Shown: positions 1 through 64,000 of the stretch, piece after piece | Layout of the letters: each line of letters starts with the position of its first letter | Numbering within the stretch: the stretch's first letter is position 1 | Assembly (NCBI GenBank): GCA_028532765.1 | Contig: JAQQAR010000091.1 | Location: 1-64,000 of the forward strand | Direction of reading: 5' to 3' | Origin: Sphaerochaetaceae bacterium | Lineage (GTDB): Bacteria; Spirochaetota; Spirochaetia; Sphaerochaetales; Sphaerochaetaceae | Length of the DNA: 64,000 nt | Position numbers and translations under genes: made by a program | Notes under the pieces: model-generated | What the model saw: only the letters and a program-made list of their open reading frames with translations | Database searches by the model: none | What the model was told of the DNA's origin: nothing

Positions 1-425
1 CACCTGGGAGTCTATCATCTCTCTCACGGTAGGTACGCCGGTCGCCACCCCGTCTGTCGTCTCTATCCCGGAAAGATGGACGCTCACCTCCTGGGCGTCG
101 GTCATCTCTATCACGGAAGGAGGGACGATCACCTCCTGGGCGTCGGTCATCTCTATCACGGAAGGAGGGACGATCACCACCGCGTCTGTCATCTCTATCT
201 CGGAAGAAAGGACGATCACCACCGCGTCTGTCATCTCTATCACGGAAGGAAGGACGATCACCACCGCGTCTGTCATCTCTATCACGGAAGGAAGGACGAT
301 CACCACCTGGGCGTCGGTCATCTCTATCACGGAAGGAAGGACGATCACCACCGCGTCTGTCATCTCTATCACGGAAGAAAGGACGATCACCACCGCGTCG
401 GTCATCTCTATCACGGAAAGGACGG
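1..425 (-). repeat. In-frame 42/45-bp tandem repeat array
   Basis: About ten imperfect head-to-tail units of 42 bp, with 45-bp variants carrying one extra Pro codon and one 39-bp variant. Read on the minus strand each unit encodes a 14-15 residue block of the type GGDRPSFRDRDDRR. The central units differ by only one or two bases while the flanking ones are more diverged, as expected of recent unit duplication. All unit lengths are multiples of three, so copy-number change would lengthen or shorten the protein without breaking frame. The array continues beyond base 1. Confidence 0.93.
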
Positions 426-1915
426 TCTCCACGTGGACGTCTGTCGTTTCTGTCGTTGTATGAAGGTCGCTCCCCACGTCGATCATCTCTACGAGGTTCA
501 CGATTTTCAGTCTCTCGTTTCTCAGAAGCTTCTTCTGCTGAAGGTTCCTGTACTAACGGGGCGAAATCGTGGTCATCCCAACTAAGCGTGAGAAGATCAT
601 CCTCAACTTCATTCGGTTCAACCACAGGAATTTCTTCATCATCGGATTCATCAGTTTCCGTCTCAACTGATTCTTCATCAGCCTGAGTCAGTTCATTATC
701 TTCATCATTGAGATCTTCGATTTCCTGGTCTGCCTCATCATTGAGGAGCACCATATCTTCTTCTGCCTGTTCGGGTTCTGCTACAGTTGTGTTTGCTGCT
801 TCTTCTACTATGGGTTTTTCTTCGGTTTCCAGTTCTACTGGTTCATTCTTTTCTTTTGCTTTCATTGTCTTTACTTCTTTGTTTAGTATACGGGCTTCCT
901 GCCCATTCTCATCGTGCTGGTCTTGTTTGCCAGCTTTCTCTTGTACGGAGGTTATCCATCTTTCTGGTATCCGTATATCTTCGTGTTTCGTCAGCAACCA
1001 CGTCCTCGCAGTTCCCAGACGGCGGGTAAATCCCGGTGCTGCGACTCGCCTGGTAATCTCTTTGATCTCAAATCCACGTATTGCTTTCTCATCCATCTTG
1101 AATGTTCCCAAATTTGTCGAGAACACTAACTTTCCACCCATCGCAAGAAGGGCATTAAGCACCTTCATCCAACGCAAATAGTCCCTCTGGACATCAAAAT
1201 CGTGATCCATTTTCCGACTGTTCGAAAAACTCGGCGGGTCGAAAATGATCAGGTCATACTTCTTGCCTTGTGCATATGCTTCCATCACATATGTCCATGC
1301 ATCTGCAGCAATGCAAGGAACCACTGTGGACGGAAATCCATTATCGGCAAGATTCTTCTCTGCCCATGCAGTATAGGTACTGGACAAGTCCACAGATTCT
1401 ACACGTTCAGCTCCACCACGGGCAGCATATACCGAGAAGGACCCTGTGTAGGAGAACAAGTTCAACACCTTGCATCCTCGGCTCATACCTTCAACCACTG
1501 TCCTTGTAAGCATATGGTCCAGGAATAAGCCGGTGTCAATCCGCTTGGTCAGATCAACAGTGAATAAAAGTCCATTTTCATTGACCTGTACTTTTATGGA
1601 TTGTTCGCTTTGCAAGCTATGCTGTTCCTTTCCCCTCCGCTTTGGACGTCGATGGAACACCACATGGCTGGTCTGTACGTAGAGCATTCGTGAGACGATA
1701 TCGCAGCAAATCCTCTCATCCTCTTCATCCAACCCATCATCGCTGTAATCGGTGATTCTTGCATAGGGGCCATAGAGATCAACAGTAACAGGAAACCGTT
1801 CCAGGTTTCGGTCATACACCCTCATGCAGGTCGTGTTGCTTTGCAACATCATCCGACGCATCTTGAGAGCGTTTTGCTTTAAAATCTTTCCAAAATCCTT
1901 TTCTGTATAATCCAT
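1..1915 (-). CDS. RlmK-like 23S rRNA methyltransferase with acidic linker and RGD-repeat tail (3'-truncated)
   Basis: Minus-strand frame open from the ATG at 1915 to base 1, so the C-terminus lies outside the window (638 codons visible). Residues 1-310 resemble the C-terminal RlmK half of E. coli RlmL, a SAM-dependent guanine-N7 methyltransferase of 23S rRNA: DTGLFLDH from 127, SAM loop NLFSYTG at 152-158, DPPSFSNS from 226, and the ending RTWLLT near 305. The THUMP and RlmL halves are absent. A Glu/Asp-rich linker (about 315-470) and an Arg/Asp/Gly repeat tail (471 onward) follow; such tails are usual in RNA helicases, not in this family. An in-frame TAG at 1960-1958 makes ATG 1915 the first start; its Shine-Dalgarno is weak. 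Methyltransferase call is firm; the target base is inferred. Confidence 0.88.
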   Translation of the reverse strand, partial: MDYTEKDFGKILKQNALKMRRMMLQSNTTCMRVYDRNLERFPVTVDLYGPYARITDYSDDGLDEEDERICCDIVSRMLYVQTSHVVFHRRPKRRGKEQHSLQSEQSIKVQVNENGLLFTVDLTKRIDTGLFLDHMLTRTVVEGMSRGCKVLNLFSYTGSFSVYAARGGAERVESVDLSSTYTAWAEKNLADNGFPSTVVPCIAADAWTYVMEAYAQGKKYDLIIFDPPSFSNSRKMDHDFDVQRDYLRWMKVLNALLAMGGKLVFSTNLGTFKMDEKAIRGFEIKEITRRVAAPGFTRRLGTARTWLLTKHEDIRIPERWITSVQEKAGKQDQHDENGQEARILNKEVKTMKAKEKNEPVELETEEKPIVEEAANTTVAEPEQAEEDMVLLNDEADQEIEDLNDEDNELTQADEESVETETDESDDEEIPVVEPNEVEDDLLTLSWDDHDFAPLVQEPSAEEASEKRETENREPRRDDRRGERPSYNDRNDRRPRGDRPFRDRDDRRGGDRPFFRDRDDRRGGDRPSFRDRDDRRPGGDRPSFRDRDDRRGGDRPSFRDRDDRRGGDRPFFRDRDDRRGGDRPSFRDRDDRRPGGDRPSFRDRDDRRPGGERPSFRDRDDRRGGDRRTYRERDDRLPG

Positions 1916-1993
1916 GACAATCCCAGTAGCTCTTTCTGCAACGCAGTGTATATGGTACTATAGAAAAAAGCTAGAGAAGCGAAGGAAAAATTC

Positions 1994-2467
1994 ATGGAAG
2001 ATGATGCACAGGCTTTTATTGAGAATCTGGAAAGACGTCACGAGGCTCCTATAACCTGGAGAACCTATGCTACATGGTATGGTAATAACAGGAACATCAT
2101 GCGGGAGTTTGGTGTTTTTCTCTATAGGGTTAAAAACACCCTCCATTTTGAAGATTTTGAGCGAACTCCCTCATTGTTTGGAATCAGTCTCAAACCCAGA
2201 AAGAAAAAGGAACCTTTCATCAAGCATGAGGGTTCCTTTGCTATTGATGAGGTTGAGACCACCCGCCCTATTCCTAAAGCTATTGCCTACAAGGTTTCAC
2301 AGGGTGCTATCACGGTGGAACAGGTTCGTATGGCTACATCGCTGGACAAACTATTCAGACAGATGGTAGAGATGGTAATACTCAAGAACGGAACCGTTCA
2401 TTTTTTTGAACTTATGGATCGCAAGCAATTTATTAAAGAGCTGGGAACAATCAGCAAGGAGGACTAA
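1994..2467 (+). CDS. Hypothetical protein, 157 aa
   Basis: I do not recognise a family. The product is soluble, mixed-charge, without signal peptide or membrane segment; a basic KPRKKKEP stretch lies near residue 70 and the C-terminal half looks helical. An AGCGAAGGA Shine-Dalgarno precedes the ATG. It ends 3 nt before the phosphohexomutase gene and is very likely its operon partner, which suggests but does not prove a link to sugar-phosphate metabolism. Transcription is divergent from the RlmK-like gene, the two starts being 78 bp apart. Confidence 0.75.
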   Translation: MEDDAQAFIENLERRHEAPITWRTYATWYGNNRNIMREFGVFLYRVKNTLHFEDFERTPSLFGISLKPRKKKEPFIKHEGSFAIDEVETTRPIPKAIAYKVSQGAITVEQVRMATSLDKLFRQMVEMVILKNGTVHFFELMDRKQFIKELGTISKED

Positions 2468-2470
2468 TAC

Positions 2471-3808
2471 ATGGGCGCATTCAAGGCGTATGATATCAGG
2501 GGAATCTACAACAAAGATTTCAATAAAGAAACTGTCTACAAGATTGGGTATTTTCTACCCCAGCTGTTGAACAGCAAGGTGGTACTGGTAGGACGGGACG
2601 TGAGATCCAGCAGCGAGGAGATCTTCGCATCCTTGTGCGAAGGGATCACAGACAGTGGTGCTGATGTATTTGACATTGGACTCGCTACCACTCCTATGGT
2701 GTACTTCTCCACGGTACACTTCGAGGTTGATGCATCTGTTCAGATTACCGCAAGTCACAATCCTGCCATCTACAATGGGTTGAAGATCAGTAGGACTAAG
2801 GCTGTTCCTGTTGGCTCTGACAGTGGACTGAAAGAACTCGAGGCCATGGTAAACAATGACCCAATAGTGGTTGCTGAACAGAAAGGTACAGTACAAAGCA
2901 AAGATGCAAAACAACCCTATCTTGCCTTCTTGAAGCAGTACGTTCCAGATACAAGTGGTTTAAACCTCTCCATCGACTGTTCTCATGGCATGGCAAACCT
3001 CCTGGTCAAGGATCTCCTTGGCAATGATCATCACTATCTGTATGACCATTTCGATGGTACTTTCCCTGCCCATGAACCCAATCCTCTGGAAGTCGAGAAC
3101 TGCGAGGACTTGAAAGTAGCTGTCCTTAAGAACAAGAGCGATATTGGAGTCATTTATGACGGTGATGCAGACCGAGTTATGTTCCTTGATGAAAATGGTA
3201 GGTTCCTTCAACCCGATTACATAACAGCAGTCCTTGGGTACTACTATTTGCACAAGGAAAAGGGAAACGTGCTTGTCGATATCCGCACAAGTCGCTCTAC
3301 TACTGAGTACCTGACCAACCTTGGTGCAACAGTACATGTCTGGAAGGTGGGCCATGCGTTCGCGAAGACAAAACTCCGTGACCTTGGGGCAATCTTCGGA
3401 GGAGAACTTGCCGGACACTATTACTTCAGGGACTTCTATAACTGCGATAGTGGTTTCCTCGCCTCCCTCTTGGTATTACAGGTTGTAACGGAGCTCAAGA
3501 AACAGGGAAAAACCATTGGTGAGTTTATTGACTCGGTCATAGCCTATGCAAACAGTGGAGAAATGAATTTCAAGCTGGAACAGAAAGATGAAGCCATGCA
3601 GGCACTCTTTGAGCGTTATGCTACCAATGACAAGCCTGAGAAGGTAATGGACTTTGATGGGTATCGCATCGAATTCCCTTCCTGGTGGTTCAATGTTCGA
3701 AAGAGTAACACAGAACCCTATCTACGCCTGGTTGTAGAGGCAAAGACGAAGGCAGAACTCCAGGAGAGAACCAAAGAGCTTTCCTCGATTATCAAGCAAT
3801 TCAACTAA
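2471..3808 (+). CDS. Phosphomannomutase/phosphoglucomutase
   Basis: Alpha-D-phosphohexomutase of 445 aa, the usual length of the ManB/AlgC branch. It interconverts hexose 1- and 6-phosphates through a phosphoserine. Visible signatures are the N-terminal FKAYDIRGIY, the active-serine loop TASHNP (about 93-98), the Mg-binding loop DGDADR (about 231-236), the sugar-specificity loop GGELAGH (about 316) and the C-terminal phosphate-binding RKSNTEPYLRL. The gene lies between the unknown protein (3-nt gap) and galE (16-nt gap); mutase plus epimerase would supply UDP-sugars for glycan synthesis. Which hexose is preferred cannot be read from the sequence, so no symbol is given. Confidence 0.93.
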   Translation: MGAFKAYDIRGIYNKDFNKETVYKIGYFLPQLLNSKVVLVGRDVRSSSEEIFASLCEGITDSGADVFDIGLATTPMVYFSTVHFEVDASVQITASHNPAIYNGLKISRTKAVPVGSDSGLKELEAMVNNDPIVVAEQKGTVQSKDAKQPYLAFLKQYVPDTSGLNLSIDCSHGMANLLVKDLLGNDHHYLYDHFDGTFPAHEPNPLEVENCEDLKVAVLKNKSDIGVIYDGDADRVMFLDENGRFLQPDYITAVLGYYYLHKEKGNVLVDIRTSRSTTEYLTNLGATVHVWKVGHAFAKTKLRDLGAIFGGELAGHYYFRDFYNCDSGFLASLLVLQVVTELKKQGKTIGEFIDSVIAYANSGEMNFKLEQKDEAMQALFERYATNDKPEKVMDFDGYRIEFPSWWFNVRKSNTEPYLRLVVEAKTKAELQERTKELSSIIKQFN

Positions 3809-3824
3809 GGAAGGAAGATACACG

Positions 3825-4811
3825 ATGAAAGTATTACTATTTGGAGGTGCCGGTTATATCGGCACCCACGTAGCTCTGGAGTTTCTGGACCGCAATGATA
3901 CGGTTGGCATCTTTGACAATCTCTCCAGTGGACTGAAGAGTAACGTCAGTGACCAAGCCATCTTCTTCGAGGGTGATATCCGAGACAAAGAACGGGTTGT
4001 TGAAGTATTACAGGAAGGATGGGATGTCGTTATCCATCTCGCTGCATTCAAGGCAGCCGGAGAATCGATGATCAAGCCTGTCAAATATTCAGAGAACAAC
4101 ATCACTGGTTCCCTGAACCTAATCACAGGGTGCATAGAGACAGGCACCAAACATTTCATACTCTCCTCCTCTGCAGCAGTATATGGAGAACCTTCATACC
4201 TTCCTGTAGATGAGAAGCATCCCAAGAATCCTACCAATTATTATGGGTATACAAAGCTCTGTGTTGAAGAGAACTTGAAATGGTACAGTGAACTTAAAGG
4301 GCTTCATTATGTCTCGCTGAGATACTTCAATGCTGCAGGATATGATGGTGAGAGACGCATGCTCGGATTGGAAAACAACCCAGCCAATCTCATTCCAGTA
4401 GTCATGGAAGTTGCCAGTGGTATCCGCCCCAACCTACTTGTCTTCGGAAACGATTATGATACAGTCGATGGAACAGGAGTCCGTGACTATGTACATGTTA
4501 CCGATCTGGCAAAAGGCCATGTACTTGCTGCCGATCATCTGGTGGCGGGAAGTGACAGCTTGGTAGTGAACCTCGGAAGTGAGGAAGGATTGAGCGTACA
4601 ACAGATTCTCGATACTGCAAGAGAGATAACCGGCAAACCAATTGAAGCACAATATGTTGACCGCAGGCCGGGGGACCCAGCAAAGCTTGTAGCTTCATCT
4701 AAGATGGCTTACAAAGCCCTAGGATGGAAAGCAGAGCACTCTTCTGTAGAGAATATCATCAAGACAACTTGGATGGTCTATGAGGCTAACCAGAAGCATA
4801 TGAACCGATAG
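3825..4811 (+). CDS. galE: UDP-glucose 4-epimerase
   Basis: Short-chain dehydrogenase/epimerase of 328 aa. The N-terminus has the NAD-binding GGAGYIG (7-13); a catalytic SSSAAVYG serine region and the YxxxK pair in YYGYTK (about 138-143) follow. The NAAGYDGERR and VRDYVHVTDLA segments are typical of GalE. It interconverts UDP-glucose and UDP-galactose. The ATG follows AAGGAAGG, 16 nt after the mutase gene, and the operon ends at a stem-loop 30 nt downstream. Other UDP-sugar 4-epimerase specificities are possible, but GalE fits length and motifs best. Confidence 0.93.
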   Translation: MKVLLFGGAGYIGTHVALEFLDRNDTVGIFDNLSSGLKSNVSDQAIFFEGDIRDKERVVEVLQEGWDVVIHLAAFKAAGESMIKPVKYSENNITGSLNLITGCIETGTKHFILSSSAAVYGEPSYLPVDEKHPKNPTNYYGYTKLCVEENLKWYSELKGLHYVSLRYFNAAGYDGERRMLGLENNPANLIPVVMEVASGIRPNLLVFGNDYDTVDGTGVRDYVHVTDLAKGHVLAADHLVAGSDSLVVNLGSEEGLSVQQILDTAREITGKPIEAQYVDRRPGDPAKLVASSKMAYKALGWKAEHSSVENIIKTTWMVYEANQKHMNR

Positions 4812-4840
4812 TCTTCATAGCGTCTTCACTACTTTTATTA

Positions 4841-4869
4841 ACGGCAGTCACATGGCTGTCGTTTTTATT
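4841..4869 (+). terminator. Rho-independent terminator after galE
   Basis: A 7-bp stem with one mismatch (ACGGCAG / CTGTCGT, loop about TCACATGG) is followed by TTTTTATTT. It closes the mutase-galE operon just before the Shine-Dalgarno of the permease gene. Confidence 0.75.
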
Positions 4870-4913
4870 TGACGAAGTGCTCTTCGAATGCAAGCATAAG
4901 GAAGGGGAGCATT

Positions 4914-6170
4914 ATGAAATTCATTATCCGCCTCGCCATAAAGAATCTCAGTCGCTATAGACGCCGTACAGCGATTACAGCTGGAGCAATAGCAATAGGA
5001 ATAATGGCTTTCATTATTGTAGATTCCATCTTCTTGGGAGCAAAACTAGAATCTGAGAGAAATTTACGACTATATGAGACAGCCTCACTCCGTATATATA
5101 CCCCAGAATATTGGAATGAACGTCATTTCCTTCCGCTTGAATTCTCGATAAAAGACCCCTCTAAAGTTTTGCAAATTCTGGAAGACAGAGGATTGAAAGC
5201 TACACCTAGAACGTTGTTCTCAGCTGATATGATTCTCTATAAGCAAGATTTCAATGAGGATGGTACACTCCCTATTACGGTAACTGCCGTCAATCCAGAA
5301 ACTGATTCATCTGTGTATAAGTTTGAAGACACACTCCACCAAGGAAGATTTCTTAAGCCAGGTGAGATGGATGGAATAGTAATTGGAAGCTGGTTTGCTG
5401 AGGATATCGGGGCTGAGGTAGGATATTGGGTCACCTTGTTAACAAGAGGTAATGGCGGTTTCTATGAAGCCTTTGATATGCAAATTGTCGGAATCGTGAA
5501 TTGCCCTAATCCCAATGTCAACAGAACCTTGGTAATGATGGATATCCAAGCAGCAGATACGTTCCTTGCAATGGAGTGTGCTGTTACCAATATCGACATT
5601 TCACTAGCCAATGGTAAAGATATCGAGTCGGCTGCTCTCTCACTCCAAACAGTACTCGATAAAGCTGGTCACGACCTTGCAGTCTATTCATGGAAAGATC
5701 TTGCAAAAGATTACCTAGCCCTCATGAGTGCTGACAGAGGAGTCTCCAATATCATTCTTTTTTTGGTATTTATCATCGCAGCTGTGGGAGTATCTAACAC
5801 GATGCTGATGGCGATGTATGAGCGAATGAGAGAGATTGGGATGATGCGAGCATTGGGTATGCGTGATCGCTCTATCTACATGCTCTTACTCATTGAAGCC
5901 GGAGGCATAGGTTTCCTGGGCTCCCTTATAGGTTGCCTCTTCGGAGCTCTAGTAAATCTATATCTGGTCGAAACTGGAATCGATTTTGGGTTCATGTTCA
6001 GAAACATGGATATTGGTTATAGAATCCAAAATGTCATGCGCGGTTCTTGGAGTATTTCTACAATCGCAAAAGCTTTTCTCAGTGGTATCCTACTCTCAAT
6101 GATAGTTGCGGTTGCTCCAATCAGAAGAGCAATGAAGCAAGATATTCCTACATGCCTGCACCATCAATAG
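4914..6170 (+). CDS. ABC transporter permease, FtsX/MacB-like
   Basis: 418 aa with the FtsX/MacB layout: one N-terminal membrane segment (about 18-38, rich in Ala, Ile and Gly), a large extracytoplasmic domain (about 40-285), then three C-terminal membrane segments. The last part carries the family pattern NTMLMAMYERMREIGMMRALG. Such proteins work in lipoprotein release (LolCDE) or efflux with an ATPase partner. No ATPase is adjacent, so the partner must be elsewhere. Start chosen at 4914, after AAGGAAGGGGAGC; an upstream ATG at 4869 lies within the galE terminator region. Confidence 0.85.
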   Translation: MKFIIRLAIKNLSRYRRRTAITAGAIAIGIMAFIIVDSIFLGAKLESERNLRLYETASLRIYTPEYWNERHFLPLEFSIKDPSKVLQILEDRGLKATPRTLFSADMILYKQDFNEDGTLPITVTAVNPETDSSVYKFEDTLHQGRFLKPGEMDGIVIGSWFAEDIGAEVGYWVTLLTRGNGGFYEAFDMQIVGIVNCPNPNVNRTLVMMDIQAADTFLAMECAVTNIDISLANGKDIESAALSLQTVLDKAGHDLAVYSWKDLAKDYLALMSADRGVSNIILFLVFIIAAVGVSNTMLMAMYERMREIGMMRALGMRDRSIYMLLLIEAGGIGFLGSLIGCLFGALVNLYLVETGIDFGFMFRNMDIGYRIQNVMRGSWSISTIAKAFLSGILLSMIVAVAPIRRAMKQDIPTCLHHQ

Positions 6171-6213
6171 CATTACTTCGAGTCCAGCTACCACGTGTCA
6201 CGAATCGATACAA

Positions 6214-6247
6214 TAAAAAAAGACAACCCAATAGGATTGTCTTTTTT
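6214..6247. terminator. Bidirectional terminator between permease and tRNA-Asn
   Basis: AGACAA/TTGTCT stem extended by CC/GG around an AATA loop, flanked by an A-run on the left and a T-run on the right. It can stop transcription from the permease gene (plus) and from tRNA-Asn (minus). Confidence 0.8.
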
Positions 6248-6251
6248 CTTG

Positions 6252-6324
<73 letters not shown>

Positions 6325-6345
6325 ATAACGTTTCGAACGATAGGA

Positions 6346-6374
6346 ACATTACCCGATTGAATTGGTTATGTCAA
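6346..6374 (-). promoter_or_regulatory. Promoter of tRNA-Asn
   Basis: Minus strand: consensus -35 TTGACA (6374-6369), 17-bp spacer, -10 TAATGT (6351-6346). The predicted start is about 15 nt upstream of the mature tRNA. Confidence 0.6.
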
Positions 6375-6440
6375 GCAGTTTGAAATAAGTTATACCAAAA
6401 ATTCCCTTGATGAATGAACTATTCAGACAAGTATTCAGAA

Positions 6441-6470
6441 AAGGGCGACTACCCGAAGATAGTCGCCCTT
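6441..6470 (-). terminator. Terminator of the nucleotidase gene
   Basis: Perfect 11-bp inverted repeat (AAGGGCGACTA / TAGTCGCCCTT) with an 8-nt loop, followed on the minus strand by TTTTC; it lies 17 nt after the nucleotidase stop codon. Confidence 0.85.
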
Positions 6471-6487
6471 GAACTTGTAATTCTACC

Positions 6488-9250
6488 TTACTTTGCGGGG
6501 TAGTTCTTCGAGAGGAACTCGATGAATACATCGCTGAGCAAGGAACCCTCGGAGAGGACCTTACCAAACATGGTATAGCCATCACCACCAGCGGCCATGA
6601 AGTCGTTGGTTGCGACCTTATAGGTTGCATTCTTATCAATCGCCTTACCGTTGAGAAGAACTCTCAGGATACGACTACCAGGCTTACCATAGCGGTTGTA
6701 AACAACTTGAAGGTCGGTCTGGGAGAATGCACCATTGGTCTCAGGCAGTTTGCTGTAACCATGCTCAAGTGCAGCATAGACATCAGCTCCGGTTACCTCA
6801 ACAACAGTGATGATGTTGGTGAACGGCAGGACATTAATCACTTCACCGATCGTTACCTCACCAGCGTCGATGGATGCGCGGATACCACCACCATTGGTAA
6901 TGGTGAAGTCGGCACCACTCTCAGCAGTCATTGCCCTGGTGATCAACCTGGAAAGGTTGGTCGGCTTGGTACGAACATTTGCACGTTCGCCATCAAGCTT
7001 CTCAGGTACAGTTGCAATAACTGTGTTGAGCTTAGCATCAAGCTTTGCGGTCATATAACCGAGGTACTCATCAACTTCAGCATCGTTTGGTACTTCTGCA
7101 ATACCATACATCTTAGCAAGATCAGAATCCTTGGCATTCCATACATCTGCAGCAGAAATCATCATCGGATAGACAGCGGTTACTTCGTCGTTCTTGACAT
7201 GAAGCTGGACCAAGCCCAGATTTTCCATGTACTCACCGGCGGAGACAATCATCGTGTCACCAATCTTCATTCCCTGCTTCAGCAAGGTGTGGCTGTGACC
7301 GTCAACAAACAGGTCAATACCCTTGATATTGCTTACGATCTTATCAGTGGTCAAGCCACTTGCACCATCTGGATCCATTCCGATGTGACCAAGTACGATG
7401 ATGTAATCAACATACTGCTTAGCCATATCGATTGCCTGCTGGCCAATCTCGAAGATCTCTTCGTTGGTGAAATATACGCCTTCGACATTCTTCGGATGGG
7501 TCTTGGTAGCAGTGTCAGGAGTGGTCAAGCCGACAACGCCAACAGTAAAGTCGTTGAAATTGTAGACCTGGTAAGGCTGGAACAGCATATAGCCATTCTC
7601 ATCCAATACGTTTGCACTCAAGACCTTGATGTCAGTGTAGTTCTCAGCAATCTCAGCTGCTTCAAGAAGGCGATCTACACCATAGTTGAAGTCGTGGTTG
7701 CCGGGTGCTACTGCATCATAGCCAAGCATATCAAGCAAGACACCAACGGTCTCACCTTCGAACATATTGACAACATTGGTTCCATGAGTCACATCACCTG
7801 CGTCAAGTACCAGAATATTATCGGTAATACCGCGTCCAACCTTCAACATGGTAGCAAGCTTTGAATAGCCAACATTGTCTTCACTGGAAAATACACGACC
7901 GTGTACATCGTTAGTGTGGACAACAAAGAGATCAAACTCTTTTGCGCCATCAGCGTTTTTCACGATCTCGAATACTCCAAGTGGGTACTCAACTGGCTCT
8001 GGTTCCTCAGCTACCGGTGCTGGTGCAGGTGCGGGGGCTGGAGCTTCTTCCTTCACCTCAGGTGCTGGTGCAGGTGCCTCTGCCTTTGCAGGGACCTCTG
8101 CCTTCACCATCGGCTTCGGGGTTGCGCCAATCATCGAGACAATGGCTGGATCCTCAGGTACGCTTACCTGCAGGGTGTAGCCCATTGCTCTTGCAAACGG
8201 CTCATAAGCCTTGGCAATTGCACTCTTGGCAGGGTCAAGCACATCGGCTGCGGGAAGAATCATCGGTACAACGCTCTTCACCTTTCCGTTTGCTACACTC
8301 ACCTGCACGCCACCAACGCTCTTCAGCATCTCGTCTGCACGTACAATCAGGGTTCCGTTCACGGTCTTGGCCATTGCAGATCCATTGCCGTCGACGATCA
8401 GGTCGATGCCGTCAATGTTCTGGGCTACCATCTCACTGGTGATATCGCCCTTGCTGCCAAGGTCGCTGAGCACCACGATGTAGTCAACATAATCCTGGGC
8501 CATGTCCACAGCATACTGTGCATTGTCCAGAATCAGGTCACTGGTGAAGCTCACTCCCTGGATCGGTTTCGGGGCAACAAGCCCTACCACGCCGACCTTG
8601 AAGCCGTTGTAGTTGTACACCTGATATGGCTGGGCAACGAGGTACCCGTTCGCATCCAGTGCATTCGCACTCAACGGAAGGGCCTTCTTCGTCCCGGCTA
8701 TACCGGTAGCCAGCTGCACTGCCTGTGGGGTGTAGGCATCGTAGCCAAGCTCATCAACCACCTCGGCGGCCAGCATCGCAGCCTCAGCTGGTACCTCGCC
8801 GACATTGCCGCTGTTCAGCAGCAACCAGTTGTCGGTAAGTGCACGGCCAGCTTTCAGAGCAGTGGACAGTCTTGCAAGACCAAGTCCGCCGTTCTCGCTG
8901 TAAATGTTACCGTTCAGGTCGTTGGTATGTACAATAATCAGATCGAATACCTTCGCTCCGCTATCACTCTTTACGATCTCCTGCACACCATAGGGATACA
9001 CCAATTCTTTGGGTTCCTCAGCTACCGGTGCTGGTGCAGGTGCGGGTGGAGCCGGCTCTGGCATTGGCTCTGGTTCTGGCACCTCTACGAGCTCAGGAGC
9101 GGGTTCAATAGGGGTTACCGGCTCTGGAGCGGGTTCAACAGGAGCTGGGGGGATTGGTTCTACCTTTGCAGTGCTCTTACAGCCAACAAGGGAAAAAGCC
9201 AACAAAGCTACCAGCATTGCTGTCATAATTGTTCTTGAAAGACGTTTCAC
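6488..9250 (-). CDS. Lipoprotein with two tandem 5'-nucleotidase/metallophosphatase domains, the first degenerate
   Basis: 920 aa. The start is GTG 9250, because GAGGAGG lies 6 nt upstream; an in-frame ATG overlaps that site. A signal peptide ends in LVGC (Cys24), so it is probably lipid-anchored outside the inner membrane. A Pro/Glu linker leads to domain 1 (about 100-360), a second Pro/Ala linker, then domain 2 (about 435-690) and a C-terminal 5'-nucleotidase domain with NGGGIRAS and NVLPFTN. Domain 2 has all metallophosphatase motifs: HTNDVHG (445), DAGDV (483), GNHDF (about 517), GHIG (about 621), DGHSHT (about 650). Domain 1 has HTNDLNG, NSGNV, PQAVQL, LSDLG and DGNGSA at matching places, so most metal ligands are gone. 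It probably hydrolyses extracellular nucleotides or related phosphoesters. Confidence 0.93.
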   Translation of the reverse strand: MKRLSRTIMTAMLVALLAFSLVGCKSTAKVEPIPPAPVEPAPEPVTPIEPAPELVEVPEPEPMPEPAPPAPAPAPVAEEPKELVYPYGVQEIVKSDSGAKVFDLIIVHTNDLNGNIYSENGGLGLARLSTALKAGRALTDNWLLLNSGNVGEVPAEAAMLAAEVVDELGYDAYTPQAVQLATGIAGTKKALPLSANALDANGYLVAQPYQVYNYNGFKVGVVGLVAPKPIQGVSFTSDLILDNAQYAVDMAQDYVDYIVVLSDLGSKGDITSEMVAQNIDGIDLIVDGNGSAMAKTVNGTLIVRADEMLKSVGGVQVSVANGKVKSVVPMILPAADVLDPAKSAIAKAYEPFARAMGYTLQVSVPEDPAIVSMIGATPKPMVKAEVPAKAEAPAPAPEVKEEAPAPAPAPAPVAEEPEPVEYPLGVFEIVKNADGAKEFDLFVVHTNDVHGRVFSSEDNVGYSKLATMLKVGRGITDNILVLDAGDVTHGTNVVNMFEGETVGVLLDMLGYDAVAPGNHDFNYGVDRLLEAAEIAENYTDIKVLSANVLDENGYMLFQPYQVYNFNDFTVGVVGLTTPDTATKTHPKNVEGVYFTNEEIFEIGQQAIDMAKQYVDYIIVLGHIGMDPDGASGLTTDKIVSNIKGIDLFVDGHSHTLLKQGMKIGDTMIVSAGEYMENLGLVQLHVKNDEVTAVYPMMISAADVWNAKDSDLAKMYGIAEVPNDAEVDEYLGYMTAKLDAKLNTVIATVPEKLDGERANVRTKPTNLSRLITRAMTAESGADFTITNGGGIRASIDAGEVTIGEVINVLPFTNIITVVEVTGADVYAALEHGYSKLPETNGAFSQTDLQVVYNRYGKPGSRILRVLLNGKAIDKNATYKVATNDFMAAGGDGYTMFGKVLSEGSLLSDVFIEFLSKNYPAK

Positions 9251-9375
9251 GTGTTTCCTCCTCATGACGTTCTCATGTGTCGTTGTATACGTACTCATCA
9301 ACACTATAACACACACTACTTGAAACGGATACATTAAAAATGCGGGAAAAATAGTGATTTTCCGGAAGATTTATC

Positions 9376-9411
9376 AAAAAAAGGAGCCTGCGATACTTTA
9401 AATCACAGGCT
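9376..9411 (-). terminator. Terminator of the 56-aa protein gene
   Basis: Minus strand: AGCCTG stem (9411-9406), 15-nt loop, CAGGCT (9390-9385), then CCTTTTTTTG. It lies 28 nt after the stop codon of the small gene. Confidence 0.7.
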
Positions 9412-9439
9412 AACGGCTATTTTTCTTGATACAAGTTCC

Positions 9440-9610
9440 TTACATCAAATCTTTGGGCTTACGAGCAGTATTACCTGATTTCTCGCAATATGCCACATGA
9501 CGCAGTTTTCCATTCTCGAAAACTGCTTTCATCTTGATAGCACCACCCCAGCGACTGGTCATTGCCTTAGCACCTTCGCGGCGTGCGTTCTTGGATACGT
9601 TACCTGCCAT
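9440..9610 (-). CDS. Small basic protein, 56 aa, unknown function
   Basis: A complete short gene with strong context: GGAGG 9 nt before the ATG at 9610, a good promoter upstream (9685-9657) and a terminator downstream. The product starts MAGNVSKNARREGAK, contains WGGAIKMKAVF and ends KPKDLM. It is rich in Lys and Arg, with one Cys (residue 42), no signal peptide and no membrane segment. Size and charge suggest nucleic-acid or ribosome association; this is a guess. I do not recognise the family. Confidence 0.8.
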   Translation of the reverse strand: MAGNVSKNARREGAKAMTSRWGGAIKMKAVFENGKLRHVAYCEKSGNTARKPKDLM

Positions 9611-9656
9611 ATACCTATTCCTCCATACAAATGCTTAATTTCTTAATTTTTTCACT

Positions 9657-9685
9657 ATCATAACGATTATCACGTTACAAGTCAA
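9657..9685 (-). promoter_or_regulatory. Promoter of the 56-aa protein gene
   Basis: Minus strand: -35 TTGACT (9685-9680), 17-bp spacer, -10 TATGAT (9662-9657). Both boxes match consensus at five of six positions, suggesting strong expression. Confidence 0.75.
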
Positions 9686-9713
9686 ATGTCTACCTTACCA
9701 GTGTATCCAGTTG

Positions 9714-9742
9714 TTGCAACTTTTACAATCGCTCAATAGAAT
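9714..9742 (+). promoter_or_regulatory. Promoter of yidD, predicted leaderless
   Basis: -35 TTGCAA (9714-9719), 17-bp spacer, -10 TAGAAT (9737-9742). The ATG of yidD is 6 nt further on and has no Shine-Dalgarno, so transcription would start at or next to the start codon. Confidence 0.6.
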
Positions 9743-9748
9743 GTTCTC

Positions 9749-10036
9749 ATGAAAAAAATCCTCTGGCTGCTACGACAGATATTTCTCATCCCAGTGTACC
9801 TCTACAAGGGAATTTTATCACCATTTTTTGGAGGAGGGAGCTGTCTCTACCACCCTACTTGTTCCTCTTATATGGTAAATTCAGTTACAAAGCACGGCAT
9901 TTTCAAAGGCTTTATCATGGGATTTGCCAGAATCATCCGATGCAGTCGTTGGTTTTATGGGGGGGAAGACCCAGTTCCTGACACTTGGTCATGGAAAGCT
10001 ATAAAGGATGGTTTTACCCTCTTCCGTAAACGTTGA
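9749..10036 (+). CDS. yidD: Membrane protein insertion efficiency factor YidD
   Basis: 95 aa with the YidD (DUF37) pattern: an N-terminal amphipathic or membrane-associated segment IFLIPVYLYKGILSP, the conserved CLYHPTCSSY (about 32-41), then HGIFKGFIMGFARIIRC and a DPVPD motif near 76-80. YidD aids membrane insertion together with YidC. It usually sits in the rpmH-rnpA-yidD-yidC cluster, so its isolation here is notable. There is no Shine-Dalgarno; a promoter ends 6 nt before the ATG. It abuts the convergent udk gene with no spacer. Confidence 0.93.
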   Translation: MKKILWLLRQIFLIPVYLYKGILSPFFGGGSCLYHPTCSSYMVNSVTKHGIFKGFIMGFARIIRCSRWFYGGEDPVPDTWSWKAIKDGFTLFRKR

Positions 10037-10648
10037 TCAGCCAGCAAGTTCCTTTACAAATGGAATAAGTACCGACAGAGCATTCTCATTGTACCCACCC
10101 TCAGGTATGATCAAGTCAGCGAAAGCCTTGGTTGGTTCGATGAAATTGAAATGGCCCGGCCTCACAACCTCCAGATACTGAGTACATACACTCTCGACGG
10201 TCCTTCCACGCTCTGCAATATCACGTTTCAGCCTTCTAATGAAGCGAATATCATCTGGGGTGTCTACATATAGTTTTAAATCCAACAAATCCCGAATGTT
10301 GCTGTCATGCAGAATCATCAGCCCCTCAATAATCACCAGACTTTTTGGTGCAACAGATACCGTCTCGTCCTTTCTTCGGTGATGGACGAAATCATACTGG
10401 GGCATCTCTATAGCCTTGCCCTCCTTGAGCATCTTCAGATGTTCATGAAGCAGTTCCATGTCAAAGGCATCAGGATGATCAAAATTGAAAGCAGTAATAT
10501 TGGAGTTACTGATAAAAGTGGCAGAGCGATAGTAGTTGTCCTGGGGAATAAACACAAAATCTGTGCAAACTTCACTGATCTTCTTAACAATCGTGGATTT
10601 TCCAGAACCAGACCCACCGGTAATCCCAATAATTTTCACTTCTTTCAT
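10037..10648 (-). CDS. udk: Uridine kinase
   Basis: 203 aa, the length of bacterial Udk. P-loop GGSGSGKST at 11-19, FIPQDNYYR near 34, NFDHPDAFD near 54 (nucleoside-binding region), HRRKDET near 90 and RFIRRLKRDIAERGR near 135 all fit the uridine/cytidine kinase family (PRK-like fold). It phosphorylates uridine and cytidine in pyrimidine salvage. GAAGGGAG lies 8 nt before the ATG. The gene is followed directly by convergent yidD. Confidence 0.93.
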   Translation of the reverse strand: MKEVKIIGITGGSGSGKSTIVKKISEVCTDFVFIPQDNYYRSATFISNSNITAFNFDHPDAFDMELLHEHLKMLKEGKAIEMPQYDFVHHRRKDETVSVAPKSLVIIEGLMILHDSNIRDLLDLKLYVDTPDDIRFIRRLKRDIAERGRTVESVCTQYLEVVRPGHFNFIEPTKAFADLIIPEGGYNENALSVLIPFVKELAG

Positions 10649-10729
10649 TCGAAGCTCCCTTCAGCCGATTTTCACTCTTTCTACTATAGCTGCACCTAGG
10701 ATTGCAAGTGGGTGCAAGTACTATCGCAC

Positions 10730-11764
10730 CTATTTCACACCAAAGGAGAATACGGTCGTATGTCTATAAGGTCTCTCTTTACTGAAAATACATGAAGGAA
10801 ACGATTCATGGTTTGGGCCATCGGGATAGTATTGGGTTTCAAAACAGACACCACCATGCTTGGGATAGGCAACCCCACCCTTACCGATATCCTTTCCTTC
10901 GAGAAAGTTCCCACTATACATCTGTACAGCTGGCATGGTCGTCTTGATTTTCATGGTTCGTCCTGAAACAGGTTCATGAATCCATGCAAATTCAACCGGT
11001 TTGGTAGTCGGGGTCTGTTCAAGAATAAAGCAATGATCATATCCACCAGCTTCTTCCATATCTTTCCCCAATGGTTTCCCCTTGGTAAAATCAAAAGCCG
11101 TACCTTTCACCGGAAGAATGTTCCCAGTAGGAACCAGTTGATCATTAATCTCGAGGTATCGATCACAGGCGAGCTTCACCTCATGAGCGGTAATTTCCCC
11201 GCTGCCAGCACCCCGCAAATTGAAATAACTGTGATTGGTCAGATTGATCGGTGTAGCCTGCGAAGCTGTTGCTTCATACTCAATACGCAGCTCTCCATTT
11301 TTAGTAAGCACATAGGAGACTGTACAATTCACATTACCAGGGAATCCGCCCTCCCCATCGGGACTGAACAGACTCAGCACAACCCCAGGATTCCCATCCC
11401 ATTCAAAGGTCTCAACGTGCCAATTTCTCCAACCCCAATTGCTCTTTCCACTATGGAGGGAGTTCTCCCCTTCATTCGTTTCTAGGGTGTACTGTTTACC
11501 GTCCAAGGAAAACGTACCCTTTGCTATACGATTGGCAAATCGTCCAACAACTTGCCCAAAGTAGGTAGTAGATGTCAAGTTGTCCAATGGATTCTCAAAT
11601 CCCAGTACAATATCCCTAACCTTCTGATCCCGATCCGGGGTCTTCAATGTCTTGAGATTCGCCCCCAAACTGAGAATTTCAGCGGAGTATGGTCCACTGG
11701 AAAGCGTTATCAGATAAATGGGTTGCCCATCATTGGTTTGGGCGACAACTTGTTTGGTCAACAT
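10730..11764 (-). CDS. galM: Aldose 1-epimerase (mutarotase)
   Basis: 344 aa. Family signs are GRFANRIAKGTFSLDG near 76, NSLHSGKSNWGWRNW near 105, NLTNHSYFNLRG (catalytic His) near 175-186 and FETQYYPDGPNHESFP near the C-terminus (catalytic Glu region). It converts alpha- and beta-anomers of aldoses. Start set at 11764, after AGGGAG, rather than the upstream ATG at 11797. It lies 84 nt downstream of lepA but has its own promoter. It could act with the galE of this window. Confidence 0.92.
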   Translation of the reverse strand: MLTKQVVAQTNDGQPIYLITLSSGPYSAEILSLGANLKTLKTPDRDQKVRDIVLGFENPLDNLTSTTYFGQVVGRFANRIAKGTFSLDGKQYTLETNEGENSLHSGKSNWGWRNWHVETFEWDGNPGVVLSLFSPDGEGGFPGNVNCTVSYVLTKNGELRIEYEATASQATPINLTNHSYFNLRGAGSGEITAHEVKLACDRYLEINDQLVPTGNILPVKGTAFDFTKGKPLGKDMEEAGGYDHCFILEQTPTTKPVEFAWIHEPVSGRTMKIKTTMPAVQMYSGNFLEGKDIGKGGVAYPKHGGVCFETQYYPDGPNHESFPSCIFSKERPYRHTTVFSFGVK

Positions 11765-11799
11765 ACTACACTCCCTTGAAGTAATCCTTTCTTGCAACG

Positions 11800-11828
11800 A
11801 GTATACACCCAGCCACCAATGAGAACAA
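11800..11828 (-). promoter_or_regulatory. Promoter of galM
   Basis: Minus strand: -35 TTGTTC (11828-11823), 17-bp spacer, -10 TATACT (11805-11800), in the gap between lepA and galM. Confidence 0.5.
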
Positions 11829-11848
11829 CAAAGAATTGACTGAATACA

Positions 11849-13666
11849 TTACTTGGAGCTGTCATCACTCTTTAAAACAGCGAGGAATGCACTCTGGGGT
11901 ATCTCAACATTCCCAACCATTTTCATGCGTTTCTTACCCTCTTTCTGTTTCTCGAGCAACTTGCGTTTTCTGCTGATATCACCACCATAACATTTGGCTG
12001 TAACATCCTTTCGGAAGGCGGTGATGGTCTCTCTGCTCACAATTGTCCCACCGACAGCTGCTTGGATGGCTATCTTGTACTGCTGGCGGGGAATCTCTCC
12101 CCTCAACCGCTCACAGACCTGCTTTCCTCGCAATTGACTGCTTCCCCGAAAAACGAGTTGGCTCAGCGCATCAACAGGCTCTCCATTGACGAGGATATCC
12201 ATTCTCACTAAATCGGTTCGCTTATAACCAATCAATTGGTAGTCGAATGAAGCGTATCCACGACTCACAGATTTCATTCGGTCATAGAACTCAAAGAGCA
12301 CCTCACTCAAGGGCATCTCGTACATCAGCTCAACGCGTTTCTCATCAAGGTAATTCATTCCCACCTGAACCCCGCGTTTCTCCATGCAGAGCGTTATCAG
12401 CGGTCCTACGAATTGGCTGGGTGTGATGATATTGGCTTGGATGAAGGGCTCCTCCGAATATTCAACCCGCATCGGATCTGGATATTCAAGGGGGTTGTCA
12501 ATATTGACAACATCTCCGTTCTTCATATGCACAATGTACTTAACCGAAGGACTGGTAAATACGATTGACAATCCAAATTCGCGCTCTATACGCTCCTGGA
12601 TGACCTCAAGATGCAGCATTCCCAAGAACCCACACCTGAATCCAAAACCCAAAGCAGCTGAACTGTCCTTCTCATAGATCAAGGAAGCATCGTTGAGTTT
12701 GAGCCTTTCAATGGCGCTCACCAACTCTTCATAGTCATTGGTATCAACCGGGTAGATTGAACTGAAAACCACTGGCTTCACATCCTTGAATCCAGGAAGA
12801 GGTTTCTTTGCAGCATTCTTGACCGTGGTGATAGTATCGCCAACCCTGACATCGCTGATAGTCTTTACACCGGTAATCACGTACCCGACGTCCCCTGCAT
12901 GCAACGCATCTGTCTTCACCAGACCAAGCTGGAAGAAACCGACTTCCTCAACCTTATAGGGCGTATCGGTATGCATAAAGCGAACTTCTGAGCCAGCCTC
13001 CAGGGTTCCATCGAAAACACGACAGTGAACAATGACTCCACGATAAGCATCGTAATGTGAGTCAAAAATCAGGGCCTGGAGAGGGAGAGAGTCTTTTCCT
13101 TCTGGAGGGGGAATCTGATTGACGATTGCCTCAAAAAGCTCATCCACTCCTACACCGGTTTTTGCACTCACCAAAACAGTCTCTTCTGATTCCAAACCCA
13201 AGTCATGGTCAATCTGATGCAAGCAAGCATCAATATCGGCAGAAGGTAAATCGATCTTGTTGATAACTGGAATGATGGTGAGGTTATGTTCCATGGCCAT
13301 ATACAAGTTTGCCAAGGTCTGTGCTTCGACACCTTGGGAGGCATCAACAATCAGCAAGGCACCCTCACATGAGCTGATGGCACGGCTTACCTCATAGGAG
13401 AAATCAACATGTCCCGGAGTATCAACAAGATTCAGCTCATACGTTTTACCATCGGCTGCCGTGTAGGGAATGGTTACCGCTTGGCTCTTGATGGTGATCC
13501 CGCGCTCTCTCTCAATATCCATATTGTCGAGCATCTGGTCCTGCGCAGGACCACGAGACACATAGAGCTTTGCTTTTTCAATAAAGCGGTCGGCAAGAGT
13601 AGACTTGCCGTGGTCTATATGCGCAATGATGCAAAAATTTCGTGTCAGTGTAATATCAGCTGGCAT
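11849..13666 (-). CDS. lepA: Elongation factor 4 (LepA)
   Basis: 605 aa, typical for LepA. GTPase motifs: AHIDHGKST (15-23), the G2 region RERGITIK, DTPGHVDF (about 81-88), NKIDLPSAD (about 135). The C-terminal half has the LepA-specific YASFDYQ and the KMVGNVEIPQSAFLAVL ending, with the RKRKLLEKQKEGKKRMK lysine-rich segment. It is a ribosome-bound translational GTPase that remodels stalled or pre-translocation ribosomes. It is preceded 8 nt upstream by ftsH in the same operon; AAGGAATAGT precedes the ATG. Confidence 0.97.
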   Translation of the reverse strand: MPADITLTRNFCIIAHIDHGKSTLADRFIEKAKLYVSRGPAQDQMLDNMDIERERGITIKSQAVTIPYTAADGKTYELNLVDTPGHVDFSYEVSRAISSCEGALLIVDASQGVEAQTLANLYMAMEHNLTIIPVINKIDLPSADIDACLHQIDHDLGLESEETVLVSAKTGVGVDELFEAIVNQIPPPEGKDSLPLQALIFDSHYDAYRGVIVHCRVFDGTLEAGSEVRFMHTDTPYKVEEVGFFQLGLVKTDALHAGDVGYVITGVKTISDVRVGDTITTVKNAAKKPLPGFKDVKPVVFSSIYPVDTNDYEELVSAIERLKLNDASLIYEKDSSAALGFGFRCGFLGMLHLEVIQERIEREFGLSIVFTSPSVKYIVHMKNGDVVNIDNPLEYPDPMRVEYSEEPFIQANIITPSQFVGPLITLCMEKRGVQVGMNYLDEKRVELMYEMPLSEVLFEFYDRMKSVSRGYASFDYQLIGYKRTDLVRMDILVNGEPVDALSQLVFRGSSQLRGKQVCERLRGEIPRQQYKIAIQAAVGGTIVSRETITAFRKDVTAKCYGGDISRKRKLLEKQKEGKKRMKMVGNVEIPQSAFLAVLKSDDSSK

Positions 13667-13674
13667 ACTATTCC

Positions 13675-15687
13675 TTATTCTTTTGTAGCTTCTTCTTGCG
13701 TACCAGGTGACTCTTCCTGTCGAGAGGCATCATCAGCCTTCTCTTGCTCAGATGATTCTCCCTGGAAATCGTTGAGAGCTTCGAAACCCAGAAGGATTCT
13801 GATCTGTGCATCATCCAGGGTCTCTTTCTCAATCAGTTCGACGGTGAGGGTATCCAATTGGTCCCGATGGGTAGAGAGAACCTTACGCGTCTCTTCCATT
13901 GCCTTGTCAAGGATCTTGTGGATTTCAGCATCAATTCTCTTAGCCGTCTCTTCACTGTAATCCTTGTGCTGAGTAATCTCACGGCCCAGGAACAACGGTT
14001 CAGACTCATCGGCAAGGTTGACGAATCCCAATCCACTCATACCCCACTCAGTTACCATCCTGCGGGCAAGGTCGGTTGCTTGCTTGATGTCATTGCTGGT
14101 ACCGGTTGTGGTTTCCCCATACACCAGCTCCTCTGCAACATAGCCTCCCATGCAGACCTTTATCCAGTCATTCAACATGGACTGGGTCTTGGTATAGGGA
14201 TCTCGTTCAGGAAGGCTGACGGTAAGACCAAGTGCACGCCCATGAGGGATGATGGTTACCTTGTGCAACGGATCGAGATGCTCAAGGTAGTAGTGAAGCA
14301 AGGCATGTCCTGCTTCATGGTAGGCGGTTGCTCTCTTCTCCTCATCAGTCATTGCACGACTCTTTCTTGCAACACCGAGAAGGATCTTGTCCCGTGCCTC
14401 TTCCATCTCACTCATGCCAACTGTGCTCTTGTTCTTCCGAGCAGCAAACAGGGCAGCCTCATTGATCAGGTTTGCCAAATCGGCTCCACTGGTACCAGCT
14501 GAACCACGGGCAAGACGCTTAAGATCAACATCCTTTTCCAGTTTGATTTTCCTACAGTGAATCCTGAGAATTTCTTCGCGTTCCTTAATATCTGGTAGAT
14601 CGACTACAACCTGACGGTCAAAACGACCAGGACGAAGCAAGGCAGGGTCCAATACATCGGGGCGGTTAGTGGCTGCCATCACGATAACTCCTGTGGTGGT
14701 ACCAAATCCATCCATCTCCACAAGAATCTGGTTCAATGTCTGTTCTCGCTCATCATTGCCCCCACCGAGACCACCTCCACGAGTACGACCAACGGCATCA
14801 AGTTCATCAATGAACAGAATACAGGGAGAATGCTTACGGGCTTGTTCAAATAAGTCACGCACACGGGCAGCACCCATACCTACAAACATCTCAACAAAGT
14901 CAGATCCACTGGTATGAAAGAAGGAAACACCACTCTCACCGGCAACTGCTTTAGCAAGCAATGTCTTACCGGTTCCTGGAGGGCCTACCAGCAGAACACC
15001 ACGGGGAATCTTTGCCCCAACCTTGGTAAAGTGGTCAGGATGCTTGAGAAATGAAACCACCTCCTCCAATTCATACTTTGCTTCTATCTGACCAGCTACA
15101 TCCTTGAATGTAGTCTTCGTGTCAGTCTCCATGTATTCTTTTGCCTTGCTCTTGCCAAGCGTTGACATCATCTTTCCGTTCAGCCCACTGGACTGACGAT
15201 ACAGCATGATGGTAAATCCGATGAAGATAATCCAGGGAAGTAGCTGCAACAGCACTTGCAGGAAAGAAATTTCCTGTACAGAACCTGTCACCGAGACACC
15301 CTGCTGTTTCAGTGATTCGAGCAACGTCTCATCAAAATAAGGTATCCTGGTCTGCGCTCTAAGTCCATTTTTCAATGCAAACCGAATCAGGGATTGTTCC
15401 TTGATCTCGACCTGCGTTACCTGGCCAGAATCAACATAAGAGATGAAAGTGGTGTACGGTACTGACTGTTCAGCACCTGCGGCACTATCAAAAAACATGT
15501 AGGCAAACAGGATTGCCAAGGTGGCAAACACTATCAGGGCAAACCGGTTTTTCGGATTATTCGGGGTCATGAAAGGTGGCTTTTTGTCATTCTTGGGAGG
15601 ACCTTGCCAATACTGGTTGGGATCCTGGTTGTCCGACTGTTTGTCCGGTCCGTTCTCTTGGCTATCTTTTCTCAATTTCACTGTCAT
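13675..15687 (-). CDS. ftsH: ATP-dependent zinc metalloprotease FtsH
   Basis: 670 aa. A long charged cytoplasmic leader (1-47) comes first, then a membrane segment (about 48-66), an extracytoplasmic domain, a second membrane segment (about 146-162), the AAA+ domain (Walker A GPPGTGKT 235-242, Walker B FIDELD 292-297) and the zinc-protease motif HEAGH (457-461). It degrades misassembled membrane proteins and some regulators. The 45-residue Asn/Gln/Lys-rich leader is longer than in most FtsH. The start overlaps the stop of tilS by 4 nt. Confidence 0.97.
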
Positions 15688-17102
15688 TGTTCCTTTATTC
15701 TACTACTATATATATTTGTCAATCTTCGGGCAAGGGGAGCCTTGAAACGGCGTGCCAACCGGTCCCTACCACCATACATACGTGCAAAAACCGCTACAAC
15801 ACCACTACGATCGCACAAGAGAGGAACCGTTGGATGTTTGCTCTTGGGAATACGGTACGAGGAGAGCAGTTTGGCTACAGAAACTCTACCAGCTTCCAGC
15901 TCAATCCAATCCCCCTCTTCTGCTGAACGTATAACCGCATTATCCAGAGAATCAGCATCAATTCTCAGCAATCTTGTATCTGTTTCACCTTGTAGTGTAT
16001 CGATACGAAACACTATTCCCCCAGGCAGCAAAATCTCTTGTTCATTACCAGGATGCATCAAGGGAAAAAGAAAATGGGGGTCCTGAGCGACTTGGCGCCA
16101 AATAACCTGTCCATCAGAAATCAGTACGCTGCTGCGTCCGGCCTCGATATGAAAACGGTTGGAGGGGGTACTGGCATCAAGGTGCTCCTGTAACCGCGCA
16201 ATCATAGCCTGACGAATACGCTGAGTCTCAGAAGAGCAGACCTCTGCGTACAGGCGATACAACAATCTCTCACGCATCTGTGGCATCAAACCGTGATACC
16301 AATCTAGGGAGAATTGAACCTCCCCCTTGAGTATTTTCACACGCGAAAGAGCCTCTTCTTCCAAAGTCTGCAATACAACAGCGATATCGGAAAATCGCCT
16401 GGACATGATCGAAACCGCATCGTAGGCGTTTGGAAAGAGTGCAAGGATCTGCGGCTTTATGGTATGACGTATCTTATTACGCAGATAGGCATCTTGTTCA
16501 TTTGTAGAATCTTCTGCCCACTGAAACCCTTCGTCCTCTACATACGCTCTGAGGGTACGATGGGAAAGCGTAAGCAAAGGCCTGATCAGTGTGGCGTTGC
16601 CAGCGGACTGCGCAAAGGCAGCTGCGCCTTTGAGAGAAGAAATCGAGGCTGACTGAAACAGACGCATCAGCAAGGTCTCCATCTGGTCGTCAGCATTGTG
16701 TGCAGTAGCAAGATAGGTACAACCATGGTTACGGCATGCTGAATACAAAGCCTCATATCGAAGAACTCGTGCAGCAGCTTCAATACCTTCCCCATCCCTT
16801 TTAGCACGCTCTTCAACGCTTCCCTTGCCCAAATCAAGAACCTCAAGACCATATCCCAACCGTTGGCAATTCATAAGACAAAGCTGCAACTCCTGGGACA
16901 ACTCTTGCTCCGAACGCAACCGATGATTGACGTACAAGACAGAAACCTGTTCTTTTGGCAACAAGGCCGAGAGCCCAATCAGCAAGGCAAGAGAATCACT
17001 GCCACCAGAAAAGGCGACAGCGATATGCATATCTCCTGGGATGTGGTGAGATGCAAGAAAATCTTGGATTGTTTTAGGAACGATTGCGTCTGTTGTAGGC
17101 AA
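15684..17102 (-). CDS. tilS: tRNA(Ile)-lysidine synthase
   Basis: 472 aa. The N-terminal PP-loop ATPase domain has FSGGSDSLALL (SGGSDS 32-37) and, near 133, TAHNADDQMETLLMR, both diagnostic of TilS; a substrate-binding middle domain and C-terminal domain follow. TilS makes lysidine at C34 of tRNA-Ile(CAU) so that it reads AUA. The start is a TTG at 17102, supported by GGAGGAGG 6 nt upstream; that site lies within the last codons of pth, giving a 29-bp overlap. Confidence 0.93.
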   Translation of the reverse strand: MPTTDAIVPKTIQDFLASHHIPGDMHIAVAFSGGSDSLALLIGLSALLPKEQVSVLYVNHRLRSEQELSQELQLCLMNCQRLGYGLEVLDLGKGSVEERAKRDGEGIEAAARVLRYEALYSACRNHGCTYLATAHNADDQMETLLMRLFQSASISSLKGAAAFAQSAGNATLIRPLLTLSHRTLRAYVEDEGFQWAEDSTNEQDAYLRNKIRHTIKPQILALFPNAYDAVSIMSRRFSDIAVVLQTLEEEALSRVKILKGEVQFSLDWYHGLMPQMRERLLYRLYAEVCSSETQRIRQAMIARLQEHLDASTPSNRFHIEAGRSSVLISDGQVIWRQVAQDPHFLFPLMHPGNEQEILLPGGIVFRIDTLQGETDTRLLRIDADSLDNAVIRSAEEGDWIELEAGRVSVAKLLSSYRIPKSKHPTVPLLCDRSGVVAVFARMYGGRDRLARRFKAPLARRLTNIYSSRIKEQ

Positions 17103-17625
17103 GCATTACCTCCTCCGTTGACTTTCCACTGATAAGATCCTGCAGTGCTGAGGAAGCAAGCATGATTCCTTCCTGCAAGGCAAGAGAAGAATCACGTGAA
17201 AGGACATGATCCACCACCGACACCCCTTCATCCGGTCTACCTATTCCAATATAAATACGGGTGAAGTTGCTGCTGCCCAGCGAGCTGATAAGACTCTTGA
17301 GTCCATTATGACCAGCGCTGCTCCCACCCCTTCTGATTCTGATCAATCCGGGAGGAAGATCCATCTGGTCACAGACTACCACAATTTCTTCTGCTTTCAC
17401 ATCAGGGAAGTAACGCATAACTTCCCCACTCTTATTCATATAGGTTAGCGGTTCAACCAAGGATACAGAACTCCCCACTCTTGCTTGTCTATAAAGACGA
17501 AAACAGCGTTTTCTCAGGCGAACCTGAAAAAACGCTGCACAAGCTTCCACTGCATCGAATCCGACATTGTGGCGGGAGTTTGCATACTTGGCACCGGGAT
17601 TACCCAGACCAAGAATCAAATGCAT
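17074..17625 (-). CDS. pth: Peptidyl-tRNA hydrolase
   Basis: 183 aa. Starts MHLILGLGNPGAKYANSRHN with the catalytic His20 in the SRHNVGFD motif; LVEPLTYMNKSG (about 57-68), VVCDQMDLPPG and GGSSAGHNGLKSL are the other Pth signatures. It recycles peptidyl-tRNAs dropped from ribosomes. It lies 8 nt downstream of the L25 gene, a classic pairing (rplY/ctc-pth), with AGGGG before the ATG. Its 3' end contains the Shine-Dalgarno of tilS. Confidence 0.96.
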   Translation of the reverse strand: MHLILGLGNPGAKYANSRHNVGFDAVEACAAFFQVRLRKRCFRLYRQARVGSSVSLVEPLTYMNKSGEVMRYFPDVKAEEIVVVCDQMDLPPGLIRIRRGGSSAGHNGLKSLISSLGSSNFTRIYIGIGRPDEGVSVVDHVLSRDSSLALQEGIMLASSALQDLISGKSTEEVMLAYNRRNRS

Positions 17626-17633
17626 TGTTACCC

Positions 17634-18251
17634 CTACTCTTCCTCGGAAACAACTGCTGCTTCTTCTTCTTCCTCAGCAGTTTCAACAACCTCAGCCTTT
17701 ACTCCCTTGACGGAAGCAACAGTCCTGGACATGTCTTCAAGAACCTTGATGGTTTCTGGGAATTTCATGTCGCTCAAGTGCAATGCCTGGTTGATCTCCA
17801 AGTGACTTACATCAGCCTCAATTGAATCGGGAAGATCCTTTGGCAGACACTCAATCTCAATTTCATGGAGAACCTGGTCAAGGACACCACCTTCACGGGT
17901 CCCAATGGGGCTTCCCTTGAGAACAACAGCGACCAAGGTACGAAGAGCTTGACCACGAGTAACCTCATAGAAGTCAACGTGCTTGATCTCTCCGCGCATC
18001 AGGTCTTCCTGATAATCCTTCAATAATACTTCATAGTGCTTTCTGCCTACAGCAATCTTCAGCAATGCGGTTTCTGAGAAGTGACGCATCTTGTTGGTGA
18101 ATTCACGGGCATCAAGGGCAATGTGCACAGGATCCTTCTTGCCATAGATAACGGCAGGGATCTGGCCGCCACGAAGCAGGCGACGAGCGCCGGCACTACC
18201 GAAATCTTCGGTTCTTGGTTTAGCTTTTAAGCTTCTATTGATGTCAGACAT
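17634..18251 (-). CDS. rplY: 50S ribosomal protein L25/general stress protein Ctc
   Basis: 205 aa. The N-terminal L25 domain (about 1-95, with the GARRLLRGGQIPAVIYG pattern) binds 5S rRNA; the C-terminal TL5/Ctc domain (about 100-185) is followed by a Glu-rich tail near 190-205. Start chosen at 18251, because AAGGAG lies 5 nt before it; an earlier in-frame ATG at 18272 lacks such a site. First gene of the rplY-pth-tilS-ftsH-lepA operon. Confidence 0.93.
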   Translation of the reverse strand: MSDINRSLKAKPRTEDFGSAGARRLLRGGQIPAVIYGKKDPVHIALDAREFTNKMRHFSETALLKIAVGRKHYEVLLKDYQEDLMRGEIKHVDFYEVTRGQALRTLVAVVLKGSPIGTREGGVLDQVLHEIEIECLPKDLPDSIEADVSHLEINQALHLSDMKFPETIKVLEDMSRTVASVKGVKAEVVETAEEEEEAAVVSEEE

Positions 18252-18341
18252 ACATACTCCTTGTACTCTCATTGGCGCATCGTTATTGCATGATGCCCAA
18301 TTACCATAACATTTGGATATTTAGAATACCACTAATGTGGG

Positions 18342-18371
18342 AGTATAGAATGTTTTGGCGTACCAGCACAA
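18342..18371 (-). promoter_or_regulatory. Promoter of the rplY-pth-tilS-ftsH-lepA operon
   Basis: Minus strand: -35 TTGTGC (18371-18366), 18-bp spacer, -10 TATACT (18347-18342). It gives an untranslated leader of about 85 nt, in which I see no convincing riboswitch. Confidence 0.5.
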
Positions 18372-18386
18372 GTACTCCACACAATG

Positions 18387-18419
18387 AAAAATGAGCAGCC
18401 CAAAAGACAGGACTGCTCA
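18387..18419 (-). terminator. Terminator after tRNA-Gln
   Basis: Minus strand: TGAGCAG (18419-18413), 14-nt loop, CTGCTCA (18398-18392), then TTTTTC. It ends the ispE-spoVG-tRNA-Gln unit just before the rplY promoter. Confidence 0.8.
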
Positions 18420-18422
18420 CTA

Positions 18423-18494
18423 CTGGGAAGGAGGGATTCGAACCCCCGGTGCCGGCACCAAAAACCAGAGCCTTAACCACTTGGCGACTTCCCA
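18423..18494 (-). tRNA. tRNA-Gln (TTG)
   Basis: Acceptor TGGGAAG pairs perfectly with CTTCCCA, discriminator G; D-arm GCCAAGTGGTTAAGGC; anticodon stem CTGGT/GCCGG with loop TTTTGGT, so the anticodon is TTG (18461-18459); T-arm CGGGGGTTCGAATCCCTC. The 3' CCA is not encoded. It starts 49 nt after the spoVG stop with no terminator between, so it is probably processed from the ispE-spoVG transcript. Confidence 0.96.
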
Positions 18495-18543
18495 ACAACG
18501 GAAATGACAGTATACCATATTTCCAAGTTTGTCCAGCGGATTG

Positions 18544-18837
18544 CTATAATTCCTTTTTTTCTGTTTCCTGGGGAGATTCCGGTGCTGCTTCTGAGTCATA
18601 TGCATCCATTACCACTTGCTGCAAATGATCTCTAAAGTCGCTGCTGATTGGATGGGCTACATCCTTGAATTCCCCATTGGCCAACTGCCTGCTCGGCATG
18701 GCAATGAAGTCTCCTTCTCTGCCCTCTATAATCTTGATATTGTGCACCACAAATTGATTGTCAAACGTTACGGTCACATAAGCCTTCAATTTACCTGCTT
18801 GACTGACTTTTCGTACTCGAACCTCTGAAATGTCCAC
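18544..18837 (-). CDS. spoVG: Septation/RNA-binding regulator SpoVG
   Basis: 97 aa, close to Bacillus SpoVG throughout: DISEVRVRKV at the start, then FDNQFVVHNIKIIEG, FIAMPSRQLANGEFKDVAHPI and a C-terminal acidic tail. SpoVG binds nucleic acid and is a known global regulator in spirochaetes such as Borrelia. Start set at the GTG at 18837, because GGAGG sits 5 nt upstream; a TTG 12 nt earlier overlaps that site. It lies 19 nt after ispE, an order (ispE-spoVG) also seen in Firmicutes. Confidence 0.93.
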   Translation of the reverse strand: MDISEVRVRKVSQAGKLKAYVTVTFDNQFVVHNIKIIEGREGDFIAMPSRQLANGEFKDVAHPISSDFRDHLQQVVMDAYDSEAAPESPQETEKKEL

Positions 18838-18856
18838 AAGAACCTCCAAACAACCT

Positions 18857-19747
18857 TTATCTTATTTTCATAACTAAACCGGTTTTCCAGCTCATTACTC
18901 CAGCTCCGAACCGCATCTGTATCTCATCGTAAACAGCCTGTACTTGTTTCGCATCTTCACTGACGAAAAACCAACAAGCACCACTGCCTGTAAGACCACA
19001 ATATCCATGGCTAGCACTGCATAGCTGTTCAAGTTGGCCATAGAATTCTTGGTGCTCCACACCTTGCTGAAAATCATTATACAACAAACTTTTCCATACC
19101 GCAGGTGATTTCTCGAAAACTTCTGTAATCTCCTCACCTGTAGGCCCCAATGTGACCAAACTACCGCTGCGAACCTCGTCAAGCCTGGCATAAGCAGATG
19201 ACGTAGATGTAGCAAAGGAGGTCGGCATCACCAAACACAATGCCAGATCCCTCTGCTGTATAGGTGTAATCATCTCTCCCCTACCAGTCACTATTGCGCA
19301 GCTTTGAGAGGAAAGGAAGAAGGGGACATCACTTCCAACTTGCAGCGCGATATCAGCTAGGGATTTCTCATCAAGCGCAGCTTCTCCAGCATATTGCTGC
19401 AACAGAAGCAACACAGAAGCAGCATCACTTGACCCACCGCCCAAACCAGCCTGGGAGGGTATACGTTTCTTGCAATCTATATGTAAAGAGAGTGGTAACC
19501 GAGTTCGCTCACACCATAGGCGGGCGGCCTTGGTCAAAGTATCCTCTCCATCAAGTTGAAACGCTTCCAATCCAGTTACTTCTACCTTGAAATTGCTCTT
19601 CCCCTTTACCGTGATAGAGACATCATCGGCAAGATTCACCAAGGCAAATAGGGAACGGATGGGATGATACCCATCTTGAAGCGGTTGGCCGACGGCCAGA
19701 TGTAGATTAACCTTGGCATAAGCAGGACGCGCAAGTATGGTATCCAT
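18857..19747 (-). CDS. ispE: 4-diphosphocytidyl-2-C-methyl-D-erythritol kinase
   Basis: 296 aa GHMP kinase: ARPAYAKVNLHLAVG at the N-terminus (catalytic Lys), KKRIPSQAGLGGGSSDAAS near 90-108 (ATP loop GLGGGSSDAAS) and GLTGSGACWFF near 248. It catalyses the ATP-dependent step of the non-mevalonate isoprenoid pathway. No clear Shine-Dalgarno precedes the ATG; a promoter-like pair ends 7 nt upstream, so the mRNA may be leaderless. Confidence 0.94.
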   Translation of the reverse strand: MDTILARPAYAKVNLHLAVGQPLQDGYHPIRSLFALVNLADDVSITVKGKSNFKVEVTGLEAFQLDGEDTLTKAARLWCERTRLPLSLHIDCKKRIPSQAGLGGGSSDAASVLLLLQQYAGEAALDEKSLADIALQVGSDVPFFLSSQSCAIVTGRGEMITPIQQRDLALCLVMPTSFATSTSSAYARLDEVRSGSLVTLGPTGEEITEVFEKSPAVWKSLLYNDFQQGVEHQEFYGQLEQLCSASHGYCGLTGSGACWFFVSEDAKQVQAVYDEIQMRFGAGVMSWKTGLVMKIR

Positions 19748-19754
19748 GTCATAC

Positions 19755-19783
19755 AGAGTATCAAAGCCAATGTTGATTGTCTA
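19755..19783 (-). promoter_or_regulatory. Possible leaderless promoter of ispE
   Basis: Minus strand: TAGACA (19783-19778), 17-bp spacer, TACTCT (19760-19755), then 7 nt to the ATG. The -10 box matches only three positions, so this is the weakest of the leaderless set that I list. Confidence 0.35.
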
Positions 19784-19888
19784 GTAAGATTTTTTCATAA
19801 TTGTAAGCTTAGAGCCCTTTTTTTCGGGAATTACATTTCTAAAAGTGACATATTCACCTAGGATACAAAACAAATCTAGAATACAAGC

Positions 19889-20626
19889 TTATGCATCTTT
19901 CCAGATACCAAGATCAATGAGCTGTTGTTGGGTTTTCTCTTTCCAATCCCTGTTTGCTTGAGGATTGGCTGGACTGGGGTGAATGATGGAACCTAGTATG
20001 TATCTACTATCAGATGAAACCACCTGTTGCAACTTTTTCAATGCATACTTTCCCACTCCTATAAGATAGGTTGGCTCCAACAGCATGATCAGGTCCAAGA
20101 GATACCGGTCACAAATTGTTTCAAGAGCCATCCTCTCAACTTTGGGAAGCTTGTCAGGAGTAATATTCTTTGCGTATTTAGATCGTTCCATGAATGCAAG
20201 CGGACAGTAATTGACAATGGCCATTTCCTGGGAAAATTCATCAGCATGTGTATAGTGCTCTTCCATCAATGCCCACAAACGCTTTCCGCTGACCTCACTT
20301 CGCTGTACAGACATTCCAAGCACTGGACGTGATGGATGCTCTATAGAAGGTTTTCCAATAGGTTCATCGAGTTTGAGAAACTGCTTCACTGCACCCACTT
20401 CACCGAAAGGGATACCATTTTGTGCCATACCGAAAGGCCCGGGATTCATTCCCAGCATCAGTGCCAGTACAGGATGAGAGAGATAGGTCCTCAGATAGGC
20501 TTCATGCATATTCCAAGCATATTGCAATGGATTGTAAATAAAAAAATCTCCACTGAATCGCAATTGTTCCACCTGCCAAGCAAACAGCTTTGTTCGTTGT
20601 ACTATTTCATCCGAGTAATGCTCCAC
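19889..20626 (-). CDS. SMUG1-like uracil-DNA glycosylase
   Basis: 245 aa. The motif GMNPGPFGMAQNGIPFG (about 58-74) is the SMUG1 signature (motif 1, with the catalytic Asn region), and IIHPSPANPQANRDW near 215-229 is motif 2 with its His. The enzyme removes uracil and hydroxymethyluracil from DNA. The frame is open up to 20710, into the divergent HAD gene; the GTG at 20626 is preferred because AGGGGG lies 6 nt upstream and the overlap disappears. SMUG1 is mainly known from animals, with scattered bacterial members. Confidence 0.88.
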   Translation of the reverse strand: MEHYSDEIVQRTKLFAWQVEQLRFSGDFFIYNPLQYAWNMHEAYLRTYLSHPVLALMLGMNPGPFGMAQNGIPFGEVGAVKQFLKLDEPIGKPSIEHPSRPVLGMSVQRSEVSGKRLWALMEEHYTHADEFSQEMAIVNYCPLAFMERSKYAKNITPDKLPKVERMALETICDRYLLDLIMLLEPTYLIGVGKYALKKLQQVVSSDSRYILGSIIHPSPANPQANRDWKEKTQQQLIDLGIWKDA

Positions 20627-20675
20627 CACTGTCCCCCTAGCACAAAAGTCGGTTTGTACCGTATGATACCCCAAC

Positions 20676-21437
20676 ATGGCACAAAAGGTTGAGAAACTCA
20701 AGGGAATCATTTTTGATAAGGATGGGACGTTGTTTGACTACGCCCAGGTCTGGGAGACTATCCTCAAGGAGGGTATCGCCCTTACCTTCAATTCCATGGG
20801 AAAGCAGCATCACCAGACGGCCAAACAGGCAATGTTAAGCCTGATGGGTATTGATGAAAAGGGGCAATGCATTCCCCGTGGTTTGGTGTTCACCCATCGC
20901 AGGGTTCAAATTCTCAGAAGATTCCTGCTCTATTGTATCCGATATCGTGTAAATGCAATAAAGGCCATCAAAGGGTATAATAGAAGTGTCAAGCATAGTG
21001 AAGTCCTGCTCAACGAGAAACTCAAGCAGATGGATTTCTCTGTCCAACAACGCTTGTTCAGACGATTGAAAGAAGAGGGGTATCACATTGGTGTCATTAC
21101 CAGTGACAATGCTTCCTCAACCAACCTGTTTCTATCCTTGATGGGCTTGGAAAAAATGGTAGATTTCATAGCCAGTAGAGACAGCAACTATCGTAGGAAA
21201 CCCCACAGCGAAGCCTTCAATGCCTTTTGCACACAAGCAGGTATTAATCCCTCACAGGTGGCAATGGTAGGAGATACTTTCACTGATATGCTGTTCGCAA
21301 AACGTGCTCAGTCAGGTTATCGGATAGCAGTTCTCACCGGAAGCAATGACAGGAGAAGGCTGGAAAGACTGAGTGACGTTGTCTATGAGGATATATCTTT
21401 CCTAGACACTGATACGAGACTATTCCCTGCCCAATAG
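20676..21437 (+). CDS. HAD-superfamily hydrolase
   Basis: 253 aa. HAD motif I is FDKDGTLFD near 13-21 (nucleophile and acid/base Asp), motif II is ITSDNAS near 142, the Lys is in YRRKPHSEAF near 172 and motif III is VGDTFTDMLFA near 198. The layout fits a phosphoglycolate phosphatase-like member with an alpha-helical cap. The substrate is unknown. No Shine-Dalgarno precedes the ATG; TATGAT lies 8 nt upstream. It is divergent from the glycosylase gene with a 49-bp gap. Confidence 0.87.
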   Translation: MAQKVEKLKGIIFDKDGTLFDYAQVWETILKEGIALTFNSMGKQHHQTAKQAMLSLMGIDEKGQCIPRGLVFTHRRVQILRRFLLYCIRYRVNAIKAIKGYNRSVKHSEVLLNEKLKQMDFSVQQRLFRRLKEEGYHIGVITSDNASSTNLFLSLMGLEKMVDFIASRDSNYRRKPHSEAFNAFCTQAGINPSQVAMVGDTFTDMLFAKRAQSGYRIAVLTGSNDRRRLERLSDVVYEDISFLDTDTRLFPAQ

Positions 21438-21489
21438 TACGTTTTTACTAAGAATCCAATCATTTCCTCTGAAACAATTTAGGCTTTTC

Positions 21490-21518
21490 TTGACAAATAG
21501 GGACCTTTCTGTGAGAAT
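21490..21518 (+). promoter_or_regulatory. Promoter of the fadD-like gene
   Basis: -35 TTGACA (21490-21495), 17-bp spacer, -10 GAGAAT (21513-21518). It predicts a leader of about 65 nt. Confidence 0.55.
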
Positions 21519-21590
21519 AATCGATAGATTCATATAAACTGCATCTAGTAGATTTCTATCATTCGCATTTCTTTTGGAGATTTCCCTATC

Positions 21591-23300
21591 ATGAAACATT
21601 CCTGGGATGACCTTGACCAATATCGCGGTGTGCTGTTCGAAGGACAGTGGCCAACTGTCATTGACCTATTGCTGATCACAGAACAGAAGTTTGGAGGGCG
21701 AAACGGTTTCACTGTTTTCAAACCCAACAGGGAAACCCTTACATTCTCTGAAATTCTCCAAGAAGTCACTCGAGTCAGTTCGTATCTACAGCAATGTGGT
21801 ATCGTAAAAGGTGATCATATCGTCATCAACGGAAAAAACAGTCCTGCATGGGCTATTGCCTATCTGGCAACCCTCCATGCAGGGGCAATCGTTGTTCCCT
21901 TGGACAACCAGATGAATACCGACCGTGTTGAAACACTCTGCAGTTTTGTGAATGCCTCTTATATTTTTGCTGACAAGAATGTTCTTGAAGCACTCGACAC
22001 CCACAAAGAATGGTTCGGAGAATTGAAGGGATGCGCAACGCTTCTGGGAGAGAGTGAATCATTTCCAAACATTTCCACCCTAAAAGCGAAGAATACGTAT
22101 AAGCGTATACCAAGCTCAGAACATGATATTGCCTCCATTCTCTTTACCAGTGGCACCACAGGCAATGAGAAAGGGGCCATGCTCACTCATGCAAATATCG
22201 TAAGCGACCTCTACCAGGCATGTGATGGAACCTTCCTTAGCCTGGATGAGACAGATGTACTGTATGCTCTCCTTCCACTGCACCACAGCTATTGCTGTAC
22301 AGCAGTACTGCTTGAATCCATCAAGCATGGAGCAGAATGTGTCTTTGGGCAGGATATTGTGGTAAGCAAAATGATCAATGACCTGAGAGAAGGCAAGGTC
22401 ACCATCTTTATGGGAATACCGCTTCTGTACAACAAACTGCTTGCAGGAATCATGAAACAGGTCAAGAAAAAAGGAATATTGGTCAATACCTTGGTACATA
22501 CAATGATGGTAATCAATGGGTTTACCAAGAAACACTTACATTGGAATCCCTTCAGGAAAACCTTCAACAAACTACTACTCAGTAAGATTGGTCTGGACCG
22601 GAATAATTTCCTCATTTGCGGAGCTGGCCCGCTTGCGCCCAAGGTCTTCAAGCAGTATCAACAGCTTGGGCTTGATTTCAACCAAGGCTATGGACTTACC
22701 GAGACGAGTCCAATCCTTACACTCAACCCAATCAGCCACTTCAAGGTGGAATCTGTTGGAATGGTTTTTCCCTTGGTGGAGATGAAAATCGCAGAACCTG
22801 ATGAAAACGGAGTGGGAGAAATCAGGGTCAAGGGCCCAAACATCACCCAAGGCTATTATAATGACCCGGTCCATACCGCTGAACTATTTGATGAAGAAGG
22901 CTACCTGAAGACAGGTGACCTTGGATATCTCGACAAGGAAAACTACCTCTATCTCAAGGGCAGGGCAAAAAACATCATCGTCACCGAAGGTGGCAAGAAT
23001 GTATACCCTGAGGAGATTGAGGACCTCTTCCAGCTCTACAGCCAGGTGGAGCAGATACTTATCCGTGGATACCAAGAAAAGAAAAACATACCCAGCGAGA
23101 TGATCGAAGCGGTGATTTTCCCCAATGCTGAGTACTATAAAGAACACACTGTTCCCGTGCAGGATGATCTTGAGCGGGTAATCAAGGAAGTCAATCAACG
23201 TGTTTCAGGGTATAAGAAAATAACCAAACTCACCATTACCAATGAGCCGATGGATATGACAAGTACCAAAAAGATCAAGCGCAACAAGGTGACTGCATAG
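21591..23300 (+). CDS. Long-chain acyl-CoA synthetase (AMP-forming)
   Basis: 569 aa ANL-superfamily enzyme. The P-loop FTSGTTGNEKG is at 185-195, the adenylate motif GYGLTETSP near 365, the hinge KTGDLGYLD near 440 and the C-terminal catalytic-Lys region STKKIKRNKV at the end. It activates fatty acids to acyl-CoA, probably at the inner membrane face, for phospholipid synthesis from imported fatty acids. A GGAG lies 11 nt before the ATG. mtaD starts 23 nt downstream, so co-transcription is possible although the functions do not match. Confidence 0.9.
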   Translation: MKHSWDDLDQYRGVLFEGQWPTVIDLLLITEQKFGGRNGFTVFKPNRETLTFSEILQEVTRVSSYLQQCGIVKGDHIVINGKNSPAWAIAYLATLHAGAIVVPLDNQMNTDRVETLCSFVNASYIFADKNVLEALDTHKEWFGELKGCATLLGESESFPNISTLKAKNTYKRIPSSEHDIASILFTSGTTGNEKGAMLTHANIVSDLYQACDGTFLSLDETDVLYALLPLHHSYCCTAVLLESIKHGAECVFGQDIVVSKMINDLREGKVTIFMGIPLLYNKLLAGIMKQVKKKGILVNTLVHTMMVINGFTKKHLHWNPFRKTFNKLLLSKIGLDRNNFLICGAGPLAPKVFKQYQQLGLDFNQGYGLTETSPILTLNPISHFKVESVGMVFPLVEMKIAEPDENGVGEIRVKGPNITQGYYNDPVHTAELFDEEGYLKTGDLGYLDKENYLYLKGRAKNIIVTEGGKNVYPEEIEDLFQLYSQVEQILIRGYQEKKNIPSEMIEAVIFPNAEYYKEHTVPVQDDLERVIKEVNQRVSGYKKITKLTITNEPMDMTSTKKIKRNKVTA

Positions 23301-23323
23301 TAGTTTCATGGTAGTATAACCTC

Positions 23324-24613
23324 ATGAAAACACTCATTTCCAACGTACTCATCATACCTATGACCAAGGAAGGTTTGAGCCTTCGTGGTGATATCGGTAT
23401 CGATGGGAAACATATTGTATTTGTCGGAAAGGCAGACCCTTCCTTCAAGGCAGATCGTATCATTGATGGATCCTCATTCCTGGCAATGCCTTCTTTGGTA
23501 AATGCCCATACTCATTTGAGCATGGAGCTAATGCGCAACTACAAGGATTCCCTGCCAACCTTGCAGGCATGGCTTGCCGAGATATTCCCAATCGAAGGGA
23601 AACTCACTGCAGATGACGTACTTGCCGCCAGTCGTCTTGGTGTCATTGAGCTTATCCAGAGTGGGTGCACCATGTTCACTGACATGTACTTTGAACCCCA
23701 AGCAACGGCACAGGCTGTGATTGAGGGAGGTATCAGGGGAAGCATTGGGATAACACTGTTTGGCGATCTTGAAGAGAACAAAGCCCGGGTGGAAGAAAGG
23801 GAGAAATTACTGGCCCCTTACGTTGCACAAGCCAAAGGTCGTCTCACTCTCAATGTTGCCCCTCACGCCATCTATACCTGTACCCAGGAAACCTACCAAT
23901 TTGCAGCATCCTGGGCAAGGCAACAGGGTAGGGTATTCCATACACATCTCAGCGAGACCAAGAAAGAAGTGGATGACTGCATAGCACAAACCGGGTTGAC
24001 TCCCCCAGCCTATCTTGCAAGGATCGGCGTCTTGCAGGATGTAAAGAGCATGCTGGCCCATTGTGTTCACTTGAGCGATGAAGATATTGACCTTCTCAAG
24101 TCGTTTGACACCACCATCGTGCACAACCCGAGCAGCAATCTCAAACTATCCAGCGGCATTGCCCCCATCGCTACCTATTTACATGCAGGAATACCGGTCG
24201 CGCTGGGTACCGATGGGGCGAGCAGCAATAATAATCTCAACATGGTAGAGGAGATGCATATAGCCAGTCTCCTGGGAAGAGTACTGAAAACTGACGGAGA
24301 GAAATTAACGCCCTACCAGGTATTGGAGATGGCCACCAAGCATGGTGCCGAGGCCCTGGGTATTGGTGATACGATAGGAACTCTTGAAGCTGGCAAGGAA
24401 GCAGACCTACTCCTCATTGATTTGAAGAAGAGCCACCTTACCCCGCTTAATGACCCATTCAGCGCATTGGTATATGCAGCACAAAGCTCTGATATCGATA
24501 CTGTTTTCTGTCAGGGAACCATCCTCATGGAACAACGCAAAGTACAAACTCTGGATGAGTATGCAGTAATGGATGAAGTGCAGACAAGATGGGCTGATGT
24601 ACTCAAACGCTAG
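23324..24613 (+). CDS. mtaD: 5'-methylthioadenosine/S-adenosylhomocysteine deaminase (amidohydrolase)
   Basis: 429 aa metal-dependent amidohydrolase. Zn ligands are in NAHTHL (H62, H64), HTHLSETKKEV near 205, AHCVHL near 246 and GTDGASSNNNLN near 293; ESGC-like and MELMR segments fit the MtaD/TrzN group. It deaminates methylthioadenosine and/or SAH to the inosine form. mtnA follows after 13 nt, which points to methylthioadenosine salvage. There is no Shine-Dalgarno; TATAAC lies 3 nt before the ATG. Confidence 0.88.
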   Translation: MKTLISNVLIIPMTKEGLSLRGDIGIDGKHIVFVGKADPSFKADRIIDGSSFLAMPSLVNAHTHLSMELMRNYKDSLPTLQAWLAEIFPIEGKLTADDVLAASRLGVIELIQSGCTMFTDMYFEPQATAQAVIEGGIRGSIGITLFGDLEENKARVEEREKLLAPYVAQAKGRLTLNVAPHAIYTCTQETYQFAASWARQQGRVFHTHLSETKKEVDDCIAQTGLTPPAYLARIGVLQDVKSMLAHCVHLSDEDIDLLKSFDTTIVHNPSSNLKLSSGIAPIATYLHAGIPVALGTDGASSNNNLNMVEEMHIASLLGRVLKTDGEKLTPYQVLEMATKHGAEALGIGDTIGTLEAGKEADLLLIDLKKSHLTPLNDPFSALVYAAQSSDIDTVFCQGTILMEQRKVQTLDEYAVMDEVQTRWADVLKR

Positions 24614-24626
24614 CAAGGAGAAGGAC

Positions 24627-25664
24627 ATGGATGAATCATTTGTAACACTTATATTCAAGAACAACACACTTACGTTGCTCGATCAACGGATCCTGCCTAC
24701 CGAAGTATCATACGTGGATTGCAAAACCTATGAGGAAGTTGAGTTCGCCATCAGGGATATGATCGTACGTGGAGCTCCGGCTATCGGAGCCGCTGCAGCG
24801 TACGGAGTGTATCTGGCAGCACTTCAATGCCCAGAGGAGAAAGCATTCAAGAAAGCCTGTGAAATCCTCAGCCTTGCCAGGCCTACCGCAGTCAATCTTG
24901 GTTGGGCAATCAACCGAATGCTGGACATCTATACTCGCAACAATATACAACCAAGGGAAGCACTCCTGAAAACATTACTCGCTGAGGCTGATGCTATCAG
25001 GGAAGAGGATATCAAGACCAACAAGCAAATGTCACGTATCGGTGCCAGGGTCGTTCCCGAGAAGGCAACCATCCTCACTCATTGCAATACCGGAGCATTG
25101 GCAACTGCAGGCTGGGGCACGGCGTTGGGTGTCATCAAGACCGCGTTCTATGACAAGAAGGATATCTTTGTGTATGCCGATGAAACACGGCCGAGATTCC
25201 AAGGAGCTCGCCTTACCGCGTGGGAACTGATGGAAGCAAAGATTCCTTCCAAGCTTATTCCTGACAGTGCCGCAGCAACACTGATTCGTGATGGAAAAAT
25301 TGATTTGGTAATCCTTGGCGGTGACCGTGTAGCGGCAAACGGCGATGTGGCGAACAAGCTGGGAACCTTTGCCCTGTCTGTCATCTGCAAGGCTTATGGA
25401 GTACCTTTCTACAGCGTTGTCCCTATTTCCACCATCGATTTCTCAATTCCCGATGGCTCTGCGATTCCCATCGAGGAGAGGGAAGCAGAGGAAGTCACCC
25501 ATGTACAAGGAGTGCAAGTAGCACCAAATGGGATGGATGTCTTCAATCCTGCTTTTGATGTTACCCCTCACCAGAATCTTACGGGAATCATAACAGAGAA
25601 GGGTATCATCTATCCTCCTTTCAAGGAGAATATTGAACGACTTAGACGAGGAGAGACGCTTTAG
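24627..25664 (+). CDS. mtnA: S-methyl-5-thioribose-1-phosphate isomerase
   Basis: 345 aa, family-typical. VRGAPAIGAAAAYG near 47-60 is the substrate-phosphate loop; CNTGALATAGWGTALG near 155 contains the catalytic Cys; GGDRVAANGDVANKLGT near 232 contains the catalytic Asp. It isomerises methylthioribose 1-phosphate to methylthioribulose 1-phosphate in methionine salvage. Start set at 24627 (AAGGAGAAGG upstream) instead of an ATG inside mtaD. The rest of the salvage pathway is not in this window. Confidence 0.95.
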   Translation: MDESFVTLIFKNNTLTLLDQRILPTEVSYVDCKTYEEVEFAIRDMIVRGAPAIGAAAAYGVYLAALQCPEEKAFKKACEILSLARPTAVNLGWAINRMLDIYTRNNIQPREALLKTLLAEADAIREEDIKTNKQMSRIGARVVPEKATILTHCNTGALATAGWGTALGVIKTAFYDKKDIFVYADETRPRFQGARLTAWELMEAKIPSKLIPDSAAATLIRDGKIDLVILGGDRVAANGDVANKLGTFALSVICKAYGVPFYSVVPISTIDFSIPDGSAIPIEEREAEEVTHVQGVQVAPNGMDVFNPAFDVTPHQNLTGIITEKGIIYPPFKENIERLRRGETL

Positions 25665-25673
25665 AAGCTTACA

Positions 25674-25707
25674 GGCAGTGGATACCCGTTCCACTGCCAA
25701 ATTTTTT
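25674..25707 (+). terminator. Terminator after mtnA
   Basis: Perfect 8-bp stem GGCAGTGG / CCACTGCC with a 9-nt loop, then AAATTTTTT; just after the mtnA stop codon. Confidence 0.9.
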
Positions 25708-25927
25708 ATGTTTTTTTGGACAGGAGCGATTTTGTGGATATGACAAAAAGAGGAACAATCCATTGCGGTCCTCCTCACTCATTTTTATTATGCCATGCCA
25801 TTTACGCATACCGCAAAAAACCCTACCCCATTTTTCGGTTTTACGAAAGGCTTTACCAATTTCTCCATTTTCTATACCATCATATACAGATTATGTATAT
25901 TTATACAAAGAGAGGAGCAATACCCAA
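25708..25927 (+). other. AT-rich leader region of gdhA
   Basis: About 220 bp without a supported gene. An open frame runs through it into gdhA, but its residues do not resemble glutamate dehydrogenase. Its last part (about 25870-25915) is very AT-rich with several TATA-like boxes, so it probably holds the gdhA promoter; I cannot choose one. No riboswitch recognised. Confidence 0.4.
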
Positions 25928-27289
25928 ATGCACGAAGCAACACAACAGATCCTTGACCACGTAAAGCAAGTCGATCCCAACCAGCCGGAATTTTTTCAAG
26001 CTGTAACCTCATTCATGGCCTCAATCGATCATTTGGTTGATGATCTGCCTCAGATTGTATATCACAAGGTCCTTGATAGGATGGTTGAACCTGAACGTGT
26101 CATCACGTTCCGCGTTCCCTGGGTAGATGACGATGGACAGCTGCAGATCAACCGCGCATTCCGTGTTCAGATGAATAGTGCAATAGGACCCTACAAAGGT
26201 GGACTGAGATTCCACCCCTCAGTTAACCTGTCGATCCTGAAATTCCTTGCATTCGAACAGACCTTCAAGAACAGTCTGACTGGCCTAGCCATGGGTGGAG
26301 GTAAGGGCGGAAGTGACTTCAACCCCAAGGGAAAGAGCGACAACGAAGTCATGCGTTTCTGCCAGAGCATGATGACCGAACTCTCACGCCATATTGGTGA
26401 GGACACTGATATTCCAGCAGGTGATATCGGGGTCGGGGGTCGAGAAATCGGATACCTCTACGGGCAATACAGGAGGATGAAAAATCGTTCTGTCGGTATC
26501 TTGACCGGCAAGGGACCCACCTTTGGCGGCTCCTATATCCGTCCGGAAGCAACGGGCTACGGATTGGTCTATCTTTCAGCTGCTATTCTGGAAGGCAAGG
26601 GAAAGAGCCTTCAAGGAAAGACCTGTCTTGTCAGTGGCAGTGGAAACGTTGCACAATACACCGCTGAAAAGCTGTTGCACATGGGTGCAAAACCGATCAG
26701 CATGAGCGACTCATCGGGTATTCTCATCGATCCTTCCGGAATTGATGAGAAGAAACTTGCCTACATCAAGACTCTGAAAAATGTAAGAAGAGGAAGAATC
26801 AGCGAGTATGCCCAGCAGTTCAAGGAAGCAACCTACATCCCCCACAATGGCTCAAACGATGCCAATCCTCTGTGGGATGTAAAAGCTGACTATGCTTTCC
26901 CTTGTGCTACCCAGAATGAAATCAATGGGAATGATGCCAAAAACTTGGTAGCTAATGGGATTTCATTGGTAGGAGAAGGTGCAAATATGCCTACGACATT
27001 GGAAGCCGATGATATCTTCAAGGAAGCAGGTGTTTTACATGCTCCTGGAAAGGCAGCCAATGCCGGTGGTGTTGCAGTCTCTGGATTGGAGATGGCACAG
27101 AACAGCCAGAAGCTCCAATGGACTCCTGAACAGGTCGACCAGCAGCTTCAACAGATCATGAAAAACATCTACGCTTCCATCAGCCAGGCAGCAGATAAGT
27201 ACAGCACACAGGACAACTTAGTCGATGGTGCAAACATTGCTGGATTCCTGAAAGTAAGCGAGGCCATGATTGCCCAAGGATATGTGTAA
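25928..27289 (+). CDS. gdhA: NADP-specific glutamate dehydrogenase
   Basis: 453 aa, hexameric small GDH. GPYKGGLRFHP at 87-97 (substrate Lys), MGGGKGGSDF at 122-131 with catalytic Lys126, PAGDIGVGGREIGYL near 164, and the Rossmann glycine motif VSGSGNVAQY near 236. It makes glutamate from 2-oxoglutarate and ammonia. The start at 25928 gives the normal length; GGAG lies 10 nt before the ATG. An upstream frame extension to 25763 is not homologous. Monocistronic between two terminators. Confidence 0.96.
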   Translation: MHEATQQILDHVKQVDPNQPEFFQAVTSFMASIDHLVDDLPQIVYHKVLDRMVEPERVITFRVPWVDDDGQLQINRAFRVQMNSAIGPYKGGLRFHPSVNLSILKFLAFEQTFKNSLTGLAMGGGKGGSDFNPKGKSDNEVMRFCQSMMTELSRHIGEDTDIPAGDIGVGGREIGYLYGQYRRMKNRSVGILTGKGPTFGGSYIRPEATGYGLVYLSAAILEGKGKSLQGKTCLVSGSGNVAQYTAEKLLHMGAKPISMSDSSGILIDPSGIDEKKLAYIKTLKNVRRGRISEYAQQFKEATYIPHNGSNDANPLWDVKADYAFPCATQNEINGNDAKNLVANGISLVGEGANMPTTLEADDIFKEAGVLHAPGKAANAGGVAVSGLEMAQNSQKLQWTPEQVDQQLQQIMKNIYASISQAADKYSTQDNLVDGANIAGFLKVSEAMIAQGYV

Positions 27290-27311
27290 TAAATTCATGC
27301 TTTCACTTTAC

Positions 27312-27339
27312 GGCAGGCTGAAAAGCCTGCCTTATTTTT
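27312..27339 (+). terminator. Terminator after gdhA
   Basis: Perfect stem GGCAGGCT / AGCCTGCC around a GAAA tetraloop, then TTATTTTTA. Confidence 0.92.
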
Positions 27340-27417
27340 ACCTGTACCCTATTAGGAATAAAACCCACTGTACTACCGGCGAAATTTAGGGTATCATGGA
27401 AGGCAAGGAGAATAGCT

Positions 27418-27798
27418 ATGAAAGATCAGATTTTCTACATTTGTAAGCACTGTGGCAACATTGCTGTGAAGGTTGTTGACAGAGGTCCGAAACTCTCTTG
27501 CTGTGGCGAGGAGATGGCCCCCTTGAAGGCAAACACCGTTGATGCAGCCCAGGAGAAGCATGTTCCTGTTGTAAGCATTGAAGGGAACAAGCTGAGTGTG
27601 AATGTAGGTTCCGTGGATCATCCAATGACCCAGGAACACCACATCGAGTTCATCTATGTCCAGACTGAAAAGGGTGGCATGAGAAAGGCTCTCCCTGTTG
27701 ACGGAAAGCCACACGCAACCTTTGCCCTCGATGAGGACAAGGCTGTTGCTGTTTACGAGTATTGCAACCTACATGGACTCTGGAAGGTCGATCTCTAG
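27418..27798 (+). CDS. dfx: Desulfoferrodoxin (superoxide reductase)
   Basis: 126 aa two-domain protein. The N-terminal desulforedoxin iron site is Cys9, Cys12, Cys28, Cys29; the catalytic SOR iron site has His48 (in EKHVP), His68, His74, Cys116 and His119 (in YCNLHG). It reduces superoxide to peroxide without releasing oxygen, as expected of an anaerobe. AAGGAG precedes the ATG. The stop codon overlaps the stop of the convergent ABC ATPase gene by 4 bp. Confidence 0.97.
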   Translation: MKDQIFYICKHCGNIAVKVVDRGPKLSCCGEEMAPLKANTVDAAQEKHVPVVSIEGNKLSVNVGSVDHPMTQEHHIEFIYVQTEKGGMRKALPVDGKPHATFALDEDKAVAVYEYCNLHGLWKVDL

Positions 27799-28508
27799 GA
27801 TTGTACCAACGTTTCCACCAGCTTGGCTTCCAAAGCCAACAGTGATGCATCACCGATATTCCTCGCATTGCGGGGAATATCTATTTTTTGGTACAACAGT
27901 GGTTGTTTTGGGTCACCCAGACAACACACTGCATCACCAAGCAAGATGGCTTCCTTAGGGTCATGAGTAACAAACAGCGTAGTTTTTGGACTCTCTTCCC
28001 ATAATCTGATGAAAGCATGCACAAGAGCATACTTCAATTTGATATCCAAGCTCTGGAAAGGCTCATCGAGCAACATGAGATTACACTGGTGAGCAAAGGC
28101 TCTTGCAATCGCAACACGCTGCCTCATTCCACCTGAGAGCTGATGAGGATAGAGTGATAAACTCTCCTGCAGCCCAACAAGATCAAGATAGTGCAAAGCA
28201 CGCTCTTCTCTCTCATGTCTCTCCTTACAGGAGGAGCGAAGGGCAAGCTCGACATTCTCATATACGGTACTGGAGGGAAGTAGTCTTGGCTCCTGGAAGA
28301 GATAACTGATTACCCCTTGCTCACCATCTTCCTTTTCAATTGTCCCTTCATCTGGTTGCAGTAATCCAGAAGCCATTTGCAACAAGGTTGTCTTTCCTTC
28401 ACCTGATGGCCCGACAACAGAGAGTATCGTTGAAGGAGGTACCTCAAGACTGAAACGATCGAAAACCTGGTTCTCACCGTATCGCTTGGAGATATTCAAG
28501 AAACGCAT
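27795..28508 (-). CDS. ABC transporter ATP-binding protein (SsuB/TauB-like)
   Basis: 237 aa single ABC ATPase. Walker A GPSGEGKTT near 33-41, Q-loop FQEPRL near 71, signature LSGGMRQRVAIARAF near 123, Walker B LMLLDEPFQSLD near 143-154, and H-loop VTHD near 180. Family placement is nitrate/sulfonate/taurine type. It is the last gene of the three-gene operon binding protein-permease-ATPase, overlapping the permease by 13 bp. Confidence 0.93.
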   Translation of the reverse strand: MRFLNISKRYGENQVFDRFSLEVPPSTILSVVGPSGEGKTTLLQMASGLLQPDEGTIEKEDGEQGVISYLFQEPRLLPSSTVYENVELALRSSCKERHEREERALHYLDLVGLQESLSLYPHQLSGGMRQRVAIARAFAHQCNLMLLDEPFQSLDIKLKYALVHAFIRLWEESPKTTLFVTHDPKEAILLGDAVCCLGDPKQPLLYQKIDIPRNARNIGDASLLALEAKLVETLVQS

Positions 28509-29278
28509 GGAACCCTCCTCGCATCGAGGCGATGCTTCAGAGCGCCGATTCCATCCACCACGAAGGCAAAAACCAGATCTCCAAAGGCTGTAAGGAAAAC
28601 GGCGATCAAGGTCCAGGAGAGCACCCTGTCAGTCTCCAGCTGTACTTGGGCAAGTTGCATCCTCGATCCAACACCATACTGGGGGACCGTCAATACCTCT
28701 GCAGCAATTACCACTTTCCAAACCATCGAAAGCGCAGTCTTTGCACCAGTGACAAAGAAAGGAACCAAGGAAGGAATAAAGAAATGTACCAGCTTTGTCT
28801 GTTTTGAGAATCCGTAGAGGTCACACATCTCATCGAGATTGGAATCAAGTTGCCTTACTCCCATCTCCATCTGTACAAACATTACCGGAAACCCCATAAG
28901 AAAGGCTGAGAACAAGGGTACCGTTCCACTGGAGAACCAGATAAAGGCAAGCAGAATAACGCTCATCACCGGTACCGCTTTCAGTGTCGTGACAAACGGT
29001 TTCAAGAAGGTGGAGAGCAAGGTGAACCTACCAGCAAGCACCCCAAGGATTGAAGCACTCACAAGAATGATCAGGAAACTCTCCAATGCCCTGAGAACAG
29101 TGAACAGCACATTTGCAGTAAAGACCGGTTCACGTACCAAGCCAAGCAAGGTAGTGAAAACCGGTCCTAGACTGGGAAGCAGAATCTGACTATCGATCCA
29201 CATGGAGGCAACCTGCCAAATGATGAGCAGGATTCCCGAAGCAAGAAGAAGTACCAGATCCCGCTTCACATAACGCAT
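28496..29278 (-). CDS. ABC transporter permease (SsuC/TauC-like)
   Basis: 260 aa with about six membrane segments and the inner-membrane coupling motif region EMCDLYGFSKQTKLVHFFIPSL compressed near 150-172. It fits the BPD_transp_1 type of the sulfonate/nitrate/pyrimidine-precursor family. Between the binding protein (10-nt gap) and the ATPase. Substrate not evident. Confidence 0.92.
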   Translation of the reverse strand: MRYVKRDLVLLLASGILLIIWQVASMWIDSQILLPSLGPVFTTLLGLVREPVFTANVLFTVLRALESFLIILVSASILGVLAGRFTLLSTFLKPFVTTLKAVPVMSVILLAFIWFSSGTVPLFSAFLMGFPVMFVQMEMGVRQLDSNLDEMCDLYGFSKQTKLVHFFIPSLVPFFVTGAKTALSMVWKVVIAAEVLTVPQYGVGSRMQLAQVQLETDRVLSWTLIAVFLTAFGDLVFAFVVDGIGALKHRLDARRVPCVS

Positions 29279-29288
29279 GTGCTACTCC

Positions 29289-30263
29289 TTACAGATATAA
29301 ATTGTCTGCAGGAACCGCACCACCGATGGCTGCTGGACTGAAGGAATGGAGGAACCTGTAATAAGCCTGTACTTCCTCTTTCGCTTCTTGACTGGGCACA
29401 AATACCAAGTTACAGAAAGGAATGGAAGGAGTAGCCAATGCAGCCTTCATGATCCCTGCCTCCTCAATTGCCTTTCCAGCTGCTTGGGGTTCTGCGTTGA
29501 CCCATGTTACAGAATCTTCATAGGCATCGAGGATATCCTCTAGTGCTTCCGGGTGTTTCTCTGCAAACTGTTCACTTACCACCATAACACTCATTGGATA
29601 GTTTGCAACTCCAGAAAGTTCCTCATAGAGCGCTTGTACATCAACAACTTCTTTTGCACGCTTGCTTCCATTGATAATCATGGAAACAAACGGCTGTGGC
29701 AACATGACCAGGGACACCTTTCCAGCAATGGTCAGCTGTGCAAGCTGTGCAGGACTGGCTACAGAATAGTCAAGGATTACATCCACTCCAGCCTCAAGAC
29801 CAGCTTCCCTGAGCAACAGCTGGGCCATCTGATCGGGAGTGGATCCAGCACCGGGTACATGTACCGTTTTTCCCAGTAGATCGTCCACACCTTGAACCGA
29901 TCCATCACTGGAAACTACGCTGAGCATCCCATTACCGATAACTGCAGCAAGCTTGATCTTGACTCCCTTATTGTAGATATTCGCAGCAAGATTGGAAGGA
30001 AGACAGGCAAAATCGAGCTCCCCATTGGCCAGGCGGGCTACCACTTCATTGGGAGAAGGGAATACCTGCATTGCAATCTGAATGTCCTCGGTGATTCTTC
30101 CACCATTCTCATTCAGGGCAACAGAAGAAAATCCAGTAGGTCCGGCCATGACAGCGAACTGAACTTCCAATGGCGAGTCAACCGGAGTCTCAGCAACCGG
30201 CTGTGCCCCGATTGCCACCATGGCAAGCAAGGCTACGAAAACAAGACTGATTTTGTGTTTCAT
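29289..30263 (-). CDS. ABC transporter substrate-binding protein (NMT1/SsuA-like)
   Basis: 324 aa. An N-terminal signal peptide ends near AIGAQPVA with no lipobox Cys, unusual for a spirochaete binding protein, so it is probably free in the periplasm. The body has the type 2 periplasmic fold features ARLANGELDFACLP near 75 and GKTVHVPGAGSTPDQM near 132. Family members bind sulfonates, thiamine precursors or nitrate; no neighbour fixes the ligand. Start at 30263 with GGGAG 7 nt upstream. A terminator separates it from tyrS. Confidence 0.88.
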   Translation of the reverse strand: MKHKISLVFVALLAMVAIGAQPVAETPVDSPLEVQFAVMAGPTGFSSVALNENGGRITEDIQIAMQVFPSPNEVVARLANGELDFACLPSNLAANIYNKGVKIKLAAVIGNGMLSVVSSDGSVQGVDDLLGKTVHVPGAGSTPDQMAQLLLREAGLEAGVDVILDYSVASPAQLAQLTIAGKVSLVMLPQPFVSMIINGSKRAKEVVDVQALYEELSGVANYPMSVMVVSEQFAEKHPEALEDILDAYEDSVTWVNAEPQAAGKAIEEAGIMKAALATPSIPFCNLVFVPSQEAKEEVQAYYRFLHSFSPAAIGGAVPADNLYL

Positions 30264-30283
30264 CACATATCTCCCTATGGAAA

Positions 30284-30301
30284 GAGGGGGTAATCCCCCT
30301 C
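30284..30301 (-). terminator. Terminator after tyrS
   Basis: GAGGGGG/CCCCCTC stem with an ATTA loop (minus strand) followed by TTTCC; short T-run, so possibly partial, letting some gltX-glyQS-tyrS transcription enter the ABC genes. Confidence 0.6.
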
Positions 30302-30307
30302 CTTCAC

Positions 30308-31564
30308 TTATTCTACACTGATACGGAAATACCGCTTCTTTCCAGCACGGAGAATCAACTCCCCATACTCATCCAGATAGGAGGAGTCGATGAGTGTCTT
30401 GGGATTCTCAACACGTTGTTCCCCGATCCATGCACCTCCACCTGTTACCAATCGTCGGGCATCACTGTTGGTTGCAGCCAAGTCAGTCCGGCTGAACAAA
30501 TCCAACACTCCAATACCTGAGTCCAGCTCTGCCTTACTGATGGTCAGTGAAGGCATTCCTTCACGCCCATCGATGCCCAGATTGGCACCATTGAACATCG
30601 CTTTTGCTGCAGTTCTGGCCTTTTCGGCCTCTTCTTCGCCATGAATGATCTTTGTCTGTTCATAGGCAAGACGGTCCTTTGCATCGTTGATATTGACGTT
30701 TTCGCCCTCATACTGAGCAATTTCCTCAAGAGAAAGGAAGGTAAAGAGCTTAAGGAACCTCACCACATCTGCGTCGTTGACATTTCTCCAGTACTGGTAG
30801 AAATCATAGGCACTGAAGAGTTCTGGATCGAGGAAAACCGCACCCTTCTCGCTCTTGCCCATCTTGTGTCCATCAGCACGGGTGATCAGGTTGAATGTCA
30901 AACCATAACATTCAGGACCACCAAGTTTTCTGATCAACTCGATGCCACTGACAATATTCCCCCACTGATCATCCCCTCCGATCTGCAGGCGGCAGCCATG
31001 ATCACGGTTGAGAATGTGAAAATCGTAGGACTGCAGAAGCTGATAGTTGAACTCAATGAAGGAGAGCCCACGCTCGAGGCGTTGCTTGTATGATTCAAAG
31101 GTAAGCATCCTATTCACCGAGAAATGCTTTCCAATCTCCCGGAGGAAGGTGATATAGTTCAATCCATTGAGCCAGTCTGCATTATTCAATGCAACAGCTT
31201 TTCCTTTTCCACCCTCCGGCTGCTCGCTGAAGTCAACAACTGTTCCGAGCTGTTCCTTGATGGAGGCACAGTTCTTCTCAATCTGCTCAACGGTGAGCAT
31301 CCTTCGCATCTCTGTCTTTCCTGAAGGATCCCCAATCATGGCAGTTCCACCTCCGACAAGTGCGATAGGGTTATGACCTGCGTTCTGCAGATGGTGCATG
31401 GCAAAAAACGGCACCATATGACCAATATGAAGACTCTTACCGGTTGGATCTGCACCTACATAGAAGGTAACAGGACCTGCATCCATCAGGTCACTGAGCG
31501 CATCGTAATCGGTACATGCTTTGACGAACCCTCGGTCTATCAGGGTCTGTAGGGCTTTATTCAT
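30308..31564 (-). CDS. tyrS: Tyrosyl-tRNA synthetase
   Basis: 418 aa class I synthetase: FYVGADPTGKSLHIGHMVP near 34-52 with the HIGH motif, YQLLQSYDF and GGDDQWGN near 165-195 (tyrosine site), HKMGKSEKGAVFL near 228 (KMSKS loop) and a C-terminal S4-like domain. Start at 31564, since GGAG lies 7 nt upstream and glyQS ends 4 nt before it; the frame extends further but into glyQS. Last gene of gltX-glyQS-tyrS. Confidence 0.96.
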   Translation of the reverse strand: MNKALQTLIDRGFVKACTDYDALSDLMDAGPVTFYVGADPTGKSLHIGHMVPFFAMHHLQNAGHNPIALVGGGTAMIGDPSGKTEMRRMLTVEQIEKNCASIKEQLGTVVDFSEQPEGGKGKAVALNNADWLNGLNYITFLREIGKHFSVNRMLTFESYKQRLERGLSFIEFNYQLLQSYDFHILNRDHGCRLQIGGDDQWGNIVSGIELIRKLGGPECYGLTFNLITRADGHKMGKSEKGAVFLDPELFSAYDFYQYWRNVNDADVVRFLKLFTFLSLEEIAQYEGENVNINDAKDRLAYEQTKIIHGEEEAEKARTAAKAMFNGANLGIDGREGMPSLTISKAELDSGIGVLDLFSRTDLAATNSDARRLVTGGGAWIGEQRVENPKTLIDSSYLDEYGELILRAGKKRYFRISVE

Positions 31565-31568
31565 TGTA

Positions 31569-32897
31569 CTACTCCACTCGCTTGTATGCTTTGTTTGCTT
31601 CCTTGATCGTTGCAACCAAAGTTGCAATGCTCACACGGCTCTGTTCCATACTGTCCCTGTATCGTAGGGTGACCGTGTTGTCTTCCAGAGTTTGGTAATC
31701 AACGGTAACACAGTATGGGGTTCCAATCTCATCCATCCTGCGATATCTACGCCCGATCGCGCCACTAATATCGAAGAAGGTTGAGAAGTCATCTCTCAGT
31801 TCCTTCTCAAGCTTGGAAGCAAATTCCGCGATTCCGTCTTTCTTGACCAGAGGAAGAACCGCAACAGTTACAGGAGCAATGTTCGGATGGAAGTGCAGCA
31901 CCGTCCTGACATCTCCCCCTTCCAAGGTCTCTTCCTCATATGCATCGCTCAGTGCCATCAATACATTACGGGTTAAGCCAGCTGAGGTTTCCACAACATA
32001 AGGGATGTAGCGCTGGTTATCCTCAGGATCAAGATACGTAAGATCTTTCCCACTGAACTTCTGATGCTGTCCAAGGTCGTAATCGGTCCGGTTATGGACA
32101 CCCTCAAGTTCCTGCCAGCCCATGGGGAAGAGGAACTGAATATCATAGGCATCCTTTGCGTAGAAAGCCAGCTCGTCTGGGCCATGCTGATGCCACCTGA
32201 GGCTGCTTGGCTTGATACCCATCTTATGATAGAAAGCCATCCGCTGTTCACGCCAATAGCCGAACCATGTCTCGTCAGTCCCAGGCTTACAGAACCACTG
32301 CATCTCCATCTGCTCGAATTCACAGGAGCGGAAGATAAAATTCTTCGTGGTGATCTCGTTTCTGAAGGACTTGCCTACCTGTGCAATTCCGAAGGGAACC
32401 TTCACACGGCTTGAGGATACCACATTCTTGAAATCTGCATAGATTCCCTGGGCAGTCTCAGGTCGAAGGTAAATGGTTGAGCCTCCGTCAAGATTTGCGC
32501 CAATGTGAGTCGCGAACATAAGATTGAAATTTCTTGGTTCTGTAAAACTATCGCGAGTACCACAAGTGGGACAAGCACCGCCGAGATCAATCTGATCGGC
32601 ACGGAATCGAGACTTGCACTGCTTGCAGTCAACCATGGGGTCACTGAAGTTGGACACATGTCCACTCGCTTCCCAGACTCGGGGGTGCATGAGGATGGAG
32701 GCATCCAATCCTACGATATCATCATGGATCTGGGTCATCTCTTTCCACCAGAAATCGCGGATATTGTTTTTCAGCTGAACACCCAGTGGCCCGTAGTCAT
32801 AGGCACCATTCAAACCACCATAAATTTCACTTGACTGAAAAATAAATCCACGTCGCTTACATAAGGAGACAATCTTATCCATCGTTACTTCTGCCAT
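31569..32897 (-). CDS. glyQS: Glycyl-tRNA synthetase, dimeric type
   Basis: 442 aa class II enzyme of the alpha2 type found in Gram-positives, archaea and spirochaetes, not the alpha2beta2 GlyQ/GlyS of E. coli. Motifs: IYGGLNGAYDYGPLG near 24, zinc-like CKQC...CPTC near 86-105, RPETAQGIY near 146, FRNEITTKNFIFRSCEFEQMEM near 178 (motif 2) and an anticodon-binding C-terminus. 4 nt downstream of gltX. Confidence 0.96.
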   Translation of the reverse strand: MAEVTMDKIVSLCKRRGFIFQSSEIYGGLNGAYDYGPLGVQLKNNIRDFWWKEMTQIHDDIVGLDASILMHPRVWEASGHVSNFSDPMVDCKQCKSRFRADQIDLGGACPTCGTRDSFTEPRNFNLMFATHIGANLDGGSTIYLRPETAQGIYADFKNVVSSSRVKVPFGIAQVGKSFRNEITTKNFIFRSCEFEQMEMQWFCKPGTDETWFGYWREQRMAFYHKMGIKPSSLRWHQHGPDELAFYAKDAYDIQFLFPMGWQELEGVHNRTDYDLGQHQKFSGKDLTYLDPEDNQRYIPYVVETSAGLTRNVLMALSDAYEEETLEGGDVRTVLHFHPNIAPVTVAVLPLVKKDGIAEFASKLEKELRDDFSTFFDISGAIGRRYRRMDEIGTPYCVTVDYQTLEDNTVTLRYRDSMEQSRVSIATLVATIKEANKAYKRVE

Positions 32898-32901
32898 TTG
32901 C

Positions 32902-34383
32902 TTATACCTCTCTATTCAGCACGTCCAACGCTGTTTCAATTCGTTTATATGTCTCTTCCTGGCCCAATAGTTTGATCGAGTCAAACAATGGAAGGCTAAC
33001 CGTACTACCGGTGAGGGCAACCCTCAAGGGCATGAATACCCCATTCACCTTGATATCCAATTCATCGGCCAGGGAAGCAATCTCCGCTTCAATTTCCTCT
33101 TGGTTCTTGCCTGTATCAAACCCTTCCTTAAGCTTTGCATAAGCTCTCTCCAAGGCGAGGGTTGCAGTAGCCAGGTCCACCTTTTTGGCAGCGAACAAAT
33201 TCACATCCTCATAGGCGGGTGTCTCAAAAAGGAACCTACTCAGATCTACAATGTCACTGAGTACCTTCAGCCGCTCCTTACTCACTACCGTGAGAGCAAG
33301 CATGTCGCGCTTCTCATGTTCCTGTAGGGGAAGCGTGACAAATCCAGCTTTCTCCATGTAGGGAAGCAACATTTCCAAGAGCTCTTCATCACCTTTCTGA
33401 CGGATATACTGTCCATTGAACCAATCAAGTTTCTTGTAGTCAAATATCCCAGGAGCCTTATTGATCTTCTCCAGAGTGAAGAGTTGTTCAAGTTCTTCCT
33501 TGCTGAAAAACTCCCTCTGTCCATCGTAGGACCATCCTACCATGCTCACATAGTTCATCAAGGCCTCAGGCAGGTATCCCTTCTCACGAAACTCCCTCAC
33601 AGCTGTCGAGCCGTGACGCTTGCTGAGCTTCTGCCCATCCTTGCCCATAACCATCGGCAGATGGCAATACATGGGAGGCTCCCAACCAAAAGCTTCATAG
33701 AGAATGATGTGCAGAGGACCGGAAGGAATCCACTCCTGTGCTCTCATGATATGTGTAATACCCATCATGTGGTCATCAATGACGTTTGCCAGATGATAGG
33801 TGGGAAATCCGTCACTCTTGAGCAGTACAGGATCAGGACTGACATCCTTGTTCTTTCTAGAGATATCACCCATGAGCACATCGTGGAAGGTTGTCTTGCC
33901 CTCAGAGGGCACCTTCAAACGGATGACGGGTTTTATGCCTTCATCCTCATACGCCTTACGCTGTTCGGCAGTAAGATTACGGCAGTGGCGGTCATATCCC
34001 TGCTGCTTGCTCTTCTCTTTCTGTTGTTGTTCACGCAAGGCTTCCAACCGTTGTGGGGTACAGTAGCAGTAATAGGCTTTGCCTTCATCTACCAGTTTCT
34101 CAGCATACTGCTTGTACAGGTCGAAACGCTCGCTTTGGATATAGGGACCATAATCTCCGCCGACTACGGGACCCTCATCCCATGTAACACCCAACCAATC
34201 GAGCGTGTCATATAAGTCCTGCAAGGACTCATCACTGTAACGTTCACGATCGGTGTCTTCCACACGTAAAATGAACTTGCCTCCGTTTGCACGGGCAAAG
34301 AAATAGTTGAATAATGCGGTCCTTACCCCACCGATATGTTGCAGACCGGTCGGAGAAGGTGCATAGCGTACTCGTACTTCCAT
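32902..34383 (-). CDS. gltX: Glutamyl-tRNA synthetase
   Basis: 493 aa class I enzyme. VRYAPSPTGLQHIGGVRTALFNY at the N-terminus carries the HIGH-type motif, and KLSKRHGSTAV near 255 the KMSKS loop. First gene of gltX-glyQS-tyrS. GGAG lies 9 nt before the ATG. Whether it charges tRNA-Glu only, or also tRNA-Gln for the amidotransferase route, cannot be decided here. Confidence 0.97.
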   Translation of the reverse strand: MEVRVRYAPSPTGLQHIGGVRTALFNYFFARANGGKFILRVEDTDRERYSDESLQDLYDTLDWLGVTWDEGPVVGGDYGPYIQSERFDLYKQYAEKLVDEGKAYYCYCTPQRLEALREQQQKEKSKQQGYDRHCRNLTAEQRKAYEDEGIKPVIRLKVPSEGKTTFHDVLMGDISRKNKDVSPDPVLLKSDGFPTYHLANVIDDHMMGITHIMRAQEWIPSGPLHIILYEAFGWEPPMYCHLPMVMGKDGQKLSKRHGSTAVREFREKGYLPEALMNYVSMVGWSYDGQREFFSKEELEQLFTLEKINKAPGIFDYKKLDWFNGQYIRQKGDEELLEMLLPYMEKAGFVTLPLQEHEKRDMLALTVVSKERLKVLSDIVDLSRFLFETPAYEDVNLFAAKKVDLATATLALERAYAKLKEGFDTGKNQEEIEAEIASLADELDIKVNGVFMPLRVALTGSTVSLPLFDSIKLLGQEETYKRIETALDVLNREV

Positions 34384-34428
34384 CAGGATACACTCCTCTC
34401 AATGCTACTGTTGTACCGTAAATCAGAG

Positions 34429-34434
34429 ATTATA
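34429..34434 (-). promoter_or_regulatory. -10 box of the gltX operon
   Basis: Minus strand perfect TATAAT, preceded by TTGC; the -35 region is poor. About 40 nt before the gltX ATG. Confidence 0.45.
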
Positions 34435-34498
34435 GCAACACAGATGACAGGACAGGAGTCCAGTATTTAGACACGTGTCCCAATAGTGGGCTCTCCTG

Positions 34499-34527
34499 TT
34501 GACCTTCTTGCCGTATTTCGATACGGT
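34499..34527 (+). promoter_or_regulatory. Promoter of the HD-domain gene
   Basis: -35 TTGACC (34499-34504), 17-bp spacer, -10 TACGGT (34522-34527). It overlaps the first possible start codon (TTG 34499), which argues that translation begins further down, after GGAGG at 34542. A 10-bp palindrome GACACGTGTC lies upstream at 34470-34479. Confidence 0.4.
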
Positions 34528-35221
34528 ACACTCAATTGAACGGAGGAACACAATACTGATCAACCCAACGATACCAGCCTTTTTTGCAGGGGGAAACACC
34601 TCCCTCACAAACCTGTTTAGGTTGCCTGTTACCCTATTTACTACGTTATACACTTCCAAATATCTCAGCCCTTTCAATCAGTTCTCCAGCTTTCCAACTG
34701 AACTGCTGTTCCTACTCTTTTCCCTTATCAGTTTTCTACTCGCATACAACATCCAACGAACCTGCAGACCGCGTTATCTGCGAGAGCATGAACTGCTGGT
34801 AAGTGATATTCTTGCTCATGAGGAATTCCTCAAACTGAAAGCGTATCATCATCATGCAGGTCATATCTACGACCATGTCACCAGGGTAAGCTACATCTCA
34901 TACCGTATCAGCAAGGCTTTAGGGCTGGATTATCACGCTGCAGCACGGGGAGGCTTGCTCCATGACTTCTTCCTCTATGACTGGAGGGAACGAAAGAGCC
35001 AGGATGAGAAGCGCTCATCCCACGGAAAGGAACACCCTTATATCGCTTTGGAGAATGCACAGAAGTACTTCACAGTGAATGCAAAGGAAGCTGACATCAT
35101 TGTCAAACATATGTTCCCAAAGACCCTCTCTCTTCCCAGATATCGGGAGAGTTTCATCGTAAGTCTCAGCGACAAGATTGCTGCAGTCTACGAATATTCC
35201 CTAGGACTCAAACGCTCCTAA
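34499..35221 (+). CDS. HD-domain phosphohydrolase with N-terminal membrane segment
   Basis: Up to 240 aa. A hydrophobic segment near 68-84 is followed by a cytoplasmic HD domain: His in HHHAGHIYDHV near 116, the HD pair in GLLHDFFLYDW near 153, HGKEHP near 175 and a final Asp in SLSDKIAAVYEY. These ligands suggest a metal-dependent phosphohydrolase of unknown substrate. The start is unclear: the frame opens at TTG 34499, which coincides with a -35 box, while the best Shine-Dalgarno (GGAGG 34542-34546) precedes ATA 34553 and CTG 34556. Its stop overlaps the convergent hydrolase stop by 4 bp. Confidence 0.75.
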   Translation: MTFLPYFDTVHSIERRNTILINPTIPAFFAGGNTSLTNLFRLPVTLFTTLYTSKYLSPFNQFSSFPTELLFLLFSLISFLLAYNIQRTCRPRYLREHELLVSDILAHEEFLKLKAYHHHAGHIYDHVTRVSYISYRISKALGLDYHAAARGGLLHDFFLYDWRERKSQDEKRSSHGKEHPYIALENAQKYFTVNAKEADIIVKHMFPKTLSLPRYRESFIVSLSDKIAAVYEYSLGLKRS

Positions 35222-36060
35222 CGTTTTCCTTCTATCCAGGAAACCACCTCAGCCATGGCCCTATCCTGGGCCTTCTGATTCTTGTCGTAAGGCATGAGGT
35301 GTCCGATATCTTCAATATGCAGGTGTTTGTTTACCCTTTTGCTCTTGCTGGTAACCAACATACAGGCTTCCTGGGGAATGGTGGGATCCTTTCCTCCGCT
35401 GATAGCCAATGTATCTGATCCTAGGTGATCGATGCAGGCAACCGCTTGCTTTCGAACCCGTTCCAACTCCCAAATTCCTGATGGAAACTGATATGACCAA
35501 TACTGGGATCCCAGATATGCATCGTCATCGGGATCTCCCTCATAGTAGAAGTGATATTCTGGATCACCCTGCCAGGAGACTTTGCGTTTCTTGATAAAAT
35601 GCTTCAGCAACCAAATGGTCTTCCTCGGAATAGCGGGAATCACCAGAGCCGGAGCAAGCAAAACCAACGTGTCGGCAGAAAAGGCATCAGCAATAATGGT
35701 GGCGATGGCTCCTCCCATGGAGTGACCAACCACGGAAACCTTTTCATATCTACTGGAAAGATGAGCATAGGCATCATAAGCAGTTCCAATCCAGTCCTCT
35801 GCCTTGGAAGCGAGAAAATCCTTGTTGCTTGTACCGTGACCCGGGTAACGGGGACAATAGACATCATACCCCTTCTCGAAGAGATCAATACCTGGCCTGA
35901 TCAGCTCCCCAGGATACCCAGTGTATCCATGACAGAGCAACACTGCCTGCTCTGTTGTCTCGTCATGGACCATTGCCCATGCCCTGGCACTTTTTCTGAC
36001 AGGAGACTGGTCCTGATAGTGCTTTGCTGAAAAATCGGGTACTTCATAGGTTATATGCAT
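35218..36060 (-). CDS. Alpha/beta hydrolase (carboxylesterase/monoacylglycerol lipase-like)
   Basis: 280 aa. The oxyanion region is LLCHGYTGYPGE near 43; nucleophile elbow GHSMGG near 112-117 (Ser114 region); acid Asp in SGGKDPTIPQ near 226; His in DIGHLMPYD near 255. The fold and the YPGHGTS segment resemble bacterial carboxylesterases and monoglyceride lipases. No signal peptide, so cytoplasmic. Start at 36060 after GGAGG. It lies 11 nt after the LuxR-type gene and may share its transcript. Confidence 0.9.
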   Translation of the reverse strand: MHITYEVPDFSAKHYQDQSPVRKSARAWAMVHDETTEQAVLLCHGYTGYPGELIRPGIDLFEKGYDVYCPRYPGHGTSNKDFLASKAEDWIGTAYDAYAHLSSRYEKVSVVGHSMGGAIATIIADAFSADTLVLLAPALVIPAIPRKTIWLLKHFIKKRKVSWQGDPEYHFYYEGDPDDDAYLGSQYWSYQFPSGIWELERVRKQAVACIDHLGSDTLAISGGKDPTIPQEACMLVTSKSKRVNKHLHIEDIGHLMPYDKNQKAQDRAMAEVVSWIEGKR

Positions 36061-36071
36061 AAAGCTTCCTC

Positions 36072-36965
36072 CTACCAACTCTGTTTCAAAAGGTTCAATA
36101 AGTCTATGCGGCTCCTTACCTGGGTCTTCCCATAGATGTTTGCCACATGGTTGTTCACCGTATTTGCGCTGATCCCCAGCTCACTGGCAATCTCCTTATT
36201 GGTCAAACCTTTGCTGATCAACTGTATGACCGAGAATTCCCTCTCCGTTATATGATACTCCTCAAGATCATCAAGGCTCAATTCAATCTTTGGCTTCTTA
36301 GCCCCATCATCACGGCCAATCCTTACGAATGTGATGAACAAGAATGTCATAATTGTGATGGAAAGTGCAAGGAAGTAAACACCAAAAAGGAAGGGCTTAA
36401 GCGCAGGAAAGAAGAGAGCCAACAGAATTGCCGGTACCATTGAAGCACTCACGATAATGATGGCAAGCGCTGAAGCTCTGGCAGTCTTGTTCTCAATCGT
36501 CTTGATGTTCCGCAACATGACTATCAAACTGAAGCCCATGACGAAAACAAACACAAAAAGCATCGCCTGGTCCAATACCATCTTTCCCGTAATCTCTCGT
36601 GCTATCCCCAATCCAAGATAGGTGGCAGCTAGGGAAAAAAACAATCCTTTGTATGGATTTCTCCATGGGTGGGCTATCACCCAGGTTGTAAAGTACGGGA
36701 TAAAGACGATAAGGAAGGCAAGATCAGCAAGAAATACTGAAGTGATAATGATCGAAACTACCGTATAGGCAACTCCACTGAGGAACATTTGGCTGAGAAC
36801 CTGTAGTGCCAAGAGCATCATACATCCCAGAAGGGATGCATGACAGACAATAAAATAGGTTGCCCAACGCTTTGCGTTCGCAAGGCGGTACACGATGGCC
36901 AAGGCCAATGTCATACAACCAAGACCGAACGCAAGCATGTAGACCAGTAGCAGGATTCCGCTCAC
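36072..36965 (-). CDS. Membrane-bound LuxR-family transcriptional regulator
   Basis: 297 aa. Residues 1-220 form about seven hydrophobic segments; residues 233-297 form a LuxR-type helix-turn-helix with the typical TEREFSVIQLISKGLTNKEI and LGISANTVNNHV. Such proteins are presumed membrane sensors that act directly on DNA; ligand unknown. GTG start at 36965 chosen because AAGGATAGG lies just upstream and it clears the rloB stop by 4 nt; the frame could extend to 37049 inside rloB, but that extension is not hydrophobic. Confidence 0.85.
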   Translation of the reverse strand: MSGILLLVYMLAFGLGCMTLALAIVYRLANAKRWATYFIVCHASLLGCMMLLALQVLSQMFLSGVAYTVVSIIITSVFLADLAFLIVFIPYFTTWVIAHPWRNPYKGLFFSLAATYLGLGIAREITGKMVLDQAMLFVFVFVMGFSLIVMLRNIKTIENKTARASALAIIIVSASMVPAILLALFFPALKPFLFGVYFLALSITIMTFLFITFVRIGRDDGAKKPKIELSLDDLEEYHITEREFSVIQLISKGLTNKEIASELGISANTVNNHVANIYGKTQVRSRIDLLNLLKQSW

Positions 36966-36969
36966 TGTC

Positions 36970-37617
36970 CTATCCTTTATTCTTGTTGAGGCCCAGGCGC
37001 TTCTGATTGTGTGTAAGATCAGCCAACCCGCAAATATCGGTGATATCATTCAACAATGCCACCATATTGGTAGGCGCCAACCCTACCTGCGCAGCTACGA
37101 GCGCATTATAGGAAGATGCATTCACGGCAGCCTTTGACTTCGCTGAATAGAGTTTGAGATGCAGGTCAAGTCCTTCATCCAAAAGATAGGAGGCATCACT
37201 TCTAAAGACAGGGAATTGCTTGGAGAGTGCGCTCTCGATCAGAGCAGGATCATTCACGAAACCCTTGGGAGTCTGCAGGTGCAGCAGATACCAAAGAGGC
37301 AGGGATGGATTGTTCCAAGCCAGACGAACCTTTTTCTTCTCTGCAAGGGGCATTGCTTTCTTTACGTCCTGTACGGAGACATTCAGGTCAACAAGTCCGA
37401 AGACCAACCATACACTGCTGTATTTCTCCTTGTTCCGCATCTGCCCAGCCAAGGTGATCAAGTGGGAAAGATCCTTGTAATTAGGTTCCCATACCACCGT
37501 CATATTTGCATAGCGGCAGTCCTTGCGCATTTGGGAAAAATAGAGGGCTTCCGCCTCTGTTGCTGTCACCACCAGTACGGTCCTGCGTGGTTTTTGGGAT
37601 ATGCGTTTTCGTGCCAT
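36970..37617 (-). CDS. RloB-like protein with altered catalytic motifs
   Basis: 215 aa. Position directly after a RloA-type ATPase and overall pattern match RloB (AbiLii-like, TOPRIM-like fold). The usual conserved blocks can be located but are changed: the CEGEKTEPNYF block reads TATEAEALYF (18-27), the FDxD block reads FGLVDLN (73-79), and the NPSFELW block reads NNPSLPLW (102-109). Several acidic residues thought to bind metal are therefore missing. It could be an inactive or repurposed relative of the defence nuclease. 4 nt upstream of the LuxR gene. Confidence 0.78.
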   Translation of the reverse strand: MARKRISQKPRRTVLVVTATEAEALYFSQMRKDCRYANMTVVWEPNYKDLSHLITLAGQMRNKEKYSSVWLVFGLVDLNVSVQDVKKAMPLAEKKKVRLAWNNPSLPLWYLLHLQTPKGFVNDPALIESALSKQFPVFRSDASYLLDEGLDLHLKLYSAKSKAAVNASSYNALVAAQVGLAPTNMVALLNDITDICGLADLTHNQKRLGLNKNKG

Positions 37618-37619
37618 TA

Positions 37620-38867
37620 TTACTCCTCCTTATCCTTGCTTGTGTCCACAAAAGAGAACTCCGAGAGAATCGGAAGAGCTCCGAATGCTCCATTCATGTA
37701 CTGACTCTGCGTCTTGTCCTTACTTCTTGAATACTTGAAATTGGCCAGACTGAAGTATACGGTGGCACTCTCACTGTTCTTCTCAGCAAAGTAGACACCA
37801 TCACGCCTGAGCAATCCCGGCTTGAGGAGGGAGGGGTTGCAATCAACCACAAGCATCTGGGAACCATACCCAAGGTTGCTTGCCTCGAATATATCCACAA
37901 TGTGACAGAGAACATCAGGATGTAACAGCATGCCAAAATCATCGATCACCAGTGTCTGGTTCCGGGTAAAGGCATCAAAAAATGCAACACCCATCAGACA
38001 CAGGCGCCTAAGACTCAAACTCTCCAGGGAAAAATAGGAGGCATAGTGTTGTGTAACATTGGTATGGACAAAGATGATTCTCTCATCCTTGACCCTGATG
38101 TCACGAATATCAGTGATATCGACACTCCAAAGGAAGTTGATCAACTGCTGGACCCACTCAGGATGTTCACTCAAGCGGTTGATGAGATATTTCTCACTGA
38201 TGTTTGAAACACCCATAGGGAGCAGATGCAAGCTGTCACTCAACCAAGCATAGAGCAAAGAGGTGGTATCACTGCCCTTCTGGGCAGATGCTGCCAGGAA
38301 TGAGTGCTTCTCATCTACCTTCCCAACCAATCGCTTCTTATCACCACGATACATCTTGCCCCATCGATACTTGTAGGTCAGTTCTTGCTCATCGAGTAGG
38401 AGACTGTTCTCGTCAACCTTCCTTTCAAACATCATTCGTTTTGAACGACCAATGAGGTGGTAGAGGGATTCCTCGAAAATCTTTTCCCGGTCGCTGACCA
38501 ATGTGTACTGAGCAATGGTTGGTTCCCCACTCTCTTCATCACGGTCTACTAGTACCCTGATGATAATGGTTGCGGGCTGTCCCTTCTCCTCGGAATAGGC
38601 GAATGATGTACCACTGAGAATCTGGAGAGGGTTCTCCGTCTCCTCTGTTGCACATACAATACCTTTCAATGCTTCAAGAGCACGAACGAAAGAGCTCTTT
38701 CCTGCTCCATTGGGACCTACAATGGCTGCTGTCTTGATCAGCTTCAGTTTCTCAGTGACTTCGACAACTTTTGACTCAGGGAACCTATTATCCCTGACCG
38801 CTTCAAAAGAAATGGTTTGCGCAGACTTTACGGACTTGAAGTTCGCAATAGTCATATCCAGCAGCAT
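37620..38867 (-). CDS. RloA-like AAA/ABC-type ATPase
   Basis: 415 aa of the AAA_21/OLD-like class. It begins MLLDMTIANFKSVKS and has an intact Walker A GPNGAGKSS (51-59). The ES-G-T-RL signature seen in relatives reads ESLSLRRL (282-289), the Walker B LVIDD (306-310) has Asp for the catalytic Glu, and the switch His region TTHD reads VDCN (341-344). The C-terminal GLLRRDGVYFAEK and YMNGAFGALPIL are typical of RloA. RloA/RloB pairs occur with restriction systems and resemble AbiL. 2 nt before rloB; GAGGAGG precedes the ATG. Confidence 0.83.
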   Translation of the reverse strand: MLLDMTIANFKSVKSAQTISFEAVRDNRFPESKVVEVTEKLKLIKTAAIVGPNGAGKSSFVRALEALKGIVCATEETENPLQILSGTSFAYSEEKGQPATIIIRVLVDRDEESGEPTIAQYTLVSDREKIFEESLYHLIGRSKRMMFERKVDENSLLLDEQELTYKYRWGKMYRGDKKRLVGKVDEKHSFLAASAQKGSDTTSLLYAWLSDSLHLLPMGVSNISEKYLINRLSEHPEWVQQLINFLWSVDITDIRDIRVKDERIIFVHTNVTQHYASYFSLESLSLRRLCLMGVAFFDAFTRNQTLVIDDFGMLLHPDVLCHIVDIFEASNLGYGSQMLVVDCNPSLLKPGLLRRDGVYFAEKNSESATVYFSLANFKYSRSKDKTQSQYMNGAFGALPILSEFSFVDTSKDKEE

Positions 38868-38896
38868 ACGCTACCTCCTCATACCCATAGGTGGAT

Positions 38897-39529
38897 TCAC
38901 CAAAGATTTTGCATACTCCGCCCCACTGATGGCCATTTCTCGATGGCATCCATCAAGCGAGATGGAAGGGTTTCATCGCCATGATTGTCCGTGGCGATCA
39001 CATCAATCAAGCCAAGTTCCAAATAGGGAAGCGAGAGTCCGCTCTCCACAGCTTCAACGTTTGTCTGTAGTAAACAACCGAGAGAACGCAAACGTTGCAA
39101 CATTGCACTCTTTGGGTTCAACCAAAGATATCGTTCAACATGCGCTAAGAGAGGACGGTAGTGCTTCTCTGTGAGTTGTTGCAACCGTTCCAACAATCTG
39201 GGCGGTGGCAAGGAGAGCCCAAACTCCACCAACGCAAACCTCCCATCGATGGGAACCGACTTGAGGGTCTCCTGTTCACCTACAAAAAGCTCACTGCCCA
39301 AGTAGGTCTGTATCCCTAAAGCCTCCGCTTCTTTCTTTGCCCACTCGTAGGTCTCTCTGAGCCCAGCGATGTTTGTAGTCACATAAGGATTGTAGATATG
39401 GGGAGTAAATGCTATTGCTGTGACGCCAGAGAGCTGGTAAAGATTCAGCATACGGATGAACTGTTCTCGTGAAAGGTAGCCGTCGTCAATCTCAGGCAGA
39501 AGATGGCAATGCATATCACAGATACCCAT
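38897..39529 (-). CDS. PHP-domain protein, CpsB/CapC-like tyrosine phosphatase
   Basis: 210 aa. DMHCHLLPEIDDG at the N-terminus is the CpsB/CapC signature with PHP metal ligands; TPHIYNPY near 42, a Glu-containing GSELF near 78, LAHVERY near 129 and the final ATDNHG near 184 complete the metal site. CpsB enzymes dephosphorylate tyrosine kinases that control capsule export. No capsule or kinase gene is nearby, so the substrate is open. AAGGAG precedes the ATG; it is 29 nt before rloA and may share its transcript. Confidence 0.88.
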   Translation of the reverse strand: MGICDMHCHLLPEIDDGYLSREQFIRMLNLYQLSGVTAIAFTPHIYNPYVTTNIAGLRETYEWAKKEAEALGIQTYLGSELFVGEQETLKSVPIDGRFALVEFGLSLPPPRLLERLQQLTEKHYRPLLAHVERYLWLNPKSAMLQRLRSLGCLLQTNVEAVESGLSLPYLELGLIDVIATDNHGDETLPSRLMDAIEKWPSVGRSMQNLW

Positions 39530-39548
39530 AGAAAAACTCCTTGCCGTG

Positions 39549-39577
39549 ATTATATCCGGAATCTTGAAAATGTGAAA
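39549..39577 (-). promoter_or_regulatory. Promoter of the PHP-rloA-rloB-luxR series
   Basis: Minus strand: -35 TTTCAC (39577-39572), 17-bp spacer, perfect -10 TATAAT (39554-39549). The next gene start is 20 nt on, and all genes down to 35218 have gaps of 30 nt or less. Confidence 0.55.
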
Positions 39578-39620
39578 GGATAAAAGGAGCTTTGCAAGGA
39601 ATTAGGCTATCAAACAGTGA

Positions 39621-40166
39621 CTAAAATTCAATCATCGCTTGTGCAGAGCGCTTTGCACCAGAGAGATGGTGCTTTATCTCAGTCAGTTCACTGACCATGT
39701 CTGCGACAGATATCAATTGGGGTGGAGCATTTCTCCCGGTAATAACGATATGAGGAAACCCTTCCTTGTTCTTATGATCTGCAAGCCAGTGACAGACTTC
39801 CTCACAGTCTAGGTATCCAAGGGAAAGGGTGTAGGTGAATTCGTCGAGGACAATCAGATCGTAGGAAGCGGAAGATATCCAACGCTTTACCTGCTGCCAT
39901 CCTTTCTTAGCCAACTCAGCATTCTTTGCATTGTTGTCCCCTTCCCAGGAAAAACCAGCACCAAACTGTTTCCAAGGCACCTCAAGCTGCTTGAGGATGC
40001 GGTATTCACCACTATCCAGGAGAGCGGGGTCCTTCTTGATGAACTGGGCAACTGCACAACGTGCACCGTGGCCCAAGGCACGAATCAACTGTCCCATTGC
40101 AGAAGAGGTCTTCCCCTTCCCATCTCCCGTATAAACCAGAATCAGAGAGGATTGTGTTGCTTTCAA
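39621..40166 (-). CDS. cobA: Cob(I)yrinic acid a,c-diamide adenosyltransferase
   Basis: 181 aa CobA/BtuR/CobO-type enzyme. P-loop GDGKGKTSSAMG near 13-24, the FIKKDP region near 42, and VLDEFTYTLSLGYL near 106-119 (Walker B-like). It transfers the adenosyl group to cobalamin or its precursor. Start is a TTG at 40166 with GGAG 6 nt upstream. It follows the lipoprotein gene by 3 nt, so is probably part of the pdxA transcript. Confidence 0.94.
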   Translation of the reverse strand: MKATQSSLILVYTGDGKGKTSSAMGQLIRALGHGARCAVAQFIKKDPALLDSGEYRILKQLEVPWKQFGAGFSWEGDNNAKNAELAKKGWQQVKRWISSASYDLIVLDEFTYTLSLGYLDCEEVCHWLADHKNKEGFPHIVITGRNAPPQLISVADMVSELTEIKHHLSGAKRSAQAMIEF

Positions 40167-40169
40167 TTG

Positions 40170-41318
40170 CTACTCCATTACCATGTATTGAGTCATTGTT
40201 ACACCCTGTCCATCATCCACCGAGTCCCCGCTTATCTGCTGCTGGGCAAGTTGGTCCTGACTCAATGCTTGTTGCAGAATCAAGAGCGTATCATGGGCTC
40301 GTTTATCACCCGTTGAGTTATACACATCATTCATAAAATCTACAGACGCCTGAAGATTTCCCAATGCTGCAAGCATCAGGGATGCATTGTATCCACTACT
40401 AAGTTGGCGTGTTTGTTGCCAGACAGACAGGAATTGCTGGTACGCTCTTTGGTATTCGCCATCCTTGGCAAATTGGTGTGCTGTATCTGCTGAAGCGAGC
40501 TTTTCCTTGTTCTTCATAAGTGAAAGATACCTTGTCTCCCAAGAGGGAGCCAACTGGAGTGCCATCTTGTCTGTTGCACGCTCGATTATTTGGGAAAAGA
40601 GAGAATCGAAAGAGGGAGCCAGACCACTGCTGTAGTTCCTCTCATCACGATAGCTGCCATCCGGGGCATAGTATCGTGTCCCAATCTTGGTTTGCTCCTC
40701 TTCCTTGTCTGTAAAGCTATCACTTGCCAATATTCTACCATCTCGCAAACTGGTTATGGTGTATGAGAGCCCAAGGGTGGCTTCCTGTACAAGGCAATAC
40801 TCTCGCTTCGTGACTTGCTCACTGCTTACACCGCTACTATCGGTAACAAACTCCCGTCTATCAGTCCCCTCTACGCGCTCTTCCATATCCATATAGGAGA
40901 TTTCACTGCTCATGAGCAGGTCAAACCCCTTATCACGCATCAAGCGAATACTATCTTCGCCTGCTTTGGAAAGACTGAGATAGGCATCGGTAGCCTCCGG
41001 GGCCAGTATTGAGAAATAGCGGGTATCACTCACAGCCTGTACAATCTTCCGTGTTGCAAGAGAGGCAACACGCTCTGAAAGATTAGGGTCGTAACCGGTG
41101 GAGAGCGTAAAATCAGTCTCCTGCAAGCCACTGACCCAGGGACTCACAGGTCTGCCGTAGGGAAAACGGTACATGGATGTAGAGGAGACGGCGAGACTCC
41201 TTCCTCCCTGTAGGTCCACTTCACCCGGTACCATATGACGAACCCTCACCGAGGTTGCGCAACCACTGAGGACCAAGACAAAAACAAGAACCAGTAACCC
41301 TGGTGCCAATCGCTTCAT
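40170..41318 (-). CDS. Lipoprotein of unknown function with C-terminal helical-repeat region
   Basis: 382 aa. The signal peptide ends in LVLSGC (Cys20), giving a lipid-anchored envelope protein. Residues 25-250 are mixed alpha/beta, with a RFPYGRPVSPW segment and a motif VVSSTS-like start; residues 265-350 look like TPR helices (DGEYQRAYQQFLSVWQQ). The layout recalls CsgG/DUF6340-type lipoproteins, but I cannot assign a family. Its ATG overlaps the pdxA stop by one base (TAATG), so translation is coupled. Confidence 0.82.
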   Translation of the reverse strand: MKRLAPGLLVLVFVLVLSGCATSVRVRHMVPGEVDLQGGRSLAVSSTSMYRFPYGRPVSPWVSGLQETDFTLSTGYDPNLSERVASLATRKIVQAVSDTRYFSILAPEATDAYLSLSKAGEDSIRLMRDKGFDLLMSSEISYMDMEERVEGTDRREFVTDSSGVSSEQVTKREYCLVQEATLGLSYTITSLRDGRILASDSFTDKEEEQTKIGTRYYAPDGSYRDERNYSSGLAPSFDSLFSQIIERATDKMALQLAPSWETRYLSLMKNKEKLASADTAHQFAKDGEYQRAYQQFLSVWQQTRQLSSGYNASLMLAALGNLQASVDFMNDVYNSTGDKRAHDTLLILQQALSQDQLAQQQISGDSVDDGQGVTMTQYMVME

Positions 41319-42346
41319 TATCTCTCTCCTTCTGCCAGGAGGTAGTCTGCTGCTGCCTCCAATGCTCGGACCATGCCAGCAGCATCGGCAAGATTCTTCC
41401 CTGCAATGTCAAAGGCAGTTCCATGATCCACACTGGTTCTCAAAAACGGAAGGTTCCAGGTGATTGAGATAGTCTGGTTGAAATCATAGGTCTTTGCAGC
41501 TATATGTCCTTGATCATGATAGAGGGAGATCACTGCCCTATACTTGCCGACCCTTGCTTGGTAGAAGACTGAATCGGCTCCAATGGGACCGGCAACATCC
41601 ACCCCACGGTCTCTGGCTTCCAGGATGGCAGGCTCGATGGCTCGCTCTTCTTCATCACCAAAGAGGCCATGTTCCCCGCAATGCGGATTCAGACCCGCAA
41701 CGGCAAGGCTGAGCTCATTTCTGAATGCGCCACCATGATTCTTCGTTATTGCATCACACTCAAGAATGGTCTTCAGCAATGTCTCCTTTGTCACCGCATC
41801 ACATGCCTGGCGTAATGAGAGATGCCTGCTATGGAAGAATATTTTCAATCCAAGCGTATCGAACATTGTTATTGCACGCTTGGTCCCGCTAAGCGCACTG
41901 AGAATTTCGGTATATCCAATATGGTCTACACCGGCGGCTTTCAAGGCTTCCTTATGAAGTGGTGGTGTTACCAAAGCATGAGCATATCCGCAGCCAACAA
42001 AACGGACCGCCTCCTCCACTGCATGATAGGCAGCACGGCCACACATTGCCTGTATCTCTCCATAGCTGAATCGATGCATATCCAAGATATTCTGGGAGTA
42101 AAGGATATGACGACTGCCGCTTTCGATTGCACGAACCAAGGAATTGTCATCAACAACCACAGCATCAAAATCTGAAGGGATGCCCAGATCAGTAGATACC
42201 TTCTTCAAGAGAGGGACATCGCCTATTACCACCATCCCCATGGAAGGAGGAAGATTTACGCGTTGCATAGCCTTCAGCACAATCTCAGGACCAATCCCTG
42301 CTGGGTCCCCAAGAGGGACAGCCAGATACCATCGTTTTGTTTCCAT
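41318..42346 (-). CDS. pdxA: 4-hydroxythreonine-4-phosphate dehydrogenase family protein
   Basis: 342 aa. LGDPAGIGPEIVLKA near 12, HTHK-like metal ligands in VTPPLHKEA near 130, GLNPHCGEHGLFGDEE near 213-228 and SVDHGTAFDIAGKN near 303 match PdxA. PdxA oxidises 4-phosphohydroxythreonine in vitamin B6 synthesis; PdxA2 relatives act on other phosphorylated acids such as D-threonate 4-phosphate, and no other B6 gene is here to decide. There is no Shine-Dalgarno; a strong promoter ends 6 nt before the ATG. Confidence 0.88.
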   Translation of the reverse strand: METKRWYLAVPLGDPAGIGPEIVLKAMQRVNLPPSMGMVVIGDVPLLKKVSTDLGIPSDFDAVVVDDNSLVRAIESGSRHILYSQNILDMHRFSYGEIQAMCGRAAYHAVEEAVRFVGCGYAHALVTPPLHKEALKAAGVDHIGYTEILSALSGTKRAITMFDTLGLKIFFHSRHLSLRQACDAVTKETLLKTILECDAITKNHGGAFRNELSLAVAGLNPHCGEHGLFGDEEERAIEPAILEARDRGVDVAGPIGADSVFYQARVGKYRAVISLYHDQGHIAAKTYDFNQTISITWNLPFLRTSVDHGTAFDIAGKNLADAAGMVRALEAAADYLLAEGER

Positions 42347-42352
42347 ATTCGC

Positions 42353-42381
42353 ATCATAGCAGTGTGATTCTTACCTGTCCA
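42353..42381 (-). promoter_or_regulatory. Promoter of pdxA, predicted leaderless
   Basis: Minus strand: -35 TGGACA (42381-42376), 17-bp spacer, -10 TATGAT (42358-42353); both boxes match five of six consensus positions. GCGAAT (6 nt) then separates the -10 from the ATG. Confidence 0.65.
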
Positions 42382-42404
42382 TACACACAAACCGATACAA
42401 CCAA

Positions 42405-42433
42405 TTGACAACCTGATTACCTTCTCTTATGTT
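42405..42433 (+). promoter_or_regulatory. Promoter of the hyperacidic protein gene
   Basis: Consensus -35 TTGACA (42405-42410), 17-bp spacer, -10 TATGTT (42428-42433); about 35 nt of leader to the Shine-Dalgarno-led ATG. Confidence 0.6.
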
Positions 42434-42473
42434 GGAGGTGTGGGATTTGAATCTGATTTCAAGGAGTAACGAC

Positions 42474-42761
42474 ATGGCTAAATACCGTGATGAAGAAGAT
42501 GAGCTCGATGATGAGGAAGATCGTTATTTCAGCAGGCTAGAGGATGAGGAAGATGCTTATCTTGCCGATCTATTTGATGCTCCTGAGGTAATTGATTTCG
42601 GTGATGACGATGATGAAATGCTCGATGAGGATGAAGAAGACGACGAATTGCTCGATGATGGGTTCATGGTCGATGGAGATGAGTCCTACGAGGATGAGTT
42701 TTACGACGAAAATGACGATTTCGATGAGACGGACGCATTTGAAGATGATGACTTTATCTAA
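42474..42761 (+). CDS. Hyperacidic protein, 95 aa
   Basis: About half of the residues (51 of 95 by hand count) are Asp or Glu, in runs such as DDDDEMLDEDEEDDE, broken by Phe, Tyr and Leu. Lys and Arg are almost confined to the first 21 residues (MAKYRDEE...). No signal peptide or Cys. AAGGAG lies 7 nt before ATG 42474; the longer frame from 42429 lacks such a site. It has its own promoter and terminator, so it is a real single-gene unit. Possible roles are a nucleic-acid mimic, an ion buffer or a chaperone-like tail protein; none is shown. Confidence 0.82.
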   Translation: MAKYRDEEDELDDEEDRYFSRLEDEEDAYLADLFDAPEVIDFGDDDDEMLDEDEEDDELLDDGFMVDGDESYEDEFYDENDDFDETDAFEDDDFI

Positions 42762-42784
42762 TCCAGATTGACCCTGAAAAATCC

Positions 42785-42814
42785 CTCCCCGGACTCCCCG
42801 GGGAGTTTCTTTTT
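42785..42814 (+). terminator. Terminator after the hyperacidic gene
   Basis: CTCCCCGG / CCGGGGAG stem with a 5-nt loop, then TTTCTTTTT. Confidence 0.92.
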
Positions 42815-42855
42815 ACTTCATTACAAAAAAAGTTCATGTTTCTACGTATAGATAC

Positions 42856-42884
42856 TTGCACTCTTCTGAGTTTCTATATATAGT
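42856..42884 (+). promoter_or_regulatory. Promoter of the first TrpX-like gene
   Basis: -35 TTGCAC (42856-42861), 17-bp spacer, -10 TATAGT (42879-42884); about 20 nt to the GAGGAG Shine-Dalgarno. No T-box or other tryptophan-responsive leader is visible. Confidence 0.6.
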
Positions 42885-42909
42885 AACGTCATCACAGAGG
42901 AGATTGACC

Positions 42910-43923
42910 ATGAAAAGAATAAGTATCCTGCTTTTAACGTTCTTGCTTATCGGAACCCACCTGATCGCACAACCTGCCACTGAAACAGATCCGGCAGTAG
43001 GGACAGAGAAAACCTATACCATCGGTATTTCCAAATTGGTCAGTCACCCTGCCCTCGATGCAATTGAACAGGGAATCATGGATCATCTTGAGGCAAGTGA
43101 ATTCTCTGCAACGTTTGATAACCAGAACTGCAACGGTGAAATTGCCACAGCAATTGCTATTGCCCAGAAATTCAAGAGTGACAACAAGGATATCGTGGTT
43201 GGTATCGCTACCCCGGCGGCTCAGGCACTTGCCCAGATAATCAAGGATAAGCCAGTGGTATTCGGGGCAATCACCGACCCTCTGGCAGCAGGATTGGTCG
43301 TTGACTATACGAAGACTGAAGAGACGAATATTGCCGGAGTCTCTGACCTGAACCCTCTTGAGTTGCAACTGGAGACCTATTTTTCCATTGTCAAACCAAA
43401 GACCTTGGGAATGATCTATACCAGCAGCGAAGCCAATGGTGTGGTGCAGATGGAGATGTCCAGAGAAATCAGCGAAGCAAATGGAGTCAAATTCGTAGCA
43501 GCAGCAATCAGCAACTCAAGCGAGGTAAAGATGGCTGCCCAATCCATCATCGATCGCGTGGATGCAATGTACGTGGCAATCGACAACACCGTTGTCAGTG
43601 CCATTCCAAGCGTAAGTGAGGTATGCATGAAGGCAGGAGTACCGCTCTTCAACACTGACACCACCAGCAGTGAGAATATCGATTTCCTGATGAGCTGGGG
43701 GTTCAACTACTACACCGTTGGAGTAGAGACAGGAAAAGTGGTTGAGCGAATCATTCGGGGCGAAAATCCCAAGGATATCGGATCCATTTTCTTCGAGGAT
43801 CCAGCCCAATTTGAACTATGGTTCAATCTCGATACCGCTGATACACTTGGTATCACCATCGACGAGTCGTTGCTCGCCAATGCAAAGGTGATCATCAAGG
43901 ACGGAAAGAAGCAGTTACAATAA
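42910..43923 (+). CDS. ABC substrate-binding protein, TrpX-like (paralogue 1)
   Basis: 337 aa of the COG2984 (ABC_sub_bind) family. Signal peptide with cleavage near LIAQPA, no lipobox. The body starts YTIGISKLVSHPALDA and includes VGIATPAAQALAQ near 102 and AAISNSSEVKMAAQSIIDRVDA near 200. Family members import tryptophan or other small amino-acid-like ligands; TrpXYZ is known from Treponema and streptococci. Start at 42910 (GAGGAG upstream). Followed by its own terminator and then a paralogue. Confidence 0.88.
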   Translation: MKRISILLLTFLLIGTHLIAQPATETDPAVGTEKTYTIGISKLVSHPALDAIEQGIMDHLEASEFSATFDNQNCNGEIATAIAIAQKFKSDNKDIVVGIATPAAQALAQIIKDKPVVFGAITDPLAAGLVVDYTKTEETNIAGVSDLNPLELQLETYFSIVKPKTLGMIYTSSEANGVVQMEMSREISEANGVKFVAAAISNSSEVKMAAQSIIDRVDAMYVAIDNTVVSAIPSVSEVCMKAGVPLFNTDTTSSENIDFLMSWGFNYYTVGVETGKVVERIIRGENPKDIGSIFFEDPAQFELWFNLDTADTLGITIDESLLANAKVIIKDGKKQLQ

Positions 43924-43947
43924 TGACGTAGATTCTCCTTGTAGTGT

Positions 43948-43979
43948 GAACCTGCCTCTTCGGGGGCAGGTTCCTTTTT
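43948..43979 (+). terminator. Terminator after TrpX-like paralogue 1
   Basis: GAACCTGCC / GGCAGGTTC 9-bp stem, then CTTTTTA. It separates the two binding-protein genes, so paralogue 2 needs its own promoter or read-through. Confidence 0.9.
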
Positions 43980-43980
43980 A

Positions 43981-44060
43981 TGGGTAAATCCAGATAACGC
44001 TTGTATATTATATGAATTATTATTCATTATTTTGTATATTCGGATTTACAAATCCAGAAA
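43981..44060 (+). promoter_or_regulatory. AT-rich promoter region of TrpX-like paralogue 2, with inverted repeat
   Basis: A very AT-rich block (44000-44040) with several possible -10 boxes is flanked by GTAAATCC (left, near 43984) and GGATTTAC (right, near 44040), an inverted pair about 50 bp apart. This could be a looping or bipartite operator. I cannot choose one promoter. Confidence 0.35.
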
Positions 44061-44112
44061 TTCCAGCTATAGTTTTGCAAACGAAAAGGATTATCCGCTT
44101 GGAGGAATGATT

Positions 44113-45114
44113 ATGAAAAAACTACAGCGTCCGATGCTCATCGCTCTCTCTCTGCTGCTCTGTGTTGCACTTCCACTCTTCAGTGCTGGCCAGGCAGAAC
44201 AAACCGGCCCACAACCGTACAAAATCGGTATTTCCAAATTGGTCACCCATGCAGCACTCGATGCAGCTGAACAGGGTATGATGGATCACCTGGCAACAAC
44301 TGATCTTCTGGTGACCTATGATCATCAGAATGCAAACGGTGATATTTCAACCGCTTCCTCCATTGCCCAGAAATTCAAGAGCGACAAGGTGGATGTGGCC
44401 GTCGGTATTGCGACCCCTGCCGCCCAGGCACTTGCCCAGGTGTTTAATGAAAACTCCGGCACCCCGGTAGTATTCAGCGCTGTCACCGATTCAAGTGAAG
44501 CCGGCCTTGTGGCAGCAAACATTGCCGGAGTATCTGACAAGAACCCGGTCGAAGAACAGATCAAACTCCTGATCGACATCACTGGTGCAAAGACCATCGG
44601 TAATGTCTACGCTTCAGGTGAAGCCAATGGTGTCCTGCTCATGGAGATGGCAAAGGCCGCTTGTGAAAAGTATGGTGTTGGATTTGTTTCCGCTGCCATC
44701 TCAAACTCCAGCGAAGTTAAAATGGCTACTCAGTCAATCATTGACCGTGTTGATGCGCTCTATATCGCCACTGACAACACAGTCATCAGTGCCATCGCCT
44801 CGGTTGACGATGTTGCGAAGAAGGCCGGAAAGGCACTCTTCAGTGCTGATGCAAGCGGTATCGATGGTCTGAATGTCCTGGTCAGTCTTGGCTTTGATTA
44901 CTACAACATCGGTGTTGAAACAGGCAAGATTGTTGAACAGATTCTCAGAGGCACTGAAGCCGGGGACATCGGAACAGTCTATATCACTGATCCCACAAAA
45001 TTCCAGCTGTGGTTCAATCTTGATGCAGCGGACGAGCTTGGGTATACTATTTCGCAGGATCTGCAAGATGCAGCAGCAGTGCTCATTAAGGATGGTGTGA
45101 AAATTACCCAGTAA
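44113..45114 (+). CDS. ABC substrate-binding protein, TrpX-like (paralogue 2)
   Basis: 333 aa, clearly homologous to the preceding gene along its length (shared KIGISKLV, VGIATPAAQALAQ, AISNSSEVKMA, QSIIDRVDA). Signal peptide LLCVALPLFSAGQA without lipobox. Start at 44113 after GGAGG; the frame extends up to 44032 but into the promoter region. Directly followed by a strong stem-loop, then permease and ATPase, so this copy is the operon-linked one. Confidence 0.88.
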   Translation: MKKLQRPMLIALSLLLCVALPLFSAGQAEQTGPQPYKIGISKLVTHAALDAAEQGMMDHLATTDLLVTYDHQNANGDISTASSIAQKFKSDKVDVAVGIATPAAQALAQVFNENSGTPVVFSAVTDSSEAGLVAANIAGVSDKNPVEEQIKLLIDITGAKTIGNVYASGEANGVLLMEMAKAACEKYGVGFVSAAISNSSEVKMATQSIIDRVDALYIATDNTVISAIASVDDVAKKAGKALFSADASGIDGLNVLVSLGFDYYNIGVETGKIVEQILRGTEAGDIGTVYITDPTKFQLWFNLDAADELGYTISQDLQDAAAVLIKDGVKITQ

Positions 45115-45130
45115 TTGGGTCAATTGCAAT

Positions 45131-45164
45131 CCCGCCGGAACTGTATTGAGCCGGCGGGTTTTTT
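45131..45164 (+). terminator. Intra-operon terminator/attenuator
   Basis: CCCGCCGG / CCGGCGGG perfect stem, 12-nt loop, then TTTTTT. It stands between binding protein 2 and its permease, a usual place for partial termination that yields more binding protein than membrane parts. Confidence 0.9.
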
Positions 45165-45182
45165 CTGTGTAAGGGGTAATAC

Positions 45183-46136
45183 ATGCTTGAAGGAATTTTT
45201 GTAGATGGCCTGATCTTTTCACTCATGGTCATTGGAATCTTAATCTCATATCGGATTCTCGATATTGCCGATCTTACCTGCGATGGATCGGTCGCTACCG
45301 GTGCAGCAGTTGCCACCATGGCCATTGTAGCCGGCCTTCCCATCTTTGTTGCACTGTTGCTTTCATTCTTCGCAGGAGTGCTTGCCGGCATGGTTACCGC
45401 CGCCATACACAATAAACTGAAAATTCCTGGCTTGCTTGCAGGTATTCTTACCATGACCATGCTCTACTCAATCAACTTGAGAATTCTGGGGAACAAGGCC
45501 AATGTCCCCTTGCTTCGTGTAGAGACCTTGTACTCCAAGCTCCCTGAGGCATTCCAGTTCCTTCCGCCTGAATGGGCCAGTCTGGTGGGAACCTTGCTGG
45601 TGGTACTCTTTGTAAAGGTGCTCATTGATATATTCTTCCGTACCGACCTTGGTGTTTCTCTCGGTGCAATGGGAGGAAACGAGCAAATGGTAATCAGCCA
45701 AGGCATTAATCCCGAGGTATTGAAGTTGATCGGCCTTGGGCTCTCCAATGGTTTGATCGCTCTCTCTGGTGGACTGCTCGCCCAGTACCAAGGCTTTGCT
45801 GATGCAAACCTGGGAATCGGCATGGTCGTCCAGGGACTGGCAGCTATCATGTTGGGCGAGTTCCTCTTCTCTACCAACCGAATATCACTGCTTACACTGC
45901 GCGCCATCTTTGGAGCCATCATCTATAAGGCACTGATGTTCTTCGGCAGAAAGTACGGGTACTTGGTCAACATCACCCCAAACGATTTCAAACTGCTCAC
46001 AGGTATATTGGTCATCGTCAGCTTGTTTATTGCACAGACACGCAGTGCTGCGAGCTCTGCTGGGGCAAAAAAGAAAGCCATCGCACGCTCCCAGGCAAAA
46101 ACCATGAGCGACAAGGAGGATGCAACCAATGCTTGA
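45183..46136 (+). CDS. ABC transporter permease, TrpY-like
   Basis: 317 aa, about eight to nine membrane segments, COG4120 type related to BPD_transp_2 permeases. DIADLTCDGSVATGAAV near 27 and the coupling region GANG-like MGGNEQMVISQGIN near 160 fit. The C-terminal tail is basic (KKKAIARSQAK). Overlaps the ATPase start by 8 bp, so the two are translationally coupled. Confidence 0.9.
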   Translation: MLEGIFVDGLIFSLMVIGILISYRILDIADLTCDGSVATGAAVATMAIVAGLPIFVALLLSFFAGVLAGMVTAAIHNKLKIPGLLAGILTMTMLYSINLRILGNKANVPLLRVETLYSKLPEAFQFLPPEWASLVGTLLVVLFVKVLIDIFFRTDLGVSLGAMGGNEQMVISQGINPEVLKLIGLGLSNGLIALSGGLLAQYQGFADANLGIGMVVQGLAAIMLGEFLFSTNRISLLTLRAIFGAIIYKALMFFGRKYGYLVNITPNDFKLLTGILVIVSLFIAQTRSAASSAGAKKKAIARSQAKTMSDKEDATNA

Positions 46137-46917
46137 TCTGAGTAATATTACCAAAGTCTTCTATCCCGGTACTGTCAATGAAAAGACAGCCTTGGAAAAC
46201 ATAAACCTCCATGTAAATAAAGGGGATATCATCTGTGTCATTGGCTCAAACGGCAGTGGCAAATCCACGCTTTTCAATCTCATCAGCGGTACCTACCCCG
46301 TCACCAATGGAAAGATCATTTTTGATGAGGTGGATATCACCAGTAGCCCCGAGTATCGCAGGGCAATGACCATAGGTCGAATTTTCCAGGACCCAACCAA
46401 GGGAACTGCTGCAAATATGTCCATTGAGGACAATATGATTACAGCCATGACAAAGGGAATGAAGGGCCTGCGTATAAGCCTGAATAATGAGAAGAGGCAA
46501 GTATTCAGAGAGCTACTCAAGCCCATTGGTCTGGAGAACAGGCTCAAGGACAACGTTGGACTGCTCAGTGGGGGACAGAGACAGGCACTCACCTTGTTGA
46601 TGACGGTTATGAGCAAACCCAAGATGCTCTTGCTTGATGAGCATACTGCCGCCCTTGACCCAAGGAATGCACAGATTGTCATGGACCTGACCGAGCGGTA
46701 CATCAAGGAGTACCAACTCACTGCCCTGATGGTCACGCATAATATGCAGTTTGCCATTGACTTCGGTAACCGTCTGATCATGATGGATGAAGGGTCCATC
46801 ATCCTCGATGTTGCCGGCGAACAGAAGGCAAGCCTTACCGTGGAAGAGCTGGTACGCAGGTTCAAGAACCTACGCAAGAAAAACTTTGACAATGACGAAG
46901 GACTGCTTACCGATTAA
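46129..46917 (+). CDS. ABC transporter ATP-binding protein, TrpZ-like
   Basis: 262 aa. Walker A GSNGSGKST near 40-48, Q-loop FQDPTKG near 86, signature LSGGQRQAL near 145, Walker B MLLLDEHTAALDP near 165 and H-loop VTHNMQ near 205. DEHTAALDP is characteristic of this subfamily. Start at the ATG at 46129 (AAGGAGG 9 nt upstream); an ATG at 46120 overlaps the Shine-Dalgarno. Completes the TrpXYZ-like importer. Confidence 0.92.
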   Translation: MLDLSNITKVFYPGTVNEKTALENINLHVNKGDIICVIGSNGSGKSTLFNLISGTYPVTNGKIIFDEVDITSSPEYRRAMTIGRIFQDPTKGTAANMSIEDNMITAMTKGMKGLRISLNNEKRQVFRELLKPIGLENRLKDNVGLLSGGQRQALTLLMTVMSKPKMLLLDEHTAALDPRNAQIVMDLTERYIKEYQLTALMVTHNMQFAIDFGNRLIMMDEGSIILDVAGEQKASLTVEELVRRFKNLRKKNFDNDEGLLTD

Positions 46918-46967
46918 CTGGTTGTCAGCGTTGCCCTCACCAAGAGAGAGGGGCAAGAGGTAGTATA

Positions 46968-48329
46968 GTGAAACCCACCATTCAGGATACGGCGTTGGAA
47001 CCTATGTTCTCCCGCCGTTTCCTGTATACTCTTATTATTCCTCTTATCATCGAGCAAGTACTTATGGTCTCCATCGGTATGGCTGATACAGTCATGATTG
47101 CATCGGCCGGAGAAAGCGCTGTAAGTGCCATCAGCTTGGTGGATTCGATCACCATTTTGATTGTCCAGCTCTTTGCAGCCTTCGCCACCGGTGGAGCAGT
47201 GGTTGCAAGCCAATACCTGGGAAACAGGGATAATGCATCGGCCAATGCTGCAGCCAAGCAACTGATATTGCTCTCTCTGCTTGTTTCGATCTCTCTCCTC
47301 ATACTCTGCATGCCGTTTAGGAGGCAGATTATCAACTTTATCTTTGGATCGATTGAAACATCGGTTCTCGAGGGTGGAGCAACCTACTTCATCTATATTC
47401 TTCTCTCCCTACCCTTTCTCGCTGCATATAACGCATCGGCGGCCTTGTTCCGTTCCATGGGGAACAGCAAGATCTCACTGTGGGTGAGCTTGGTCATGAA
47501 TCTGGTGAATGTCGCAGGAAACGCCTACTTCATCTTTGCCTTGCATCTGGGTGTAATAGGGGCAGGCCTAGGAACACTGCTCAGTCGTATCATTGGTAGT
47601 GCAATCATCCTTGCATTACTGACAAATCCAACCAATCAGATTTCAGTGAGAAACTATCGCCATTGGTCCCTGCGCTGGGATATGATCAAACGAATCCTAC
47701 ATATCGGTATCCCCAATGGGATTGAGGGTTCCGTTTTCCAGATTGGGAAACTACTGGTGCAAGGGTTCATTGCTGCCTTCGGTACAGCATCCATTGCAGC
47801 CAATGCCATTGCAAACTCAGTCGCCTCCTTCGTCAATATCCCTGGAGGGGCAATCGGTTTGGCCTCGATCACCGTTATCGGACAGGCAGTCGGGGCAAAG
47901 CGTCCAGACCAGGCGGTCTTCTACGGCAAGAGGCTGCTCCTTGCTGCATATATCGCCATGATCATTGTGGCAATCCCTGTCTTCATTTACGCTCCCAAAA
48001 TCGTTCTGATCTTCAATCTATCAGCTGAGGCGACTGAACTTGCATCAAACGTTATTCGCTCAGCCATGATCTTCAGCTCCATTCTCTGGCCAACAGCATT
48101 CTCCCTGCCTAATTTCCTGCGGGCCGCAGGAGATGCCAAGTTTACCATGGTTGTATCAATGGTGAGTATGTGGGCAAGCAGGGTTGGAATGAGCTACCTT
48201 CTGGCAATACTCTTTGGCTGGGGCATCTACGGGGTATGGTTTGGCATGTATATTGACTGGATCATAAGAAGCATCTGCTTCATCACCCGGTTTGCCCGTG
48301 GGAAATGGAAGACCAAGCGAGTAATCTAG
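46968..48329 (+). CDS. MATE-family efflux transporter
   Basis: 453 aa, twelve predicted membrane segments. The N-terminal PLIIEQVLMVSIGMADTVMI and GGAVVASQYLGNRD near 85 are MATE signatures; the second half repeats the pattern (GIPNGIEGSVFQIGKLL). Drug or metabolite exporter driven by Na+ or H+. GTG start with GAGGT 6 nt upstream. It follows the TrpZ-like gene by 50 nt without a terminator, so it could be co-transcribed. Confidence 0.92.
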   Translation: MKPTIQDTALEPMFSRRFLYTLIIPLIIEQVLMVSIGMADTVMIASAGESAVSAISLVDSITILIVQLFAAFATGGAVVASQYLGNRDNASANAAAKQLILLSLLVSISLLILCMPFRRQIINFIFGSIETSVLEGGATYFIYILLSLPFLAAYNASAALFRSMGNSKISLWVSLVMNLVNVAGNAYFIFALHLGVIGAGLGTLLSRIIGSAIILALLTNPTNQISVRNYRHWSLRWDMIKRILHIGIPNGIEGSVFQIGKLLVQGFIAAFGTASIAANAIANSVASFVNIPGGAIGLASITVIGQAVGAKRPDQAVFYGKRLLLAAYIAMIIVAIPVFIYAPKIVLIFNLSAEATELASNVIRSAMIFSSILWPTAFSLPNFLRAAGDAKFTMVVSMVSMWASRVGMSYLLAILFGWGIYGVWFGMYIDWIIRSICFITRFARGKWKTKRVI

Positions 48330-48380
48330 AACCGCATCTGCAAATGTTTTAAAAAACTTTGTTTACAGAACATCTTTCCC

Positions 48381-48408
48381 TTTACAAATACAAAAAAGGT
48401 ATTATCAT
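48381..48408 (+). promoter_or_regulatory. Promoter of the sugar-importer operon
   Basis: -35 TTTACA (48381-48386), 16-bp spacer, -10 TATCAT (48403-48408), with a leader of about 120 nt. The region 48330-48537 holds no gene. Confidence 0.45.
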
Positions 48409-48419
48409 GATACTTGAAC

Positions 48420-48431
48420 GTGCCCGGGCAC
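48420..48431. promoter_or_regulatory. Candidate LacI-family operator
   Basis: Perfect 12-bp palindrome GTGCCCGGGCAC with the central CG typical of LacI-family sites, just downstream of the predicted transcription start of the sugar operon. The LacI gene at 52448 ends the same cluster and is the obvious candidate regulator. Confidence 0.5.
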
Positions 48432-48537
48432 TACGCAGGAAATGATATATTTTGCTTGATTACCCCTGCTCTAGTACTACGTATACCCTCCACAGCTTAT
48501 GCATATCACTGGAGAAATCCAGATAAAGGAGTTGTAT

Positions 48538-49617
48538 ATGAAAAAGTGTGTCAGTGTGCTCATGATTGTGTTGCTGGTTGCAACATCTCTCTTCGCCGCC
48601 GGAACAAAAGAACAAAGCGGAGCCGCCAAAATTGGTGTCTCAATGCCCACCCAGAGCCTTCAACGCTGGAACCAGGATGGTGCCAACATGAAGCAGCAAC
48701 TCGAAGCCGCAGGCTACCAGGTTGATCTGCAGTATGCAGGGGATAATGATATCCCTACCCAAGTAGCACAACTCGAGAACATGATTGTCACTGGATGTGA
48801 TGTACTCGTTATCGCCTCCATTGATGGTTCGGCTCTCACTGAGGTGCTCAAGCAAGCTAAGGAAAATGACATCGAAGTCATCGCCTATGACCGCTTGATT
48901 ATGAACAGTGATGCAGTCACCTACTACGCAACCTTTGATAATTTCAAGGTTGGAACAATCCAGGGTGAGTTCATTCGTGATGCTCTTAAGCTGGACAGCA
49001 CAAAAGGCCCCTACTACATTGAACTGTTCACCGGTTCCCCTGATGACAACAACATCAATTTCTTCTTTGGTGGTGCCATGTCAATTCTGGAGCCATACAT
49101 CAAGGGCGGAAAGCTTGTCGTTCCTTCCGGACAGACCGAAAAGGCTCAGGTGGCAACACTGAACTGGTCAACTGAGGAAGCCCAGAAGCGCATGGAGAAC
49201 CTCATTACTGCAAACGGATACGGCCCGAACGGGAAACGCCTGGATGCAGTCTATTCCTCCAATGACTCAGTAGCCAACGGAATCACCAATGCCTTGGTAG
49301 CAGCAGGCTACACCAAGGACAACTTCCCGATCATCACTGGTCAGGATTGTGACAAGCCAGCAGTCAAGAATATGTTGCAGGGCTTACAGGCTATGTCCAT
49401 TTTCAAGGACACCCGCACCTTGGCTAGCAAGGTTGTGGAAATGGTCAATGCCATCGTAAAGGGTGAGGAAGTCGATGTGAATGACACCACCACCTACGAC
49501 AACGGTACTGGCGTCATCCCGTCCTACCTCTGTGAGCCTGTGTTTGCAACGGTGGACAACTACAAGGAACTGCTGATCGACAGCGGATACTATACCGAAG
49601 CCGACATTCAGGTCTGA
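48538..49617 (+). CDS. Sugar ABC transporter substrate-binding protein, ChvE-like
   Basis: 359 aa Peripla_BP_4 type. Signal peptide VATSLFAAGTKEQ without a clear lipobox; body starts KIGVSMPTQSLQRWNQDG, followed by IASIDGSALTEVL near 97, AYDRLIMNSDAVTYY near 114 (ligand-binding Asp-Arg) and GQDCDKPAVKNM near 266. ChvE proteins bind arabinose, galactose, glucose or xylose. AAGGAG lies 6 nt before the ATG. First gene of ChvE-GguA-GguB-LacI. Confidence 0.92.
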   Translation: MKKCVSVLMIVLLVATSLFAAGTKEQSGAAKIGVSMPTQSLQRWNQDGANMKQQLEAAGYQVDLQYAGDNDIPTQVAQLENMIVTGCDVLVIASIDGSALTEVLKQAKENDIEVIAYDRLIMNSDAVTYYATFDNFKVGTIQGEFIRDALKLDSTKGPYYIELFTGSPDDNNINFFFGGAMSILEPYIKGGKLVVPSGQTEKAQVATLNWSTEEAQKRMENLITANGYGPNGKRLDAVYSSNDSVANGITNALVAAGYTKDNFPIITGQDCDKPAVKNMLQGLQAMSIFKDTRTLASKVVEMVNAIVKGEEVDVNDTTTYDNGTGVIPSYLCEPVFATVDNYKELLIDSGYYTEADIQV

Positions 49618-49632
49618 CCTTTTTCTGAAAGA

Positions 49633-49656
49633 GGCGGGCAGCAGCTGTTGCCCGCC
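49633..49656 (+). terminator. Stem-loop between binding protein and ATPase genes
   Basis: Perfect 8-bp stem GGCGGGCA / TGCCCGCC with an 8-nt loop; the following TTCTTGG is a poor T-run. More likely an mRNA-stabilising or partial terminator than a full stop. Confidence 0.7.
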
Positions 49657-49672
49657 TTCTTGGAGGATAATT

Positions 49673-51217
49673 TTGGATACCCTACTCTTAGAAATGAAAC
49701 ACATCACCAAGCTTTTCCCTGGGGTAAAAGCCTTGGATGACGTCAATCTTGATGTCAGACAAGGTGAAATCCACGCAATTGTGGGAGAAAACGGAGCCGG
49801 TAAATCTACACTGATGAACATTCTCAGTGGCGTGTACCCTTCTGGCTCTTTTGAGGGAGAAATCCTCATTCACGGGGAATCCTGTCATTTCCATACCATC
49901 AGGGAGAGTGAGCAAAAAGGGATTGCCATCATCCATCAGGAGCTTGCCCTCGTCCCCTATCTTACCATCGGTGAGAACATGTTTCTGGGAAATGAGCGAG
50001 GCTCCTACTTCCGTATTGATTGGGATAAAACGTACAACAGGGCAGATGAACTGCTCTCCTTGGTCGGACTTGAGGAATCTTCCAAGATTGCCATCAAGGA
50101 TATCGGGGTTGGCAAGCAACAGTTGGTTGAAATCGCCAAGGCACTCGCAAAGAACGTCAAAGTACTGATCCTCGACGAACCAACCGCTTCACTCAATGAT
50201 TCTGATGCAAAAAAATTACTCGATCTCTTACTGCAATTCAAAGAGAGGGGAATGACCAGTATCCTCATCTCACACAAACTCAACGAGGTCTCCTATGTTG
50301 CCGATAGGATTACCGTCATCCGTGATGGTCAGGTTATCACCACCATGGATAAGCATGAGAAAGCATTCAATGAGAATGAGATCATCAAGGCAATGGTCGG
50401 TCGAAGTATTGAAGACCGATTCCCAAAACGGAACACAACAATCGGAGAAGTCAGTCTTGAGGTTGAACATTGGAATGTCTACAACCCGCTCAACCCAGGA
50501 AAAAAGATCTGTGACGATATCAATATCAAACTCCATAGAGGAGAGGTGGTAGGAATCAGCGGCCTGATGGGTGCAGGCAGAACAGAGTTTGCCATGAGCC
50601 TGTTTGGGAAGAGCTATGGGCAGGACATCAGCGGTACCATCCAAGTCAATGGAAAGGAAGTTCACCTGAACACCGTACAACAGGCAATAGAGAACAAGAT
50701 TGCCTATGTGACAGAAGACCGCAAGACCAATGGGCTTATTCTCTCAAAACCCATCATGGAGAACACCACCCTTGCGAACCTGGGGTCGATCAGCAACCAC
50801 CAGATCATAGATCCAGACCTGGAAATCCAGGTATCCAAGAATATGGTGGCAAAAATTGGAACGAAATGTTCTTCGGTATTTGAAGAGGTCAACAACCTCT
50901 CGGGAGGCAATCAACAGAAGGTATTGCTGGGTAAATGGATCTTTACCGAACCAGATATTCTCCTGCTTGATGAACCAACAAGAGGTATTGATGTGGGTGC
51001 AAAATATGAAATCTACACCATCATCAACCAACTGGCTGAAGAAGGGAAGTCCATCCTCGTCATCTCTTCCGAAATGCCTGAGATCCTCGGTATCTGTGAC
51101 CGAATCTATGTACTCAGCGAAGGTAGAATTGTGGGGGAAATGCTTGGCTCTGAAGCGAGTCAGGAAGCAATTATGACGTGTATTATCCAGAACCAGAAAG
51201 GAGCAAGAACATCATGA
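49673..51217 (+). CDS. Sugar ABC transporter ATP-binding protein, GguA/MmsA-like
   Basis: 514 aa with two ABC domains. Domain 1: Walker A GENGAGKST near 37-45, signature-like GVGKQQLVEIAKAL near 144, Walker B LILDEPTASL near 164. Domain 2 (from about 260): degenerate Walker A GLMGAGRTE near 300, signature LSGGNQQKV near 408, Walker B LLLDEPTRGID near 429. This asymmetry is normal for monosaccharide importers. TTG start at 49673 supported by GGAGG 6 nt upstream. Its stop overlaps the permease start (ATGA). Confidence 0.93.
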   Translation: MDTLLLEMKHITKLFPGVKALDDVNLDVRQGEIHAIVGENGAGKSTLMNILSGVYPSGSFEGEILIHGESCHFHTIRESEQKGIAIIHQELALVPYLTIGENMFLGNERGSYFRIDWDKTYNRADELLSLVGLEESSKIAIKDIGVGKQQLVEIAKALAKNVKVLILDEPTASLNDSDAKKLLDLLLQFKERGMTSILISHKLNEVSYVADRITVIRDGQVITTMDKHEKAFNENEIIKAMVGRSIEDRFPKRNTTIGEVSLEVEHWNVYNPLNPGKKICDDINIKLHRGEVVGISGLMGAGRTEFAMSLFGKSYGQDISGTIQVNGKEVHLNTVQQAIENKIAYVTEDRKTNGLILSKPIMENTTLANLGSISNHQIIDPDLEIQVSKNMVAKIGTKCSSVFEEVNNLSGGNQQKVLLGKWIFTEPDILLLDEPTRGIDVGAKYEIYTIINQLAEEGKSILVISSEMPEILGICDRIYVLSEGRIVGEMLGSEASQEAIMTCIIQNQKGARTS

Positions 51218-52395
51218 GACAGAGCCTCGGGATCAAGGAATCTATGAAGAAGAATTCCATGCTTTTGGTCCTCATCGCAACAATGATTCTCTTCAATGGC
51301 TTGATCAGCGCCAGTGGGAGAGGTTCCCTTTTCGTCCCAGCAAACATCTCAAACCTCATCAGCCAGAACTCCTACGTAGTCATTCTGGCAACAGGTATGT
51401 TGCTCTGTATCCTTACCGGTGGAAACATTGACCTTTCAGTGGGTTCTGTCGTTGCCTTGGTTGGAGCTTTGGCCGGAACCTTGATCGTGAACCTCGGCTG
51501 GAATATTTATTTTTCCATTTTCGTTTGTTTGCTTACAGGATTGGCAATCGGGGCTTGGCAAGGTTTCTGGATCGCCTATGTACGGATTCCTCCCTTTATC
51601 ACCACCTTGGCGGGAATGCTTCTCTGGAGAGGGGTTGCCTTGCTTATTCTCAATGGGCTGACCATCTCCCCGTTCCCGGAAGAGTATTTGAATTATTTCA
51701 ACAGCTTCCTGCCAAACACAGACGACAAGACGAAGGTATTCGCCATCACATTCATCATTGGTGTCATCATCTGCTTGATCGTCATAGCATATACGCTGTT
51801 CAATCGACAGACAAAGAAGAAAAAAGGGTATCAGATTGAACCCCTGGCATTTACCATCGCACGAATCATTTTCCTCTCTGCAGCTATCCTCCTGATAGCA
51901 AGCTTGCTTGGTCAGCATAAAGGAATTCCTGTTGTTCTAATCCTGCTTGCAGTAATCGTACTAGGATATAGCTACTTCACTTCTCGCAGTGTCCCAGGAA
52001 GACATCTCTATGCATTGGGCGGCAATGAGAAGGCAGCAAAACTCTCGGGTATCAATACCAATCGGGTACTCTTCTTTGCTTATGCAAATATGGGCTTTCT
52101 TGCCGGTGTAGCCGCCCTGGTTGGAGTGGCACGATTCAACTCTGCAGCCCCGACAGCGGGGACAAACTATGAACTCGATGCTATCGGAGCTTGTTTCATC
52201 GGAGGAGCTTCAGCATACGGTGGAACAGGGACCGTTGGTGGAGCAATCATCGGCGCTATCTTCATGGGTGTCTTAAACAACGGTATGTCGATACTTGGAA
52301 TTGATGCTAACTGGCAGAAAGCCGTCAAGGGTATCGTTGTTCTTGCAGCTGTGGTGTTTGATGTTTTAAGCAAAAAGCGGGTAAAATCCAGCTGA
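51214..52395 (+). CDS. Sugar ABC transporter permease, GguB/XylH-like
   Basis: 393 aa, ten or so membrane segments, BPD_transp_2 family. GGNIDLSVGSVVALVGALAG near 81 and ALGGNEKAAKLSGIN near 279 are typical; a linker with KKKKG near 205 lies between halves. The ATG at 51214 overlaps the ATPase stop (ATGA) with AAAGGAG upstream. Completes a ChvE-GguAB-type monosaccharide importer. Confidence 0.93.
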   Translation: MRQSLGIKESMKKNSMLLVLIATMILFNGLISASGRGSLFVPANISNLISQNSYVVILATGMLLCILTGGNIDLSVGSVVALVGALAGTLIVNLGWNIYFSIFVCLLTGLAIGAWQGFWIAYVRIPPFITTLAGMLLWRGVALLILNGLTISPFPEEYLNYFNSFLPNTDDKTKVFAITFIIGVIICLIVIAYTLFNRQTKKKKGYQIEPLAFTIARIIFLSAAILLIASLLGQHKGIPVVLILLAVIVLGYSYFTSRSVPGRHLYALGGNEKAAKLSGINTNRVLFFAYANMGFLAGVAALVGVARFNSAAPTAGTNYELDAIGACFIGGASAYGGTGTVGGAIIGAIFMGVLNNGMSILGIDANWQKAVKGIVVLAAVVFDVLSKKRVKSS

Positions 52396-52447
52396 GGACA
52401 CTTGCACATGCAACGTTGTCAGCATATCCTCATGCAAAAGGACTACC

Positions 52448-53476
52448 ATGGCTGTTACAATTAGAGATATCGCAAAAGAGGCAGGAGTATCAAGAGGAAC
52501 CGTCGATCGAGTTCTCCATAAACGAAAAGGGGTGAATGAAGAGGTTGCAAAACGGGTGCAGGCTATCGCAAATGAGATGGGATTCACCCCCAACCTTGCA
52601 GGAAAAGTACTTGCAAGAAGGAAACAGCCTCTAAGAATTGGGTGTCTTTTGCCAAGTATAGGCAACCCATTCTTTGACGATGTCATCGCAGGCTTTCGCC
52701 AAGCAGAACGTGAGCTGAGTGACTTTGGCGTAATCCTGGATATAATCCAGATCAAATCATTCGATCTCGATGTACACCTGAAAGAGCTCAAGCATCTGGA
52801 AGCAAAGCACTATGACGGGGTCTGTGTTACAACCCTTGATGTACAGCCAGTGATTGAGGCTATCGACAGGATTGCAGAAAGTGGAACCACAGTGGTGACG
52901 GTCAATACTGATATTGATAGCTCACACCGTCTTTTTTATGTGGGACCAGATTACTATCTGGAAGGTAAAACAGCCAGCGGTCTCTTACAGTTATGTGGAA
53001 AGACCCAGAAACGCATTCTTATCGTTACCGGTTCCTTCAACATGAAAGGCCACCAAGAGCGTATCAGGGGATTCATAGAAGGACTGCAGGAACATGGAGC
53101 AGACTATGTTGTGGTGGATACCGTGGAAAGTCTTGACGATGATACCATCGGCTATGAGCGAACGCGTTCCTGTCTGGAACAGCATGAGGACATCAACAGC
53201 ATATATCTGACGGCTGCCGGGGTACAGGGCGCCTGCCAGGCGGTCAAGGACCTTGGCAGGCAGGATAGACTGAGAACCTTCAGTTTTGATGACGTTCCAG
53301 TAACCAGAGAGCTGGTAAAAGAAGGGGTTATTACATTTACCATCTGCCAGCAACCAGAGAGACAAGGGTATGATGCCATCCAAAAACTGTTCAACCAATT
53401 GATGAATCAGCAGGATCCAATTGTTGACACCATCACCCAGACCATCATCAAGATACGGGAGAATATTGAGGAGTAG
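52448..53476 (+). CDS. LacI-family transcriptional regulator
   Basis: 342 aa. N-terminal HTH VTIRDIAKEAGVSRGTVDRVLH (residues 3-24) with hinge FTPNLAGKVLARRK, then a sugar-binding core related to periplasmic binding proteins, with ITSDID-like VNTDIDSSHR near 153 and SFDDVPVTRELV near 280. Location 52 nt after the permease argues for control of the adjacent importer. A small CAACGTTG palindrome lies just upstream (near 52413). Confidence 0.93.
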   Translation: MAVTIRDIAKEAGVSRGTVDRVLHKRKGVNEEVAKRVQAIANEMGFTPNLAGKVLARRKQPLRIGCLLPSIGNPFFDDVIAGFRQAERELSDFGVILDIIQIKSFDLDVHLKELKHLEAKHYDGVCVTTLDVQPVIEAIDRIAESGTTVVTVNTDIDSSHRLFYVGPDYYLEGKTASGLLQLCGKTQKRILIVTGSFNMKGHQERIRGFIEGLQEHGADYVVVDTVESLDDDTIGYERTRSCLEQHEDINSIYLTAAGVQGACQAVKDLGRQDRLRTFSFDDVPVTRELVKEGVITFTICQQPERQGYDAIQKLFNQLMNQQDPIVDTITQTIIKIRENIEE

Positions 53477-53486
53477 TCTACTCCTC
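53468..53486. terminator. Inverted repeat formed by two convergent gene ends
   Basis: GAGGAGTAG-t-CTACTCCTC, a perfect 9-bp inverted repeat. Each arm is the last two Glu codons plus the TAG stop of one gene (LacI on plus, rsfS on minus). A pyrimidine-rich run follows on the plus strand. It could be a shared terminator, though the 1-nt centre is too short for a normal loop, so the outer stem would form. Confidence 0.45.
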
Positions 53487-53834
53487 CTGTTCTTCTTCTT
53501 TTTCTCTTTTCTGCCAGAGTCTCTCGAGGGAATAGAAATCCCTAAGCTCACTGCTCATCAAGTGGATGATGATATCACCACAGTCGATCAACTCCCAACC
53601 ATCACCTGCAGGCTTCTTGTGCCGGTTGGTCACTTCCAATCCCAGTTCATTCAAAGCACCCCAGAGTTCATGGGTTACACCACGTAGATGCCCCACACTG
53701 CTTACTGTTGCAATGATGAAGCAGTCTGCCCATGAGCACTCCTGCGTTACATCGAGGATGTTTACATCCTTACACTTATGATCTTCCAGAAACTGGCCAA
53801 TAGTATTCGCATTGGCCTGTACCAAATCATTCAT
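53478..53834 (-). CDS. rsfS: Ribosomal silencing factor RsfS
   Basis: 118 aa, Iojap/YbeB family. KDVNILDVTQECSWADCFIIATVSS pattern at 22-46, WELIDCGDIIIHLMSSELRDFYSLERLW near 79-106. It binds L14 and blocks subunit joining under starvation. The tail is Lys/Glu-rich. Last gene of the rplU-rpmA-obgE-nadD-yqeK-lipoprotein-rsfS cluster; GGAG lies 9 nt before the ATG. Confidence 0.95.
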   Translation of the reverse strand: MNDLVQANANTIGQFLEDHKCKDVNILDVTQECSWADCFIIATVSSVGHLRGVTHELWGALNELGLEVTNRHKKPAGDGWELIDCGDIIIHLMSSELRDFYSLERLWQKREKEEEQEE

Positions 53835-53869
53835 TCCTACAAACTCCTACGTTTCGTTCTTTACACGTT

Positions 53870-54445
53870 TCATCGTGCAGTCTGCATCTGTTCAAGATAC
53901 AGACCCATATGGCTTTTCAGTTGCTGCCAATCAACAACCATTTCTTCTTCCAGTACACTTCTCAAATCATATACACGAAATTGTTTCATCCGCTGCAACA
54001 ACAAGAAGGGATCCAAGCCAGGACAGGTGGTGGAAAGTGTATCTGCCAAACCAGATTTCCTCAAGTAGGGAGCGCCTGCTTTCAGTGCTTCCAACCTTGC
54101 CTGCCCATCCACCTCCTCGCGCGTACGATCGGTAGTATCGACGACCAGTGTGGTCAGAAGTGACCGAATTCTGGAGAGCTCCTCTCCTTGCCCTTCCACT
54201 ACGATCAATGGATCCAATTCCCCTAGCTCCATCAACACCCTTGAGGGAGGGCTACCGCTCGTGTCAGCCTGGTTTTTAACCACCGACCAAGGCAAGATGA
54301 CAAGGAACAGCGTTCCCTTATCCTCAAATGCAATCAAGGCCGCCTCATCCTCGAACAATCCATAATATGCCTCGGATGAATCATGCGCACATCCAGCAAA
54401 CAAGAGAACAACCAGGCTGAACAGAAGTGCCACTGTTCTTCTCAC
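53870..54445 (-). CDS. Lipoprotein of unknown function between yqeK and rsfS
   Basis: 191 aa. GTG start at 54445 (overlaps the yqeK stop as GTGA); signal peptide ends LLFAGC (Cys19). No family recognised. In several bacteria a LytR-CpsA-Psr gene sits between yqeK and rsfS, and the stretch AALIAFEDKGTLFLVILPW recalls the start of an LCP domain, but the Arg and Asp residues of that catalytic site are not seen. It may be a reduced LCP relative or an unrelated replacement. Confidence 0.72.
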   Translation of the reverse strand: MRRTVALLFSLVVLLFAGCAHDSSEAYYGLFEDEAALIAFEDKGTLFLVILPWSVVKNQADTSGSPPSRVLMELGELDPLIVVEGQGEELSRIRSLLTTLVVDTTDRTREEVDGQARLEALKAGAPYLRKSGLADTLSTTCPGLDPFLLLQRMKQFRVYDLRSVLEEEMVVDWQQLKSHMGLYLEQMQTAR

Positions 54446-55026
54446 AGTTTTCCACCTTCCTGGAGAAATTGAAGCAACTCCATCCCTGATTGGGTAAACG
54501 CCTTTCCCTTGGTAAGCAAATGTGCTCGCTCTGCTTCCAATATCCTGATGCATAAAGCCTCAAGGGTCGGCTCAGCTAGCAAGGATGCCCGCCTTTCATC
54601 ATCCAGGTGCATCCTATTCGGTTCGATATAGTCAGAGATGTAGAGAAGCAAGCCCATTCTTCCCATGTATATGCTTCCGATTGTATGATAGCGAACAGCA
54701 ATACAGAGTTGTTTGGAAAAGCCACGTTCCTGTAGCAGTGCTGCTCCTACTGGAGCGTGCAACAGAACAGCGCAGCCCTTCTCCTCGCTCTCCAATGGCA
54801 GATGATGCTCATCAGCAAATTGGGTAAGCGACTTGGCATTCCAATCCCGAGCAATATCATGCATCAAACCACATTGGTAGAGTTCCCTCTCATCAAAGGT
54901 CTCATGATATCTATGCTGAAGACGCACACAGGTTTCCCCTACAGCTACACTATGCTGGTATCGCTTTGCAGACAATGTTTCTGACAGTTCTTGCTCAAGT
55001 ACGGTAGAGTCGAAATGACTCGACAT
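54442..55026 (-). CDS. yqeK: HD-domain protein YqeK (probable Ap4A hydrolase)
   Basis: 194 aa. RYQHSVAVGETC near 22 (His), CGLMHDIARDW near 52 (HD pair), LLHAPVGAALL near 86, YHTIGSIYMG near 113 and YISDYIEPNR near 128 are YqeK ligands. Characterised members symmetrically cleave Ap4A. Directly downstream of nadD with a 32-bp overlap; GAGGAGG lies 9 nt before the ATG, inside nadD. Confidence 0.92.
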   Translation of the reverse strand: MSSHFDSTVLEQELSETLSAKRYQHSVAVGETCVRLQHRYHETFDERELYQCGLMHDIARDWNAKSLTQFADEHHLPLESEEKGCAVLLHAPVGAALLQERGFSKQLCIAVRYHTIGSIYMGRMGLLLYISDYIEPNRMHLDDERRASLLAEPTLEALCIRILEAERAHLLTKGKAFTQSGMELLQFLQEGGKL

Positions 55027-55633
55027 AGTGAGCTACCTCCTCAGGCATCAGCTGTGAAATATGTTTTGGCAATGAATCCTTTTCTCCAAGTATCCCGGCT
55101 GCTTCCCGTATCTGGGTTGAACTATCTTCCACCCGGGGATTCTCGAGATACACAAGATCTGCGGCAAGATCATTGAAGGGAGCATTCTCCCCTTCCCGTC
55201 TGATGACTACAAAGGTCACCAACTCCTTGAGCTGCTCATAAGCATGCCACTTCTGGAGATCACCGAGTAGATCATCACCCATGACCACTGCAAGCCGTCC
55301 CTTGATATTGTACTGGAGATACAGATGCTTGACGGTGTCATAGGTGTAGGATATTCCGCCACGATTGATCTCACAATCATCGGCGATGAATTCCATCTCA
55401 GGGTCCTCAGGATAGAGCCCAGGATAAGCATCAAAACCCAAACGGAGCATCTCCATCCTGTGTTCTGCAGACGCTGGATTTGCATTTCGCTTGAAGTTGT
55501 TCCGAGCAACCGGGACAAAGATAAATCGTCTATATGCAGTGGAGGAAGCCACCGTATGTACCAAGTGCAGGTGACCAAGATGAACCGGGTCAAAACTGCC
55601 TCCCACGAGTGCCGTGGGTACTGCTTCTGCCAA
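54995..55633 (-). CDS. nadD: Nicotinate-nucleotide adenylyltransferase
   Basis: 212 aa. GGSFDPVHLGHL at 11-22 carries the nucleotidyltransferase HxGH motif; RNNFKRN near 44 and SSTQIREAAG near 171 fit NadD. It makes deamido-NAD from nicotinate mononucleotide and ATP. In the order obgE-nadD-yqeK typical of many bacteria; 9 nt after obgE. Confidence 0.95.
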   Translation of the reverse strand: MAEAVPTALVGGSFDPVHLGHLHLVHTVASSTAYRRFIFVPVARNNFKRNANPASAEHRMEMLRLGFDAYPGLYPEDPEMEFIADDCEINRGGISYTYDTVKHLYLQYNIKGRLAVVMGDDLLGDLQKWHAYEQLKELVTFVVIRREGENAPFNDLAADLVYLENPRVEDSSTQIREAAGILGEKDSLPKHISQLMPEEVAHYVESFRLYRT

Positions 55634-55642
55634 GGGTTCCTC

Positions 55643-56719
55643 CTAAAGCTCGTCTGGGTCCTCTGGGTAGTAAGCATCATGATCAACGGTGGCAGTAAAT
55701 CCACCCTCATCAGCAGCAGATATATCCTTTGCCGATTCCTGCTTTTCCACCATCCGGATGAATGCATGCTTGACCGAATCAACTCCTTGATCCAGATACA
55801 CGCAGAGTCCGATTACCTCTTTGTCTGCATACTTCTGCTTCAACTCTTCCAGCCGTTCCCCTGTTCCAGGTTCATCAGTCTTTGTTCCGATGATTACCTG
55901 ATGCTTGTTCAGCAGTTCGGGTTCGAACGCCTCCAGTTCCTTGCATAGTATATCATAGGCATCAAGATATCGCTCATCACTCAAGTCAATGAGAAAGGCA
56001 AGTCCCTTGGTCCTACTGATGTGTCTGAGGAATTTGATTCCCATTCCAGAACCTTCACTGGCACCTTCAATCAAACCAGGGATATCAGCCAATACAATAT
56101 CATGTTCATCGTATCGCATCATACCCAACTGGGGAATCTTTGTGGTGAACGGGTAACCTGCCACCTTGGTGCGGGCATTGGTCAGGATATTCAACAAGCT
56201 TGACTTTCCTGCATTGGGAAAGCCGACAAAGCCGATATCGGCAATGACAAGCAGCTCAACACCAACGCGCATTTCCTCGCCCTTCTCACCCGGCTGGGCA
56301 AAACGGGGAGCTTGCCTGGTTGCAGTACGGAAGTGCCAATTGCCTTGGCCACCCCTGCCACCCTGGAGAAACACCCACCGCTCTTCGTCGGTCAGATCCT
56401 TGAGGATCTTACCAGTCTGGGCATCCTTGATCACAGTCCCGGGCGGAACCGGTATCTCAATATCTGCACCATCACGTCCATAGCAGCGGTCTCCTTGGCC
56501 ATTCCTTCCATTCTCCGCACGATAGGTACGGACCAATTTCAGATGGGCCAGGGTTCTCAGATTATGTTTGACGACGAATACCACATCCCCACCACGGCCG
56601 CCGTCGCCGCCATCCGGGCCTCCCTTGGGAACATATTTTTCCCTTCGAAAGGATACACAACCGTTGCCCCCGTTTCCGGAGGCAACATCAAGATAGGTTT
56701 CGTCTGAAAATCCAAACAT
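55643..56719 (-). CDS. obgE: GTPase Obg/CgtA
   Basis: 358 aa. The glycine-rich Obg domain (1-158, with GGNGCVSFRREKYVPKGGPDGG) is followed by the G domain: G1 GFPNAGKSS (166-174), G3 DIPGLIEGA near 213, G4 GTKTDEPG near 281. Essential GTPase in ribosome assembly. A 27-residue acidic C-terminal tail replaces the longer OCT/CTD domains. Follows rpmA by 27 nt. Confidence 0.96.
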   Translation of the reverse strand: MFGFSDETYLDVASGNGGNGCVSFRREKYVPKGGPDGGDGGRGGDVVFVVKHNLRTLAHLKLVRTYRAENGRNGQGDRCYGRDGADIEIPVPPGTVIKDAQTGKILKDLTDEERWVFLQGGRGGQGNWHFRTATRQAPRFAQPGEKGEEMRVGVELLVIADIGFVGFPNAGKSSLLNILTNARTKVAGYPFTTKIPQLGMMRYDEHDIVLADIPGLIEGASEGSGMGIKFLRHISRTKGLAFLIDLSDERYLDAYDILCKELEAFEPELLNKHQVIIGTKTDEPGTGERLEELKQKYADKEVIGLCVYLDQGVDSVKHAFIRMVEKQESAKDISAADEGGFTATVDHDAYYPEDPDEL

Positions 56720-56746
56720 TATCTCGTTTACTTCTACTTTTTTAAC

Positions 56747-56998
56747 TTACTCAGTTACGATGCTGATGTACTTCCGGTTCTTCCGGCTGTGAAACAGCAC
56801 GGTACCTTCAGCTTTTGCAAACAACGTATAATCGGAACCGAGGCCCACATTCTCACCAGGATGGAACTTAGTCCCATGCTGACGAACAAGGATTTCTCCT
56901 GCCTTGACCAACTGTCCACCAAAGCGCTTCACACCCAGTCTCTGGGCATTGGAGTCGCGACCATTGCGGGAACTACCGCCACCTTTCTTATGTGCCAT
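56747..56998 (-). CDS. rpmA: 50S ribosomal protein L27
   Basis: 83 aa. [20 protein letters not shown] start, then [19 protein letters not shown] and [20 protein letters not shown]. The N-terminus begins directly with AHKKGG, so the cleavable leader found in some Firmicutes is absent. AAGGAGGG precedes the ATG. Confidence 0.98.
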
Positions 56999-57010
56999 CT
57001 TTCGCCCTCC

Positions 57011-57325
57011 TTATGCAATGATCTTGTCGATCGTGATCAGGGAGTACCGCTGGCGGTGACCCTGGGTTCTCGTATAGCCCTTTCGGCGCTTTTTCTTGAA
57101 CACTCTGATCTTGTCACCCTTAATATGCTCGACGAGCGTTGCTTTCACAACGGCATCTGCTACATAGGGGGTGCCAAACGTTGCATTGTTCTCATCCACA
57201 ATGGCGAGAACGGTGGCATACTCAAGGGAGGAACCGGCCTCATTCTGGCTGATATAATCAACCTGGACTGTCTCACCTTCGACGGCCTTGTACTGCTTTC
57301 CGAGAATCTCTACAAGTGCGTACAT
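57011..57325 (-). CDS. rplU: 50S ribosomal protein L21
   Basis: 104 aa. MYALVEILGKQYKAVEGETVQV, KIRVFKKKRRKGYTRTQGHRQ near 75-95. Start at 57325 gives the usual length; an in-frame ATG 12 nt earlier overlaps the AAGGA Shine-Dalgarno. First gene of the cluster, divergent from the TetR gene. Confidence 0.97.
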   Translation of the reverse strand: MYALVEILGKQYKAVEGETVQVDYISQNEAGSSLEYATVLAIVDENNATFGTPYVADAVVKATLVEHIKGDKIRVFKKKRRKGYTRTQGHRQRYSLITIDKIIA

Positions 57326-57433
57326 GTCGATATTCATCCTTCAATTTGATTTGTCTTGTCCCTTATACCAAAAATGGAAATCTGTTGCAACAACCTTTTT
57401 GATCTAATTGATTGAAAAACAAAGAAAAAGGCA

Positions 57434-57463
57434 TTGAAAACTTACCGACCGTTCGGTTATTAT
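57434..57463 (+). promoter_or_regulatory. Promoter with operator in the spacer; leaderless TetR-type gene
   Basis: -35 TTGAAA (57434-57439), 18-bp spacer, -10 TATTAT (57458-57463), then 5 nt to the ATG. The spacer contains ACCGA-CCGT-TCGGT (57444-57457), an inverted repeat of the type bound by TetR-family repressors. A bound repressor would cover the promoter, so autorepression is predicted. Confidence 0.65.
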
Positions 57464-57468
57464 GCAGT

Positions 57469-58041
57469 ATGCACACTACCAAAACGAAGCAACAACTTAT
57501 ACTTTCCCTGTTGGAATTGGGTTCAGAAAAAGGTCTCCTGGCGGTCTCGCTCAGCTCACTTGCAAAGCACAACAATATCAGCAAGGCTGCAATCTTCCAC
57601 CACTTCCAGAGCAGGGAAGCATTGATTGCAGAGCTTTTCTCCTACTGCAATACACTTGCCTACAAACAGAAGAGATCCATCAGCCTGGAAGGTAGTGCAA
57701 ATGAGGTATTGAGCAGGGCAATGGCTCACTGGCACCATTTATATGAGGATGAGGTTATGCGTTCTTTCTACCGTATTATAGAGAGTGAGGCACTGACCCA
57801 CGGGGAAGCAGCAAGCATCAAACGCACACTGGACGAGATGCTCATAGGCCAGAGCAGTATTCTCCTGGAGAGTCTAAGCAATAGTGGTAGGTTGGATATA
57901 GAGGATTTGGATCTTGCGATCCAGAGTTTCAGCAGCGTCGTCCAGCGTTTCCTCTATAGGATACTCCTGGACGACGATCCTGACATTGAGTGGGAAGAGG
58001 AACGGTTCATCAACCGTTTCTGCTCACTCTATAGTAAGTAG
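57469..58041 (+). CDS. TetR/AcrR-family transcriptional regulator
   Basis: 190 aa. N-terminal HTH region: TKQQLILSLLELGSEKGLLAVSL and SSLAKHNNISKAAIFHHFQSREAL, with the family F-H-H-F spacing. The C-terminal ligand domain is not diagnostic. The ATG at 57469 has no Shine-Dalgarno, and the promoter ends 5 nt upstream. The frame extends to 57412 but that part contains the promoter. No transporter is adjacent, so the target is probably itself plus distant genes. Confidence 0.87.
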   Translation: MHTTKTKQQLILSLLELGSEKGLLAVSLSSLAKHNNISKAAIFHHFQSREALIAELFSYCNTLAYKQKRSISLEGSANEVLSRAMAHWHHLYEDEVMRSFYRIIESEALTHGEAASIKRTLDEMLIGQSSILLESLSNSGRLDIEDLDLAIQSFSSVVQRFLYRILLDDDPDIEWEEERFINRFCSLYSK

Positions 58042-58050
58042 GTAAAACCC

Positions 58051-59817
58051 TTACATCGAAGCGAGGAAGGGGACACCAATCAAACTGAAGGCATTCTTGA
58101 TCACCTGCAAGACCATGCTTACCAGTTCGATACGGGAACGGACCAGCGAGCGGGAAGAAGCCTTCAGGACCGGATTGTCATGATACCAACGGCTGAACAA
58201 CTTTGAGATATCATAGAGATAGCTACAAACAACCGAGGGATCATATGCACTGCCTGCCCTCTCAACAACTTCCTGATACCGTGCAAGCTGCTTGATAAGC
58301 TCCCGCTCATCAGGGAGGGTCAGCAAGCTGCTGTCGAAACTCATCTTATGGCAATCGGCAAACTCTTCATCCTGATACTTCCTGAGCATGCTCGAGATTC
58401 TCGCACCCATGTACTGAAGGTAGGGCCCGGTATTCCCATTGAAAGAGATGGATTCAGCAGGATTGAAGATCATATCCTTGGTCGGGGAGACTTGCAGCAG
58501 GTAGTAGTTCAGCGCACCGAGTGCGATGGCACTGCTGGTCTTGTCCACATCATCTACAAGGTCCTCACGCTCTTTCTCACGGATCTCGTTACGTGCAAGG
58601 GAAGTGAGGGTATCAACCAACTCATCGGCATCAACAACGGTTCCTTCACGGCTTTTCATCTTTCCATCAGGCAGATTTACCATGCCGTAGGAGAGGTGAT
58701 GAAGATCATCAGCCCAGGAGTAACCCAGCGTCTGCAATACATAGAAGAGCACCATGAAGTGATACCTCTGCTCGCTGGCAACCACATAGATCAAGGAATC
58801 GAAAGGCCAGTCCTTGTGTCGCATGATGGCTGTTCCCACGTCCTGGGTCATATATAAGCTGGTCCCATCCTTGCGCAGGAGCACTTTCTTGTCCAGTTTG
58901 ATCGGCTCCAGGTCAACCCATACCGATCCGTCCTCCTCACGATAGAATACACCCTTTTCAAGACCTTTGAGGATTTCATCCTTACCATACTTGTATGTCT
59001 CAGACTCATAGTAATAGGCATCAAAACTGATTCCCATCTTCTCATAGCTTTCAGCGAGGCCCTCGAGTGTCCATCCGTTCATTTTCTCCCAAAGTGCCAT
59101 CACCTCAGGATCCCCACTCTCCCACTTCTGCAACATCTCCTGGGCTTGCCCCTCAGCAGAGGGATCCTCTTTTGCCCAAGAAGCAAACTTGACATAGTAC
59201 TTACCAACGAGGTGGTCTCCCTTGATACCACTGGATTCGGGAGTCTCACCGCCTCCAAACTTCTGGTAAGCAAGCATTGACTTGCAAATATGCACCCCGC
59301 GGTTATTGATAAGGTTTACCTTGCGGACCTCGGCACCATTGGCCTTCAGTATAGCGGCAACACTCTCTCCCAGGCTGTCATTACGCATATGGCCAAGATG
59401 GAGAGGTTTGTTGGTATTGGGACAACTGAACTCAATGGTAACCTTCTTGCCCTTGAGAGCCTCACTACTTCCGTAGCGCTCCTTCTCCTGTGCAATACGC
59501 TCTGAAAGAGCGGTTGCAACAGAACCCATGTCAATACGGACATTCAAGTAAGGTCCACTCAAGAGAATCTCACCAGAGGGACGATCATCAAGCTGTTCAA
59601 TACGGGTCTTGAGTTCAGAGGCGAGCTTAGGGGGAGCAGTCCTCAGGACCTTTGCATAGGCAAAGAGTGGGAAAGCAAGATCACCAAGCTCAGGCTTCGG
59701 AGGACTCTGTACTGCCAATGCTGGCAATTCAGGGGCATCGCCCAACATCTCAGCAGCATAGATGGACAACTGCTGCTCGATAAGATTCTTCCAAGTTTCA
59801 CGTACCGCTTCTAGCAT
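58051..59817 (-). CDS. argS: Arginyl-tRNA synthetase
   Basis: 588 aa class I enzyme. SCPNTNKPLHLGHMRNDSLG near 131-150 has the HIGH motif; no canonical KMSKS, but MKSREGTVVD near 398 is the usual ArgS substitute; the DALR anticodon domain (GPYLQYMGARISS) is C-terminal. Convergent with the TetR gene, 9-nt gap. AAAGGA lies 9 nt before the ATG. Confidence 0.97.
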   Translation of the reverse strand: MLEAVRETWKNLIEQQLSIYAAEMLGDAPELPALAVQSPPKPELGDLAFPLFAYAKVLRTAPPKLASELKTRIEQLDDRPSGEILLSGPYLNVRIDMGSVATALSERIAQEKERYGSSEALKGKKVTIEFSCPNTNKPLHLGHMRNDSLGESVAAILKANGAEVRKVNLINNRGVHICKSMLAYQKFGGGETPESSGIKGDHLVGKYYVKFASWAKEDPSAEGQAQEMLQKWESGDPEVMALWEKMNGWTLEGLAESYEKMGISFDAYYYESETYKYGKDEILKGLEKGVFYREEDGSVWVDLEPIKLDKKVLLRKDGTSLYMTQDVGTAIMRHKDWPFDSLIYVVASEQRYHFMVLFYVLQTLGYSWADDLHHLSYGMVNLPDGKMKSREGTVVDADELVDTLTSLARNEIREKEREDLVDDVDKTSSAIALGALNYYLLQVSPTKDMIFNPAESISFNGNTGPYLQYMGARISSMLRKYQDEEFADCHKMSFDSSLLTLPDERELIKQLARYQEVVERAGSAYDPSVVCSYLYDISKLFSRWYHDNPVLKASSRSLVRSRIELVSMVLQVIKNAFSLIGVPFLASM

Positions 59818-59864
59818 TATTTCATTCCTTTATTTGTAGCTAATGACTATACAACAAACCAAAG

Positions 59865-60827
59865 TCAGACTTCAAGGTGGATGCTGACTTCCCCGCTGGA
59901 GAGAACCTTTCTCTCCCCATATTCATTCTCAACCACCAGATGAGCTTCGTCATCGATTGCAATGGCTCTGGCCATATACTCCTCAGATCCTGCATGCACG
60001 CGCACCTCATGTCCTATCACCAAAGATCTATCGCGGTATGCAGAGAGGAAGGGGCGACCAGATAAGGTAGCCAAGGAATCCTCCAGCTTTTTTACCATGC
60101 ATGCAATAAGAGCATCCACAGAGAAGCCAGTGGGAAGAGAATCCTCTCCATCATAAAGAGAGGTGGCTATTGTCTTGAGTGAATCCTCGAATGCTTCCCG
60201 TTTGGTGAACAGGTTAATGCCGATACCCACCACCACTGCAGTGAGTCGTCCACTCTCTACTCCCAGCACCCCTTCAGTAAGGATACCGCAGACTTTTCGG
60301 TTCTGATAGAACAGATCATTGACCCATTTGATCTGGCAGTACTTCCCACACATCTCCTCGATGGCCTCACTGACAGCCACGGCAGCTGCACTGGTAATCA
60401 GGGAGGCATCAGATAGTGGAAATACTGCAGGAAAGAGGAGGCTGAGGTAGAGACCTCCCTGCGGGCTGTAGAAGCTCCTTGAGAGCCTTCCCCTCCCCTC
60501 GCTCTGATGACAGGCAAGAACCAAGGCTTTTCTGGATTTCAATGTTTTTGCATATCGATTGGTTGAGTCAATTGAATCGAATAGATGAAGCTCCCAGGAA
60601 GGAAGAAGGGCCTGTAGACGTTCCTTGGAATATAAAAGGGTGGAAGTGAGCAAGCGATATCCTCGGTTTGGAATTCCCTCGATTACATGACCTTGGTTAC
60701 GTAAGGTTTCCATAGCTTTCCAAACAGCCGTACGGCTTACACCCATCTCGTCAGCAAGTTGTTGACCACTCTGGTGACGATCCCGATTGGAAGAAAGAAT
60801 GTGTAGCAATGTTTGGGCATGATTCAT
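59865..60827 (-). CDS. birA: Biotin protein ligase/biotin operon repressor BirA
   Basis: 320 aa bifunctional type. N-terminal winged helix (1-60: QQLADEMGVSRTAVWKAMETL), then the ligase domain with GRGRLSRSF (111-119, biotinyl-AMP loop), KWVNDLF near 171 and a C-terminal SH3-like domain. It charges biotin onto carboxyl carriers and represses biotin genes. Start moved to the ATG at 60827, because a good promoter ends 7 nt upstream; TTG 60863 would lie in the -35 box. Confidence 0.92.
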   Translation of the reverse strand: MNHAQTLLHILSSNRDRHQSGQQLADEMGVSRTAVWKAMETLRNQGHVIEGIPNRGYRLLTSTLLYSKERLQALLPSWELHLFDSIDSTNRYAKTLKSRKALVLACHQSEGRGRLSRSFYSPQGGLYLSLLFPAVFPLSDASLITSAAAVAVSEAIEEMCGKYCQIKWVNDLFYQNRKVCGILTEGVLGVESGRLTAVVVGIGINLFTKREAFEDSLKTIATSLYDGEDSLPTGFSVDALIACMVKKLEDSLATLSGRPFLSAYRDRSLVIGHEVRVHAGSEEYMARAIAIDDEAHLVVENEYGERKVLSSGEVSIHLEV

Positions 60828-60834
60828 GCGACCG

Positions 60835-60863
60835 ATGGTAGTGTGCACTTCTTCAATTGTCAA
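60835..60863 (-). promoter_or_regulatory. Promoter of birA, predicted leaderless
   Basis: Minus strand: consensus -35 TTGACA (60863-60858), 17-bp spacer, -10 TACCAT (60840-60835), then 7 nt to the ATG at 60827; no Shine-Dalgarno. Confidence 0.65.
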
Positions 60864-60881
60864 CCTGTTTGCTGTTTACAA
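60857..60881. promoter_or_regulatory. Candidate BirA operator
   Basis: TTGTCAAC (60857-60864) and GTTTACAA (60874-60881) form an inverted repeat with one mismatch, resembling known BirA half-sites TTGTAAAC/GTTTACAA. The spacer is 9 bp, shorter than the usual roughly 15. Each half-site overlaps one -35 box of the divergent birA and bioY promoters. Confidence 0.6.
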
Positions 60882-60904
60882 TTAAAAACGTGCTGTGCTA
60901 CGCT
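60875..60904 (+). promoter_or_regulatory. Promoter of bioY, predicted leaderless
   Basis: -35 TTTACA (60875-60880), 18-bp spacer, -10 TACGCT (60899-60904), then CCCCCC to the ATG at 60911; no Shine-Dalgarno is possible in that C-run. Confidence 0.5.
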
Positions 60905-60910
60905 CCCCCC

Positions 60911-61453
60911 ATGCAACAAAAACGATTACTGCTTACCTCTCTCTTTAGTGCCTTGATCATCGTTGGAGCTTATCTCAGGTTCCCTCTTCCTCCTGTCCCC
61001 ATCACCCTGCAGACACTCTTTGTTCTGCTCGCAGGATTTCTCGGTGGGCCGGCCGTCGGTCTGGGCAGCACGGCAATTTACCTGCTGCTGGGAGCGATTG
61101 GTTTACCGGTATTCAGTAGTGGTGGCGGCTTGGGAGTCCTCCTTGGCCCCACTGGGGGATTTCTCTTCGGGTTGCTTCCTGCCTCCTTTCTCGCAGGTCT
61201 TGCCGGCAACTACCGCAGAAAGGACGAGTACCCAGGAAGATTCAGATTGGTATGCATTCTCCTTGGCCTTGGGGCTACAATGGTAATCTATCTTGCAGGA
61301 GTCCCTTACCTGAAAGTTGTGGGAAACCTCTCCTGGAAGGTAGCACTGCAGGCAGGTATGCTTCCTTTCATTCTTGGTGATCTATTGAAATTGGCCATTG
61401 CCACACATCTGGCGGGCACCTTACATACAAGGATTGCACAGTTCCTAGGCTAA
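60911..61453 (+). CDS. bioY: Biotin transporter S component BioY
   Basis: 180 aa, six membrane segments. FPLPPVPITLQTLFVLLAG near 25-43 and GGPAVGLGSTAIYLLLGAIGLPVFSSGGG near 45-73 are BioY hallmarks, and the GPTGGFLFG motif is near 80. It binds biotin and works alone or with an ECF energy module; no ECF genes are near. The start is at 60911; the frame extends to TTG 60857, inside the operator. Confidence 0.94.
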   Translation: MQQKRLLLTSLFSALIIVGAYLRFPLPPVPITLQTLFVLLAGFLGGPAVGLGSTAIYLLLGAIGLPVFSSGGGLGVLLGPTGGFLFGLLPASFLAGLAGNYRRKDEYPGRFRLVCILLGLGATMVIYLAGVPYLKVVGNLSWKVALQAGMLPFILGDLLKLAIATHLAGTLHTRIAQFLG

Positions 61454-61457
61454 GTGC

Positions 61458-61487
61458 TTGCATAAAAGCCTACAAGAACCGTATGGT
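61458..61487 (+). promoter_or_regulatory. Promoter of cysE, predicted leaderless
   Basis: -35 TTGCAT (61458-61463), 18-bp spacer, -10 TATGGT (61482-61487), then 6 nt to the ATG at 61494; no Shine-Dalgarno. It begins 5 nt after the bioY stop. Confidence 0.55.
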
Positions 61488-61493
61488 AGCTGT

Positions 61494-62414
61494 ATGAAAC
61501 CGTGCAAAGACCAACAATTTGATGCTTCATCCTATGTGGATGCATTCTACGGGACCTTCGACCGTGTTGCAGGAAATGCGAATTTCCATGGTTTGAAACC
61601 ACTGCCACAGATGCTCTCCATTGGGGAAATCTCCAATGAATTTCTTGAACTGATGTTTCCTGGCCGTTGTGGGCGAGACCGCGCTGAACTGGGACTACAA
61701 GAAATTCTGAGCGTACAGATGCAGGAAGTCTGTACGCAACTGAAGAGCCAGATTTTTCTTGCATACCGGTACGATGACCCTTCGCTTGATGAATGTGAAG
61801 CACAGGAGAAAGCCGATAGTACGGTCAAAAAGGTATGTGAACTCTTGCCCCAACTCCGTATAAAACTGAAAAAGGATGCCAGGGCAGCGTTCGATGGAGA
61901 CCCTGCTGCAAGGAATATCAGGGAGGTCATCCTCTCCTATCCCTGCATCAAGACACTTACCATACACCGTATTGCACATGAACTGTTCAAGATGGATGTT
62001 CCCCTAATTCCTCGCATGTTCAATGAGTATGCTCACAAGGAGACCGGTATCGATATCCACCCCGGTGCTGAGATTGGGGCTTCGTTCTTCATCGACCATG
62101 GAACTGGTGTAGTCATTGGGGAAACCACGGTTATCGGGAACAATGTGAAGCTCTACCAAGGGGTCACCCTTGGTGCACTGAGCTTTCCAAAAGATGCTTG
62201 CGGAAGCCTGATCAGGGGAGCAAAAAGACACCCCTCAATTGAAGACAATGTAACCATCTATTCCAACGCAACTATCCTTGGAGATATTACCATCGGGAAA
62301 AATGCAGTAATAGGCTCCAACGTATGGATCAAGGAATCGGTTGCTCCCAATACCATGGTCACCATCCAGGAACCCAAGGTAACGGTAAGGGAACTAAGAA
62401 GTCGTCCTAACTGA
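61494..62414 (+). CDS. cysE: Serine O-acetyltransferase
   Basis: 306 aa. A long helical N-terminal region precedes the left-handed beta-helix: ETGIDIHPGAEIGASFFIDHGTG near 195-217 with the catalytic Asp-His, VIGETTVIGNNVKLYQGVTLGA near 219, and the hexapeptide repeats to the end. It makes O-acetylserine for cysteine synthesis. The EpsC-like long N-terminus is typical of anaerobes. Start at 61494 is supported by promoter geometry; TTG 61458 lies in the -35 box. The 3' end overlaps the GNAT gene by 8 bp. Confidence 0.9.
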   Translation: MKPCKDQQFDASSYVDAFYGTFDRVAGNANFHGLKPLPQMLSIGEISNEFLELMFPGRCGRDRAELGLQEILSVQMQEVCTQLKSQIFLAYRYDDPSLDECEAQEKADSTVKKVCELLPQLRIKLKKDARAAFDGDPAARNIREVILSYPCIKTLTIHRIAHELFKMDVPLIPRMFNEYAHKETGIDIHPGAEIGASFFIDHGTGVVIGETTVIGNNVKLYQGVTLGALSFPKDACGSLIRGAKRHPSIEDNVTIYSNATILGDITIGKNAVIGSNVWIKESVAPNTMVTIQEPKVTVRELRSRPN

Positions 62415-62976
62415 AGGAGCGCATATCCAGAGATTCATTGAGCAGGGATAGGCGCAGATGGTCAACCCACGCCCCATCCCTGTATAGATAGCCCTTCGCC
62501 ACTCCCTCGGCTTGGAATCCCATATGCTCAGCAAAAGCAAGACTTGCACTATTGTTCTGTTGGATATGGGCCTCGATGCGATGCAACCCAAGTTCTCCAA
62601 ACGCAAAGTCGATAATTCCCTTCACTGCCTCTCTTCCATAGCCCTGACGCAGCTTGTCCCCATCTACACTATAGCTGAGCTTTCCTGATCGAAAAGGTCC
62701 CCATACCAATTGGTTCAGGCTCACCAAGGCAATAACATGTTTTCTTTTATCCTTCTCGAAAAACAACAAGGGGAGCATTCTATGCTCCTCATAGAGTGCA
62801 TACTGACGGTCCGCCACATCCTGGAATGAACCCAGGGTGTAGTAACTCTCCTTCTGCGCAATTGAGTAGGGACGAAACAATTCCCGGTTCCTCTTCTCGT
62901 ATGCCAGGTACGGTCCAGCAAGCGATCTGGAAATGATATAAGCGTCAAGACGTTCAGTAGCGAATAGCCGTTTCAT
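62407..62976 (-). CDS. GNAT-family N-acetyltransferase (RimJ/RimL-like)
   Basis: 189 aa. Pattern of the ribosomal-protein-alanine acetyltransferase group: LSYSVDGDKLRQGYGREAVKGIIDFAFGE near 104-132 (acetyl-CoA loop QGYGREA), then LHRIEAHIQQNNSASLAFAEHMGF near 135. Substrate unknown. Start at 62976 with GGAG 10 nt upstream; the gene overlaps the end of the mtaB-like gene by 23 bp, so the two are translationally linked. Confidence 0.85.
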   Translation of the reverse strand: MKRLFATERLDAYIISRSLAGPYLAYEKRNRELFRPYSIAQKESYYTLGSFQDVADRQYALYEEHRMLPLLFFEKDKRKHVIALVSLNQLVWGPFRSGKLSYSVDGDKLRQGYGREAVKGIIDFAFGELGLHRIEAHIQQNNSASLAFAEHMGFQAEGVAKGYLYRDGAWVDHLRLSLLNESLDMRSFS

Positions 62977-64000
62977 AGGAAATAAACTCCATTTTTCCTG
63001 TTTTGGGCAGCTTGTCACTGAAGCGTCCCTTTATCAACATCCCTTCCCTTGCGAAGGGAGGAGCATCAATCACTTTTACTTCCAGATAGTTCCCGCTCAA
63101 ACCATACCAGTGTCCCCCCTTCCTGTTTTGGAGGATTACCTCACTCTCTTTTCCCAGTTGTCTCTCTCTGTACGCGTCGTGCAACTGCTTTGAGAGTTCC
63201 CTGAGCTCAAGGGCCCGTTCATCACGTATTTTCTCAGGAACACGGTGTTTTGCATGATACAGCGGGGTATCGGGTCGGGGTGAGAATGGAAACACATGCA
63301 ACATGGAGAATCCTTGGCTGAGTATGAACTGCTTAGTTTCCTGGAAATCCTCTTCACGCTCCCCAGGAAGACCGGTAATGATATCAGCTGCCAGGAATGG
63401 GTCATCCTTCGACTGTTTGAGCTGTTCCAGAATTGAGGACAGTTCACTGATGGTATAGTGCCTGTCAACGAGTTGCAGAACCCGATCGCTCCCACTCTGT
63501 ACCGGAATGTGGAAATGTGGTTGCATCCTTGGGTCCTTCAAGACTTCCAACAGACGACCATCGATATGGTCTGGTTCCATGGAACTGAGACGGAGCCTCA
63601 CATTTGGAGAAAGTGCTCTGAGCAACTTCTCAAGCAGCCCTCCCAAGCCATCCCCCTGATGGTCATACATGGTAAGGTTGACACCGGTGAGCATGATCTC
63701 CTGGAAACCAGCCTCCTCGAGTGCCAAAGCACGCTCAATGACCAGAGTGGGATCAAGGCTCACTGCCTTGCCCCGTGCAATATGTACGCGACAATAGGCA
63801 CAACTGTTATCGCACCCATCCTGAATTTTCAGGTATGCCCTGCTATGGTAGGAAAAAGAGGCCGCATCATAATCAAAGACGGAAGCTTCCCCGTCACTGA
63901 AGGAGAGGCACCCCTCCTTCATGCTCATACCAGAGACCAGAGAGGCTTTCAGATGCTTTGCAAGCTGAAGAAGATGCGCCTTCTTTTCCAAGGGAACCAC
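62954..64000 (-). CDS. tRNA methylthiotransferase MtaB-like (5'-truncated)
   Basis: 348 codons visible; the true start lies beyond the window end. Radical-SAM cysteines CDNSCAYC (about 38-45) bind the 4Fe-4S cluster; LTGVNLTMYDHQ near 100, HFHIPVQSGSDRVL near 158 and ADIITGLPGE near 199 are MiaB/MtaB features, and a TRAM-like C-terminus follows (VILQNRKGG...). The GVNL motif favours MtaB (ms2t6A37 on tRNA) over MiaB. The N-terminal cluster domain is cut off. Confidence 0.87.
   Translation of the reverse strand: MVPLEKKAHLLQLAKHLKASLVSGMSMKEGCLSFSDGEASVFDYDAASFSYHSRAYLKIQDGCDNSCAYCRVHIARGKAVSLDPTLVIERALALEEAGFQEIMLTGVNLTMYDHQGDGLGGLLEKLLRALSPNVRLRLSSMEPDHIDGRLLEVLKDPRMQPHFHIPVQSGSDRVLQLVDRHYTISELSSILEQLKQSKDDPFLAADIITGLPGEREEDFQETKQFILSQGFSMLHVFPFSPRPDTPLYHAKHRVPEKIRDERALELRELSKQLHDAYRERQLGKESEVILQNRKGGHWYGLSGNYLEVKVIDAPPFAREGMLIKGRFSDKLPKTGKMEFISYETAIRY

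Follow-up and report, generated by a model that had tools for sequence, protein, structure and literature searches.

RloA- and RloB-like genes and their neighbourhood

The window analysed here, a stretch of 64,000 nucleotides from the genome of a Sphaerochaetaceae bacterium (3.16 Mb, 93 contigs), carries at positions 36970-38867 a pair of adjacent genes, coding for an ABC ATPase, protein A, and a TOPRIM-type protein, protein B, with the following neighbours:

38897..39529, minus strand: CpsB/CapC-type PHP phosphatase, upstream, 29 nt before A (Pfam PF19567, 3e-29)
37620..38867, minus strand: protein A, RloA/AbiLi-like ABC ATPase, 415 aa (PADLOC AbiLi, Pfam AAA_21, AF2/Foldseek)
36970..37617, minus strand: protein B, RloB/AbiLii-like TOPRIM-type protein without catalytic acids, 215 aa (Pfam RloB, AF2)
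36072..37049, minus strand: LuxR-type HTH protein with a hydrophobic N-terminal part, downstream of B (GerE, 2.1e-17)
35218..36078, minus strand: alpha/beta hydrolase, next in the operon (Pfam Hydrolase_4, 7e-18; 64 of 81 loci)
32902..34383, minus strand: gltX, glutamyl-tRNA synthetase (Pfam tRNA-synt_1c, 2e-106)

The two frames are intact and separated by 2 nt, and each is preceded by a strong ribosome site (GAGGAGGTAGCG-ATG for A, AAGGAGGAGTAATA-ATG for B), as reported in a preliminary description of this DNA, which had also proposed profile searches against the RloB and AAA_21 families: in these, B scored 49.2 bits (cut-off 31.5) and A 40.1 bits (cut-off 27). Among PADLOC models, A matches AbiLi at 3.7e-59 and B matches AbiLii at 1.8e-10, the only PADLOC match found for B. 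The same combination, AbiLi for A and Pfam RloB for B, was recovered in all of the 48 family representatives scanned.

AF2 models, built from the family alignment, reached a pLDDT of 87.8 for A and 92.2 for B. Foldseek matches of A in the PDB are PtuA, Rad50, SMC heads and OLD (E 1e-8 to 1e-11), and the PDB sequence matches of the A profile are mostly P-loop stretches of ABC proteins. For B, the best fold match is a predicted viral RloB-like model (E 2.5e-7, TM 0.65); PDB fold matches are weak, the sensible best being the OLD C-terminal Toprim region (6njv, E 6e-3), and a sequence search of PDB chains returned no match.

The common gene order in the 81 loci compared is pdxA-lipoprotein-cobO-PHP-A-B-LuxR-hydrolase-gltX-glyS-tyrS, and B directly follows A in the window as well as in 80 of 80 retrieved loci. 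The LuxR-type gene is found in 67 of the 81 loci, at a median gap of +3 nt from B, and the PHP phosphatase gene in 53, at a median gap of 20 nt from A; median gaps are -1 nt between A and B and -4 nt between LuxR and hydrolase, and the three junctions from A to the hydrolase look translationally coupled. As listed, the LuxR frame overlaps B: its true start is likely the GTG at 36965, 4 nt past the B stop. In genus g22, the deepest by gltX (root position assumed), the arrangement consists of A-B-gltX only, and at most a few nt separate B from gltX. The gltX gene is the only A-B neighbour shared with this branch, and A-B-gltX, under the assumed root, is the sole arrangement common to the two branches of the deepest split. 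The conserved neighbours may reflect plain synteny, without shared function, and the link of A-B to tRNA synthetases is suggestive only.

Three further genes of the region were recorded. An orphan lipoprotein of 382 aa (40170-41318, minus strand), fast evolving and without a Pfam match, lies upstream of cobO, PHP, A and B and is present in 75 of 81 loci. A small frame of 110 aa, extremely rich in Asp and Glu (42429-42761, plus strand), is divergent from pdxA; 9 of the 81 loci carry it, and locus L084 has an acidic ORF resembling it. Between hydrolase and gltX, on the opposite strand, lies an HD-domain gene (34499-35221, plus strand), limited to the genus of the window (11 of 81 loci).

Catalytic motifs of the two proteins

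As references for the 81 Sphaerochaetaceae orthologues, 20 RloA and 13 RloB of the canonical type were included in the alignment. They came from accessory copies within Sphaerochaetaceae, from a single viral contig, and from six plasmids belonging to other phyla (Pseudomonadota and Bacteroidota). The alignment places the ATPase motifs of A as follows:

38694..38717, minus strand: Walker A, residues 51-58, GPNGAGKS, kept (N53, G56, K57 and S58 each in 81/81)
38004..38024, minus strand: altered signature, residues 282-288, ESLSLRR (canonical ESxGTxR)
37938..37943, minus strand: Walker B D309 and D310, Asp replacing the catalytic Glu
37833..37847, minus strand: switch region, residues 341-345, VDCNP (canonical T-x-H/Q)

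The features read in A by the preliminary description, a preserved Walker A, Asp for the catalytic Glu, a lost signature Gly-Thr and a missing switch His, recur throughout the family. In the signature, S285 is invariant and followed by L or M286 in 81/81, where canonical RloA has Gly-Thr in 20/20; D309 and D310 are found in 81/81, against a Glu at the catalytic position in all 20 canonical proteins; in the switch, D342, C343, N344 and P345 are invariant and V341 is found in 77/81. The loss of the switch His, replaced by C343, is by itself weak and non-diagnostic, because the canonical residue is His in 15 and Gln in 5 of the 20 RloA. Taken as a triad, ESxGT signature, Walker B DE and T-x-H/Q switch are found in 0/81 family proteins, compared with 20/20 canonical ones for GT and DE. 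Asp substituting Glu is compatible with ATP hydrolysis, and a slow turnover of A can thus only be inferred; nor is A to be taken as dead by default, since the RecF proteins of Sphaerochaetaceae likewise have Asp-Asp in Walker B and lack a switch His.

The corresponding positions of B, and two motifs of its own, are:

37537..37566, minus strand: RloB motif I, residues 18-27, TATEAEALYF, with A19 in the place of the catalytic Glu (alignment)
37510..37527, minus strand: family-specific motif RKDCRY, residues 31-36 (K32, D33 and R35 in 81/81; unconserved in canonical RloB)
37384..37404, minus strand: RloB motif II (DxD), residues 72-78, VFGLVDL, acids replaced by G74 and V76 (alignment)
37279..37311, minus strand: RloB motif III, residues 103-113, NPSLPLWYLLH (canonical PCFExW..H), FE replaced, with P107 (alignment)
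37018..37032, minus strand: C-terminal motif CGxAD, residues 196-200 (most canonical RloB lack it or diverge here)

Several acids had been described as missing from the B of the window, and the alignment bears this out at A19, G74/V76 and P107, extending it in different degrees to the family. The motif-I Glu is retained in 0/81 proteins (canonical: 12 E, 1 D); in motif II, D74 is found in 4/81 and D76 in 37/81 (canonical: 13/13 D at the first position, 12 D and 1 E at the second); E107 is found in 20/81 (canonical: 13/13). The persistence of D76 and E107 in these fractions implies that, motif I apart, the site was lost gradually. H113, common to canonical RloB, is kept in 80/81. Newly fixed residues are F27, K32, D33, R35, G149 and G197, all in 81/81, and the CGxAD motif is close to invariant (C196 80/81, G197 81/81, A199 79/81, D200 78/81). 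Despite the lost site, the predicted fold of B appears to be retained.

The preliminary description was to be abandoned if canonical residues turned up at shifted positions. Acids do lie near the old ones, E21 in 61/81, E23 in 70/81 and D77 as 59 D and 14 E out of 81, E23 standing at the position of the second Glu in canonical EGxTE; as they vary among the 81 orthologues, relocation of the catalytic acids was rejected and no relocated metal site is supported. A nuclease rebuilt from the new invariants (D33, R31/K32/R35, H113 and D200) could draw on the strict conservation of D33, K32, R35, G149 and G197 in 81/81 and of H113 in 80/81, but the motif-I Glu is gone from every protein and the DxD from most. 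The only nearly invariant acids are D33 and D200, and D33 is predicted to lie where the first helix (residues 21-34) ends, away from the TOPRIM metal site; we regard such a nuclease as very unlikely.

Distribution, descent and selection

Orthologues of A were found in 125 of 139 Sphaerochaetaceae genomes, a count which excludes five genomes with only weak paralogue-type matches (E 1e-11 or worse), and B was likewise found in 125/139; among the more complete and cleaner genomes of the family, B is present in 71 of 75. The derived pair is single-copy, adjacent and syntenic in the family, and its ORFs are intact in each of the 81 loci aligned. No orthologue was found outside Sphaerochaetaceae among the 393 spirochaete genomes sampled, nor in viral contigs, where the scan gave one distant canonical homologue. 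Searches of phages and plasmids returned distant homologues only: the plasmid matches listed are 23-26% identical, and the six inspected represent canonical RloAB, in which every motif or a close equivalent is present. A scan of genome contigs gave one family member among the matches listed, and has little bearing on other phyla.

A reduced-genome clade (genera g3, g8, g15 and g18) is devoid of both A and B and keeps the neighbours; in g8, g15 and g18 the lipoprotein gene adjoins the LuxR gene, ahead of gltX-glyS-tyrS. This clean co-loss indicates that A and B are gained or lost as one unit and that the neighbours are independent of the pair. One further candidate for a loss, genome G102, was discarded, its apparent absence being due to a contig end. 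In another genome in which A-B was not found (G097, locus L185, 132-1280), the gene upstream of gltX resembles, by eye, a type I restriction methylase; this genome is incomplete, and the placement may stem from rearrangement or from faulty assembly.

In a 64-row tree of A, the family proteins group together with 100% support, their stem measuring 2.9 changes per site: it is within this single clade that the RloA changes are fixed and the RloB site is lost, as a phylogeny suggested by the preliminary description was meant to reveal. The nearest canonical types are L195, L202, L203 and L200, the exact sister being unsure because of several long canonical branches. A gltX tree for these loci shows largely the groupings of the A tree, and the correlation between A and B distances persists after removal of aminoacyl-tRNA synthetase distances, which represent the species signal (partial r 0.67). 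L195, L202 and L203, from among these nearest relatives, represent a canonical RloAB subtype recurring in the family, with an RloB of about 199 aa carrying a TEGSTEK-like motif and an RloA with an ESxGTRR-like signature.

Pairwise dN/dS, calculated only for pairs with estimable dS, ranges from 0.010 to 0.080 for A and from 0.006 to 0.126 for B, compared with 0.026-0.092 for the adjacent gltX. Between the window and its close Sphaerochaeta relatives, A (0.015-0.031) falls below gltX (0.043-0.071); beyond close pairs A diverges more than gltX (family-wide mean -ln identity 0.53 vs 0.36), and lies therefore outside the most constrained housekeeping class. A fair statement is that A and B are under strong purifying selection; to call A more conserved than tRNA synthetases would go too far.

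These constraint data refute the idea of a decaying remnant kept by chance, to which the lost catalytic residues might have pointed: 81 loci are intact and carry many new invariants. Chance and decay are excluded by RloA changes and a motif-I Glu loss common to 81/81 and by dN/dS values of 0.006-0.13, so that the probability left to this reading is practically negligible; the preliminary description, which had argued that the pair was not simply decaying, was right on this point.

The genome of the window contains, in addition, a separate canonical RloAB (locus L001, contig 69 of G000, around 2531-3397), coding for proteins of 451 and 314 aa with all motifs intact. The genes next to it code for an ABC-type sugar permease, as judged by eye. 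Its coexistence with the derived pair, and their common ancestry, would suit a role of the latter as antagonist of incoming canonical RloAB, whose assembly would be poisoned by inactive subunits. The pair is however found in 125 genomes irrespective of a canonical copy, dN/dS gives no arms-race signal, and co-assembly is doubtful at an identity to canonical copies of only about 20-30%: this role is scarcely probable.

An anti-phage role might also have persisted. The pair might be a fixed, vertically inherited abortive-infection system, in which a non-nuclease RloB binds and titrates, for instance, a replication protein or tRNA; published work describes related pairs as defence systems, and all members scanned (48) match AbiLi/AriA models and Pfam RloB. 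Defence genes are usually patchy, whereas this pair is near-universal, syntenic within a housekeeping block and low in dN/dS; the viral-contig, phage and plasmid searches gave no sign of exchange with plasmids or phages, and the genome of the window has its canonical RloAB at another place. On balance, an anti-phage role is rather unlikely.

Relation to known systems and putative function

With RloAB/AbiL the pair shares the two-gene layout of ATPase and RloB, gene order and spacing, an AbiLi-type ABC ATPase with Walker A and an RloB domain, and canonical RloAB are its nearest relatives in the tree. It differs in the loss of the RloB catalytic acids, in the replaced RloA signature, Walker B Glu and switch, in the extra C-terminal CGxAD motif, and in being core and vertical rather than accessory. 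Judged from its sequences, the pair is RloAB by descent, yet it lacks the catalytic-motif features and, syntenic as it is in 125/139 family genomes, the accessory and mobile distribution typical of AbiL; for these reasons, annotation as a functional AbiL/RloAB defence would be inappropriate. The preliminary description had proposed a derived, possibly non-nuclease branch of this defence family: the changes fixed family-wide support such a branch, and its RloAB/AbiL ancestry stands, while distribution, synteny and constraint argue against a pair that is still accessory defence.

RecF-RecR offers a parallel, in which an ATPase acts together with a TOPRIM protein and, in Sphaerochaetaceae, RecF shares with A an Asp-Asp in Walker B and the absence of a switch His. 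These are different families from A-B, and the likeness is one of analogy: a replacement of RecF/RecR by A-B was rejected, recF being over cut-off in 126/138 and recR found in 133/138 family genomes.

An ABC ATPase is partnered with a TOPRIM protein also in PARIS, where an AriA hexamer sequesters the TOPRIM tRNase AriB until a phage trigger frees it (PMC12409363; PMC11455837), and AbiL and RloB have been grouped in the same ATPase-TOPRIM class (PMC10440598). AriA models match 48/48 derived A members, weakly; by sequence the pair does not belong to PARIS, A matching AbiLi at 3.7e-59 vs AriA at 8e-10 and B matching AbiLii only. Moreover, AriB cuts tRNA actively once phage sensing has released it (PMC12409363), whereas the derived B is without a TOPRIM site. 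A precedent for recruitment of a defence-type ATPase into a core cell function is Cran1, an OLD-family ATPase acting in the archaeal cell cycle (PMC12796447); unlike A-B, it is archaeal, a single protein, and active as nickase and ATPase.

We favour, with a probability of about 0.7, the view that a domesticated RloAB/AbiL pair has turned into a core complex of Sphaerochaetaceae, probably non-nuclease and serving the cell rather than abortive infection. A would still bind ATP and assemble like its RloA/AriA relatives; with its Asp, non-canonical signature and VDCNP switch, it may turn ATP over slowly and act as an ATP-held switch or scaffold. B would be a nuclease-dead TOPRIM module, which A holds and positions on a partner. 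The output would consist of binding or regulation, with no cutting, in a constitutive cell function; a release-and-cut output is unlikely, because the cutting site of B is lost.

As to the target, we would guess at a nucleic acid. Within this class tRNA is put first, as a weak guess, because the related AriB cuts tRNA and because of the A-B-gltX arrangement. Tentatively, and with considerable doubt, a more specific version may be sketched, in which an ATP-held RloA-type clamp presents the nuclease-dead B, bound uncut to tRNA or another nucleic acid, in a process coupled to translation; the coupling is proposed because the operon of the deepest branch is A-B-gltX.

No description of the derived RloAB pair was found in the literature searched, and a family-wide, probably non-nuclease RloAB variant which behaves like a core gene pair is probably new. 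Defence systems are usually viewed as accessory and fast-changing; here a defence pair is fixed across a family, with its effector apparently disarmed and its ATPase site uniformly rewritten. The passage of a toxin-like defence pair to a core function is directly testable, the motif-intact canonical copy in the same genome providing the comparison. RloB/AbiL annotations and PADLOC/Pfam matches would overcount defence in these spirochaetes, where pair-bearing genomes would be called AbiL-like. If the clamp proposed above were true, an entire bacterial family would have converted a defence nuclease into a constitutive regulator; the pair suggests a weapon recast as a routine component of the cell.
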